From NCBI GenBank assembly GCA_021204845.1, contig JAJPYT010000197.1:1-47400 (forward strand): 47,400 nt of DNA. Reading direction: 5' to 3'. The DNA comes from Prevotellaceae bacterium (lineage in GTDB: Bacteria; Bacteroidota; Bacteroidia; Bacteroidales; Bacteroidaceae). The notes below the pieces were generated by a model. The model was not told the origin of the DNA, did not search any database, and worked only from the letters and a program-made list of their open reading frames with translations. A program made the position numbers and the translations under genes. Below, in pieces: positions 1 to 47,400 of this stretch (positions are counted from its first letter, which is position 1; every line of letters begins with the position of its first letter).

Positions 1-300
1 CATACCGGGGGTTAGAACCCCCGGCTACCAAGGGGGAGCACCTTCGGCGCTCATTTCTCTCTCGTGCCTTAACCGAGGGTCTAAAGACCCACGGCTAACC
101 CTGTGGAGTGGCTCCGCCACTCGGACCGCCCAGCGAACGGCAAAGCCCTCATCGAAGATAATCTCTATGTGTCTCATTTTGACACACCCTTTTTGCCTCT
201 GGGGCTGTAGAAGAGACCGCGGCTATAAAAGGGAGCACGGTAGCTTCGCTGAGGGGTTATCTTCGCTGAGGGTTCCACCGTTCCATTTTGACGCGCCACC
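1..300. repeat. Intergenic palindromic and dispersed repeats upstream of htrA
   Basis: No gene is supported here. Two related hairpins are visible: 5-24 (CCGGGGGT/ACCCCCGG) and 77-90 (GGGTCT/AGACCC, flanked by CCG at 73-75 and CGG at 92-94). Both are followed by CGGCTA. A third, unrelated hairpin lies at 106-122 (GAGTGGC/GCCACTC). Positions 240-297 carry, on the minus strand, the motifs CCCTCAGCGAAG and GCGTCAAAATGGA, which recur near 18.8-19.4 kb. The sequence near 175-187 (TCATTTTGACACACC) is a further variant. Whether these are REP-like elements or remnants of insertion sequences cannot be decided from this window. Confidence 0.6.
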
Positions 301-422
301 CGGAGAAGCATGCTCGTCTGAAGCCACCTTCGTGGTTTAAGGAATGTGAAACCCCCATGGGTTTGCTGTTAATTACACTGAAATGTGACGCTCCAGGGGT
401 ACAACGTATTGAACCAAGCGTG

Positions 423-430
423 TAAATTTG
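423..430 (+). promoter_or_regulatory. -7 box of htrA promoter
   Basis: TAAATTTG matches the Bacteroidetes -7 consensus TAnnTTTG and lies about 58 bases before the htrA start. I do not see a good -33 TTTG at the expected distance, so this rests on the -7 box alone. Confidence 0.45.
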
Positions 431-487
431 CGTCACAGAACTGATGAGACGAGCTGGCAGATATGATAAGAAAAAACGATAACAGCA

Positions 488-1969
488 ATGAAACAGACTA
501 CTAAGAATTGGATAGGCGTGGTCTGCCTGGCATTGGGCAGCAGCGCGGTGACAGGCGCGGTGATGCGCCAGGGAGGCAGAAACATGGATGTCCCCGCCCA
601 GGCAGGGGAGACCGCCACGACCGCCCCGGCGGGGCTGGTGGACCTGACCTACGCCGCGGAGAAGAGCGTGAACAGCGTGGTTTACATCCGTGTGACCATA
701 AACGGAAAGACGCAGAGGGTGCAGACGCAGGACCCCTTCAGCGACTTCTTCGGCGACTTCTTCGGCTTTGGCGGGCGGGGGCAGCAGCCGCGCGAGAGGG
801 AATACAAGACCCCCGACCAGCACGCCGCGGGCAGCGGTGTGATAATAAGCCAGGACGGCTACATAGTGACGAACAACCACGTGGTGGGCGAGGCTGACGA
901 GATAATGGTGAAGCTGAACGACAACCGCGAGTTCAAGGGGCGCATAATAGGCTGCGACGAGACTACCGACCTGGCGCTGGTGAAGATAGAGGCTAAAGAG
1001 CTGCCCGCCATAGCCATAGGCAACAGCGACGAGCTGAGGCTGGGGGAGTGGGTGCTGGCGGTGGGCAACCCCTTCAACCTGACCTCGACGGTGACGGCCG
1101 GCATAGTAAGCGCCAAGGCCCGCTCGCTGGGAGCTAACGGAGTGGAAAGTTTCATACAGACGGACGCCGCCATAAACAGCGGCAACTCGGGCGGGGCGCT
1201 GGTGAACGCGAGGGGCGAGCTGGTAGGGATAAACGCCATGCTCTACAGCCAGACGGGCTCTTACACGGGCTACGGCTTCGCCATCCCCACCACGATTATG
1301 AACAAGGTGGTGGAGGACCTGAAGATTTACGGCACGGTGCAGAGGGCTGTGCTGGGAGTGATGGGAACGGACGTGTCGGGCTACATAGACCAGGAGAAGG
1401 CTAAGGGCAACGACATAGACCTGGGAGCCGTGAGCGGCGTGTGGGTGAGCGAGGTGACCGACGGCAGCGCGGCGCAGGAGGCTGGCATAGAGAAAGGAGA
1501 CGTGATAACGGGCATAGACTCGCGCGAGGTGGGCAAGATGGCCGAGCTGCAGGAGCAGCTGGCGCAGCACAAGCCTGGCGACAAGGTGGAGATAAGCTAC
1601 ATACGCGGCAAAAAACCGCACACCGTGACGGTGACGCTGCGCAACTCGCAGGGCAACACGAAGATTGTGGAGGAGATGGACCTCGACCAGCTGGGCGTGA
1701 GCCTGAAGCCGCTCTCGGAGGAGGAGCAGAAGCAGCTGGGCGTAGGGTACGGACTGGTGATAAACGCCATACGCAACGGCAAGATGAAAGCCGCGGGCGC
1801 CACGAAGGGAACGGTGATTTTGCAGGTGAACGACAACAAGATGACTACGGAGGATGACTGGGAGGAGACAGTGAAAGCCGCCAACCAAAGCACCGACCGC
1901 ACTCTCTGGATAAAAGCCCTCACGCCCAGCGGGCGCAAGGTGTCTTACGTTATCGACCTGAGCGAGTAA
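488..1969 (+). CDS. htrA: HtrA/Deg family serine protease with two PDZ domains
   Basis: Periplasmic protease/chaperone of the DegP/DegQ family, which degrades or refolds damaged envelope proteins. A hydrophobic N-terminal segment (residues 8-25) should act as signal peptide or anchor. The trypsin-like domain shows the full triad: His131 in TNNHVV, Asp161 in TTDLALVKI and Ser234 in GNSGGA. A glycine/phenylalanine-rich loop precedes it (83-97). Two PDZ domains follow, roughly 265-370 and 390-490; the length of 493 residues is normal for the two-PDZ type. It sits upstream of rpoD, separated by a terminator-like stem and the rpoD promoter, so it is probably its own transcription unit. Family assignment is firm; the choice between the names DegP and DegQ is not. 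Confidence 0.95.
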   Translation: MKQTTKNWIGVVCLALGSSAVTGAVMRQGGRNMDVPAQAGETATTAPAGLVDLTYAAEKSVNSVVYIRVTINGKTQRVQTQDPFSDFFGDFFGFGGRGQQPREREYKTPDQHAAGSGVIISQDGYIVTNNHVVGEADEIMVKLNDNREFKGRIIGCDETTDLALVKIEAKELPAIAIGNSDELRLGEWVLAVGNPFNLTSTVTAGIVSAKARSLGANGVESFIQTDAAINSGNSGGALVNARGELVGINAMLYSQTGSYTGYGFAIPTTIMNKVVEDLKIYGTVQRAVLGVMGTDVSGYIDQEKAKGNDIDLGAVSGVWVSEVTDGSAAQEAGIEKGDVITGIDSREVGKMAELQEQLAQHKPGDKVEISYIRGKKPHTVTVTLRNSQGNTKIVEEMDLDQLGVSLKPLSEEEQKQLGVGYGLVINAIRNGKMKAAGATKGTVILQVNDNKMTTEDDWEETVKAANQSTDRTLWIKALTPSGRKVSYVIDLSE

Positions 1970-1997
1970 GCCAAGAGGGGGAGAAACGAAAATAAAA

Positions 1998-2033
1998 ATA
2001 AAATCGGGGTTCCGTTAGGAATTCCGGTTTTAT
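1998..2033 (+). terminator. Terminator-like stem-loop between htrA and rpoD
   Basis: A 16-bp stem (1998-2013 with 2018-2033) that is complete if G-U pairs are allowed, with a GTTA loop. It starts with an A-rich arm and ends in GGTTTTAT, as bidirectional terminators often do. It occupies the place where the -33 element of the rpoD promoter would lie. Confidence 0.65.
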
Positions 2034-2038
2034 TTCGC

Positions 2039-2046
2039 TATATTTG
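2039..2046 (+). promoter_or_regulatory. -7 box of rpoD promoter
   Basis: TATATTTG is a perfect TAnnTTTG match, 26 bases before the chosen rpoD ATG. The -33 region falls inside the preceding stem-loop and has no clear TTTG. Confidence 0.6.
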
Positions 2047-2071
2047 CGCCCAAATATGCGCATTTTTGATT

Positions 2072-2935
2072 ATGAGACAGCTAAAGATAACCAAAAGTAT
2101 CACAAATCGTGAGAGCGCGTCGCTCGACAAATACCTGCAGGAGATAGGCCGCGAGGAGCTGGTGACCGTGGAGGAGGAGGTGGAGCTGGCCCAGCGCATA
2201 CGCAAGGGCGACCGTGCCGCTCTTGACAAGCTTACGAAGGCCAACCTGCGCTTTGTCGTTTCCGTCGCCAAGCAGTACCAGAACCAGGGGCTCAGCCTGC
2301 CCGACCTTATCAACGAGGGCAACCTGGGACTGATAAAGGCGGCGGAGAAGTTTGACGAGACACGCGGGTTCAAGTTCATCTCCTACGCCGTGTGGTGGAT
2401 TAGGCAAAGCATTCTGCAGGCTCTGGCAGAGCAGAGCCGCATAGTGCGTCTGCCCCTTAACCAGGTGGGCTCGCTCAACAAGATAAGCAAGGCCTACAGC
2501 CGTTTCGAGCAGGAGAACGAGCGCCGCCCCAGCGTGGACGAGCTGGCGGAGGAGCTGGACATGCCTGTGGAGAAGATTAACGACACCATAAAGGTGAGCG
2601 GCCGCCACGTGTCGGTGGACGCCCCCTTCGTGGAGGGAGAGGAGAACAGCCTGCTCGACGTGCTGGTGAACGAGGATTCACCCATGGCTGACCGCTCGCT
2701 GGTGAACGAGTCGCTGGCACGCGAGATAGACCGCGCCATAAGCACCCTGAGCGAGAGGGAGAAGGAGATACTGCAAATGTTCTTCGGGATAGGGCGCCAG
2801 GAGATGACGCTGGAGGAGATAGGCGACGAGTTCAACCTCACCCGCGAGCGTGTGCGCCAGATTAAGGAGAAGGCCATACGCCGCCTGCGCAACAACTCCA
2901 AGAGCCGGCTGCTGAAATCCTATCTCGGCTCATGA
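2072..2935 (+). CDS. rpoD: Primary RNA polymerase sigma factor (sigma-70/RpoD)
   Basis: Housekeeping sigma factor that directs RNA polymerase to promoters. I start it at the ATG at 2072 ([15 protein letters not shown]), the usual N-terminus of Bacteroidetes primary sigma factors; the in-frame TTG six bases upstream is unlikely. The 287-residue protein lacks the long acidic region 1.1 of E. coli RpoD, as is normal in this phylum. Region 1.2 is near residues 15-45, region 2 near 50-125 ([12 protein letters not shown], then [13 protein letters not shown] for -10 recognition and melting), region 3 near 130-205, and region 4 near 220-285 with the helix-turn-helix [18 protein letters not shown]. 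Its stop overlaps the start of the next gene. Confidence 0.97.
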
Positions 2936-3468
2936 CGATGAGACGCCTGTCGCTTGCCCTGGCGCTTTCGCTTGGCCTTGCCCGCGCATGGGCAGCCTCG
3001 CCTGTGCTCACGGGGGTCTATATGTTCGGCTTCGCCGCCTCTTTCACCGATTCTGTGGCTTACATAACTGACATACAGATGGTGGACTCGGCCTACGTCT
3101 ACAAGAAGACGGGCTTCCTTGCCGACCGCACGCTCTATGCCTCGCAGCTGAGCTCGTGGCTGCTCACCAACCTGCAAAGGGAGAACATGACGTGTGTGGT
3201 CTTTTTCAGCCCCAAAAGGGCGAGCTTGGAGAAGCAGCTGGCAAGGGTGAAGAAGAAATACCAGACAGGGCAGGCGGTGGTACTGACCCCGCTCACGAGC
3301 GACACCTTCCGGTTCACTGGCGAGGAGTGGATAGAGTCATTCGAGGTGCAGACCTCTGCCGAGGAGCCCAAGGAGAAGCGGAAAATGGAAGGTCTGCCCT
3401 TCGACGGCAGCGAGCAGCCCGACGGCCCGCCAGCCGCGGGAGGCTTCGGCATGGGCGGCCCGCAGTAA
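2932..3468 (+). CDS. Small exported protein of unknown function, coupled to rpoD
   Basis: The ATG overlaps the rpoD stop codon (ATGA), so translation is probably coupled; a second ATG at 2938 is an alternative start. The 178-residue product begins with a clear signal peptide (basic MTMRR, hydrophobic stretch to about residue 21, AWAAS cleavage region). The middle is a small mixed alpha/beta-looking domain (about 25-130) with a charged helix around residues 89-109, and the C-terminus (150-178) is Gly/Pro-rich and probably disordered. I recognise no catalytic motif or named family. Its position behind the housekeeping sigma factor may only reflect shared transcription. Confidence 0.75.
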
Positions 3469-3576
3469 CGCCCAGCGCCCAAGTTTATCGGGAAATATTC
3501 GAGGCTCTCCCTTATGCCACGGAAAATGAGGCTGAAAGGAGAGTTTTCCACTTCTAACTTTTTTTATATTTTCAAA

Positions 3577-3608
3577 GTTGGCGATAAGCGGCAAAAGCAG
3601 TACTTTTG
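3577..3608 (+). promoter_or_regulatory. Promoter of the moxR-bat operon
   Basis: GTTG at 3577-3580 and TACTTTTG at 3601-3608 are 20 bases apart, matching the Bacteroidetes arrangement (TTTG, 19-21 bases, TAnnTTTG). The moxR start lies 63 bases downstream. The 204-base gap before moxR holds no gene. Confidence 0.55.
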
Positions 3609-3671
3609 GGGACTTTTAGGCGACAAAACGAGAAAAAACACATAATAAACACATAAAAAACAGCGACAACG

Positions 3672-4667
3672 ATGGCAGAATCAATAGACATCCGCGAACT
3701 GAACGAGCGAATAGAGCGCCAAAGCGCATTCGTTACAAACCTGCAAACCGGCATGGGGCAGACGATTGTGGGGCAGAAACATCTGATAGAGTCCCTCTTC
3801 ATAGGGCTGCTTAGCGACGGACATGTGCTGCTGGAGGGCGTGCCGGGCCTGGCAAAGACGCAGGCCATAAAGACTCTCGCAAGCCTTGTGGACGCCAAAT
3901 TCAGCCGCATACAGTTCACCCCCGACCTGCTGCCCGCCGACCTGATAGGCACCATGATTTACAGCCAGAAGGACGAGAGATTCGTGGTGGAGCAGGGACC
4001 GGTGTTCGCCAACTTCGTGCTGGCTGACGAGATTAACCGCGCCCCCGCGAAAGTGCAGAGCGCCCTGCTCGAGAGCATGCAGGAGCGGCAGGTGACCATA
4101 GGCAAGCAGACCTACCAGCTGCCCGACCCCTTCCTGGTGCTCGCCACGCAGAACCCAATAGAGCAGGAGGGAACTTACCCGCTGCCCGAGGCGCAGGTGG
4201 ACCGCTTCATGCTGAAGGTGGTGATAGACTACCCGAAACTGGAGGAGGAGAAGAAAATCGTGCGCATGAACATTGGCGGGGAAAGCCGCAAGGTCACACC
4301 CATACTGCGCACGGAGGACATAAAGGAAGCCCGTGCCGTGGTGCGACAGGTTTACATCGACGAGAAGATAGAGCAATACATTGCCGACATCGTTTTTGCC
4401 ACCCGCTACCCTGAGAAGTATGGGCTAAAGGAGCTGAAGGACTACATAGAGTTCGGCGGCTCGCCACGCGCCAGCATCAATCTGGCGCTCGCCGCCCGCG
4501 CCTTCGCCTTCATCAAGCGCCGCGGCTATGTGATACCCGAGGACATCCGTGCCGTGGCTCACGACGTGCTGCGCCACCGCATAGGGCTCACCTACGAGGC
4601 GGAGGCCAACAACGTGACCACCGAGGAGATAGTAAGCCAGGTGATAAACAAGGTGGAAGTGCCCTGA
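3672..4667 (+). CDS. moxR: MoxR-type AAA+ ATPase
   Basis: Cytoplasmic AAA+ ATPase of the MoxR family, thought to act as a chaperone for von Willebrand factor A (VWA) proteins encoded beside it. Walker A is GVPGLAKT at 56-63, Walker B ends in LADE at 117-120, and sensor 1 is visible in VLATQNPIEQEGTYPLPEAQ. The ORF is full length for the family (331 residues). It is the first gene of the bat operon. Its last base overlaps the ATG of the DUF58 gene (TGATG), so the two are likely translationally coupled. Family assignment is secure; the specific client proteins are inferred from the neighbourhood. Confidence 0.95.
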   Translation: MAESIDIRELNERIERQSAFVTNLQTGMGQTIVGQKHLIESLFIGLLSDGHVLLEGVPGLAKTQAIKTLASLVDAKFSRIQFTPDLLPADLIGTMIYSQKDERFVVEQGPVFANFVLADEINRAPAKVQSALLESMQERQVTIGKQTYQLPDPFLVLATQNPIEQEGTYPLPEAQVDRFMLKVVIDYPKLEEEKKIVRMNIGGESRKVTPILRTEDIKEARAVVRQVYIDEKIEQYIADIVFATRYPEKYGLKELKDYIEFGGSPRASINLALAARAFAFIKRRGYVIPEDIRAVAHDVLRHRIGLTYEAEANNVTTEEIVSQVINKVEVP

Positions 4668-5536
4668 TGGAGACAGTAGAGATACTGAAAAGGGTTCGCC
4701 AGATAGAAATAAAGACGAAGGGGCTGTCGAACAACATCTTCGCCGGCGAATACCACTCCGCCTTCAAGGGCAGGGGCATGGCTTTCAGCGAGGTGCGCGA
4801 ATACCAGTACGGCGACGACATACGCGACATAGAGTGGAACGTGACGGCCCGCTTCAACAGGCCCTACGTTAAGGTCTTCGAGGAGGAGCGCGAGCTCACC
4901 GTAATGCTGCTGGTGGACGTGAGCAAGAGCCTCGACTTCGGCACCACACGCCAGTACGAGCGGGACATGCTCACCGAGATAGCCGCCACGCTTGCCTTTT
5001 CGGCCATACAGAACAACGACAAGATTGGGGTGATATTCTTCTCCGACCGCATAGAGAAGTTCATCCCCCCGAAGAAAGGGCGCAAGCACATTCTTTATAT
5101 CATACGCGAGCTGCTGGACTTCCAGCCCCAGAGCCGCCGCACCTCCATAGGCTTGCCTCTCGAGTATCTCACCCAGATAATAAAGCGGCGCTGCACAGCC
5201 TTCGTGCTAAGCGACTTCCTCGACACGGGCGACTTCCAGACGGCTCTCACGATAGCCAACAGAAAGCACGACATTGTGGCGATAAGAATTTATGACCGCC
5301 GCATGGCAGAGCTGCCCGACGTGGGTCTCGTGAAAGTTTACGATGCGGAGACCATGCACGAGCAGTATTTAGACACAGGCAGCCGCGCCGTCAGGAAGGC
5401 TCACGCCCAGTGGTGGAACAAGCTCAGCGGCAGGCTTGCCGACACGTTCTCGAACAGCAACGTGGACAATGTGACCATAAGAACCGACCAGGACTACGTG
5501 TCCGCCTTAATGACCTTGTTTGCCAAGAGATGTTGA
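4667..5536 (+). CDS. DUF58 domain protein of the Bat operon
   Basis: DUF58 proteins carry a VWA-like fold and regularly follow moxR. The family signature FKGRGMAFSEVREYQYGDDIRDIEWN is at about 34-58, followed by NVTAR and a metal-site-like DVSKS at 84-88. There is no signal peptide or strong membrane segment, so it should be cytoplasmic. The start overlaps the moxR stop, and its own stop overlaps the next ATG (ATGTTGA). It probably works with MoxR and the downstream Bat proteins in one envelope-associated complex; that role is inferred from context. Confidence 0.92.
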   Translation: METVEILKRVRQIEIKTKGLSNNIFAGEYHSAFKGRGMAFSEVREYQYGDDIRDIEWNVTARFNRPYVKVFEEERELTVMLLVDVSKSLDFGTTRQYERDMLTEIAATLAFSAIQNNDKIGVIFFSDRIEKFIPPKKGRKHILYIIRELLDFQPQSRRTSIGLPLEYLTQIIKRRCTAFVLSDFLDTGDFQTALTIANRKHDIVAIRIYDRRMAELPDVGLVKVYDAETMHEQYLDTGSRAVRKAHAQWWNKLSGRLADTFSNSNVDNVTIRTDQDYVSALMTLFAKRC

Positions 5537-6618
5537 GCAGGAGTAGTAGAAGAATATTAGCCCTTGTGGCTGCGGTTCAGCTGGCTCTCGCGGCTGGAGC
5601 GCAGGTCACTGTCGACGTAAGGATAGACAGTCTGCAACTGCTGGTGGGCGAGCAGACGGGCATCACGCTCGACGTGAGCTGCAACGCCAATCAGAAAGTG
5701 CAGCTGCCCGCCTTGCAGCTGGGCCACCAGCTGGTGCCCGACGTGGAGGTGGTGAAGATTTTGCCTGCCGATACCACATATCTCAATGACCGCGCCCGCT
5801 TGCAGGTGACGCAGAAATATATAGTTACCGCCTGGGATTCCTCCTTCTACTATCTGCCTCCCATGGCAGTAATGGTGGACGGCAAAAAGTACGAGTCCAA
5901 GAGCCTGGCGCTAAAGGTTTATACCATGGACGTCGACACGCTGAACCTTGACAACTACTTCGGCCCGAAGAGCGAGATGGACGCCCCCTTTGACTGGGAA
6001 GACTGGCGCTGGGTGGCATGGGGCAGCCTGCTAATGGTGCTGCTCGCCCTCGTGGGCGTGACGGTGCTTGTCTCGCTCAGGACAGGAACTCCCATAATCC
6101 GCATCATACGCCGCAAACCCAAACTCCCGCCACATCAGGTGGCTCTGCAGGAGATAGAGAAGATAAAGAATGAGCGCACGTGGGCGCAGGAGGACAGCAA
6201 GGAGTATTACACCCAGCTTACCGACACGCTGCGCACCTACATAAGAGACCGCTATAAGTTCAACGCCCTGGAGATGACCTCCGGCGAGATTATAGAGAGG
6301 CTCACGGAGGAGAACGACGAGGAGGCGCTAAGGGAGTTGCGCGACCTCTTCAACACCGCCGACCTGGTGAAGTTTGCCAAGTACAGCACGCTCATAAACG
6401 AGAACGACGCCAACCTGATGACTGCCCTCGAATATATCAACCAGACAAAAGTGGAGGTGGACGAGCGGCAGGAACAGGAAGTTGAGATAGAGACACCCGA
6501 GGTGAAGCACCACCGCATAGCCAAGCTCACGAAACGCTGCGTAGTAGCCGTGTGCGCCCTTGGCTTCTTGGGCTTGCTTTGCTGGATAGTCTACAGAGTG
6601 GTTGACCTATTGCTATAA
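5530..6618 (+). CDS. Bat-operon membrane protein, two TM segments (unnamed)
   Basis: I place the start at the ATG at 5530, which overlaps the stop of the DUF58 gene; the reading frame is open upstream to 5410 but that extension looks non-genic. The 362-residue protein has a signal peptide (MLSRSSRRILALVAA... to AGAQ, residue 25), an extracytoplasmic beta-rich domain (26-155), a TM helix at about 161-183, a charged cytoplasmic region (190-335, with an acidic stretch near 308-323) and a last TM helix at about 336-356. It occupies the slot between DUF58 and batA where Bacteroidetes bat operons usually carry such a protein, resembling DUF4381 proteins in organisation. No enzymatic motif is seen. 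Confidence 0.85.
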   Translation: MLSRSSRRILALVAAVQLALAAGAQVTVDVRIDSLQLLVGEQTGITLDVSCNANQKVQLPALQLGHQLVPDVEVVKILPADTTYLNDRARLQVTQKYIVTAWDSSFYYLPPMAVMVDGKKYESKSLALKVYTMDVDTLNLDNYFGPKSEMDAPFDWEDWRWVAWGSLLMVLLALVGVTVLVSLRTGTPIIRIIRRKPKLPPHQVALQEIEKIKNERTWAQEDSKEYYTQLTDTLRTYIRDRYKFNALEMTSGEIIERLTEENDEEALRELRDLFNTADLVKFAKYSTLINENDANLMTALEYINQTKVEVDERQEQEVEIETPEVKHHRIAKLTKRCVVAVCALGFLGLLCWIVYRVVDLLL

Positions 6619-6636
6619 GAGAGAGGAAGAAGTAAG

Positions 6637-7635
6637 ATGTTTTTTGCAAACCCGCTATATTTGTTGCTGCTATTGCTGCTGGTGCCATACGTGGTTTGGT
6701 ATCTGCTGCGGCACCGCACGGCTCACCCCATGCTGCTCGTCAGCACCACGGAGGCTTACCGCTTCCTGCGCCGCACGTGGAAGCAATATCTCATCCATGC
6801 CCCCTTTGTGCTGCGCTGCGTCTGCTACGCCGCCCTCGTCGTGGCGCTGGCCCGTCCGCAGACCATGAATAACTGGAAGCAGACCGACATAGAGGGCATC
6901 GACATAATGCTCTGCGTCGACATAAGTTCCAGCATGCTGGCTGAGGACATAAAGCCCAACCGCGTGAAAGCCGCGCGAGAGGTGGCTATAGAGTTCGTCT
7001 CGGGTCGCCCAAACGACAACATAGGTCTCACCCTTTTCGCCGGCGAGGCGTTCACACAATGCCCCCTCACAGCCGACCATAGCGTGCTCATAAACATGCT
7101 GCAAAACCTGCAGTGCGACATGACGCAGCACGGAATGATAGAGGACGGCACGGCGATAGGAATGGGGCTCGCCAGCGCCATATCGCGCCTGAAGGACAGC
7201 CATGCCAAGAGCAAAGTGATAATTCTGCTCACCGACGGCGTTAACAACCGCGGTGACATGTCGCCCCTCACGGCAGCCGACATAGCAAAGACTTTCGGCA
7301 TACGCGTCTATACCGTGGGGGCGGGCAAGAACGGACTGGCGCCTTATCCCATGCCAGTGGCTGGCGGGGTGCAGTATGTGCAGGTTCCTGTTGAGATTGA
7401 CGAGAAGACACTTCGCGGCATAGCTAACGCCACCGACGGCAAGTTCTACCGGGCGGAGAGCGCCAAGTCGCTGCAGAAGATTTACGAGGAGATAGACCAA
7501 ATGGAGAAGACGAAGCTCTCCACCAAGAAGTTCAGCAAGCGCTACGAGGCTTTCATGCCTTTCGTGCTGGTGGCTCTCGTCTCGCTGCTGCTGGAGCTGC
7601 TCCTGCGAATTACAATACTTAAACGCATACCGTGA
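6637..7635 (+). CDS. batA: BatA, membrane-anchored VWA-domain protein
   Basis: Two N-terminal hydrophobic segments (about 7-23 and 57-72) precede a VWA domain whose metal site DISSS lies at 95-99, with later conserved pieces LTDGVNN and a threonine-containing GTAIGMG loop. A C-terminal TM helix closes the protein (about 308-328). The 332-residue length is typical for BatA. Bat proteins were named for aerotolerance in Bacteroides fragilis; the molecular role is still poorly defined. The stop overlaps the start of the next gene (TGATG). Confidence 0.93.
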   Translation: MFFANPLYLLLLLLLVPYVVWYLLRHRTAHPMLLVSTTEAYRFLRRTWKQYLIHAPFVLRCVCYAALVVALARPQTMNNWKQTDIEGIDIMLCVDISSSMLAEDIKPNRVKAAREVAIEFVSGRPNDNIGLTLFAGEAFTQCPLTADHSVLINMLQNLQCDMTQHGMIEDGTAIGMGLASAISRLKDSHAKSKVIILLTDGVNNRGDMSPLTAADIAKTFGIRVYTVGAGKNGLAPYPMPVAGGVQYVQVPVEIDEKTLRGIANATDGKFYRAESAKSLQKIYEEIDQMEKTKLSTKKFSKRYEAFMPFVLVALVSLLLELLLRITILKRIP

Positions 7636-9329
7636 TGTTCCGTTTCGAGAATCCTGAATATCTCTATTTCCTGGTAGTGATTCCCCTGCTGGCTTTGCTC
7701 CACTACTGGACCGACTTCCACAAGCGGGCTCGCCTGCGCGCCTTTGGCGACCCGCTGCTGCTCCGCGGGCTCATGAAGGATGTCAGCCGCTGGCGTCCGC
7801 AGGTGAAAATATGGTGCCTTTTGCTGGCTTTGGCTTGCGTCATAGTGGCTGCCGCCCGCCCGCAGTTCGGCACCAAGGTAGACACAACTGAGCGCTACGG
7901 CATAGAGGCCATCATAGCCATGGATGTGTCTAACAGCATGCTTGCCGAGGATGTTAGCCCCAGCCGTTTGGACAAGGCTAAGATGCTCTTCAGCAACATG
8001 ATAGATGGCATGCGCAACGATATGGTGGGAGTGGTGGCTTTCGCCGGCGACGCTTTCGTGCAGCTGCCCATAACGAACGACTACGTCTCTGCCAAGATGT
8101 TTCTCGACCAGATTAACCCCTCGCTTATCCGTGTGCAGGGTACTGATATAGGCGGGGCGATTGACCTTAGCATGAAGTGTTTCACTCAGAAGAAGGATGT
8201 CTCACGCGCCATTTTTGTGGTCACTGACGGAGAGGACCACGAGGGTGGGGCAGTGGAGGCGGCTAAGGCGGCTGCTAAAAAAGGCATACACGTATATGTC
8301 CTCGGCATTGGCAGTCCAGAGGGAGCGCACGTCCCTATACCAGGTACTGGCCAGTACATAATAGACGACCAGGGAGAGCCCGTCGTCTCACGCCTAAGCG
8401 AGGACATGTGCCGCGAGATAGCTCTTGCGGGCAACGGGGCTTACATCTACGTCAACAACAGCTCATCGGCGCAGGAGAGTTTGGCAAAATATATCGACAA
8501 ACTCGCCAAGGCTCATCTGGAGACCAACGTATATAGTGAGTTCGACGAGCAGTTCCAGGGCTTCCTCATAATTGCTCTTGTGCTGCTCATCCTGGATGTG
8601 CTGCTGCTCGAGCGAGAGAACCATATCTTTAAGTCGTGGCATTTCTTCAAGCGCATCTCCCTCGTGCTTGTGATTTCCGCCCTCGCCTTGGGCGCACAGG
8701 CGCAAAGCTACCGCGACTACATAAGGCGCGGCAACCGACTTTTCCGCGACAGTGTGTTCGACAAGGCGCAGGTGGAATACCAGAAGGGCTACCAGCGCGA
8801 TTCCAACAGCGTGCAGGTTCTCTACGACCTCTCCAATTCCCTGCTCTATCAAGACCAGGCGGAGGATGCCATGAAACTCCTCCAGAAAGCCAGCCAGATG
8901 GAGCGTAACCCCTCTCGACGCGCCAAGATATTCCACAATATGGGAGTTATCATGCAGGGGCAGAAGCAGTTCCGCCAGGCAATAGAGTGCTACAAGGAAT
9001 CGCTGCGCAACAACCCTGGCGACAACGAGACGCGCTACAATATGGTGCTCTGCCAGCGCCAGCTTAAGGATGACGAGAACGGGCAGCAGAACCAGAACGA
9101 GCAGGACGACCAGGGCAAGAGCAACAAGCAAGACGAGCAGCAACAGCAACAGCAGCAGGAGAAGCCCGACCAGCAGCAGCAACAGCAGCAGACCGACAAG
9201 AACGAAATGAACAAGGACAACGTGGAGCAGATGCTGAAAGCGGCACTGCAGAACGAGCGCCGCACGCAGGACAAACTCCAGCAGCAACAGCAGCAGCCAC
9301 AGTCCAGAAGACTACAGAAACAATGGTAA
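7635..9329 (+). CDS. batB: BatB-BatC fusion: VWA protein joined to a periplasmic TPR domain
   Basis: I use the ATG at 7635, which overlaps the batA stop; a GTG at 7632 is also possible. Residues 1-335 are BatB: N-terminal TM segments, VWA domain with DVSNS at about 97-101, and a TM helix near 306-322. Without a stop, the frame continues through a second hydrophobic segment ending ALGAQAQ, which looks like a former signal peptide, into a BatC-like part with two to three TPR units (about 355-470) and a low-complexity tail rich in Gln, Asp and Lys, encoded by CAG/CAA runs (9130-9300). In many Bacteroidetes batB and batC are separate. The fusion predicts a protein that crosses the membrane again to expose the TPR part in the periplasm. 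Confidence 0.9.
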   Translation: MFRFENPEYLYFLVVIPLLALLHYWTDFHKRARLRAFGDPLLLRGLMKDVSRWRPQVKIWCLLLALACVIVAAARPQFGTKVDTTERYGIEAIIAMDVSNSMLAEDVSPSRLDKAKMLFSNMIDGMRNDMVGVVAFAGDAFVQLPITNDYVSAKMFLDQINPSLIRVQGTDIGGAIDLSMKCFTQKKDVSRAIFVVTDGEDHEGGAVEAAKAAAKKGIHVYVLGIGSPEGAHVPIPGTGQYIIDDQGEPVVSRLSEDMCREIALAGNGAYIYVNNSSSAQESLAKYIDKLAKAHLETNVYSEFDEQFQGFLIIALVLLILDVLLLERENHIFKSWHFFKRISLVLVISALALGAQAQSYRDYIRRGNRLFRDSVFDKAQVEYQKGYQRDSNSVQVLYDLSNSLLYQDQAEDAMKLLQKASQMERNPSRRAKIFHNMGVIMQGQKQFRQAIECYKESLRNNPGDNETRYNMVLCQRQLKDDENGQQNQNEQDDQGKSNKQDEQQQQQQQEKPDQQQQQQQTDKNEMNKDNVEQMLKAALQNERRTQDKLQQQQQQPQSRRLQKQW

Positions 9330-11155
9330 AAAAATTACTATATATAGCGTTTCTCTCCTGCCTCGCCACGCTTCATGCGGCGGCTCAGGTGAAGGTGACA
9401 GCCAAGGCTCCCTCCCAGACCGAGGAGGGGCAGCGCATAACAGTTAGCTACACGGTTAACACTCAGGATGTTGACGATATCAGCGTGGGAGATTTCCCTG
9501 GCTTCGAGCTGCTCTATGGGCCCACGGCAAGCCGCCAGAGCAGCTATTCTATCATAAACGGCAAATCGTCCACCAGTAGCTCCATCACCTACACATACAC
9601 GCTCCTCGCCTCTAAGGAGGGCACATACAAGCTCCCCGTAGCCACCGTGAAGTCGCACGGCAAGGAATATAAGAGCAACCAGCTGAGCGTGCAGATTCTG
9701 CCCGGCACGGGGGGAGGCTCTTCCTCTGGCGGCACTGGCGGCGCAGGTCAGCAGCAGGGAGCCTCGCGCATGCGCACGCAGGACGCTGGAGACAAAATCA
9801 CCTCCAACGACCTCTATTTCACCGTCACTGCCAGCAAGACCAACGTTTATGAGCAGGAAGCTATTTTGCTCACTTACAAGCTCTACACGCTTGTCTCCAT
9901 AGACCAGTGCGACGGCAAGATGCCCGACCTCGACGGCTTCCTCATCCAGGAGCTTCCGCTGCCCCAGCAGAAATCGCTTAAATACGAGAACGTTAACGGC
10001 AAAAATTACGGCACCGTTGTCTGGAGCCAATATCTCCTCTTCCCGCAAAAGACCGGCACAATGAAGGTGCCAGCCCTGAGTTTCGAGGCTGAAGTGGTGC
10101 AGCAAGACCGCAGCCTCGACCCATTCGACGCTTTCTTCAGCGGCGGAGCCTCGCTGGTGAGGGTGAAAAAGACTGTGGTAGCCCCGGCTGTGGAGTTCCA
10201 GGTTAATCCCCTGCCCGACAAGCCAGCCAATTTCTCTGGTGCAGTGGGCACTGATTTCCACATCAGCGGCTCGCTCTCTCCAGAGCAGGTGGATGCCAAC
10301 GATGCCGTGCAGCTGCGCCTCGTGGTGAGCGGTACTGGTAACATGAAACTCATGAATTCTCCCACAGTCGACTGGCCCAAAGATTTCGAGACTTACGACC
10401 CGAAGGTTAACGACAAGACGAAGCTCGGCGCTGGCGGTGCCACGGGCAATGTGGTTTACGACTATACAGCCGTTCCTCGCCATGGGGGCAAATACTCCAT
10501 CTCGCCCGTTGAGTTCTGCTATTTCGATACTGGGACGCGCAGTTACCGCACCATCACGACCGACTCCTTCCACGTGGCGGTGGCAAAGACTTTCTCAAAA
10601 GTCTCTGACACGAAGGTGAACCAGGAGGACCTGAAAGTGCTGAACAGCGACATACGTTACATAAAGATAGGCTCAAAGGGGGCTCAACATCAGGGTGTCG
10701 ACTTCTTCGCCAAGCCCGCCTACTTCCTTGCTTATCTCATCCTGCTGCTGCTGTTCCTCGCCTTTGTAGTAGTCTACTATCGCGTGGCGAGGAGCAAGTC
10801 CAACGTTGTGCGTCGCCGTGCTGGAAAGGCAGGCAAGGCTGCCGCAAAACGTCTCAGGCTGGCCAGTCAGTTGCTCCGCCAGTCGCGTGCCGACGAGTTC
10901 TACGACGAGGTCATGCGTGCCCTCTGGGGCTACGTGAGCGACAAGCTTAATCTGCCCCTCACCAGCCTCTCCAAGGACAACGTGGGCGAGCAGCTTAAGA
11001 GCCGCGGCGTGGAGGAGGAGGTTGTGAGCCGCTTCCTTCAGGCGCTGGAGGACTGCGAGTTTGTCCGCTTCGCTCCAGGCGACCCCAGCGCCACCATGGA
11101 CAAGCTTTACGCTGATGCCACAGAAGTGATAAATCTCTTAGATGCCAAGTTATGA
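9323..11155 (+). CDS. batD: BatD, exported membrane-anchored protein
   Basis: 610 residues with a signal peptide (to about residue 21, HAAAQ), a long extracytoplasmic region predicted to be beta-sandwich repeats (25-460) containing a Gly/Ser-rich linker near 132-148, one TM helix at about 465-486 and a basic cytoplasmic tail of ~125 residues. This is the standard BatD architecture. The ATG overlaps the batB-batC stop (ATGGTAA) and its own stop overlaps the batE start (ATGA). It probably forms the periplasmic scaffold of the Bat complex; that is inferred from the family. Confidence 0.92.
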   Translation: MVKKLLYIAFLSCLATLHAAAQVKVTAKAPSQTEEGQRITVSYTVNTQDVDDISVGDFPGFELLYGPTASRQSSYSIINGKSSTSSSITYTYTLLASKEGTYKLPVATVKSHGKEYKSNQLSVQILPGTGGGSSSGGTGGAGQQQGASRMRTQDAGDKITSNDLYFTVTASKTNVYEQEAILLTYKLYTLVSIDQCDGKMPDLDGFLIQELPLPQQKSLKYENVNGKNYGTVVWSQYLLFPQKTGTMKVPALSFEAEVVQQDRSLDPFDAFFSGGASLVRVKKTVVAPAVEFQVNPLPDKPANFSGAVGTDFHISGSLSPEQVDANDAVQLRLVVSGTGNMKLMNSPTVDWPKDFETYDPKVNDKTKLGAGGATGNVVYDYTAVPRHGGKYSISPVEFCYFDTGTRSYRTITTDSFHVAVAKTFSKVSDTKVNQEDLKVLNSDIRYIKIGSKGAQHQGVDFFAKPAYFLAYLILLLLFLAFVVVYYRVARSKSNVVRRRAGKAGKAAAKRLRLASQLLRQSRADEFYDEVMRALWGYVSDKLNLPLTSLSKDNVGEQLKSRGVEEEVVSRFLQALEDCEFVRFAPGDPSATMDKLYADATEVINLLDAKL

Positions 11156-11898
11156 AGATATTCTATTTCATCGTTATATTTCTCGCCCAGGGCGTTGTCT
11201 GCCGTGCCGCCCAGCCCGATTCGCTTAAGGTGTCTGCCGACAGCGCCTACGCGGCAGAGGACTATCATCTTGCCGCCCGGCTCTATTCGCAAGCGGAGCC
11301 CACGGCGGCTGTTTGCTACAACTTGGGCAATTGCTATTACCGGCTCGACGAGATGGCGCGCGCAGTGCTCTGGTACGAGAGAGCCTCGATGCTCGACCCC
11401 AGCGATGCCGACATTCGCTTCAACTTAGGCATGGCGCGTGGCAAGACTATAGACAAGGTGGTTCCCAAACACGAGATTTTCTTTGTCAACTGGTACACCT
11501 CCCTCGTCAATGTGGCAAGTGTGGACGAGTGGGGGCGCCTCTCCTTAGCCTTTTTTGCCTGCGCCCTGGTCTGCCTCGTTCTCTGCGTCACGCTCAGGTC
11601 CATAGTGTTGAAGAAGATTTCTCTCTCCGCCTTTGCCGTGCTGCTCGTGTTCACCGTTGTGGGCAACGTCTGCGCTTTCTCGCAGCGTTACCGCCTGCTT
11701 CACCGCACGGGAGCCATAGTGATGGATGCCTCGGCCGTGGTGAAGAGCACCCCATCCTCTTCGGGCAGCGACCTTTTTGTGCTACACGAGGGCACAAAAG
11801 TGGAGATAAAGGACAGCACCCTCAGCGACTGGTACGAGATTGAGCTTGCCGACGGCAAGGTGGGCTGGATAGAAAGCCGCCAGATAGAGATTATTTAG
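11152..11898 (+). CDS. batE: BatE, TPR and SH3-like domain protein
   Basis: Signal peptide to about residue 20 (CRAAQ), TPR repeats at about 25-100 (CYNLGNCYYRLDEMARAVLWYERA is the clear unit), two TM helices at about 130-149 and 156-175, and a C-terminal bacterial SH3-like domain (187-248, ending in GWIESRQIEII). This is the last member of the bat operon. The SH3-like domain could bind cell wall peptides; I see no catalytic motif. Confidence 0.92.
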   Translation: MKIFYFIVIFLAQGVVCRAAQPDSLKVSADSAYAAEDYHLAARLYSQAEPTAAVCYNLGNCYYRLDEMARAVLWYERASMLDPSDADIRFNLGMARGKTIDKVVPKHEIFFVNWYTSLVNVASVDEWGRLSLAFFACALVCLVLCVTLRSIVLKKISLSAFAVLLVFTVVGNVCAFSQRYRLLHRTGAIVMDASAVVKSTPSSSGSDLFVLHEGTKVEIKDSTLSDWYEIELADGKVGWIESRQIEII

Positions 11899-11921
11899 TC
11901 ACTGCTCGCGCACCGCTCCCC

Positions 11922-12602
11922 ATGGACCAGCTTAGGGCGACAGACCAGAGCTTGCTTCTCCTCCTAAACGGAGCTCACTGCCCCTGGCTCGACGGTGTCA
12001 TGTGGGCTCTCTCCGACACACTCACTTGGTCGCTCCTTGCCCTTGCCCTGCTCTTCCTCGTGGTAAGGGCATATAATTTACGCCAGTTCCTTGTTTTTCT
12101 CACCATGTTTGCCCTCGCCATCCTTCTGGCAGACCAGCTTAGCAGCTCTCTTTTGAAGCCTCTCTGCCACCGCTTGCGCCCCACTCACGACCCCTCGGTG
12201 GCAGGCATGGTGCACACTGTCCGCGGCTACCTTGGCGGTCAATACAGTTTTGTCTCCAGCCACGCCGCCAATCTCTTCGCTCTTGCCACCTACGTTTCCA
12301 TGGTGCTGCGAGGTCGCCTGCTCACTGTCTCGCTTTTCCTGTGGGCAGCCCTGGTGGGCTATTCCCGTGTTTATCTTGGCGTTCACTATCCTGGCGACGT
12401 GTTGTGCGGAGCCATGCTTGGCATTCTCGTAGGCTGGGTATGCTACCAGCTTTTCGCCCTCCTCTTCACTCCTGGGCAGCGTCCTCCCGCCTTTTCCTTC
12501 CTCCCTTCTTGCCCAGGCGCGCCCATCCCCCACAGCGCAATCCTTCTCCTCGCCCTCCTATTCACCCTCCTTGGCGTTTGCGTGTGGGCTGTTTTCATTT
12601 AA
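11922..12602 (+). CDS. PAP2-family membrane phosphatase
   Basis: Integral membrane phosphatase of the PAP2 superfamily, acting on lipid phosphates such as phosphatidic acid or undecaprenyl diphosphate. The three signature motifs are present: K79...RP (86-87), SSH at 112-114 in place of the usual PSGH, and SR (148-149) ... H155 ... D159. Five or six TM helices are visible, with an extra C-terminal hydrophobic stretch. It follows batE by 23 bases, so it may be read from the bat operon. Substrate cannot be told from sequence. Confidence 0.9.
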   Translation: MDQLRATDQSLLLLLNGAHCPWLDGVMWALSDTLTWSLLALALLFLVVRAYNLRQFLVFLTMFALAILLADQLSSSLLKPLCHRLRPTHDPSVAGMVHTVRGYLGGQYSFVSSHAANLFALATYVSMVLRGRLLTVSLFLWAALVGYSRVYLGVHYPGDVLCGAMLGILVGWVCYQLFALLFTPGQRPPAFSFLPSCPGAPIPHSAILLLALLFTLLGVCVWAVFI

Positions 12603-12805
12603 CTGTCGGGATTATCTCTTTAGTTTTCTATCTCTATTTCTACATTTTCTAATCCCTTACGGGCACTTTTGTGGGATATTGAGATAATCTCTCCTCTTAA
12701 TAGCTATGAACCCATATAAGGACAAAACTAAGGACGTAGATTCGCCTTCAAATATACGTTTGATGATAAATATGTAATCTTGAAGCGATTTTTTCATATT
12801 TGTTC
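12603..12805. other. AT-rich intergenic DNA after the PAP2 gene
   Basis: No gene is seen. The only structure noted is a spaced inverted repeat, GATTATCTC at 12610-12618 and GAGATAATC at 12681-12689. The sequence becomes AT-rich towards the promoter at 12806. Confidence 0.5.
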
Positions 12806-12836
12806 TTTTCTAATTCAGAAAAAAACCATACCTTTG
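12806..12836 (+). promoter_or_regulatory. Promoter of the putative structured RNA
   Basis: TACCTTTG at 12829-12836 is a perfect TAnnTTTG -7 box. TTTT at 12806-12809 lies 19 bases upstream, an acceptable -33 element. No protein start follows at a sensible distance, and the sequence downstream is rich in hairpins. Confidence 0.5.
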
Positions 12837-12842
12837 ACATTG

Positions 12843-13147
12843 CCTAACCCACGCTGATACTTCTTCGGAGGTGGATGTTAAGGGTGGGTGCAAACATAGT
12901 AAAGGCGTTTACTGGCGCTTCGGTTTTGACTCTGTAGAATCTCGCAAATTCACTGTTCGTCAAAAACAAAGCGATGTCAACGTCCCTGGGGTGTATCTCA
13001 TACAGTTCGTGTTGGATTTCCATTGTACCAACAAGGCTTATGGATACCTGCTCAGCGTGGGGCTCTTGGCGTTGCTCGTTTCGACGAACAGGGCATGCGA
13101 GAGCCTTACAGGGTGGAACGGGCGGCAGACCGGCTCCACGTTTTTTA
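12843..13147 (+). ncRNA. Putative structured non-coding RNA, about 300 nt
   Basis: Between a good promoter and an intrinsic terminator the plus strand shows a series of stems: ACCCAC with GTGGGT near the 5' end, enclosing ACTTC-TTCG-GAGGT (a UUCG tetraloop); AGTAAA-GGCG-TTTACT at 12899-12914; TGTAT-CTC-ATACA near 12989-13001; GTTGG/CCAAC near 13010-13032; AAGGCT paired with AGCCTT across about 13035-13109; and inside that TCGT-TTCG-ACGA (second UUCG loop) near 13079-13090. The terminator closes it. Open frames on both strands here look like by-products. It does not resemble tmRNA, RNase P RNA or a tRNA to me. The class is unknown; it may be a repeated element in related genomes. Confidence 0.5.
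13113..13146 (+). terminator. Intrinsic terminator of the putative RNA
   Basis: GTGGA at 13113-13117 pairs with TCCAC at 13135-13139, with an inner CGG/CCG stem, and six T residues follow at 13141-13146. The T run is on the plus strand, which fixes the likely direction of transcription. Confidence 0.6.
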
Positions 13148-13223
13148 TTATGTCTGCCATGAGAAACAAATAAAGTCCGTAAGGAAGCCGACGGAATAGG
13201 GCGCTTATGGATAAGTTGCTTGT

Positions 13224-13265
13224 TAGTTTTGAGGTACTTCTCCTTTCGTTTGCTGAGAGCAAACG
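13224..13265 (+). promoter_or_regulatory. Possible promoter and leader hairpin of the accessory operon
   Basis: TAGTTTTG at 13224-13231 fits the -7 consensus, 75 bases before the first gene of the accessory operon; no convincing -33 is seen. Just after it, CGTTTGCT (13247-13254) and AGCAAACG (13258-13265) form a perfect 8-bp stem with a GAG loop in the presumed 5' leader. It is not followed by a T run, so it is not a simple terminator. Confidence 0.4.
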
Positions 13266-13305
13266 AGGCGATGCGACTATATAAATAAACCAAAAACTAA
13301 TTACT

Positions 13306-14367
13306 ATGGAAGGAAAAAATTATCTTAAGTTAGTGTGGTTGCTTGGCTATATAGCCTTTGCAGCAGTAAGTTGTTGGGCGACGGCAGAATCATTATATAT
13401 GCTATTGCCAAGTTGGCCAAAGGTGATGTGCTGGGTAGTTACAGTGGGTTTCTTCATTGTTGCCTCAATCGGCACAAAGATGATAGTGGACAGCTTCAAC
13501 CCAAACATCTATCTGGAGCATCGAGGAATGCGCCTTGTGGGTGGAATCATCATTGTACTGATGTTTTGGCTAATATGCAGTATGCCTACGAACACGCATA
13601 CGTTTTTCTACCGAAATGTTATCAGTGAAACTGTGGCACGCGACATCTCCACTACGCAAAGCTACCTTCGTCAGATAGAAAACAACACCTATAACAAGGC
13701 ACAGGCAGAACTAAAGGTAAGTGAGCTTAGAAATAAAGTGGAACTAAAATTAGGTGAACTCGAAGCTGAGATAAAGAATGAAGCAAATCCAGGTGATGGT
13801 CCTAAGTCGCAAGAAATTCGGAGAGAACTCGCATCGTTGCTGAATGTTCCCAAGATAGAATCGCTTACATATAAAAGCACTACCAAACAACAGCGGGAAA
13901 TATTATGTGACGCTTATCGCTCTAAAATATATGCCTTGCTTGATAACAGAATAAGCAATATCAGAAATGAGATACTATCTCCCAGCCCTCAAATAGTTAA
14001 GGAAGCAAAGACAGCAGGGAAGAATCTGGTAGAATTGAAGGGATTTATTGACGACGGAACCGTAAACTTGTATAACGCTAAGGATATAACCACTCAGGTT
14101 TGTGACAAACTTAACAATGGTTATAATATAATAAAACTGAATAGCATCTTTGTTAACTTCAATTCTGTGGATGATGAAAAGAAATACACAGACAATGACC
14201 CTGTCACGAGGGTTAAGAGCCTGAACAGCGTCTTTGACGTATGGTGTGATTATATCAAGGGGGAATATAATGGTCAGGGCTTTATCTACTGGATACTTAT
14301 ATCTATCCTTGTTGATGTTGCCGCCTTTGTGTTCTTTGACTTAGCATTTAGAAAAACAGAAGAATAA
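13306..14367 (+). CDS. Four-TM membrane protein, first gene of the accessory operon
   Basis: 353 residues. Three TM helices near the N-terminus (about 8-26, 40-57 and 76-93) are followed by a large hydrophilic, helix-rich region (100-325) with coiled-coil character around 115-160, and a last TM helix at about 328-348. I recognise no named domain or catalytic motif. The gene is AT-rich compared with the bat and grpE genes on either side and starts the tightly packed run 13306-18734; the GTPase gene follows after 24 bases. A structural or sensor component of a membrane complex is the simplest reading, but function is unknown. Confidence 0.8.
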   Translation: MEGKNYLKLVWLLGYIAFAAVSCWATAESLYMLLPSWPKVMCWVVTVGFFIVASIGTKMIVDSFNPNIYLEHRGMRLVGGIIIVLMFWLICSMPTNTHTFFYRNVISETVARDISTTQSYLRQIENNTYNKAQAELKVSELRNKVELKLGELEAEIKNEANPGDGPKSQEIRRELASLLNVPKIESLTYKSTTKQQREILCDAYRSKIYALLDNRISNIRNEILSPSPQIVKEAKTAGKNLVELKGFIDDGTVNLYNAKDITTQVCDKLNNGYNIIKLNSIFVNFNSVDDEKKYTDNDPVTRVKSLNSVFDVWCDYIKGEYNGQGFIYWILISILVDVAAFVFFDLAFRKTEE

Positions 14368-14391
14368 ACAATCATTTAAAACAATACGACT

Positions 14392-15429
14392 ATGCCAGAG
14401 CTAAATTTAAATTCTAAGGAAGAAAGTTCTCAAATAAAAATAGACCAACCAAACGCTCCAACAGAAGTGATTAGTTCCACAGAAAATTCTCCAACTACAG
14501 TTGTACAAGAAGGTCCTTCGTCGGAAGTATTTGATAACTCTAACAAAAATCCCATAGATATACATGACAAAGAAAAACCAATAACAGTTGTACAAGAAGG
14601 TTCTTCGTCAGAAGTAGTTGATGACCCTAACAAGATTCCCATAGATATACCTGACAAGGATACACCTATAATCATTTTTTTTGGACCGCGTGGTTGTGGC
14701 AAGACAATGACGTTAGTGAGGTTAAGCCGTTATTTGATAGGGAAAAGTTATAAAGTCAACCCCGAGGAATCTTTCAGACCAAATGATGATACGAAATACA
14801 AGCAACTGTGTAAAAACTTTGATTCAATGATTAACAAAAGCCTTGCAGCAGGCTCAACAAATAAGATTGATTATTTACTTGTGAAAGTTTATGATAAGGT
14901 TGGAAATCCGCTATTCCAAATTTTGGAGGGGCCAGGAGAGAATTATTTCGATCCCAAAGATCCAGAGAAACAATCCCCTGCTTATTTGAATTACATTATC
15001 AACAGAAATAACAGAAAGATATGGGTTGTTATGCTCGAACCTGTCAGCACGAAATATGGTATGGTGGAGAAAGATAGAAAAGGCTATGTGGATAAGATAA
15101 ATAACCTGAAAAAAAGAATAAAGCCTGCAGACAAGGTGATATTTCTATTAAACAAGATAGATGAAACGGCTTTCGTTATTTCTCCTGGGAATGTAAATAT
15201 GAGGCAGGCTAGAAAGTACGCAAATGATAACTATCCTAACATATTCGAAGCGTTTAAGAATTCTGTGCCTATACTCAACTGGTTTAAACCCTATAATTGT
15301 GACTTCACCGTATTTCAAACAGGTGATTACACGGTTTTAAAAGATGGCGTGACTCAGAGTTTTCAACAAGGAGATGAAATTTATCCCCGAAAATTATGGA
15401 ATCTTTTATTGAAGAAGATTAGAGGGTAG
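14392..15429 (+). CDS. P-loop GTPase-like protein with duplicated N-terminal segment
   Basis: 345 residues. After a low-complexity acidic N-terminus (1-90) comes a P-loop domain: Walker A GPRGCGKT at 98-105, an LEGPGE segment at 178-183 where the DxxG switch would be, and NKID at 254-257, the guanine-specificity motif. A segment of 29 residues (TVVQEG...PIDI.DK) is repeated in tandem before the domain, from an 87-base DNA duplication. No TM or signal peptide, so it should be cytoplasmic. From memory it resembles the TRAFAC-type conflict-system GTPases (double-GTPase group), but I cannot confirm this without a profile search. It lies five bases before the next gene, a membrane protein that may be its partner. 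Confidence 0.8.
   Translation: MPELNLNSKEESSQIKIDQPNAPTEVISSTENSPTTVVQEGPSSEVFDNSNKNPIDIHDKEKPITVVQEGSSSEVVDDPNKIPIDIPDKDTPIIIFFGPRGCGKTMTLVRLSRYLIGKSYKVNPEESFRPNDDTKYKQLCKNFDSMINKSLAAGSTNKIDYLLVKVYDKVGNPLFQILEGPGENYFDPKDPEKQSPAYLNYIINRNNRKIWVVMLEPVSTKYGMVEKDRKGYVDKINNLKKRIKPADKVIFLLNKIDETAFVISPGNVNMRQARKYANDNYPNIFEAFKNSVPILNWFKPYNCDFTVFQTGDYTVLKDGVTQSFQQGDEIYPRKLWNLLLKKIRG
14497..14670 (+). repeat. 87-bp tandem duplication inside the GTPase gene
   Basis: ACAGTTGTACAAGAAGG begins at 14497 and again at 14584, 87 bases apart, and the similarity continues for the whole unit. The reading frame is kept (29 codons). The copies have diverged at several sites, so the duplication is not very recent. 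Confidence 0.85.
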
Positions 15430-15434
15430 AAGTT

Positions 15435-16838
15435 ATGCAGGTTGATTTGTTTGTAGGAGGAGTTCCCCAGGGACAAGACTTCTGGGGAAAAGAAGAAGAT
15501 AGAGCCTACATAGAAGGTTTTTATGTGAAAGATGATAAGCAGAAGTTTCTCGTGCAGATACGTACTCTGAACTATAAACCATATTGTTGTTATAATTATT
15601 TGATGTATCGGGATGTCATTGCTTATGATAGTAGAGGGGGCTCCTATATAGGTCTTACATTAAGGTTTGATGCTTATTGTAGGGACATTCTTACCATATA
15701 TAACATACTTGACCTCGTTTATAAGAAGTATATATTAGGCAGTATATTAAAAGGTGAAAAAGGAAAGTTGAAATACACTGTTGGGCAGTTTGAGAATACG
15801 TCAGCTGTATTTAAACAAATGGAAGATGAGATTGTAACGTTAATAAATAATAAATGCTCATCGAGTAGCTTTGCTTCTTTGAACGGTTTCCCCTTGTTGG
15901 GAGCGAACTGTCCCCAGATATATCTATATGATGGTTATACAAATGATGATCTTGATACTTTAGTGAGGCAGTATGGAGGAGTGGCTATATCTCCTTATTA
16001 TAAGAGTAAACAGACTGCTACTTTGGAGCAGACGTACGAAACGAGATTACTGAGCGCGAAGCAACAGTATGAAAAGGAGTTGCAATGGAAGAAACAAGAA
16101 TACGAAAAAATTATAAATGATAATAATGCGGCTCTATCTATGGCTATGAAAACGCTTCAGGAACAGTTGCAAACGATAGCCAGTGGGTTGGAAGCTGAGG
16201 TTAAAAGGCTTGGTCGTGTAAGGGATGTCTCTGACATAGTTGCTAAGATAGAAGAGCCTCTTAAACAGATTGCGAATCCTATAGTGGAATTAGCTACTGC
16301 AATGCGTAGCTTTGAACATGGAGAAAACAATCTTGAGGAAGAAGGGGATGGAGGTATGGTATCTAAGCTTAGGCACAGAACCCAGAAGTTTTTGCCATTT
16401 GTTCTTGTAGTAATAAGCTTCATATTATTGCTCTACATAGCATATAACATCCATGGTCTACGTTCTTCGAGGATAAGCAGTAGTGAAACTAAGGTCGAGG
16501 AAACAGAGAGCAAAATAACCTTATCCGAAGAAATGGCTGAGCAACCTGATGGGTCACAAGCAAGCGAAGAGGTAGCAAAGTCCCAGCCAGTACCTGGTGT
16601 CGATGATGTCGCGATAAATATTGTGGAATATTCTGGTAAGGGCAACTTGCGGATAGGTACGACTTATACTGTTGAGGCTAAAAACGGTACTTCTAATGGG
16701 CGATGGAAAGTGGACGGCGCACATATGGAGAATGTGCCTGATAACAGAATAAAGATCACACCGGATAGCACGTCTGTGAGCATTATATATGCTATAGATG
16801 GTAAGGAAATAAAAAGAAGAGAATTAAGAGCGCAATGA
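15435..16838 (+). CDS. Membrane protein with N-terminal shared domain and C-terminal beta domain
   Basis: 467 residues. A globular N-terminal domain (1-190) without signal peptide contains SYIGLTLRFDAYC near 70-82 and QYGGVAIS near 179-186. A coiled coil follows (about 195-260), then a single TM helix at about 319-337, a low-complexity linker and a C-terminal domain (390-467) that looks like an Ig/PKD-type beta sandwich. The expected topology is N-terminus in the cytoplasm and C-terminus outside. The N-terminal domain parallels that of the last gene of the operon. The stop overlaps the start of the retropepsin gene by four bases. It is not a family I can name. Confidence 0.8.
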   Translation: MQVDLFVGGVPQGQDFWGKEEDRAYIEGFYVKDDKQKFLVQIRTLNYKPYCCYNYLMYRDVIAYDSRGGSYIGLTLRFDAYCRDILTIYNILDLVYKKYILGSILKGEKGKLKYTVGQFENTSAVFKQMEDEIVTLINNKCSSSSFASLNGFPLLGANCPQIYLYDGYTNDDLDTLVRQYGGVAISPYYKSKQTATLEQTYETRLLSAKQQYEKELQWKKQEYEKIINDNNAALSMAMKTLQEQLQTIASGLEAEVKRLGRVRDVSDIVAKIEEPLKQIANPIVELATAMRSFEHGENNLEEEGDGGMVSKLRHRTQKFLPFVLVVISFILLLYIAYNIHGLRSSRISSSETKVEETESKITLSEEMAEQPDGSQASEEVAKSQPVPGVDDVAINIVEYSGKGNLRIGTTYTVEAKNGTSNGRWKVDGAHMENVPDNRIKITPDSTSVSIIYAIDGKEIKRRELRAQ

Positions 16839-17374
16839 GAGTACAACAATTTATTTTAGGGTTGCTTTTGTTTGCAACCATTATCGCCTGCGGTGACGGA
16901 AAAAACGTTAGAGTTCCTGTATATACTGAAGTTGATGATGACGAAGAGGAGGAAGTGGAGCAGGATATTAAAACTGGTGATGAGGTAGTAGTGCCTTTCC
17001 GCAGCGAGAATGGTGTTAAGTATGTGCAGGTTAAGTTGAATGGTGTCGGCTTAGAGATGGTTTTCGACACAGGTTGCTCAGGAATGCATATATCTGTTGC
17101 GGAGGCGCAGTACCTTTACAGTAAGGGGACACTTACAGAAGAAGACTTTCTTGGTGTTTCGCCAACACAAACTGCAGACGGTAGTGTCAATGTGAATATG
17201 GTGGTGAATCTTCGAGAGGTTATTATTAATGATCAGATAAGATGCCCCGATGTTACTGCTACCGTCTCGGACAACACAAACGCTCCCCTACTTTTAGGAA
17301 ATGACGTGTTGGATAGGCTTGCGACCATCACGATAGATAATGTTAATAGTAATCTAATCTTCACGTTCAAGTAA
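16835..17374 (+). CDS. Retropepsin-like aspartyl protease, predicted lipoprotein
   Basis: 179 residues with an export signal and lipobox (IIAC, Cys19), then an acidic linker (31-45) and a single-domain clan AA aspartyl protease fold. The catalytic motif FDTGCSG is at about 76-82 and the second conserved element LLLGNDVLDRL near 151-161. Such proteins act as homodimers because each subunit gives one Asp. It should sit in the periplasm or on the outer membrane, not with the cytoplasmic GTPase of the same operon. Candidate substrates are the ectodomains encoded by the genes before and after it. It overlaps the upstream gene by four bases, and the next gene follows after one base. Confidence 0.85.
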   Translation: MRVQQFILGLLLFATIIACGDGKNVRVPVYTEVDDDEEEEVEQDIKTGDEVVVPFRSENGVKYVQVKLNGVGLEMVFDTGCSGMHISVAEAQYLYSKGTLTEEDFLGVSPTQTADGSVNVNMVVNLREVIINDQIRCPDVTATVSDNTNAPLLLGNDVLDRLATITIDNVNSNLIFTFK

Positions 17375-17375
17375 C

Positions 17376-18734
17376 ATGAATTGCACATCATACGTTTTCG
17401 CCAGCATTCGTGGAGTCTACTCTCAATACCCTAACGACTACACAAAACCATTATTCCATAAGTTCCTTGAGCTATCTTCAGCCAATTCTCAGATAATAAT
17501 GCACAGAAACGAAGGACTTGTCTATCACGGATATGTCCGCAAGTTAGAAGGAGGCTTGTCGTATATAGGCTTCTGCGTGGTACTAAACGGAGCTATGTTT
17601 GCCCGTACTAAACAGATGTTTCCTGTATTTGAGAAAGTGCTGACGAGTATGGCAGAAACTTATGGATTGCTTGCGTTGAACGACAAAGGAGATGTTATCC
17701 CCAGTTTCTCGGAATTTACTGAGCACCAAAAGAAGGTGGAGAATATCATTGTCGATATCAATAAGAATATAGAAGCCTCTGTTACGGATAGAGATTTGAA
17801 AGCGATACTCCGTGAGACTTATACGAATACGAGTGTCGAGTATAAAATATTTCCTGCAGAGGAAAAGGCAGAAGATATATTTGAGGCTGTTAAGTTATAC
17901 GGCTATGTGTGCGTGACAAACGATAAACACTATGTCTCCACTTTCCTTGCCAATTACCAAAAGGAGATTGAAACCTATGTTGCCAAAGTAAAAGAAATCG
18001 AAAAGGAATACAGCGAGCTAAAGGAGAAGTACGACAAGCAAGATGCGCAGAACAAGGTATCCGCGATAATAAAGGGGCTAAGCAAGATAGTTATAACTGC
18101 GGGTATATGCCTATGTGCAGTACTTCTGTTTATTCGTTTAGAGGATAAAATTACTTTGGAAAAGACTAAAACGGAACTGAATGATGCGCAGTCTTCAATT
18201 GAATCACAAAATGAAACTATAGCGGGACTAAGAGATAAAGTAACCAATTTGCAAGAAGACGTGAACAATTTGCAAGAAGACGTGAAATCGGAACAGAAGC
18301 GGACGACAGAAGCAGAAAGTGAATATGCCGATTTCAAGCGCTACGTAGGTCGCTATATGCCTGTGGTGATAACTGATGTGAAAATAGGAAATGTATATAA
18401 AGATGGAGATATTGAAACGGATTACGGCAATCATATTAAAAGTAACAGTACTATGTTCCTTCAGCCCCAGATAACTTATACGGGAATAATAACAGATGTG
18501 TCAATAACTGTATATATTAGGCTTTATACTCCATCTGGAAAAATGTCTAAGGTAGACTCCCAGAGGGACTATTCAACATCTGACAGTTTTTATGTAAATA
18601 GTGGAGATAGCAATACCATAACATTAGTAGGATTGAGGAACGCCTCACAAGGATACTGGTCAAAAGGAGATTATAGATACGAAATCTGGTATGGCAAGGT
18701 GTGCTTATACGCCAAGACTTTTACTATTTATTGA
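17376..18734 (+). CDS. Membrane coiled-coil protein, second carrier of the shared domain
   Basis: 452 residues. N-terminal globular domain (1-190) with LSYIGFCVVLNG at 61-72 and LYGYVCVT near 174-181, coiled coil (about 195-225), one TM helix at about 236-254, a second coiled coil (260-320) with a NLQEDV-N repeat from a 21-base duplication (18246-18287), and a C-terminal beta-rich domain (328-452) ending in a YRYEIWYGK...TFTIY strand pair. The order of parts matches the protein at 15435-16838, but the outer domains differ. The predicted topology is cytoplasmic N-terminus and external C-terminus. Function unknown; a sensor or scaffold that recruits the GTPase is an inference. Confidence 0.8.
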   Translation: MNCTSYVFASIRGVYSQYPNDYTKPLFHKFLELSSANSQIIMHRNEGLVYHGYVRKLEGGLSYIGFCVVLNGAMFARTKQMFPVFEKVLTSMAETYGLLALNDKGDVIPSFSEFTEHQKKVENIIVDINKNIEASVTDRDLKAILRETYTNTSVEYKIFPAEEKAEDIFEAVKLYGYVCVTNDKHYVSTFLANYQKEIETYVAKVKEIEKEYSELKEKYDKQDAQNKVSAIIKGLSKIVITAGICLCAVLLFIRLEDKITLEKTKTELNDAQSSIESQNETIAGLRDKVTNLQEDVNNLQEDVKSEQKRTTEAESEYADFKRYVGRYMPVVITDVKIGNVYKDGDIETDYGNHIKSNSTMFLQPQITYTGIITDVSITVYIRLYTPSGKMSKVDSQRDYSTSDSFYVNSGDSNTITLVGLRNASQGYWSKGDYRYEIWYGKVCLYAKTFTIY

Positions 18735-19643
18735 TGTTTTTGTTATGAGATTGAGTGATATAGGCTTATTTCTATAAAATTATAGAGGGCGTATCAAAAT
18801 GGATTTTGCAAGTGGTCTGAGAGACGGAGCCACTCAATAGGGATGTTTCGAGGTGAAACCACCGAGGTCTACTGCTGCCAGAAGCCTTTCACATCCTTCT
18901 TCTGTCGTATAACGATATGAATGATGACAGGTAACAGCCCTTTTAAGAAGCCACAGAAAGTTTATTATATTAGATTTTATATATATAATATCATATAATA
19001 TAAACTATCCTATCAAATAAGAACGGTGCAACCCTCAGCGAAACTAACCTTGCGATAAGCGAGAGGAGAGGGGGCCTCGACACTCTCCCGAGCGCCAGCA
19101 AGCTCAGCGAAGCCAATGATACTAAGTATTTACCCCTGTGCTAAAAGTTTATCAGATTATCACATACGCGCATATATAGATAATGATAAACTGATAAACT
19201 TCTTGCTGGCGGTCAATCCTCGGCGAAGCTACGAAGTTTATATTATATGTGCGTATATAGATAAATATAATATAATAAACTTTTTGTAAATCTTCAATTG
19301 TCTGTTTATTAGCGAACAAGCCAGGTTACAGTCAACGGTGCAACCCTCAGCGAAGCTAAACGAACCTAACGCTACCTGTTCCGCTTCCCCTAAATCACCG
19401 TACTGACATGCGTGAATCACCGCATTGACGCACGTGGATCAGTGCGATGACACGCGTGAATCAGTGCGGCGATAACTACTTGTTAGTGCTATGAGTGTTA
19501 CTCCTATCGCTGTGGGCTATCTGACCTGCGTCACCCTCTCCGCAACTCCCTATATTTCGGCTATATGGAAACTTTGCTCTTGCATTTGGAGTGATTGGCA
19601 TAGTTTTTGCTTACTGTGAAGGAAGAAAACAACAGATAAAGAT
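18735..19643. repeat. Repeat-rich intergenic mosaic between the accessory operon and grpE
   Basis: About 900 bases without a convincing gene. It contains three AT-rich palindromes with AAGTTTAT/ATAAACTT-type ends (about 18957-19008, 19145-19201 and 19234-19282), the last two sharing a GCGYATATATAGATAA-like core. Between them are copies of the GC-rich motif CCCTCAGCGAAGCTA or variants (19021-19047, 19101-19114, 19215-19236, 19333-19359). A GGGCGTATCAAAATGGA motif lies at 18786-18802. The minus-strand equivalents of two of these motifs are at 240-297. Confidence 0.7.
19393..19476. repeat. 22-bp imperfect tandem repeat, about 3.8 copies
   Basis: Units begin at 19393, 19415, 19437 and 19459, each of the form RATCA..G....TGA..... 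with a CGTG junction. The first three are exactly 22 bases; the last breaks down after about 18. It lies about 170 bases upstream of grpE. Confidence 0.7.
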
Positions 19644-20231
19644 ATGGCAGAAGAGAAAGCACGAAACATAGCGGACGAGGAGATTCTGGGAAATACTCCT
19701 GAGGCAGGGAAAAAACAGGAGGCTAACGCAGGCGATATGCCTGAGAGAGAGGCAAATGACACTGCGCAGCCATCGCTGGAGGAGCGGCTGGCACAGGCTG
19801 AGGCACGTGTGGCTGAGCTGGAAAAGGAACGCCTCTACCGTCAGGCGGAGTTCGACAACTACCGCAAAAATGTCATGAAAGAGAAGGCGGACCTGATTCT
19901 GAATGGTGGCAAGAAAGTGCTGGAGTCGATGTTGCCAGTGGTGGACGACATGGAACTGGCTATACAGCACATAGAGACGGCTCAAGACGTGGCTGCCGTG
20001 AAAGAGGGCGTGGAACTGATAAGGAAGAAGTTCATGCAGACGCTGAAATCACACGGCGTGGTGCAGATGGAGGCTGTAGGCAAGGACTTCGACACCGACT
20101 ATCACGAGGCCATAGCGCAGATACCTGCCCCCTCGGACGAGATGAAGGGAAAAGTGGTGGACTGCACGAAGAAGGGCTATACCATGAACGAGAAGGTGTT
20201 GCGTTTCGCCCAGGTGGTTGTAGGAGTGTGA
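19644..20231 (+). CDS. grpE: GrpE, nucleotide exchange factor of DnaK
   Basis: Co-chaperone that releases ADP from DnaK. 195 residues: a charged, disordered N-terminus (1-45), a long coiled coil (48-100, including the hallmark [16 protein letters not shown]) and the C-terminal beta domain (145-195, with [23 protein letters not shown]). dnaJ follows after 28 bases, the usual grpE-dnaJ pair; dnaK is not in the window. No clear promoter was found; TATATTTC at 19551 is one mismatch from a -7 box. Confidence 0.96.
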
Positions 20232-20259
20232 ACGGAAAAACGAAGAGGGGAGGACGACA

Positions 20260-21423
20260 ATGGAAAAGAGAGACTATTACGAGGTGCTGGGCGTGAGCAA
20301 GAGCGCCACGCAGGACGAGATAAAGGCTGCATACAAGAAGATGGCGATAAAATACCATCCCGACCGCAACCCTGGCAACAAGGAGGCGGAGGAGAAGTTC
20401 AAGGAGGCGGCTGAGGCGTACGACGTGCTGCGCGACGAGCAGAAGCGGGCGCGCTACGACCAGTTCGGTCATGCCGGGCTGCACGGCGGAGCGGCAGGCG
20501 GTGGCTTCTCGGGCGGCATGAACATGGACGACATATTCTCCATGTTCGGCGACATCTTCGGCGGGCACATGGGAGGGGGCTTCAACCCCTTCGGTGGCTT
20601 CTCGTCAGGCGGTGGACGCGCGGGGCAGGTGTACCGTGGCAGCGACCTGCGCATAAAGGTGAAACTGACGCTGAACGAGGTGGCGACGGGCTGCACCAAG
20701 AAATTCAATATACATAAGTATGTGCCCTGCACTCACTGCGGAGGCTCGGGCAGCGAGGACGGACAGCAGCAGACCTGCGCCACCTGCAAAGGCTCGGGCG
20801 TGGTGTACCGCACCGTGAACTTCGGACTGGGCAAGATGCAGACGCAGCAGACCTGCCAAGCCTGTGGCGGAGAGGGCAGCACCATAAAGAATCCCTGCAA
20901 GTATTGCAAGGGCGAGGGCGTGGTGCAGGGCGAGGAGCTGATAGAGGTGAACATACCGAAAGGCGTGGACAACAGCATGGTGGTGACCGTGCAGGGAAAA
21001 GGCAACGCTGGCAGACGAGGAGGAGTGAACGGCGACGTGCAGGTGATAATAGAAGTGCAGGAGCACAAGGATTTCATCCGCCAGGAGCAGAACCTTGTGT
21101 ACAACCTGCTGCTTAGCGTGCCCACCGTGATTCTTGGCGGTCAGGTGGAGGTGCCTACGCTGGAGGGCAAGGTGAAGATAAAGATTGAGCCCGGCACGCA
21201 ACCTGGCAAGGTTATGCGGTTGAGGGGAAAGGGACTGCCCGCAGTGCAGGGCTACGGCTACGGCAACGGCGACCTGATAGTGCATATCAGTGTCTATGTG
21301 CCCGAGACGCTCAACAAAGAGGAGCGCAAGATGGTGGAGCAGTTGCAAAAGAGCGAGAACTTCGCCGCCACCCCTACCGTGAAGAATAAGATATTCAGTA
21401 AGTTCAAGTCGCTTTTTGACTGA
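20260..21423 (+). CDS. dnaJ: DnaJ, Hsp40 co-chaperone
   Basis: Type I DnaJ that delivers clients to DnaK and stimulates its ATPase. J domain with HPD at 33-35, Gly/Phe-rich linker (about 70-125), a zinc domain with four CxxCxGxG repeats ([32 protein letters not shown], about 156-220) and C-terminal substrate-binding beta domains. 387 residues is full length. The final stop overlaps the folC start (TGATG). Confidence 0.97.
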
Positions 21424-22736
21424 TGATGACATACTCCGAGGCCACAGACTATCTGTTCACCTCAGCCCCCCTGTTCCAGAACGTAGGGGGAGAGGCGTAT
21501 AAGGAGGGGCTGGCAAACACGCTCGCTCTCGACAGCCACTTCCGCCATCCGCACCGCAGTTACAAGACCATACACGTGGCGGGCACCAATGGCAAAGGCT
21601 CTTGCAGTCACACGCTGGCGGCAATCCTGCAAAGTGCGGGCTACAGGGTGGGGCTTTACACAAGTCCGCACCTGATGGACTTCCGCGAGCGCATACGTGT
21701 GAACGGTGAGATGATGCCAAGGCAGGGGGTGGTGAACTTCGTGGATGGGGAACGCGGCTTCTTCGAGCCGCTGCGTCCCTCGTTCTTCGAGCTTGCCACG
21801 GCTCTTGCTTTCCTCTATTTCAAGGAGCAAAGGGTAGATGTGGCTGTGGTGGAGGTCGGTCTTGGCGGCAGACTCGACTGCACAAATGTAATAGAGCCTG
21901 ACCTATCGATAATCACCAACATAAGCTTCGACCACATGCAGTTCTTAGGCAACACGCTGGAGCAGATAGCCGCCGAGAAAGCTGGCATAATAAAGGACGG
22001 AGTTCCCGTGGTGGTGGGTGAGACGAACGGGCACGAGGGCGTGAAGGCTGTGTTCCGAGAGGCTGCCCTGCGACATCACGCCCCGATAGTGTTTGCCGAT
22101 GAGGCTGGAGAGATAGTGAGCTACAAGGAGGCTGCCGGGGGCAGACAGTACGAGACCCGCTCTTTCGGCAGACTCGCTGGCGAGCTCTCCGGGCTTTGCC
22201 AGATACCCAACACTGCTACCGTGCTGAGCGCGCTGAAGTTGCTGCGAGGGAAAGGTTACCGCATCTCGGACAACGACGTGGCGGAGGGCTTTGCTCACGT
22301 GTGCGGTCTCACTGGACTGATGGGGCGCTGGCAGAAGGTGGGCGACGCGCCGACGGTAATTTGCGACACGGGGCATAATCCCGCAGGATTGTCGCTCGTG
22401 GCACGTCATCTGAGAGAAATTCCCTGCTCGCACCTGCACGTGGTGGTGGGTATGGCAGCCGACAAGGACGTGAGGGAGAGCCTCTCCTTGCTGCCCAAAG
22501 AGGCGACATACTATTTCACGCAGGCATCGGTGCGCAGAGCCATGAGGGCGGAATTGCTCGCCGAGGTGGGGCACGCACTCGGCTTGGAGGGGCAGAGCTA
22601 CCCTGGCGTGGAGCCTGCATTCAGTGCCGCCATGGCGAACGCCGAGGCAGGCGACCTCGTCTTTGTGGGCGGAAGCTCGTTCGTGGTGGCGGATTTCCTC
22701 GGGTTTGCGCAAAAATCAGGCAATCTGTCCGTATAA
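21423..22736 (+). CDS. folC: Folylpolyglutamate/dihydrofolate synthase (FolC)
   Basis: ATP-dependent ligase of the Mur ligase superfamily that adds glutamate to folates (and may make dihydrofolate). The P-loop is GTNGKGS at 54-60; the family pieces TSPHL (about 79-83) and a VVEVGLGGRLDCTNVI stretch follow, and a C-terminal domain starts with ICDTGHNPAG. 437 residues is normal. It is translationally coupled to dnaJ, an association seen in other Bacteroidales as far as I recall. An ATG one codon later (21426) is an equal start choice. Confidence 0.95.
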   Translation: MMTYSEATDYLFTSAPLFQNVGGEAYKEGLANTLALDSHFRHPHRSYKTIHVAGTNGKGSCSHTLAAILQSAGYRVGLYTSPHLMDFRERIRVNGEMMPRQGVVNFVDGERGFFEPLRPSFFELATALAFLYFKEQRVDVAVVEVGLGGRLDCTNVIEPDLSIITNISFDHMQFLGNTLEQIAAEKAGIIKDGVPVVVGETNGHEGVKAVFREAALRHHAPIVFADEAGEIVSYKEAAGGRQYETRSFGRLAGELSGLCQIPNTATVLSALKLLRGKGYRISDNDVAEGFAHVCGLTGLMGRWQKVGDAPTVICDTGHNPAGLSLVARHLREIPCSHLHVVVGMAADKDVRESLSLLPKEATYYFTQASVRRAMRAELLAEVGHALGLEGQSYPGVEPAFSAAMANAEAGDLVFVGGSSFVVADFLGFAQKSGNLSV

Positions 22737-22821
22737 ATATAATAAGGTATAAGGGCAGGACTGCCAGAGGCGCTTAATTGGCGCGAATTTCCGTTCATTT
22801 GGCTTTATTTTGCCTCTTTCG

Positions 22822-22853
22822 TTTGTCCGATTGGAAGTTTTTGTTTAAGTTTG
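22822..22853 (+). promoter_or_regulatory. Promoter of the galactose operon
   Basis: TTTG at 22822-22825 and TAAGTTTG at 22846-22853 are separated by 20 bases, a full match to the Bacteroidetes promoter. The first gene starts 38 bases later. The 154-base gap from folC holds no gene. Confidence 0.75.
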
Positions 22854-22890
22854 CATAGCAAACACTAAACCTTTTAATCGAGAAGAACGA

Positions 22891-23970
22891 ATGGAAACAC
22901 AAAACCTCTCCGGCCTGAAAAGAGAAAACTTCCAGGCTACAGTTCAAGGAAAGCAGACTGACCTTTTCACATTGAGAAATGAGAACGGTATGCAAGTGGA
23001 CATCACCAATTACGGTGGTGCTCTTGTGTCTATAATGGTGCCTGACAGAAACGGCGTTTACGCCAACGTTGTGCAGGGGCATGACAGTATACAGGGAGTG
23101 ATGGACTCCCCCGAACCCTTCCTCTCCACACTCATAGGGCGCTACGGCAACCGTATCTGCAAGGGCAAGTTCACAATGAACGGCAAGGACTACCACCTCG
23201 CCATAAACAACGGACCCAACCACCTGCACGGAGGACCCACGGGCTGCCATGCGAGAGTGTGGGACGCGGAACCAGTGAACGATAACGAGCTGATACTGCG
23301 CTATACCTTCGCTTATTATGAGGAAGGCTATCCAGGCGAGCTTAAGATGGCGGTGCGCTACTTCCTCTCTGATGATAACGAACTGGTGATAGACTATCGC
23401 GGCACCACAAACAAGAAGACTATCGTGAATATGACGAGCCACGGTTTCTTCTCCCTGGCTGGAATAGGCAACCCGACCCCCTCGGCTGAGAACGTGATTC
23501 TGCACATTAACGCCGACTTCTACGTTCCCATAGATGAGACATCCATACCCACGGGCGAGATACTGAAAGTGGATGGGACTCCCTTCGACTTCCGCACGCC
23601 AAAGCCAGTGGGGCTGGACATAGACGCTGACTGCGAGCAGATAAGGAACGGAGCGGGATATGACCACTGCTTCGTGCTGAACAAGAAAGAGCCTAACGAG
23701 ATTACGCTTGCCGCAAGCATGACAGAGCCTGTGAGCGGTCGCACGATGGAGGTGTACACGACGGAGCCGGGAGTGCAGTTCTACAGCGACAACTGGGCTG
23801 ACGGATATGCTGGGCAGAACGGGGCGACCTTCCCGCGCAGAAGCGCCCTCTGCTTTGAGGCGCAGCACTTCCCCGACAGCCCCAACCGCCCATACTTCCC
23901 GCCAGTGGTGCTGAAGCCGGACGGAATATATAAGCAGAAGACGATATATAAGTTCGGTGTAGCTGACTGA
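22891..23970 (+). CDS. galM: Cytoplasmic aldose 1-epimerase (galactose mutarotase)
   Basis: Interconverts alpha and beta anomers of aldohexoses so that galactokinase can use galactose. 359 residues without signal peptide. Substrate-site features are GRYGNRI (83-89), NHLHGG with His111 and His113, His184 in VNMTSHGFFSL, and the catalytic Glu in EPGVQFY (about 313). It opens a galM-permease-galK operon with short gaps, driven by the promoter at 22822-22853. A second, lipid-anchored mutarotase is encoded at 26675-27886. Confidence 0.95.
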   Translation: METQNLSGLKRENFQATVQGKQTDLFTLRNENGMQVDITNYGGALVSIMVPDRNGVYANVVQGHDSIQGVMDSPEPFLSTLIGRYGNRICKGKFTMNGKDYHLAINNGPNHLHGGPTGCHARVWDAEPVNDNELILRYTFAYYEEGYPGELKMAVRYFLSDDNELVIDYRGTTNKKTIVNMTSHGFFSLAGIGNPTPSAENVILHINADFYVPIDETSIPTGEILKVDGTPFDFRTPKPVGLDIDADCEQIRNGAGYDHCFVLNKKEPNEITLAASMTEPVSGRTMEVYTTEPGVQFYSDNWADGYAGQNGATFPRRSALCFEAQHFPDSPNRPYFPPVVLKPDGIYKQKTIYKFGVAD

Positions 23971-24005
23971 GCCTGACCAAGCCACGACAAATAAATAATA
24001 AAGAT

Positions 24006-25307
24006 ATGAGCCAAAATAAACCAAAACGTAATTGGATAGCTATCATCACGATGTTCTTCATCTTCGCGATGATATCGTTCGTGACTAACATGGCAGCCCC
24101 CTTCGGCAACATATGGGGCTTCACATACGAGTGGGCAAGCACGGCAGGCATGCTGATGAACTTCATAGCCTACCTCTTTATGGGAATACCCGCAGGTAAC
24201 ATGCTTATCAAGTACGGCTACAAGAAGACTGCCTTGATAGCCCTGCTCATCGGAGCTATAGGCTTGGGCGTGCAGTTGCTCTCCGGCATTGCGGGGGCTG
24301 GTGTTGCCATCTGCACCATAGGAGGTGTGGTCACTTGCCTCAATCTCTTTATCTACCTGCTGGGAGCGCTCATCTGCGGTTTCTGTGTGTGCATGCTTAA
24401 CACGGTGGTCAACCCCATGCTGAATCTGCTGGGTGGTGGCGGCAACACTGGCAACCAGCTCATTCAGGCTGGCGGTACCCTCAACTCACTCTCCGCCACT
24501 GTTACTCCCTTCCTTGCGGGATGGCTCGTGGGTACGCTCACTAAAGACTCCTTCCCCGACGTGGCGCCGCTCATAATCACGGGCATCTGCATCTTCCTGG
24601 CGGCTTTTGTGATAATAAGCTTCATAAAGATAGAGGAGCCGCAGGGCGATATGCGCAAGGTCACTTACGAGCATTCGCCGCTCTCCTTCCGCCACTGTCT
24701 CTTGGGCGTGATAGCAATCTTCTTCTACGTGGGAGTGGAACAGGCTACGCCAAGCATGATGAACCAGTGGATAAGCCGTATGCCCTTCGAGGGCGCAGCG
24801 GCGGTGGCTGGCTCTCTGGCGGCGATATATTGGCTGCTGATGCTCATAGGGCGCTTCATTAGCACGTTTATCTCTGGAGTTATCTCCACACGCACGCAAA
24901 TGATAGTGGTCTCCTCGGTGGGCATAATTCTCGTCGTGGCGGCGATATGCACTGGCAGCGTGGTGGCTACCCTTAACATAAACCTGGGCTTCATAAAGAT
25001 AGCAAATGCCGAGGTGCCGCTCTCTTGCGTGTTCATTTTCCTTTGTGGCATCTGCACCAGCATCATGTGGGGTGGTATATTTAACCTCTCCACCGAAGGT
25101 CTCGGCAAATACACTGCCAAAGCCTCTGGTCTGTTCATGACAATGGTGGTGGGCGGCGGCATAATGCCCTTCATTCAGGACCTCGCCCTGCGCCCCGTGC
25201 TGGGCTATCTGGGATCTTACTGGCTGATAGTGGCAATGTTGGCGTACATACTCTACTACAGTCTGATAGGCTGCAAGAACGTGAACAAGGACATCCCTGT
25301 TGATTAA
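24006..25307 (+). CDS. MFS sugar permease, glucose/galactose-fucose (FucP/GluP) type
   Basis: 433 residues with about 12 TM helices across the whole length, of the major facilitator superfamily and most like the fucose:H+ / glucose-galactose permeases of Bacteroidetes. The first loop contains NMAAPFGN and the 2-3 loop IKYGYKKTA. Between galM and galK, its likely substrate is galactose (glucose possible). Gaps to its neighbours are 35 and 40 bases, consistent with one transcript. Substrate is inferred from context only. Confidence 0.88.
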   Translation: MSQNKPKRNWIAIITMFFIFAMISFVTNMAAPFGNIWGFTYEWASTAGMLMNFIAYLFMGIPAGNMLIKYGYKKTALIALLIGAIGLGVQLLSGIAGAGVAICTIGGVVTCLNLFIYLLGALICGFCVCMLNTVVNPMLNLLGGGGNTGNQLIQAGGTLNSLSATVTPFLAGWLVGTLTKDSFPDVAPLIITGICIFLAAFVIISFIKIEEPQGDMRKVTYEHSPLSFRHCLLGVIAIFFYVGVEQATPSMMNQWISRMPFEGAAAVAGSLAAIYWLLMLIGRFISTFISGVISTRTQMIVVSSVGIILVVAAICTGSVVATLNINLGFIKIANAEVPLSCVFIFLCGICTSIMWGGIFNLSTEGLGKYTAKASGLFMTMVVGGGIMPFIQDLALRPVLGYLGSYWLIVAMLAYILYYSLIGCKNVNKDIPVD

Positions 25308-25347
25308 TCTGAAAAGACAAACATAACACACTTAACATTACAGAGAT

Positions 25348-26508
25348 ATGAAGTTGACAATAGACGATGTGAGAAGTCGCTTTATCAAGCACTTCGACGG
25401 GACAACGGGAAGCGTTTACGCCTCTCCTGGACGAATCAACCTAATCGGTGAACATACTGACTATAATAACGGTTATGTGTTCCCGGGCGCAGTGGAGCAG
25501 GGCATAATTGCCGAGCTGAAACCAAACGGCACGCGTACCGTGCAGGCTTATTCCATAGACCTGAAAGACCGCACAGAATTCTCCCTCGACGACGAGAAGG
25601 GACCAAGCGCCACGTGGGCACGATACATCTTCGGCGTGTGCCGTGAGATGATGGCTTTGGGTGTTCCCGTAGAAGGGTTCAACACAGCTTTCGCAGGCGA
25701 CGTTCCTTTGGGAGCCGGAATGTCGAGCTCAGCCGCGTTGGAGAGCACATACGCCTTCGCACTGAACGACATGTTTGGCGACAATAAGATTGAAAAGATG
25801 GAACTGGCTTTGGTGGGTCAGCGCACCGAGCACAAATATGTGGGCTGCAACTGCGGCATTATGGACCAGTTCGCAAGCGTCTTCGGCAAGAAGGGCTCGC
25901 TCATGCGACTCGACTGCCGCAGTGGCGAGTATGCCTACTTCCCCTGGGAGCCGAAGGGCTATAAGCTGATGCTGGTGAACAGCTGCGTGAAGCACGAGTT
26001 GGCTGGCTCGCCCTATAACGAGCGCCGCCTATCATGCGAGAAAGTAGCAGCCATCATCGGTAAGCACCATCCAGAGGTTAAGACACTGCGCGATGCCGAC
26101 ATGGCAATGCTCGACGAGGTAAAGCCGGAGATAAGCGACGAGGAATACCGCAGGGCACGCTACGTGATTGGTGAGGTGCAGAGAGTGCTGACTGTTTGCG
26201 ACGCTCTGCAGGCCGGCGACTACGAGACTGTGGGCAAGATGATGTATGAGACACACCATGGGCTGAGTAAGGAGTACGAGGTTAGCTGCGAAGAACTGGA
26301 CTTCCTGAACGACGTGGCGAAGGAAGAGGGCGTTACCGGCTCCCGCATCATGGGCGGTGGCTTCGGTGGCTGCACCATCAACCTGGTGGCAGAGGAACTA
26401 TACGACCACTTCAAGGAGGTTGTCAAGAAGCGCTTCGCCGAGAAATACGGCAAGGAACCCATTGTAATAGACGTGGTTGTGGGAGATGGCTCACGCAAAC
26501 TTTGCTGA
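25348..26508 (+). CDS. galK: Galactokinase
   Basis: Phosphorylates galactose at C1 with ATP, the first committed step of the Leloir pathway. GHMP kinase motifs are all visible: the galactokinase signature GRINLIGEHTDYNNG (29-43), the ATP loop LGAGMSSSAAL (about 116-126) and GGGFGGC near 342-348. 386 residues is the normal length. galT and galE are not in the window. A strong terminator follows 36 bases after the stop. Confidence 0.97.
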   Translation: MKLTIDDVRSRFIKHFDGTTGSVYASPGRINLIGEHTDYNNGYVFPGAVEQGIIAELKPNGTRTVQAYSIDLKDRTEFSLDDEKGPSATWARYIFGVCREMMALGVPVEGFNTAFAGDVPLGAGMSSSAALESTYAFALNDMFGDNKIEKMELALVGQRTEHKYVGCNCGIMDQFASVFGKKGSLMRLDCRSGEYAYFPWEPKGYKLMLVNSCVKHELAGSPYNERRLSCEKVAAIIGKHHPEVKTLRDADMAMLDEVKPEISDEEYRRARYVIGEVQRVLTVCDALQAGDYETVGKMMYETHHGLSKEYEVSCEELDFLNDVAKEEGVTGSRIMGGGFGGCTINLVAEELYDHFKEVVKKRFAEKYGKEPIVIDVVVGDGSRKLC

Positions 26509-26544
26509 TCCAGCGCTGCTACGATTTTAAGCAAAAAGCAAGAA

Positions 26545-26570
26545 GGATGCCTGCCCGGGCATCCTTTTTT
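26545..26570 (+). terminator. Intrinsic terminator of the galactose operon
   Basis: GGATGCC (26545-26551) and GGCATCC (26558-26564) form a perfect 7-bp stem around TGCCCG, followed by six T residues. It separates the galactose operon from the arabinose operon. Confidence 0.92.
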
Positions 26571-26595
26571 CGCTTCTTTAAGAAAAAAAGTGTGG

Positions 26596-26651
26596 TTCAA
26601 ACACAATCTTTTTGTTATTTTTGTTATATTTGTAAGGTAAATGTGTTTAAA
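26596..26651 (+). promoter_or_regulatory. Promoter and possible AraR operator of the arabinose operon
   Basis: Two overlapping -7 candidates, TATTTTTG (26616-26623) and TATATTTG (26625-26632), lie 40-60 bases before the mutarotase gene. They are flanked by an inverted pair, TTCAAACACA at 26596-26605 and TGTGTTTAAA at 26642-26651 (9 of 10 bases complementary). The arrangement suits a repressor such as the AraR-like protein encoded downstream; that link is an inference. No good -33 box is seen. Confidence 0.5.
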
Positions 26652-26674
26652 TCATTAATCAAAGACATAGTACT

Positions 26675-27886
26675 ATGAAAAGGGTTTTTAAAAGCTTGAT
26701 GCTCTCTGGAGCGCTTGCAACCGCTCTGGCTGCCTGCACTAGCCAGCAAGAGATGGGCGGTGAACTGACGAAATCTGGGCTCAATCCCCAGGATTTCGAC
26801 ACAGTTTACGTTGATTCCATCCAGGGAGAAAAAGAAGTGCATCTGTATGCTCTGCACAACGAGAGTGGGATGGAGGTGTGTGTGACTAACTTCGGAGGTC
26901 GTGTGGTCTCCATCGTGGTGCCTGACAAGGACGGTAACCCGACGGATGTCGTGCTGGGCTATCCCACAGCCGCAGACTACTTCCCAGAGGTTCATGCCAG
27001 TGACTTTGGCTCGTCGGTAGGCCGTTATGCCAATCGCATACAGAACGGCAAGTTGCCCATCAATGGCGACACCATACAGCTGGCACAGAACAACTATGGT
27101 CACTGCCTGCATGGCGGACTGCACGGATGGATGTATCAGGTGTATGACGCTGAACAGGTGGACGACAGCACACTGAAGCTCTCTCTCACAGCCCCTGACG
27201 GCGAGAATAACTTCCCTGGAGAGGTGAAGGTGACCGTAACAATGAAAGTGACCGAGGACAACGCCCTTGACATAACTTATGAAGGCACGACGGACAAGAC
27301 AACTGTGCTAAACATGACGAACCACAGCTACTTCAACCTGAACGGCGACCCGACGCAGCCTATCACAAACTGCATCGCCCAGATAAATGCGGACCAGTAT
27401 ACCCCAACTGACAACACCTACATGACAACTGGAGAGATAGCCCCTGTTGAGGGAACTCCTTTTGATTTCACTCAGCCGAAGGAAATAGGCGCTGACTTCA
27501 TTTGCGACGAGCCTGCCGAGGCACTGGTGGCAATAGAGGATGGCGAGGACCACACAGGTTATGATCATAACTGGGTGCTGAACACTTATAAGGACGGTCA
27601 GGGTGACGACTCACAAGTTTGCGCCACGGTTTATAGCCCCATAACAGGCATACAGTTGGACGTTTACACCAACGAGCCAGGTATACAGTTCTACACGGGC
27701 AACTTCCAGAATGGCACCGTAGTGGGCAAGAAAGGCATAGCATATCCGAAGAACGCCGCTTTCTGCTTAGAGTCACAGAAATTCCCCGACACACCTAACA
27801 AGCCTGACTGGCCGACTTGCATTTTGAATCCAGGAGAGAAGTATTACAGCCATTGCGTGTTCAAGTTCTCCATCCACGAAGAATAA
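26675..27886 (+). CDS. galM: Aldose 1-epimerase, predicted lipoprotein
   Basis: Mutarotase family enzyme with an export signal and lipobox ALAAC (Cys21), so it should act in the periplasm or at the outer membrane. Conserved parts: GRYANRI, NYGHCLHGG, MTNHSYFNL and the catalytic Glu in EPGIQFYTGN. 403 residues. It is the first gene of the arabinose operon and is followed after 34 bases by the SSS transporter, so it may supply the anomer that the transporter takes. Its sugar preference (arabinose, galactose or xylose) cannot be read from the sequence. Confidence 0.93.
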   Translation: MKRVFKSLMLSGALATALAACTSQQEMGGELTKSGLNPQDFDTVYVDSIQGEKEVHLYALHNESGMEVCVTNFGGRVVSIVVPDKDGNPTDVVLGYPTAADYFPEVHASDFGSSVGRYANRIQNGKLPINGDTIQLAQNNYGHCLHGGLHGWMYQVYDAEQVDDSTLKLSLTAPDGENNFPGEVKVTVTMKVTEDNALDITYEGTTDKTTVLNMTNHSYFNLNGDPTQPITNCIAQINADQYTPTDNTYMTTGEIAPVEGTPFDFTQPKEIGADFICDEPAEALVAIEDGEDHTGYDHNWVLNTYKDGQGDDSQVCATVYSPITGIQLDVYTNEPGIQFYTGNFQNGTVVGKKGIAYPKNAAFCLESQKFPDTPNKPDWPTCILNPGEKYYSHCVFKFSIHEE

Positions 27887-27920
27887 TCTCAAATCTAAAA
27901 CTTAATAATAAAACATCACA

Positions 27921-29645
27921 ATGAATTGGACCTCAAATGAATTTGTTTGGTTAGACTGGGTGATACTCGCCATCGGTATCATAGGCGTTGTATGGGGCGT
28001 GTACCACGCCATAATGAAAGACAAAAAGGCACAAAAGGGTGCCGACTCCTCAGCCTACCTCTTTGGAAAGGGAGAACCCTGGTACGTAATCGGTATGGCA
28101 ATCTTCGCCGCCAATATCGGTTCGGAGCATCTGGTCGGACTGGCCGGCACGGGAGCAAAGAGTGGTGTCGGTATGGCACATTGGGAGATGCAAGGCTGGA
28201 TGATTCTTATCTTGGGTTGGCTCTTCGTCCCCTTCTATCAGTTGCTAATCAACAAGATGGGAAAGATTATCACCATGCCCGACTTCCTGAAGTTCCGTTA
28301 TACCAAGGCTACGGGCTCATGGCTATCCATAATCACGTTGGTGGCTTATGTGCTCACTAAGGTCAGCGTGACAGCCTACACAGGCGGTATCTTTTTCGAG
28401 TTCCTGCTGGGCATACCTTTCTGGTACGGTGCTATAGGACTTATAATCATTACTTGTATCTTTACGGTGTTTGGCGGAATGAAGGGAGTGATGACTCTTT
28501 CCTCGATACAGACTCCTATTCTTATCATCGGTTCCTTCCTGGTATTGTTCCTCGGACTGGCGGCTCTCGGTGGCGGCAGCATCACCTCTGGCTGGTCAAA
28601 TATGATGAACTATTGCGGGCAGCTTAACAATGGCTACGGAACGACCCACATGTTCCACTGGGATCCGGGTGACAGCATGTATCAAGAATATCCTGGCTTT
28701 GTAGTGTTCATCGGAGCTTCTATTATAGGTTTCTGGTATTGGTGCACCGACCAGCACATCGTTCAGCGTGTGCTCGGTCAGCGCCCGGGAGAGGATAATA
28801 AAGCCGTTATAGCACGTGCCCGCCGTGGTACCATTGCTGCTGGCTTCTTCAAGATTCTCCCTTGCTTCATGTTCTTGATTCCTGGCATGGTTTGTGCCGC
28901 CTTGGCTTCGCAAGGTGCCGTTAACTTGGAGAACACAGACGCTGCCTTCGCCATCATGGTTAAGCACATACTCCCAGCGGGTGTGAAGGGAATAGTGACT
29001 ATAGGTTTTGTCTGCGCCCTTGTGGCTTCTCTGGCAGCCTTCTTCAACAGTTGTGCCACTCTGTTCACCGAGGACTTCTACAAACCTCTGAAGAAAGGCA
29101 AGAGCGAGGCTCACTACGTGTTAGTCGGTCGTATTGCCACTGTGGTAGTCGTTATTCTTGGCTTTATTTGGATTCCAGTAATGATGAGCCTTGGTAGCCT
29201 CTATGATTATCTTCAGGGCATACAGTCGCTGCTTGCGCCGGCAATGGTGTCTGTGTTTGCTCTTGGTATCTTCAGCAAGAGAATTACGCCTAAAGCAGGT
29301 GAGTGGGGTATGGTAGGTGGTTTCATAATAGGTATGATTCGCCTGATTACTAACGTTATAACTGATACTGGCAAAGCTCAGATGGAGGGCGCTTTCTGGG
29401 ACTGCACCCGCTGGTTCTGGCACACCAACTGGCTCGTCTTCGAGTGCTGGCTGCTTGTCTTCATCATCGTAATGATGTTTGTGGTTTCCATGTTCACCGC
29501 CAAGCCAAGTCAGGCGCAGATCGACGCTATCACATTCACTAAAGACTATAAGAAAACTATCAAGGAGAGTTTTGGCGTATGGGATATTGTCGGCACGCTT
29601 GTCGTAGTAGGTCTCTGCGCCGCTTTCTATGCATATTTCTGGTAA
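27921..29645 (+). CDS. Sodium:sugar symporter (SSS family), likely arabinose uptake
   Basis: 574 residues, about 14 TM helices, of the SSS/SGLT family. Family features include IGSEHLVGLAGTGAKSG in the first helices, GGMKGVMTLSSIQTP near 190-204 and QHIVQRVLGQR near 283-293. It lies between a lipoprotein mutarotase and the arabinose regulator and catabolic genes, so L-arabinose is the likely substrate, as in the corresponding Bacteroides thetaiotaomicron operon. A broad pentose/hexose specificity is possible. Confidence 0.92.
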   Translation: MNWTSNEFVWLDWVILAIGIIGVVWGVYHAIMKDKKAQKGADSSAYLFGKGEPWYVIGMAIFAANIGSEHLVGLAGTGAKSGVGMAHWEMQGWMILILGWLFVPFYQLLINKMGKIITMPDFLKFRYTKATGSWLSIITLVAYVLTKVSVTAYTGGIFFEFLLGIPFWYGAIGLIIITCIFTVFGGMKGVMTLSSIQTPILIIGSFLVLFLGLAALGGGSITSGWSNMMNYCGQLNNGYGTTHMFHWDPGDSMYQEYPGFVVFIGASIIGFWYWCTDQHIVQRVLGQRPGEDNKAVIARARRGTIAAGFFKILPCFMFLIPGMVCAALASQGAVNLENTDAAFAIMVKHILPAGVKGIVTIGFVCALVASLAAFFNSCATLFTEDFYKPLKKGKSEAHYVLVGRIATVVVVILGFIWIPVMMSLGSLYDYLQGIQSLLAPAMVSVFALGIFSKRITPKAGEWGMVGGFIIGMIRLITNVITDTGKAQMEGAFWDCTRWFWHTNWLVFECWLLVFIIVMMFVVSMFTAKPSQAQIDAITFTKDYKKTIKESFGVWDIVGTLVVVGLCAAFYAYFW

Positions 29646-29661
29646 ATTGGGAAAAAGAGGT

Positions 29662-29686
29662 GGCAGGGAATCTTTTCCTTGCTGCC
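29662..29686 (+). terminator. Weak stem-loop after the symporter gene
   Basis: GGCAG/CTGCC with an inner GGAA/TTCC and a three-base bulge, followed by only three T residues. It may cause partial termination or mRNA processing between the transporter and the regulator gene, not a full stop. Confidence 0.35.
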
Positions 29687-29725
29687 TTTAGCAAAAAAGC
29701 ATCTCTATATTAAAAACATAAAAAT

Positions 29726-30406
29726 ATGAACAAAGATTTCTATGAAAAGAACCCCAAGTTCTACGTTGCAGTGGATTGTATAATCTTCGGCTACATCGAT
29801 GACCGGCTTAAAGTGTTGTTGCAGAAGCGTGACTTCGAGCCCTTCTCGGGCGAGCTGAGTGTCGAGGGAGGCTTCGTGCAAGAGGGAGAGAATATAGATG
29901 ATGCGGCTCTACGTGTGCTCTACGAACGGACTGGCATTAAGGATGTTTATATCAACCAGGTCGGCACTTTTGGCAAAGTTGACAGAGACCCAGTGGACCG
30001 CGTCATATCTACGGCCTACTCTTGCCTTATCGACATTCACTTGTGCGACAGCGAGATTGTTGAGCGACATCACGGAATGTGGGTAGATGTGGACAACCTG
30101 CCCCCCTTGCATTTCGGTCACGACGAAATGGTGAGACAGGCTCTCTTACAGTTGCAGACGAGCATAGGGAGAAAGCCCATAGGCTTCCACTTGCTCCCGC
30201 CCCTGTTCACTCTCACGCAGTTGCAGAAACTTTACGAGGCTGTGTTGGGAGAGAAGATAGACAAACGCAACTTCCGTAAGCGTATATCCGAGATGTCTTT
30301 CATCGAAAAGACCAATCAGATAGATAAGGAGCATAGCAAGAGGGGAGCAGTGTACTATAAATATAATGAGGAACTCTATAAACTAATAAACAAATTTAGA
30401 TTGTAA
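29726..30406 (+). CDS. araR: AraR-like Nudix-fold transcriptional regulator
   Basis: 226 residues: a Nudix-hydrolase fold (about 10-140) and a C-terminal winged-helix DNA-binding domain (about 150-226). The Nudix box is degenerate: [23 protein letters not shown] lacks the Glu residues of REUxEExGU that bind metal, so it should bind a ligand rather than hydrolyse it. This agrees with AraR of B. thetaiotaomicron, a Nudix-type regulator that senses L-arabinose. It is encoded in the operon it probably controls. araD follows after four bases. Confidence 0.88.
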
Positions 30407-30410
30407 CGAT

Positions 30411-31121
30411 ATGTTAGAAGAACTGAAAGAAAAGGTATACAAAGCAAATCTTGATCTGGTTAGGCAAGGCTTGGTCATCTTCACGTGGGGAAACGTGAGT
30501 GGAATAGACCGTGAGAAAGGGCTTGTAGTGATCAAGCCCAGTGGCGTAAGTTACGATGTTATGAAGCCAGGGGATATGGTTGTCGTTGACCTTAAGTCTG
30601 GCGGAGTCGTGGAAGGTGTGCTTAATCCTTCGAGCGACACACCCACGCATCTGGTGCTATATCGCTCTTTCCCTAATATTAAGGGTGTGGTTCATACCCA
30701 CAGCACCTATGCCACTGCGTTTGCGCAGGCTGGTCGCGACATTCCCAACATCGGCACGACGCACGCCGACTACTTCTACAAGGACATCCCATGCACGCGC
30801 GACATGACGGAGGCTGAGGTAAAAGGTCAGTATGAGCTTGAGACTGGCAACGTGATTGTGGACGAAATATTGAACATCCGTAAGATTAATCCTGATCACA
30901 CACCCGCTGTCCTGGTTAAAAACCACGGACCCTTTAGTTGGGGCACAAGTCCCGACAATGCTGTTTATAACGCAAAAGTGATGGAGCAGTGTGCAAAGAT
31001 GGCCTTCGTGGCTCTCTCTGTTAATCCTGACTTGACAATGAATCCTCTGTTGGTGGAGAAGCACTACATGAGGAAACATGGACCTAACGCATATTACGGA
31101 CAGAAAGGACAAAAACATTAA
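30411..31121 (+). CDS. araD: L-ribulose-5-phosphate 4-epimerase
   Basis: Converts L-ribulose-5-P to D-xylulose-5-P. Class II aldolase/epimerase fold; the metal ligands are Asp76 in SSDTPTH, His95 and His97 in VHTHS, and His172 in NHGPFSWG. 236 residues is the AraD length. It is set in the order araR-araD-araA-araB, which supports AraD over related sugar aldolases. Confidence 0.95.
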
Positions 31122-31149
31122 TTAATAGTAATCTTTAAATTTAATAGCT

Positions 31150-32685
31150 ATGTACGAGAATTTTGAAATTTGGTGGGTGACTGGCGCACAGTTGCTCTAC
31201 GGAGGTGAGACAGTAAAAATAGTAGATGGCCACTCTCAGGAGATGGTTGCGGGGCTTAACGCAAGCGGCAACATCCCGGTGAAGATTGTCTATAAGGGCA
31301 CGGCCAACAGTTCCAAGGAAGTGGAAACTGTGATGAAGGCAGCTAACAACGACGAGAAGTGCATCGGCATTATCACATGGATGCACACCTTCTCTCCTGC
31401 CAAGATGTGGATTAAGGGCTTGCAGGCTCTCCAGAAGCCTTTGCTGCACTTCCACACGCAGTATAACCAGGAGATTCCCTGGGACACGATGGACATGGAC
31501 TTCATGAATCTGAACCAGAGCGCACACGGTGACCGCGAGTTTGGTCACATCTGCGCGCATCTGCGCAAGCCTCGCAAGGTGGTAAGCGGCTACTGGAAGG
31601 ACGAGAAGCCCCAGAAGGCTATTGCCGTTTGGGCACGCGTTTCCGCCGCCTGGGCTGACGCTCACGACATGCGCATCCTGCGCTTTGGCGACCAGATGAA
31701 CAATGTTGCCGTGACGGATGGTGACAAGGTCGAGGCTGAGGTACGTCTTGGCTACCACGTTGATTATTATCCCGTAAGCTCCCTGATGGAATATTACAAG
31801 AAGGTGACCGACGCTGAGATCGACGCTTTGGTTGAGGAGTACAAGAAGCTCTATACCATAAAGATTGACGAGTCTGGCGAAGAGGTTTATTGGGAGAAGG
31901 TAAGGAATAGCGCAAAGGCAGAGATAGCTCTTCGCAGAGTGTTGAAGGACGAGGGCGCGAAGGGCTTTACCACTAACTTTGATGACCTGGGCGGTGCTGA
32001 CGTTGACGATCCTCACTTCTTGGGCTTTGACCAGATTCCTGGCTTGGCTTCACAGCGCTTGATGGCTGAGGGTTACGGTTTTGGTGCTGAAGGCGACTGG
32101 AAGACCGCCGCTCTCTATCGCACCGTATGGTTTATGACTCAGGGCATGGGCAAGGGCTGCTCCTTCTTAGAGGATTACACATTGAACTTCGACGGTGCCA
32201 ACAGTGCTATCCTGCAATCACACATGCTGGAGGTTTGCCCGCTCGTCGCAGCTAACAAGCCTCGCCTGGAGGTTCACTTCCTCGGCATAGGCATACGCAA
32301 GAGCCAGACCGCTCGCCTCGTGTTCGACAGCAAGACTGGCGACGGTGTCACAGCTACCGTAATAGACCTTGGCAATCGCTTCCGCCTGATTGTGAATGAC
32401 GTTAAGTGCATAGCTCCGAAGCCACTGCCAAAACTCCCTGTTGCCAACGCCCTGTGGATTCCGCAGCCTAACTTCGAGGTAGGAACAGAGGCTTGGATTC
32501 TGGCGGGTGGCACTCACCACAGTGCAATGTCTTACGACATTACCCCAGAGTTCTGGGAAGACTATGCCGAGATTGCAGGTATCGAGATGGTGCACATCAA
32601 CAAGAACACCACCGTGGCTGAGATTAAGCGCGAGCTTCGCAATGGTGAGATTTATTACATGTTGAACCGCTCAGTACTGCTCTAA
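31150..32685 (+). CDS. araA: L-arabinose isomerase
   Basis: Mn-dependent isomerase that turns L-arabinose into L-ribulose. 511 residues with no signal peptide. The expected metal ligands are seen: Glu in GAEGDWKTAA (about 313), Glu in FLEDYTLNF (about 340), His in LQSHMLEV (about 358) and His in GGTHHSAM (about 457). Flanking araD and araB leave little doubt. araB follows after three bases. Confidence 0.97.
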   Translation: MYENFEIWWVTGAQLLYGGETVKIVDGHSQEMVAGLNASGNIPVKIVYKGTANSSKEVETVMKAANNDEKCIGIITWMHTFSPAKMWIKGLQALQKPLLHFHTQYNQEIPWDTMDMDFMNLNQSAHGDREFGHICAHLRKPRKVVSGYWKDEKPQKAIAVWARVSAAWADAHDMRILRFGDQMNNVAVTDGDKVEAEVRLGYHVDYYPVSSLMEYYKKVTDAEIDALVEEYKKLYTIKIDESGEEVYWEKVRNSAKAEIALRRVLKDEGAKGFTTNFDDLGGADVDDPHFLGFDQIPGLASQRLMAEGYGFGAEGDWKTAALYRTVWFMTQGMGKGCSFLEDYTLNFDGANSAILQSHMLEVCPLVAANKPRLEVHFLGIGIRKSQTARLVFDSKTGDGVTATVIDLGNRFRLIVNDVKCIAPKPLPKLPVANALWIPQPNFEVGTEAWILAGGTHHSAMSYDITPEFWEDYAEIAGIEMVHINKNTTVAEIKRELRNGEIYYMLNRSVLL

Positions 32686-32688
32686 GCC

Positions 32689-34281
32689 ATGGATGCAAAA
32701 TCAACTATCACGTCCGGCAAAGCCATTCTCGGTATAGAGTTTGGCTCTACCAGGATCAAGGCTGTCTTGATAGATCAAGAGAACAAGCCTATTGCACAGG
32801 GTAGCCATACTTGGGAAAACCAGTTGGTTGACGGACTTTGGACCTACAGCATCCCTGCTATTTGGTTTGGATTGCAGGACTGCTATGCAGACCTTCGTAA
32901 GAATGTCGTTGAGAAATACGAGGTTGAGATTGAAAACCTGGCAGCTATAGGCATCAGTGCCATGATGCACGGCTACATGGCTTTTAATACCGAGCAGAAG
33001 ATTCTGGTGCCCTTCCGTACATGGCGTAATACCAATACGGGAAAGGCGGCAGCAGAGCTTTCCAAGCTCTTCAACTACAACATTCCTCTTCGTTGGAGCA
33101 TCTCTCACCTCTATCAATGCATCCTCGACAATGAGGAGCATGTCAAGGACATAGACTTCCTTACCACTCTGGCAGGGTACGTTCATTGGCAGATAACGGG
33201 CGAGAAAGTCATTGGCGTAGGCGACGCTTCTGGAATTATTCCAGTTGACCCAGCCACCAAGACTTACGACGCTACCATGGTCGATAAGTTCGACAAGTTG
33301 GTTGCTCCTCACAAGTTCCCGTGGAAACTTCTCGACATACTGCCAAAGGCACTCAATGCTGGAGAGAACGCAGGCTTCCTTACTCCTGATGGCGCAACGA
33401 AACTTGATATCTCTGGTCATCTGAAGCCAGGTATCCCCGTATGTCCTCCCGAAGGCGACGCTGGCACTGGTATGGCTGCCACCAATTCAGTCAAGCAGCG
33501 CACTGGCAATGTATCAGCGGGCACTTCGTCGTTCTCCATGATAGTTCTGGAGAAGGAGCTGAGCAAGCCTTACGAGATGATAGATATGGTAACTACTCCT
33601 GACGGCTCTCTGGTAGCGATGGTGCACTGCAACAACTGCACATCCGACATCAATGCCTGGGTGAAGATATTTAAGGAGTTCATGGAAATTACGGGACAGG
33701 AGGTTAATATGGGCAAGCTCTATGCCGACCTCTTCAACGTTGCCATGAAGGGTGAACCCGACTGCGGCGGACTTATCTCTTACAACTATGTCAGCGGTGA
33801 GCCCGTGACTGGTCTCGAGGATGGGCGTCCTCTCTTTGTTCGCTCTGCCAACGACAAGTTCAATCTCGCCAACTTCATGCGTACTCACCTCTATGGTGCA
33901 ATTGGCGTGCTGAAGGTAGGTAATGATATTCTGCTGAAGGAAGAGAAGATTAAGGTCGACCGCATCACTGGTCACGGTGGCTATTTCACCACTCCGGGTG
34001 TTGGTCAGCGTATGCTGGCAGCTGCCCTCAATTCCCCAATTTCTGTCATGGAGACCGCTGGAGAGGGTGGCGCGTGGGGTATTGCCCTGCTGGCTTCCTA
34101 CGTAGTCAATAATCCTGACCACCGTAATCTTGCCGACTGGCTGGACCGCATGGTATTTGCCAACAACACTGGCACAGAGGTTATCCCCACTCCAGAGGAC
34201 GTGGCAGGATTCGATAAGTATCTTGAGAACTACAAGCGTGGGCTTGCAATTGAGAAGGCAGCTGTAAAGAGTAAAAAGTAA
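32689..34281 (+). CDS. araB: Ribulokinase (FGGY carbohydrate kinase)
   Basis: 530 residues. FGGY-family signs are the N-terminal LGIEFGSTRIKAVLID (phosphate loop), GISAMMHGYMAF, and the C-terminal GHGGYFTTPGVGQRMLAAALN and GEGGAWGIALLASY. By position it should phosphorylate L-ribulose made by AraA. It is longer than xylulokinases, as ribulokinases are. The start ATG at 32689 is three bases after the araA stop; no other start is as good. Confidence 0.93.
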   Translation: MDAKSTITSGKAILGIEFGSTRIKAVLIDQENKPIAQGSHTWENQLVDGLWTYSIPAIWFGLQDCYADLRKNVVEKYEVEIENLAAIGISAMMHGYMAFNTEQKILVPFRTWRNTNTGKAAAELSKLFNYNIPLRWSISHLYQCILDNEEHVKDIDFLTTLAGYVHWQITGEKVIGVGDASGIIPVDPATKTYDATMVDKFDKLVAPHKFPWKLLDILPKALNAGENAGFLTPDGATKLDISGHLKPGIPVCPPEGDAGTGMAATNSVKQRTGNVSAGTSSFSMIVLEKELSKPYEMIDMVTTPDGSLVAMVHCNNCTSDINAWVKIFKEFMEITGQEVNMGKLYADLFNVAMKGEPDCGGLISYNYVSGEPVTGLEDGRPLFVRSANDKFNLANFMRTHLYGAIGVLKVGNDILLKEEKIKVDRITGHGGYFTTPGVGQRMLAAALNSPISVMETAGEGGAWGIALLASYVVNNPDHRNLADWLDRMVFANNTGTEVIPTPEDVAGFDKYLENYKRGLAIEKAAVKSKK

Positions 34282-34295
34282 AAAAACGTAAGAAA

Positions 34296-36323
34296 ATGGC
34301 TAATTCAATTGAAGTTCTGAATAAAGCCGCGGACAACATCCGCATTCTTGCCGCCAGTGCGGTTGAGAAGGCTAAGAGTGGTCATCCAGGAGGTGCTATG
34401 GGTGGAGCGGATTTCATCAATGTCCTCTTCAGCGAGTACTTGCAGTTCGACCCGGAGAAGCCCGCGTGGGTAGGTCGTGACCGCTTCTTTCTTGACCCTG
34501 GTCACATGGCACCGATGCTTTACAGCCAGTTGTGCCTCATAGGGAAGTTCACGCTCGATGAGCTTGCCAGCCTGCGTCAGTGGGGTTCTCCTACCACGGG
34601 ACATCCCGAGTTTGAGATCGCTCGCGGCATTGAGAATACCTCTGGTCCTTTAGGACAGGGACATTGCTTCGCTGTAGGAGCTGCCATAGCTGCAAAGTTC
34701 CTTGCCGCCCACACTGGCAATCCCACTTTTGAGAAAGAGACAATCTACGCCTACATCTCAGATGGTGGCGTGCAGGAGGAAATTTCCCAAGGCGCGGCAC
34801 GCATAGCTGCTACTTTAGGTCTTGACAACCTCATCATGTTCTACGACAGCAACGACATCCAGCTCTCCACCGAGACAAGTGTAGTGATGAGCGAGGATAC
34901 TGGCGCCAAATATCGTGCTCTTGGTTGGGAAGTCATAGAGATTAACGGTAACGATGCCGCTCAGATCCGTGCTGCCCTTGACCAGGCAAAGCAGGTTACT
35001 GGCAAGCCGACCCTCATCATAGGTAAGTGCATAATGGGTAAGGGAGCCCTTAAGGCCGACGGTTCGAGCTATGAGCGCAATTGCAAGACTCACGGGGCAC
35101 CTCTGGGAGGCGACGCGTACACTAACACCATCAAGAACCTTGGTGGTGATCCTGCCAATCCATTCAGCATATTCCCCGAAGTGCAGGAGATGTATAACAA
35201 CCGCATCGAGGAGCTGCGCGGCATCTCTGCCAAGCGTCATGCCGAGGAGGCTGAATGGGCAAAGCAGAATCCAGAGAAGGCTGCCGCACAGGATGAATGG
35301 TTCAGTGGCAAGGCTCCGCAGATTGACTGGAGCAAGTGTGTGCAGAAGGACAACGATGCCACGCGTAACGCAAGTGCAGCTTGCTTGGGCGTTCTCGCTC
35401 AGCAGGTGCCCAACATGATTTGCGCCAGCGCCGACCTCTCCAACAGCGACAAGACCGACGGCTTCCTGAAACAGACCCATGCCCTGCAGGCTGGCGACTT
35501 TAGCGGAGCGTTCTTCCAGGCTGGTGTCGCCGAGCTTAGCATGGCTTGCTGCTGCATAGGCATGTCCCTGCATGGTGGTGTTATTCCCGCTTGCGGTACA
35601 TTCTTCGTGTTCAGTGATTACATGAAACCCGCTGTCCGCATGGCTGCATTGATGGAATTGCCTGTGAAGTTCATCTGGACTCATGACGCTTTCCGTGTGG
35701 GAGAGGACGGTCCCACTCACGAGCCGGTAGAGCAAGAGGCGCAGATACGCCTGATGGAGAAGCTGAAGAATCATCATGGCAATAACTCCATGCTTGTTCT
35801 GCGTCCCGCAGATGCCAAGGAGACGACTGTCGCTTGGGCGATGGCTATGGAGAATACTAGCACACCTTCGGCTCTCATTCTCAGCCGTCAGAACATCAAC
35901 AACCTCCCCGTGGGCAACGACTACGAGCAGGCTCGCTGCGGAGGTTACGTTGTGGCTGGCAGTGATGCCAATCCCGATGCGGTTCTCGTTGCCACTGGGT
36001 CAGAGGTTTCCACTTTGGTTGCCGGTGCCGAGTTGCTCCGCAAGGATGGCGTGAAAGTGCGCATCGTCAGTGTTCCCAGCGAGGGCCTCTTCCGCAATCA
36101 GTCAGCTGAGTATCAGCAGAGTGTGGTTCCTTGTGGCTCCAAGGTGTTCGGTCTCACGGCTGGTCTGCCTGTAAACTTGCAGGCTTTCCTGATTGGTGCC
36201 GACCCAAAGAGCAAGGTTTGGGGTCTGGAGAGTTTCGGCTTCTCCGCTCCTTACAAGGTTCTGGACGAGAAACTTGGCTATACTGCCGAGAACGTTTACA
36301 ATCAAGTAAAGTCTATTCTCTAA
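34296..36323 (+). CDS. tkt: Transketolase
   Basis: Thiamine diphosphate enzyme that moves two-carbon units between pentose phosphates and links arabinose catabolism to glycolysis. 675 residues with the three usual domains. The cofactor motif is SDGGVQEEIS ... DSN (about 153-190), with Ser for the first Gly of GDG; I believe this variant is normal for this phylum. His residues at the N-terminus (SGHPGGAMG) and in GPTHEPVEQ are kept. It sits in the arabinose operon, 14 bases after araB, so it is likely the operon-specific copy. Confidence 0.95.
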   Translation: MANSIEVLNKAADNIRILAASAVEKAKSGHPGGAMGGADFINVLFSEYLQFDPEKPAWVGRDRFFLDPGHMAPMLYSQLCLIGKFTLDELASLRQWGSPTTGHPEFEIARGIENTSGPLGQGHCFAVGAAIAAKFLAAHTGNPTFEKETIYAYISDGGVQEEISQGAARIAATLGLDNLIMFYDSNDIQLSTETSVVMSEDTGAKYRALGWEVIEINGNDAAQIRAALDQAKQVTGKPTLIIGKCIMGKGALKADGSSYERNCKTHGAPLGGDAYTNTIKNLGGDPANPFSIFPEVQEMYNNRIEELRGISAKRHAEEAEWAKQNPEKAAAQDEWFSGKAPQIDWSKCVQKDNDATRNASAACLGVLAQQVPNMICASADLSNSDKTDGFLKQTHALQAGDFSGAFFQAGVAELSMACCCIGMSLHGGVIPACGTFFVFSDYMKPAVRMAALMELPVKFIWTHDAFRVGEDGPTHEPVEQEAQIRLMEKLKNHHGNNSMLVLRPADAKETTVAWAMAMENTSTPSALILSRQNINNLPVGNDYEQARCGGYVVAGSDANPDAVLVATGSEVSTLVAGAELLRKDGVKVRIVSVPSEGLFRNQSAEYQQSVVPCGSKVFGLTAGLPVNLQAFLIGADPKSKVWGLESFGFSAPYKVLDEKLGYTAENVYNQVKSIL

Positions 36324-36327
36324 AGAA

Positions 36328-36768
36328 ATGAAAGTCACCGTGATAGGGTTAGCCAGTGATCATGCTGGCTACCCTTTAAAGGAATTCGTTAAGCGCTACC
36401 TCGATGAGCACGGAATAGCATGGAAGGATTTCGGCACTGACAGCACCGCTTCTTGCGACTATGCCGACTTTGGACACCCCCTGGCTCTTGCCGTTGAGGC
36501 TGGCGAATGCTATCCTGGCATTGCCATTTGTGGGAGTGGAGAGGGCATCTCCATGACGCTAAACAAGCATCAGGGCATTCGTGCCGGTCTGTGCTGGATA
36601 CCAGAGATTGCTCACCTTTGCCGTCAGCACAACGACTCCAACGTACTTGTCATGCCAGGTCGTTTCATCTCCGAGGAGATGGCGGCCAGCATCATGGATG
36701 AGTTCTTGTCCACTGACTTTGAGGGTGGTCGTCATCAGAAGCGCATCGAGAAGATTCCAGTGCAATAG
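36328..36768 (+). CDS. rpiB: Ribose-5-phosphate isomerase B
   Basis: RpiB/LacAB family. SDHAGYPLKE (10-19) carries Asp11 and His12; Cys68 in ICGSGEG is the likely catalytic base, as in E. coli RpiB. 146 residues is normal. It follows tkt by four bases and closes the operon, supplying the ribose-5-P/ribulose-5-P exchange needed by transketolase. A terminator follows. Confidence 0.96.
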   Translation: MKVTVIGLASDHAGYPLKEFVKRYLDEHGIAWKDFGTDSTASCDYADFGHPLALAVEAGECYPGIAICGSGEGISMTLNKHQGIRAGLCWIPEIAHLCRQHNDSNVLVMPGRFISEEMAASIMDEFLSTDFEGGRHQKRIEKIPVQ

Positions 36769-36791
36769 ACTTTATTTATAGTACAAAAGCG

Positions 36792-36838
36792 GATGCCGCG
36801 TCAAAGGCGAGAGCCAAAGGCGCGGCATCTCTTTTTTG
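36792..36838 (+). terminator. Intrinsic terminator of the arabinose operon
   Basis: GATGCCGCG (36792-36800) pairs with CGCGGCATC (36821-36829) and is followed by TCTTTTTTG. The loop holds a further GGC/GCC stem. It lies between two converging operons and could partly serve the minus strand too, though the T run there is weaker. Confidence 0.9.
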
Positions 36839-36875
36839 TCCTAACCTGGTATCTTTGGGAAATCCGTGCGTTCCC

Positions 36876-38903
36876 TCACTTCCGCCCCCACTGCGGAGTC
36901 AGTTCCACAAGAATTTCGAAGTTGCGCCCAGCCATGGGGTGTGAGAGAACGGTAACGTATTCTGTATTAAGGAGATTGTTTATAGCTCCTTTTATGGAGG
37001 CGTGGAGCACTCGCCACTGGAACTGCTTCTCCAAGGTCACGTCGCTCATGTAGTAAGGCTTCAGACGACCTGTTATGTAGTCGGGTTCGTTGCTTGTGGT
37101 GGTGTAGCGCTCGCTGTAGTGCGTCCACGTGTATGCCACTGACCAGCTGCGCCACTTCAGGGTTGCGGAGACGTTGGCTGAGGTCTTTGGCACGTAGCAG
37201 AGTTGTTTGCCGTAAGAGGCATCGTTGCTGTTCGTCTTGCGCCCCTTGTTTATGGAGGGCGTGTAAGCATAATTGCCGCGCAAGAGGAGAGACCATTCTT
37301 TGCCCATCATTATTTCCGCCTCAGCCTCAGCCTCCAGTCCATAGTTATGCACTTTCTTCACGTTCGAGGGCTGCCAATAGCCCTTTGCGTTTGGTGTCCA
37401 CAGAATCCAGTCGGTGATGTGAGAGTCGAAGGCTGAGGCGTTGATGTGCAGGGAGTAGCGCGGCTTCCTTATTTGCATTTCCACTCCACCGTCGTAGCTG
37501 AAGCCCCGTTCTGGCTGTAGGTCGGGATTGCCGCCAGGCTGGAAGTAGAGGTCGCTCATGGTAGGATAGCGGTAGTTCCTTGCGATGGATGCCTTAAGTT
37601 TCAGATTCCAAGGCTTGTAGAGTACATAGTCGGCAAAGATGGCAGGTACAAGAGGCACGAAGTCTCTTTTGTAAACCTCCTCGCGCAAAATGGCGGAGAG
37701 GGAAAGACGCTCCACTGGTCGCCATTTGGCTGAGAGACTGAGATTATATTCCATCCGCCCGAGGTTGAAGTTGTCACCAATGTGAAAGGGGCTGCGGTCC
37801 CAGCTGCGCACGTGGTTATAATACATGGCGAGGGTAGCTGTGAGAAGCCAGTTTTCCCGAGGCATATAGTCAGCACCAGCCTGCATGAAGCCCGTGTTTG
37901 CCTTGCTGCGGCTGTGCGTTATGTCAGTATTTACTTCCTCGCGTGTTGTGAAATAGTCGTATGCTATGTCCTGGAATGTATAGCCTGCCTTCAGTTCCGA
38001 GCTCCAGTTGCTGCCCGTGTGAGACCAAGAGAGGGCGCTGTTGAGCGAGTTTTGTTGGTGCTCGTTTGTAAAGTCGTTTACGTCCTTGTAGTCAACGCTC
38101 AGGAATGGCAGTCCTCTGAGGCTGTAGCTGTACCAGATAGCGGCGCTTACTGTGTTTCCCCGTCCGTCGTTGTAATGCAAGTCCTGCATAGCGTTTACGT
38201 CGTGGAAGTATCCGCTTTTGTTCCGTTCCTTGGGGTGGTAGCTGCTTATTATATTGCCTTCCTCATCTCTTAGGTCCACCATTTTGTCGTAGTTCGTGTA
38301 ACGGAAATTATTTTTGCTGCTGCTGTACATTAGGCGTGTGCTCGAGCTCCAGTGCTTGTTGGCATAGTTAAGGCGCAGAAACTGGTCGTAAGTGGAGAAT
38401 GAGCCTATGCCTTGAACGTATTGTAGCCCCCAACCCTCTGTAGTTATTGGTCGTGTGCGCATCTCTATTGCACCGCCAAGTCCGCCTCCCACGGCTGTAA
38501 GAGACGATGCGCCATGCAGTAGTGTTACCTCATCCACAAAATATCCTGGTATATAAGATAGGTCCACCGTGCCCAGCATGGGAGAGTTAATCTTCATGCC
38601 GCTCCATGTCACCTGCGTGTGGCTGGGGCTTGTGCCGCGGAATTCAGCCGTGCTTTCGGTGGCGCGACCGTAGCTTTTAATGAAAAGGGTGGTGTGTTTC
38701 GTGAGAATGTCTGCCAGCGATTGTGAAACATTCTGGTGCAAAACGGTCGTGTCGAGCACCGTTTGTTGAAGGCCTGTATCTTTAAGTCTATGGGTGGAGT
38801 TTACTTCCACTTCCTCCATCTCTACCAGCTTCTGTGCGGCGGCAGACTGGCAAAAGAGCAGGAACAGAGGGCAGAGAAGAGGTGTTACTACTTGCCGCCA
38901 CAT
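36876..38903 (-). CDS. btuB: BtuB-like TonB-dependent outer membrane receptor
   Basis: I start it at the ATG at 38903, where a clean signal peptide begins (MWRQVV... to AAAQ, residue 24); the frame extends 16 codons upstream without a signal. The 675-residue product has a plug domain (about 35-150, with SLADILTKHTTLFIKSYG and GLGGAIEMRT) and a 22-strand-type beta barrel. It is the last gene of a four-gene unit behind a cobalamin riboswitch, next to a BtuG-like lipoprotein, so vitamin B12 is its likely cargo. It overlaps the upstream gene by 16 bases. No inner-membrane BtuCD genes are in the window. It ends in QWGRK, not the usual aromatic residue. Confidence 0.9.
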   Translation of the reverse strand: MWRQVVTPLLCPLFLLFCQSAAAQKLVEMEEVEVNSTHRLKDTGLQQTVLDTTVLHQNVSQSLADILTKHTTLFIKSYGRATESTAEFRGTSPSHTQVTWSGMKINSPMLGTVDLSYIPGYFVDEVTLLHGASSLTAVGGGLGGAIEMRTRPITTEGWGLQYVQGIGSFSTYDQFLRLNYANKHWSSSTRLMYSSSKNNFRYTNYDKMVDLRDEEGNIISSYHPKERNKSGYFHDVNAMQDLHYNDGRGNTVSAAIWYSYSLRGLPFLSVDYKDVNDFTNEHQQNSLNSALSWSHTGSNWSSELKAGYTFQDIAYDYFTTREEVNTDITHSRSKANTGFMQAGADYMPRENWLLTATLAMYYNHVRSWDRSPFHIGDNFNLGRMEYNLSLSAKWRPVERLSLSAILREEVYKRDFVPLVPAIFADYVLYKPWNLKLKASIARNYRYPTMSDLYFQPGGNPDLQPERGFSYDGGVEMQIRKPRYSLHINASAFDSHITDWILWTPNAKGYWQPSNVKKVHNYGLEAEAEAEIMMGKEWSLLLRGNYAYTPSINKGRKTNSNDASYGKQLCYVPKTSANVSATLKWRSWSVAYTWTHYSERYTTTSNEPDYITGRLKPYYMSDVTLEKQFQWRVLHASIKGAINNLLNTEYVTVLSHPMAGRNFEILVELTPQWGRK

Positions 38904-40354
38904 CTTATGCTGTAAACCTCGGTGCTTATCTCCCCAAGGTTGGGGGTCCATCCGTTTTGGGCGGTCTGCACTTTCACGAAGTCGATGTATTGCAGATTTG
39001 CCTCTTCTCCATCGTAGGTACGTGCGTTGTGGATGCTGTAGCGCCCTGTGTCAGTGTAGTCAGAGCCCTTGTTGTCTGCGTAGCCCCAACTGTAAGCTGG
39101 CATATTGGATACACCTTTCTCGTAAGTGTGGTAGCTCACCAGGCGGCTGCCGAAGTAGGTGTGCTCTGTTCCTTCTATCCAGGACTGCCAATAATAATCT
39201 GAAGAATTCCAGTAGCTTAGGTATGGGATGTAGTCAGAATTGCCGTTGCAGTCTTTCCACACGGTGGCTGATTTTGTGCGTATTGGGCGGTAGTATGTGA
39301 TTGCATATTCCGTTTGCTCATTTGCGGTGCCATATTCCGAGCCTGCCAGTTCAAACCATTGGTCGTTTGGCAGTCCGTCGCCGTTGTCGTCTTGGCTCAC
39401 CCATATTATGCCTGGCTCGTTCTGGTAGTCGTAAGGATTGCCTGTAATTAATAGTTCCTCGCCTCCCTGTTCAGCCACGCTGTGGTCAAAGCCCGCAATC
39501 AGGTAGCCTCCTTGTCCGCCAAGGCTCACCATCCACTCGCGCTTTAGCAGAGCCAGCACCGTGTCTTGCGCTTGCTCTGCGGTGCAGTCGGATGGGAAGC
39601 GTTGACCTACCACAACGTAACCGTTCACCATGTGCCCAGGCGCAGGGGAGTAGTCATAAATTCTGTTCACGAGACTGTCACCTGTGCCTGCTCTGCGATA
39701 TGTGCCTTCGGGACCGCAAACGTTTATGCTGAATGTCTGAGAGCGTTGGCAGGTGTCGTTCACCATTGTCAGCCTAACCTCATGTTTCCCTTGGCTTTCA
39801 GCGTGGAAGAGGTATGCCACCTCCTCGCTAAGACCAGTCACCTCTTGCCCGTCGAGAGTCCACGTGTAGTGAGCATTTCCCTCGTTCTCAATGAAGTAGG
39901 CTTTCAGTTTCAAAGTTCTGCCTTGTGCCATATTCATCTCGGTCCAAGGGAAGCGCCAGCTGAATGTGGAGTCATTGTCAGGCACTTCGGGAATCTCGTT
40001 GTTTTCTGGCTCCAGCACTGTCACTTTCACCTCGTCCTCGGCATAGCCGTAAGAGTTCGTTACTCGAAGACGAATGTAGTATGTGCCAGCTTCCTGGCGC
40101 ACGAAGGTATAGCTGTCTCCCGTGGCAAGTATGCTGCCGTCGTCTGCTGTCCAGATTATTTGTGTCTTATCGTCAGTGTTTTCCAATGTGGGCACAAGGG
40201 TCAGTGCCTCGCCAGTGTAAGTCTGGTAGCGGGCGGAGCTAACATCCCACGATATTTGGGGCAGCAACTGTGCAGAAACCTCCTCATCGTCGCTCTTGCA
40301 GGAGCAGAGGAGGCACAGAGCCAAGGCAAATAAAGGAAGCAGACGCTTAATCAT
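38888..40354 (-). CDS. PKD-type surface lipoprotein of the B12 locus
   Basis: 488 residues with a lipobox (LLCSC, Cys19). Two Ig/PKD-like domains (about 25-115 and 120-210) precede a large C-terminal domain (about 220-488) with GGQGGYLIAGFDHSV, EPGIIWVSQDDNGDG and WFELAGSEYG, the last recalling cadherin-like or calcium-binding surface proteins. It is cotranscribed between the BtuG-like gene (ATGA overlap) and btuB. It could be one of the accessory B12-binding surface lipoproteins of Bacteroidetes, but I cannot match it to a named Btu protein with confidence. Confidence 0.82.
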   Translation of the reverse strand: MIKRLLPLFALALCLLCSCKSDDEEVSAQLLPQISWDVSSARYQTYTGEALTLVPTLENTDDKTQIIWTADDGSILATGDSYTFVRQEAGTYYIRLRVTNSYGYAEDEVKVTVLEPENNEIPEVPDNDSTFSWRFPWTEMNMAQGRTLKLKAYFIENEGNAHYTWTLDGQEVTGLSEEVAYLFHAESQGKHEVRLTMVNDTCQRSQTFSINVCGPEGTYRRAGTGDSLVNRIYDYSPAPGHMVNGYVVVGQRFPSDCTAEQAQDTVLALLKREWMVSLGGQGGYLIAGFDHSVAEQGGEELLITGNPYDYQNEPGIIWVSQDDNGDGLPNDQWFELAGSEYGTANEQTEYAITYYRPIRTKSATVWKDCNGNSDYIPYLSYWNSSDYYWQSWIEGTEHTYFGSRLVSYHTYEKGVSNMPAYSWGYADNKGSDYTDTGRYSIHNARTYDGEEANLQYIDFVKVQTAQNGWTPNLGEISTEVYSIRCGGK

Positions 40355-41466
40355 TTGAAGGCGAATCCGTTAGGGTTAATGCCGACACGAAAGCTGTCCG
40401 TCAGACTGCCCTCTGCCGTATATCTGTAAACCGTGCCGCTCTGCATGTAGTCCACCGCGTCACCCACGTAAATGTCTCCATTGTGAGGGTCCACTCCTAT
40501 GCCGTAGAGCTTGTGGCGAGTGCCGTCCTCGTCAGTTGGCGCCCCAATGAAGGGTCTCACTGGCGGATGGCTCTCCGTTATTCCCATGCGGTAGATGTCG
40601 TTGTTCAGTATGTAGAGGTAGCTGCCTGTCGCGTCAAGCGCCAGTTCTACGCTCGCCTCGTCGGTATCCATTTCCCAGTCGTCTTCTATTACCCACGTTT
40701 CCGCATCTATGCGGTAAAGGTGCGGAACGTCATTTTGGAAGGTCTCATGTTCGGTGCCGTAGCCCCCGTCGGTTATTACCCACAGCTTGCCACGGCTGTC
40801 CAACACCATGCGCTTCGGTTGCCAGCTGGAGAGCGTGATGCTGTCGCAAACGGCATCCTTCTCAGTATCAATCACTAAAATGCTGCGGCTGTAGCACCAG
40901 CAGTTGGCAAACACATACTTGCCCCACTGCACCAACTGCTCCGTGGAACTGTAGCCATAGGCTGTCGGTTGCCCTGTCGGTATGCTCCCGATATAGGCGT
41001 AAGTCTGTGGGTTAAAGATAGTTATGTAAGGAGCGTAAAGGTCAGTTACGTAGGCTTTCGTTTGGCTCACTGGCAGCATATAGCGAGGATTAGTCATGTG
41101 TTCCGTGTCGCCTGTGGTCAATTGCCCTCGCACTCGGAAGGTTTCAGCGTCCATGCCCCAGATTATTCCGCTGTTCTCCACCGTTATGTAAGCCACTCCT
41201 TCGCTCAGCACTATAGCTTGCCCCGTGTCGCCCAACTTGCGGTCGTTGGCTCGGCGGAACACTCCGTTCTCCACCGTCCGCGTTTCGGGGTCATAGTAGC
41301 TCAGGCTTGCGTTTCCGCTTTGATAGTTGCCCTCGCAGAGCACGAACACTCCCTGCCCTTCCTCCAGAAAGACCGCTTCCTCAGAGCCATCATAGCTGGA
41401 GCAAGCTGCCAGACCCAAGAGAGCCAGAGCGGCGCAAATATTTGGCAGAGAGCCTTTAAGCGTCAT
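40351..41466 (-). CDS. btuG: BtuG-like beta-propeller surface lipoprotein
   Basis: 371 residues with a lipobox (LAACS, about residue 22). The rest is a seven-bladed YncE/DUF5074-type beta-propeller, with repeated blades such as SLSYYDPETRTVENG, AYVTDLYAPYITIFNP and ILVIDTEKD. BtuG of Bacteroides thetaiotaomicron is a high-affinity cobalamin binder of this fold that caps BtuB; the riboswitch and adjacent receptor gene support the same role here. Identity as BtuG rests on fold and context. Confidence 0.85.
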   Translation of the reverse strand: MTLKGSLPNICAALALLGLAACSSYDGSEEAVFLEEGQGVFVLCEGNYQSGNASLSYYDPETRTVENGVFRRANDRKLGDTGQAIVLSEGVAYITVENSGIIWGMDAETFRVRGQLTTGDTEHMTNPRYMLPVSQTKAYVTDLYAPYITIFNPQTYAYIGSIPTGQPTAYGYSSTEQLVQWGKYVFANCWCYSRSILVIDTEKDAVCDSITLSSWQPKRMVLDSRGKLWVITDGGYGTEHETFQNDVPHLYRIDAETWVIEDDWEMDTDEASVELALDATGSYLYILNNDIYRMGITESHPPVRPFIGAPTDEDGTRHKLYGIGVDPHNGDIYVGDAVDYMQSGTVYRYTAEGSLTDSFRVGINPNGFAFK

Positions 41467-41484
41467 GGTTTCCTTACAAGTTGG

Positions 41485-42222
41485 TTATCTCCCTACAACC
41501 ACGTTGTCGAAAGCGAAGTAGGCAGGAGTGTTAAGCCCCCAGTCGCCGCTGTCGCTGCCATCCATTGAGAAGAAGAGGCTCGTGACCTTGCCAAGCTGGC
41601 TGAGGTCCACAGTCTTCCACATTTGCACTATGTCTCCGTCACGTGCGAAGTCCATGTCTAATGTAGCTCCCGTGTCGGCTGTTATTGTCAGGGTCATGTA
41701 GCTTCCCTCCTCTGTCAGTGCAGAGGCGTAATCGCTGCCATATAGCTCTATGCCAAGGAGATAGGTAGTTGGGCAAATCTGCATGCTCTTTATCTCACGT
41801 GCCACTCCGTCGCTGAAGGTCACGGTGGCTGGGCAGTAGGCTATCACGAAGTTCTGGCTGCCGTTGCTCACAGGCACGCTCAGCTGATAGTCGTATGTGC
41901 TGTGCTCTGCCGTGAGGGCGTCTATGTAGTTAGATATTGCCGTGCCTCCTTCCGAGAAGCCGTAGTAGCCGCCCCACGAGTTGGTCATTCCGCCTTGCAG
42001 CGAGGTCTCCTCGTCTGTCCAGCTATACTGGTTCGCGTTTGGACCATAGAGCAGTTCGCCGTTATATTGTTCGCTGTCTATCAGGCTGTCCCAGTGGCTG
42101 CCCTCGAAGGTGATGGTAGTGTAGTTGTCGCTCTCTTCCGCTTCATCGTCGTCGCTGCACGATGTCACTGCCCAGCCAGTGCCTAAAAGCATCAGCAGAG
42201 CCATAAATTTGATTGTCTTCAT
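41485..42222 (-). CDS. DUF4465 lipoprotein, first gene of the B12 locus
   Basis: 245 residues with an export signal and lipobox (VTSCS, Cys22), then an acidic linker and a DUF4465 beta-sandwich domain (about 35-245). DUF4465 typical parts are YTTITFEGSHWDSLID, SNSWGGYYGFSEGGTAISNY and TPAYFAFDNVVV. It is the gene next to the cobalamin riboswitch, so B12 starvation should control it. Lipoproteins of this family occur at Bacteroidetes B12 loci; the job, binding corrinoid at the surface, is an inference. Confidence 0.88.
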   Translation of the reverse strand: MKTIKFMALLMLLGTGWAVTSCSDDDEAEESDNYTTITFEGSHWDSLIDSEQYNGELLYGPNANQYSWTDEETSLQGGMTNSWGGYYGFSEGGTAISNYIDALTAEHSTYDYQLSVPVSNGSQNFVIAYCPATVTFSDGVAREIKSMQICPTTYLLGIELYGSDYASALTEEGSYMTLTITADTGATLDMDFARDGDIVQMWKTVDLSQLGKVTSLFFSMDGSDSGDWGLNTPAYFAFDNVVVGR

Positions 42223-42244
42223 TCGTATGTTGTTAAGTTAAACA

Positions 42245-42400
42245 CGTTCTCCTCGGTTCGTGATACCCTTTTGTGCGGCAGTCTGGCTGGGAGGTATTCT
42301 GGCTTGTCCTCCTCGCACAGGGAGGCTTACAGTTGCGGGACAGCTGGAGCTTTTCACTCTCGTTCCCCTCTGGTCAGATTCGTATTGCGAAGTTAGCTAT
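42245..42400 (-). promoter_or_regulatory. Cobalamin (adenosylcobalamin) riboswitch
   Basis: Read on the minus strand, the 5' leader contains the family core: GGGGAACGAGAGTGAAAAGC, then GCTGTCCCGCAACTGTAA (42344-42324), followed by a stem and AAGCCAGAATACCTCCCAGC. These are the conserved cobalamin riboswitch sequences. A late stem, CACG...CGTG near 42244-42263, lies just before the start of the downstream gene and may be the expression platform. High B12 should switch off the four-gene uptake unit below. Confidence 0.93.
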
Positions 42401-42583
42401 ACTTTCTGATATAGAGAAAATTTTCCCTTTCTTTTTTCCATTGGTTTCGGATAAATGTTGAAAGGGGAAAGAAAACATCTATTATTTTTTATGGGAATCC
42501 ATTGCGACTTCGCCAAACTACAGCCGTTATTTTCAGAATGACCCAGTGCGCCATTCGGGAACTGACGTACGTCATTGGGCAAA

Positions 42584-43585
42584 TTATTCAGTCTCTCTCT
42601 GGCAAAGGCGAGGCAGAATATCGTTGTCCATTATATGGAATATATCGGTCACAGTGTCGGCTCGCAAGAGGCGGATGCGAGTGTCGCGGAAATCGGGTAT
42701 GCCCTTGAACAGAGGGGTGGAGGCAAGGTGGCGGCGCACGTGGAGAATGCCGCGTCGCTCGTCGAGCTGGGAGACGCTGGTGAGTACCTGTCGCTTCAGC
42801 AGTGCCAACTGCTCTCTGACGGTGAGGGGAGGCAGGGCAGTGCCGTCGAGCAAGGAGCGAATCTCACGGAATATCCATGGGCGGCCAAAAGAGGCACGTC
42901 CCACCATGACGGCATCCACCCCATAGCATCGGAAACACTCCTCTGCCCGTTCAGCGGAAGTGATGTCGCCGTTGCCTATTATCGGGATGTGGATGTGTGG
43001 ATTTTCCTTCACACGCCCTATGAGAGTCCAGTCCGCCTCGCCCGAATACATCTGAGCGCGTGTGCGGCCGTGTATGGTAAGAGCCTGTATGCCACACTCT
43101 TGAAGCCGCTCGGCAAGGTCTTCTATTATCAGGTGGTTGGCATCCCAGCCGAGGCGTGTCTTAGCGGTGACTGGCGTAGATGGCACAGCCTGCACTACGG
43201 CACGGGTAATTTCCTCCATGAGGGGAACGTTTTGCAACAGCCCCGCTCCTGCTCCCTTGCCGGCTATCTTGCGCACGGGGCATCCGAAATTGAGGTCTAT
43301 CACGTCGGGGTGAGCCTCCTGGCAGGCTATGCGCGCAGCCTCTGCCATGGCATCGGGGAAGCGGCCGTAAATCTGAATGGCGACGGGGCGTTCCTCATCG
43401 CTCACCTGAAGTTTCTGGAAACTGCGGCTAACCTGGCGCACGAGAGCGTCGCTCGCCACAAACTCGCTGTAGACCATGCTGGCTCCCATCTCGCGGCAGA
43501 GAGTGCGGAAACCCATGTCGGTGACATCCTCCATGGGGGCGAGGAAGACGGGGCGGGGACCAAACTCTACGTTGCCTATCTTCAT
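42584..43585 (-). CDS. dus: tRNA-dihydrouridine synthase
   Basis: FMN-dependent reductase that makes dihydrouridine in tRNA. FMN-binding TIM-barrel residues: PVFLAPMEDVTD (12-23), catalytic Cys102 in DLNFGCPVRK, HGRTR and IGNGDI. 333 residues fits the DusB-type bacterial enzymes, but the subtype is not certain. It is the last gene of a minus-strand group; its ATG overlaps the sufE stop (ATGA). Confidence 0.95.
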   Translation of the reverse strand: MKIGNVEFGPRPVFLAPMEDVTDMGFRTLCREMGASMVYSEFVASDALVRQVSRSFQKLQVSDEERPVAIQIYGRFPDAMAEAARIACQEAHPDVIDLNFGCPVRKIAGKGAGAGLLQNVPLMEEITRAVVQAVPSTPVTAKTRLGWDANHLIIEDLAERLQECGIQALTIHGRTRAQMYSGEADWTLIGRVKENPHIHIPIIGNGDITSAERAEECFRCYGVDAVMVGRASFGRPWIFREIRSLLDGTALPPLTVREQLALLKRQVLTSVSQLDERRGILHVRRHLASTPLFKGIPDFRDTRIRLLRADTVTDIFHIMDNDILPRLCQRETE

Positions 43586-44004
43586 GCGCCCTTAGCCTGG
43601 AACGCCAAAGCGTAAAGCTTCATTTGCCCCAGCATGGCCAGCAAGCCGTTGCTGCGGGTGGGGGAAAGGTGGTCGCGAAGACCTATGGCATTGATGAAAT
43701 AAAGGTCGGCTGAGAGAATGTCGGCTGGGGTCTGACCGTCGAGAACACGCACCAATAGAGCCACTATTCCCTTGACTATCAAAGCGTCCGACTCGGCACG
43801 GAAGTGCACACGCCCGTCCTTTAGCTCTGCCCAGAGCCACACGCGGCTTTGGCAACCGTCTATGAGGTTTTGCTCCGTCTTATACTCGTCGGGGAGAGCA
43901 GGTTGCTCGTTTCCCATGTCTATGAGCATTTGGTAGCGGTCCATCCAGTCGTCGAAGTCGCTGAACTCGCTTATTATCTCCTCTTGAATCTCGTTTATGG
44001 TCAT
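43582..44004 (-). CDS. sufE: SufE, cysteine desulfurase activator
   Basis: Takes persulfide from SufS for iron-sulfur cluster assembly. Cys51 in LIDGCQSRVW is the acceptor residue of the family; 140 residues is standard. It lies five bases after the M28 peptidase gene and overlaps dus; no sufS/sufBCD genes are seen here. Confidence 0.95.
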   Translation of the reverse strand: MTINEIQEEIISEFSDFDDWMDRYQMLIDMGNEQPALPDEYKTEQNLIDGCQSRVWLWAELKDGRVHFRAESDALIVKGIVALLVRVLDGQTPADILSADLYFINAIGLRDHLSPTRSNGLLAMLGQMKLYALAFQAKGA

Positions 44005-44009
44005 ATAGC

Positions 44010-45014
44010 TTAATTGTCGTTATAAATAAGTTGCAGCACGCTTTGCCCTACAGCCTCCAGCACTGAGGGGTCTATATTTTCTGGCGTGTCGGCGAGAGTG
44101 TGCCACGTGGGACCGAAGCAGCTGGGGCCGTCCTCGTGGTAAGGCACTATGTCTATGCAGGGAATTTGCGCTATGCGGTTGACCGGCACGTGGTCGTCAG
44201 TTATGAATCCTCCGTCTCTCAGGGGAAAATAATGTCCGTAGCCTAACTGAGCCGCGAGATGCCATAGCATTTGCACCACGGGCTCGGCATACTGCTTGGA
44301 GATGCCCTCCATGGAGAAAGTGCTGCCGCGGCCGCCCACCATGTCGAAGAGAATGCCGTAACGGGCGCGGTAATTGTTCTGAGCCGCCTGAGCTGCCCAA
44401 TACGAGGAGCCAAGGCACCACGTGGAGCCAGTGTCTACGGAGTCTACCTCTGCCCACTGGGGGCAACCGGCATCCTCCACATCGAAGCAGACGAAATCGA
44501 GCCCCGTGGGAAGCGAGACGTCAAACTGGGAGATGGCACGGGCAATCTCCAGCATCAGCGCCACTCCGCTGGCTCCGTCGTTTGCCGCTGGCACGGGGCT
44601 GTGGTGGTTTGCCTCGTCGGGGTCGTTGTCTGCCCAAGGGCGGCTGTCCCAGTGGGCGCAAAGGAGTATGCGGTCCTTCTTGTCGGGAGAGAGGCTGGCT
44701 ATAATATTGTTGCAAGGAGCGGTGGTGCCGTCGTAGAGCGTTACGGTGGTCTGCTGCCCGCGCACCTCACAGCCAACCGCCTGGAAGGCTGCCACAATCC
44801 ACTCTCCGCACCGTTGCCAAGCCTCCGAGCCTGGCACGCGGGGACCGAACTGGCACTGCGCCACTATGCTGCGCATGGCGCTGTCTGCCTGGAACGCTGG
44901 GCAAGGGCTGAGACTTATGGTGTCGGGACGTGATACGCCGCTGTCGGTGCGGTGGCCACATGAACAGAGCGTAAAGGCTGTGGTTGCCAGTAGGGTAGTG
45001 AGAGCGTATTTCAT
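44010..45014 (-). CDS. M28-family zinc peptidase/glutaminyl cyclase-like lipoprotein
   Basis: 334 residues with a likely lipobox (LCSC, Cys19). The M28 metal residues are present: His121 in CAHWDSR, Asp146 in ANDGASG, Glu180 in FDVED, and a late His in TWHTLADTPENI (about 307). The pattern DSRPWADND and the short length recall the glutaminyl-peptide cyclotransferase branch rather than the aminopeptidases, so either activity is possible. It acts in the periplasm or on the cell surface. It shares its transcription unit with sufE and the dipeptidase fusion. Confidence 0.9.
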   Translation of the reverse strand: MKYALTTLLATTAFTLCSCGHRTDSGVSRPDTISLSPCPAFQADSAMRSIVAQCQFGPRVPGSEAWQRCGEWIVAAFQAVGCEVRGQQTTVTLYDGTTAPCNNIIASLSPDKKDRILLCAHWDSRPWADNDPDEANHHSPVPAANDGASGVALMLEIARAISQFDVSLPTGLDFVCFDVEDAGCPQWAEVDSVDTGSTWCLGSSYWAAQAAQNNYRARYGILFDMVGGRGSTFSMEGISKQYAEPVVQMLWHLAAQLGYGHYFPLRDGGFITDDHVPVNRIAQIPCIDIVPYHEDGPSCFGPTWHTLADTPENIDPSVLEAVGQSVLQLIYNDN

Positions 45015-45060
45015 AACTTGTTCCTCTTTCTTAATTTATTTAGATAACAGTGTGTGGGGG

Positions 45061-46821
45061 TTAACTTTGTGTTTCGTTGTGGGGCGAGCCGGTCGCCTGG
45101 CACAGGCTCATGAGGCGCAGGAAATTGCCGCCCCAGAGAAGTCGCAGGTCTGCCTCGCTATATCGCTCACGCAAGAGACGGCGTGTGAGATTGATTACCT
45201 CGGCCGCATTAGCCACTCCTGGCACTCCCCCGTCACCGTCGAAATCCGTGCCTATTCCCACGTGTTGTATGCCCATCACGGAGACGGCGTGGTTGATGTG
45301 CTCGATTGCGTCGAGTATGGAGGCGTTGCCTCCCCCCCGGAGGAAACCGTCGTAGAGGGTGACTTGCATCACTCCCCCTCGCCGTGCGAGAGCTTGCATC
45401 TGCTCATCGGTGAGATTGCGCGGATGGTCGCAGAGGGCGCGGCAACTGCTGTGGCTGCACACTATGGGTGTGGAGGAAAGCTCCAGCGCCTGCCAAAACG
45501 AGGTTTCGGCAGCGTGGCTGAGGTCAACCATCATGCCAGTGCGGTTCAGCTCCCTTACCACCTCGCGGCCGAAAGGGCTAAGCCCGCCATGCTCGCCCTG
45601 CCCGCGTGCTGAGTCGCAAATGTCGTTGTCGCCATTGTGGCAGAGGGTCATATATACCACGCCACGGCGGCGGAAATGCTCTATCTGTGACAAATCCTTG
45701 CCTATGGCGTATCCGTTTTCTATGCCAAGGAATATGGCTTTCTTTCCCTCGCGCTTCAGACGGGGGAGGTCTTCGGGTTTCAGGGCAATGTCCACGAGAG
45801 TGCAATTGTCTGCCACCAGGCGTTCTATTTGGCCCAGTATGCGGTCAGTCTTTGCTGTTGTGGCAATGAGGGTTTCTGGGTCTCGCTCTCCCTGAGGCAG
45901 GTAAGCCACCATTACGGCAGAGTCGAGATGACCAAGACACATGCGGGGCAGGGTGGTGAGCCGTTCCTCCGAAGTGCCGAACTTCATTGGCGTGTCGCAG
46001 TGCGAGTCGAGCGTGAGTATGCGGTCGTGTAGGGACACCGCCTCGCGGAAGCTGGCAGCCTCGCCAGTGAGCCACGAGAAAAGTGGCATCATGGAAGTGT
46101 CGCCGCGCAAGATGAAGCATTCGGGATGCCACTGCACACCTAAGATGCTCTTATGTTCCGAACTCTCCACAGCCTCAATTACCCCGTCGGGCGCTATGGC
46201 TGAGACACGTAGATGAGGTCCCGGCTGGCTCACTGCCTGGTGGTGGAAAGAGTTTACTGCCACACGTTCCTGCCCCAAGATGGAGCGGAGCAGGCTTCCC
46301 TCGCAAAGGCTGACGGTGTGGGAGGCGTAAGTGCGCGGCTCGTCCTGGCTGTGTTTCAGCAGTTTTGCCTCTGGCAGCCCCTCTGCGATGTCCTGATGAA
46401 CCGCTCCGCCAAGGGCTGCCGCAAGCATCTGAACGCCACGGCACACAGCCAATATGGGCAGCTGAAAGTCGAAAGCAAGGCGGATGAGCAGCAATTCCCC
46501 CTTGTCACGCTCTGGAGTGATGGAGTGCAGGGCAGGCGAGGGCTCCTCGCCAAGGAATAGCGGGTTGAGGTCTACACCGCCAGAAAGCAAGAGCCCGTCC
46601 ACTCGTGACAGGGTGGAAAGGATGGCTTTGCGGTCCTCGTGAGGAGGAATGACGAGAGGCACGCCCCCAGCCTCCAGAACGGAGCGGTAGTAGCCCTCAG
46701 CCAACTCGCAGCCGCGCTCGCCAAAGTTGCCCGTGATTCCTATCACAGGTTGGCGCCCCAGTGCGGGTATGGCATGGTGCATTTCCGCATACGCCGCTTT
46801 CCAGTCGTAGTAGTCACTCAT
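45061..46821 (-). CDS. Fusion of C26 glutamine amidotransferase-like domain and M19 dipeptidase
   Basis: 586 residues in two enzyme domains. Residues 25-250 are a class I amidotransferase-type peptidase C26 (gamma-glutamyl-GABA hydrolase/PuuD-like), with Cys127 in AVCRGVQ and His232-x-Glu234 in WHPE. Residues 265-580 are a membrane-dipeptidase (M19) domain, with His274 and Asp276 in LDSHCD, IENGYAIG, DLSHAAE, SHSSCRAL and the late GTDFDGDGG. No signal peptide is evident, so it should be cytoplasmic. The two activities could act in series on gamma-glutamyl and dipeptide substrates; that is an inference. It is the second gene after the Lrp-type regulator. Confidence 0.93.
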   Translation of the reverse strand: MSDYYDWKAAYAEMHHAIPALGRQPVIGITGNFGERGCELAEGYYRSVLEAGGVPLVIPPHEDRKAILSTLSRVDGLLLSGGVDLNPLFLGEEPSPALHSITPERDKGELLLIRLAFDFQLPILAVCRGVQMLAAALGGAVHQDIAEGLPEAKLLKHSQDEPRTYASHTVSLCEGSLLRSILGQERVAVNSFHHQAVSQPGPHLRVSAIAPDGVIEAVESSEHKSILGVQWHPECFILRGDTSMMPLFSWLTGEAASFREAVSLHDRILTLDSHCDTPMKFGTSEERLTTLPRMCLGHLDSAVMVAYLPQGERDPETLIATTAKTDRILGQIERLVADNCTLVDIALKPEDLPRLKREGKKAIFLGIENGYAIGKDLSQIEHFRRRGVVYMTLCHNGDNDICDSARGQGEHGGLSPFGREVVRELNRTGMMVDLSHAAETSFWQALELSSTPIVCSHSSCRALCDHPRNLTDEQMQALARRGGVMQVTLYDGFLRGGGNASILDAIEHINHAVSVMGIQHVGIGTDFDGDGGVPGVANAAEVINLTRRLLRERYSEADLRLLWGGNFLRLMSLCQATGSPHNETQS

Positions 46822-46857
46822 GGCAGGCAGTCTGGGTGGGCGTCCCTTTCGGGCAGC

Positions 46858-47352
46858 TCAGATATTGTCTATTTTAGGTGCGGTCTCCTTGCGTATTCCG
46901 CCAATGGGCACCTCTTTCTTCAGGCTTTGCTTAAGGGAGATGAGCGTCTCGGTGGCTATTACTCCAGGTATCTCCTGAATCTTGTTGTTGAGCAGCTCCA
47001 TCAGATGGGCATTGTCACGCGCGTAGAGCTTTACGAGCATGGTGTAGGGCCCCGTGGTGAAGTGACACTCGACAATCTCTTGAATCTTGGCGAACTCCTC
47101 GCAAACTCGGTCGTACATGCTGCCACGCTCAAGGGTTATGCCTATGTAGGTGCAGGTGTTGTAGCCCAGACTTGCGGGATTCACGTGGTAACCGCTGCCG
47201 ACGATGACTCCCATGTCTATGAGCCGCTGCACTCGCTGGTGGATGGCGGCACGGCTCACGCCGCATTCGGCTGCCACGTCTTTAAAGGGAATTCTGGCAT
47301 TGTTTGAGATGATTTCCAAGATTCTTTTGTCCAAGTTGTCTATCTTTTCCAT
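46858..47352 (-). CDS. Lrp/AsnC-family transcriptional regulator
   Basis: 164 residues: N-terminal winged helix-turn-helix (about 20-48, with GVSRAAIHQRVQRLIDMGVI) and a C-terminal RAM ligand-binding domain (about 65-145). Such proteins respond to amino acids and form octamers. It starts the minus-strand group with the peptidase genes, 36 bases before the C26-M19 gene, so amino acid or peptide use is a plausible target. Confidence 0.94.
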   Translation of the reverse strand: MEKIDNLDKRILEIISNNARIPFKDVAAECGVSRAAIHQRVQRLIDMGVIVGSGYHVNPASLGYNTCTYIGITLERGSMYDRVCEEFAKIQEIVECHFTTGPYTMLVKLYARDNAHLMELLNNKIQEIPGVIATETLISLKQSLKKEVPIGGIRKETAPKIDNI

Positions 47353-47389
47353 GGAGAAAATTCTTCTTATAGGTTAGTCTTCTATTATA

Positions 47390-47397
47390 CAAAGTTA
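47390..47397 (-). promoter_or_regulatory. -7 box of the lrp-type gene promoter
   Basis: On the minus strand the sequence is TAACTTTG, a perfect TAnnTTTG, 37 bases before the start codon. The -33 element would lie beyond the window edge. Confidence 0.55.
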
Positions 47398-47400
47398 CCA

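Follow-up and report, generated by a model that had tools for sequence, protein, structure and literature searches.

Attenuators and riboswitch-type leaders are the closest described relatives of the RNA reported here. Shared with them are a promoter, a long structured leader, helices predicted to exclude each other, a predicted intrinsic terminator and a gene close downstream. The present RNA (class I) differs in that it gave zero matches against Rfam 15 at gathering as well as permissive thresholds and has no common downstream function, so that a ligand is not suggested. It further adds a third pairing partner (P4) past the terminator and a kissing-loop core. Processive-antitermination leaders (EAR, put RNA and the targets of LoaP/UpxY) place one RNA before diverse, often accessory operons, as is the case here; however, the RNA described below is much larger, carries its own terminator and again has no counterpart in Rfam.

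OLE, ROOL and GOLLD (PMC12286853) are likewise large bacterial RNAs with long-range and kissing contacts but, unlike the present RNA, which none of the Rfam models matches, they are not known as leaders of diverse operons. From the same order come the motifs Bacteroidales-1 (RF01693) and Bacteroid-trp (RF01692) (Weinberg 2010, PMC2864571), whose models fail to match. The RNA motifs of PMC8040213 are conserved RNAs of Bacteroidales, too, and were compared by order alone. Searches of the open literature yielded no description, and an overlap with one of the 3161 candidates of PMC8040213 is possible. The RNA may therefore be a common control device that has not yet been described.

Extent and homologues of the element

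The window, i.e. the whole stretch of 47,400 nt of a Prevotellaceae contig that was analysed, carries the element on its plus strand at 12829-13195. It is composed of a promoter, a conserved structured RNA of ~300 nt and, beyond it, an additional small hairpin. A first-pass annotation made from the sequence had placed it at 12806-13147, an extent that was not upheld; its proposal of a ~300-nt structured RNA with promoter and terminator of its own is supported, with covariation as detailed below. The promoter that it had named is a Bacteroidota -7 element TAnnTTTG (TACCTTTG) at 12829-12836, and the motif is conserved at this place in 82 of 101 homologues, where 4.6 are expected. The terminator was also confirmed as a terminator-like hairpin with T6 at 13113-13146, and the U-tract is kept in most copies. 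A simple terminator scan of the window did not pick it up because the loop exceeds the length that the scan allows.

Homologues of about 12880 to 13150 were found by blastn in 114 of 301 genomes of the family, with 1-4 per genome and a single copy in the window's own genome; full-length blastn homologues are ~70-75% identical. The exact right-arm pattern occurs in at least 120 stretches of genome contigs, all from Bacteroidales where named. Titles among the matches listed comprise Prevotella, Segatella copri, Bacteroides, Phocaeicola, Mediterranea, Parabacteroides, Muribaculaceae, Paludibacteraceae, Tidjanibacter and other Bacteroidales; Bacteroides caecigallinarum is one of the species with a copy. 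A strict pattern yielded zero matches in 396 genomes across the phylum, which shows only that this exact motif is not phylum-wide, since the window's own copy fails the same pattern. Strict patterns miss the window copy because one nearly invariant A is absent from its right mini-hairpin, at 13092-13097 (GGGC-ATGCGA).

In total 141 non-redundant copies were assembled and strand-oriented. Most were retrieved with a pattern in which part of the right arm is fixed, and the invariance of this arm is therefore partly by construction. Among the copies found by blastn, i.e. without pattern selection, the right arm is equally near invariant. The partner strand c' (see below) is not fixed by the retrieval pattern.

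Architecture of the structured RNA

An unbiased G-test with average-product correction was applied to all column pairs (effective number of sequences 109, median identity 58%); it is distinct from R-scape and, with sequences related by descent, gives rankings without formal E-values. The top covarying pairs of this ranking are those of three long-range helices, namely X, Y and the first pairs of K, and many of them occur in all four Watson-Crick forms (columns 133-315: AU 46, GC 27, CG 25, UA 23). On an independent MAFFT alignment of 62 copies the architecture gives 95.1% paired cells, compared with 87.0% after shuffling and 35-51% when it is slid, and 364 two-sided changes compared with 112. 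Since G-U cells outnumber A-C cells by 257 to 41, it is the plus strand that is RNA. The covariation is overwhelming and plus-strand specific, and the element is a structured RNA. Folding of the region beats shuffled sequences with z = -3.77 on the plus and -3.13 on the minus strand, and a tRNA/tmRNA search of the region returned none. As grounds for its refutation the first-pass annotation had named missing compensatory changes or evidence for a protein; compensatory changes are present and no protein was found, which favours an RNA.

A variable 5' hairpin (CCCACGC ... GGGTGGG, 12840-12893) is predicted by folding, and covariation in this segment is weak. Ahead of P1 follows the A-rich 5' strand of P0 (ACATAGTAAAG, 12894-12904), which can pair with the 3' strand (TTTTATTATGT, 13143-13153) across the U-tract. 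In the window this helix has 11 contiguous pairs, and in the family it reaches up to 14 bp, its family support being weak (mean best helix 7.8 versus 6.7 shuffled). P1, the left domain (12904-12984), consists of an outer helix GGCGTT/ACGTC and an inner helix (12917-12930 with 12959-12972). Its pairs are mostly 92-99% canonical in the 141 copies, and the inner helix is 96% paired in the alignment of 62 copies. The long-range helices X (12931-12936 with 13106-13112) and Y (12953-12959 with 13085-13091) provide top covarying pairs of the whole alignment. X is 97.4% paired, with two-sided changes in 6/6 pairs in the 62 copies, and Y is 94.8% paired, with two-sided changes in 5/5 counted pairs. Two mini-hairpins (12937-12951 and 13092-13105) have kissing loops, in which the 7-mer K joins TCTCGCA (12940-12946) to TGCGAGA (13096-13102); K is 98.8% paired and shows two-sided changes in 3 pairs. 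The middle stem P2 (12991-13052) has a variable loop and two-sided changes in 3 of 4 counted pairs.

P3, the right domain (13055-13141), has an outer helix (GCGTGGGGC/GCTCCACGT) that covaries and an inner helix (13071-13083 with 13114-13126) that is 99.4% paired, its changes being limited to A/G and C/T toggles. P1 and P3 resemble each other as stem-loops and are joined by X, Y and the kissing mini-hairpins. Judged by their connectivity, X, Y, P1 and P3 probably meet without linker bases, similar to a four-way junction. The terminator hairpin, GTGGA/TCCAC followed by T6 at 13141-13146, competes with P3. It has a median energy of -11.2 kcal/mol, and its stem varies among copies as GTGGGA/TCCCAC, GTGAGA/TCTCAC and GTGAAGC/GCTTCAC. 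The last hairpin, P4 (TCCGT-AAGGAAGCCG-ACGGA, 13176-13195), has a loop AGCCG that pairs with CGGCT of the terminator arm. Most of the individual stems that the first-pass annotation had named are not part of this architecture. The UUCG of CUUCUUCGGAGG falls in the variable 5' hairpin, that of GCGCUUCGG does not form a hairpin loop in the consensus, and the proposed AAGGCT/AGCCTT long-range pairing is not conserved as a helix: AAGGCT (about 13033-13038) falls within the variable P2 loop, and AGCCTT belongs to a mini-hairpin and helix X.

Position ahead of downstream operons

The next gene is co-directional in 119 of 125 copies, at a median of 70 nt past the element (IQR 53-86), with genes called by a simple longest-frame rule that can be wrong in single cases. 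Upstream genes are found either way (69 versus 55), and the downstream orientation has a binomial probability of 2e-23 against this upstream rate. TAnnTTTG lies between RNA and gene in 4 of 101 copies (5.5 expected), of which the window is one. The U-tract or the co-directional gene is missing from a few copies. As the orientation of the downstream gene is fixed, the promoter precedes the RNA and P4, beyond the terminator, covaries with the arm, the RNA is most probably a cis-acting 5' leader of whatever operon follows rather than a free-standing RNA. The first-pass annotation had left it open whether the RNA belongs to the operon or is a repeated element of its own; both apply, in that it is a family of repeated copies and the 5' leader of the following operon, while the free-standing RNA did not hold. 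In B. thetaiotaomicron 13.5% of mRNAs have a 5' UTR of >100 nt, proposed as potential sites of cis-regulatory RNA (PMC7366714), which makes a leader setting plausible.

According to gene calls and family search the window operon consists of five genes on the plus strand (13306-18734; 353, 345, 467, 179 and 452 aa) with almost no family matches. Gene 1 encodes a TM-like product, gene 2 a weak P-loop, gene 3 (467 aa) a product without assignment, gene 4 a retroviral-type aspartyl-protease-like protein and the fifth gene a coiled-coil. Homologues of gene 1 are present in 25 of 301 family genomes, and the five-gene operon was found again behind the RNA at two loci (L042 and L110). The window copy has extra sequence between P4 and the start codon (13209-13277). 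It holds another promoter-like motif, TAGTTTTG, near 13224 as well as a strong hairpin, CGTTTGCT-GAG-AGCAAACG; a second start is possible for this operon. Behind the operon and ahead of grpE, at 18750-19640, a long stretch poor in genes carries AT-rich hairpin-like repeats and repeated motifs of the CCCTCAGCGAAGC type.

A ligand-linked common pathway, as would be typical of a riboswitch, was not found among the downstream proteins, which fall into 221 clusters among 358 and have mixed functions. Matches include BREX, type III and IIG restriction, Dnd/Ssp and AbiE, furthermore BspA-type leucine-rich-repeat proteins, hybrid two-component systems and metabolic families; vWA/phosphatase/kinase-like sets were named from reading the sequences. 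The downstream sets matched 159 and 238 PADLOC families and the upstream control 90, these being counts of families, not proteins. Because PADLOC matches are common upstream too, this shows only that the neighbourhood is rich in accessory or defence genes, and not that the RNA regulates defence specifically. Strong PADLOC matches were seen for upstream neighbours of homologous loci (AbiD, DpdF and PDC families).

Competing partners of the terminator arm and a second leader class

P4 is located ~47 nt past the terminator. With the consensus GGAGCC its loop is complementary to the terminator arm GGCUCC, and arm changes are accompanied by matching ones in the loop (GACUCCC/GGGAGUC, AGGUUCUC/GAGAACCU, GUUUCCC/GGGGAAC). 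The site is present in 119 of 138 copies, compared with 49 in shuffled spacers, and real arms match their own P4 region better than swapped ones. Consequently, the arm has three mutually exclusive partners, namely c' (terminator with U-tract), the middle strand (P3 outer) and the P4 loop, each of which fits its own arm over swapped arms (z 7.6, 9.2 and 11.7, respectively; 0/500 each). c' varies almost only between bases that pair with the partner (275-328: UA 71, UG 70; 276-327: GC 92, GU 49). These three exclusive, covarying partners suggest a switch, which might be an attenuator and/or a translation gate.

As in an attenuator, an intrinsic terminator with a U-tract is predicted, its c':arm hairpin covarying and the U-tract being conserved. 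An antiterminator exclusive with it is predicted as well, since P3 inner, 99-100% paired, occupies the terminator's 5' strand. The strand opposite c' in P3 inner can instead pair with the left arm to give a rod, the helices of which are ~96-100% paired. Predicted energies are near each other (-100 for rod plus terminator versus -92 kcal/mol for P1+P3, with loop-loop pairs uncounted). Because the rod strands are near invariant, the rod has scant covariation of its own, and its pairing may follow from the likeness of P1 and P3. It counts against an attenuator that P3 outer, too, ends at the U-tract, so that the core fold itself might terminate; for this reason P3 outer is no longer read as a pure antiterminator. 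The U-tract may, moreover, provide one strand of P0.

The best explanation, which we consider somewhat probable, is a cis-acting leader that alternates between the core fold and rod plus terminator, with P4 relaying to translation. Transcription would start at TAnnTTTG, cross the ~300-nt RNA and, unless stopped, continue via P4 into the operon. The RNA would fold as P1 and P3 stem-loops tied by X, Y and the kissing mini-hairpins. Instead, the 3' arm of P3 (GGCUCCAC) could pair with c' (GUGGAACG), the strand immediately preceding it, to give the short intrinsic terminator, or else with the loop of P4, which is located ~25 nt ahead of the start codon. With an intact core fold c' would be locked in P3, which would block the terminator and allow transcription of the operon (ON). 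If the left and right arms paired as the alternative rod, c' would be free and the terminator would form (OFF). P4 would relay the state of the arm to translation; it cannot decide termination, because it is downstream of the terminator, and its covariation, the strongest of the three, fits translation control better. We infer the switched states, the assignment of ON and OFF and any driving signal or factor. Since the downstream operons have no evident common function, no signal is suggested.

The main rival is a leader acting purely on translation. In this reading the pseudoknot of arm and P4 loop near the start codon would admit or exclude ribosomes, and the U-tract would be no terminator but simply the 3' strand of P0. 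The strongest swap signal is that of the P4 pairing, at a median of 25 nt before the start codon, P0 forms long helices across the U-tract, and classical Shine-Dalgarno sites are little used in Bacteroidota, which we count in its favour. However, the c':arm hairpin, behind which the U-tract is conserved, also covaries, and neither P0 nor P4 by itself would require this, so that we regard this rival as possible, but rather unlikely. A free-standing small RNA acting in trans and ending at the U-tract, next to an operon with its own promoter, would account for the promoter and terminator of the element, for several copies per genome and for the promoter-like motif in the window's spacer. It is improbable given that orientation and spacing of the downstream gene are fixed, that promoter motifs in the spacers are at chance level and that P4, beyond the terminator, coevolves with the arm.

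A mobile or repeated DNA element (MITE-like or a recombination site) inserted before genes would fit the dispersal of copies in unrelated contexts, but the copies are just ~58% identical rather than near-identical, strictly oriented and tolerant of G-U rather than A-C. They are also essentially absent from viral contigs (2 matches in the pattern search), and phage and plasmid records gave zero matches in the same search; a phage, plasmid or viral origin was rejected, and we consider mobile DNA highly improbable. A protein-coding region on either strand, to which open frames of 100 aa (plus) and 149 aa (minus) could point, is scarcely conceivable. As the first-pass annotation had supposed, these frames are not genes: they have no Pfam or other family match, element length modulo 3 is uniform in 139 copies, and an open frame is retained on just 38 of 278 strands.

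The analysis also covered the loci of relatives of the window's first gene (n=20). Class I RNA lies nearby upstream in 11 of them, and L185 has a diverged copy recognised by eye. Five of the 20 have upstream a different sequence of like plan, class II (L176, L177, L189, L190 and L193), and in 3 neither class is visible by eye, which counts against the leader model. The class II plan comprises a promoter, a left hairpin, two kissing mini-hairpins, a mid strand complementary to the last arm and a U-tract. By BLAST class II was detected in 20 of 301 genomes, in some by short matches only, and it has zero matches in Rfam. Presumably, class II is a sequence-unrelated leader of the same architecture and a candidate second class, its likeness to class I being one of architecture alone.

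Both classes could, as a tentative proposal, represent a general plug-in RNA switch of Bacteroidales: a bistable kissing-loop leader in at least two sequence-unrelated classes that would place many unrelated accessory operons under one common cellular signal, among them those for restriction, for BREX and Dnd-like defence, for surface leucine-rich-repeat proteins and for signalling sets. Bacteroidales are a dominant order of gut bacteria for which, to our knowledge, few large RNA regulators have been described. A leader common to unrelated accessory operons would imply a common signal or factor over variable genes, including those for defence and surface proteins, and it might become a tool to switch such operons. 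With its three competing partners, the arm lends itself to clear mutation tests.

Further class II loci (L196-L203, L207, L208, L210 and L214) were found, also before other genes. The class II equivalent of K, a kissing 6-7-mer, varies as a unit in 16 of 17 cases, with the pairs TGCGAC/GTCGCA, TTGCAC/GTGCAA, TACCAC/GTGGTA, TAGCAC/GTGCTA and TGCTAC/GTAGCA.
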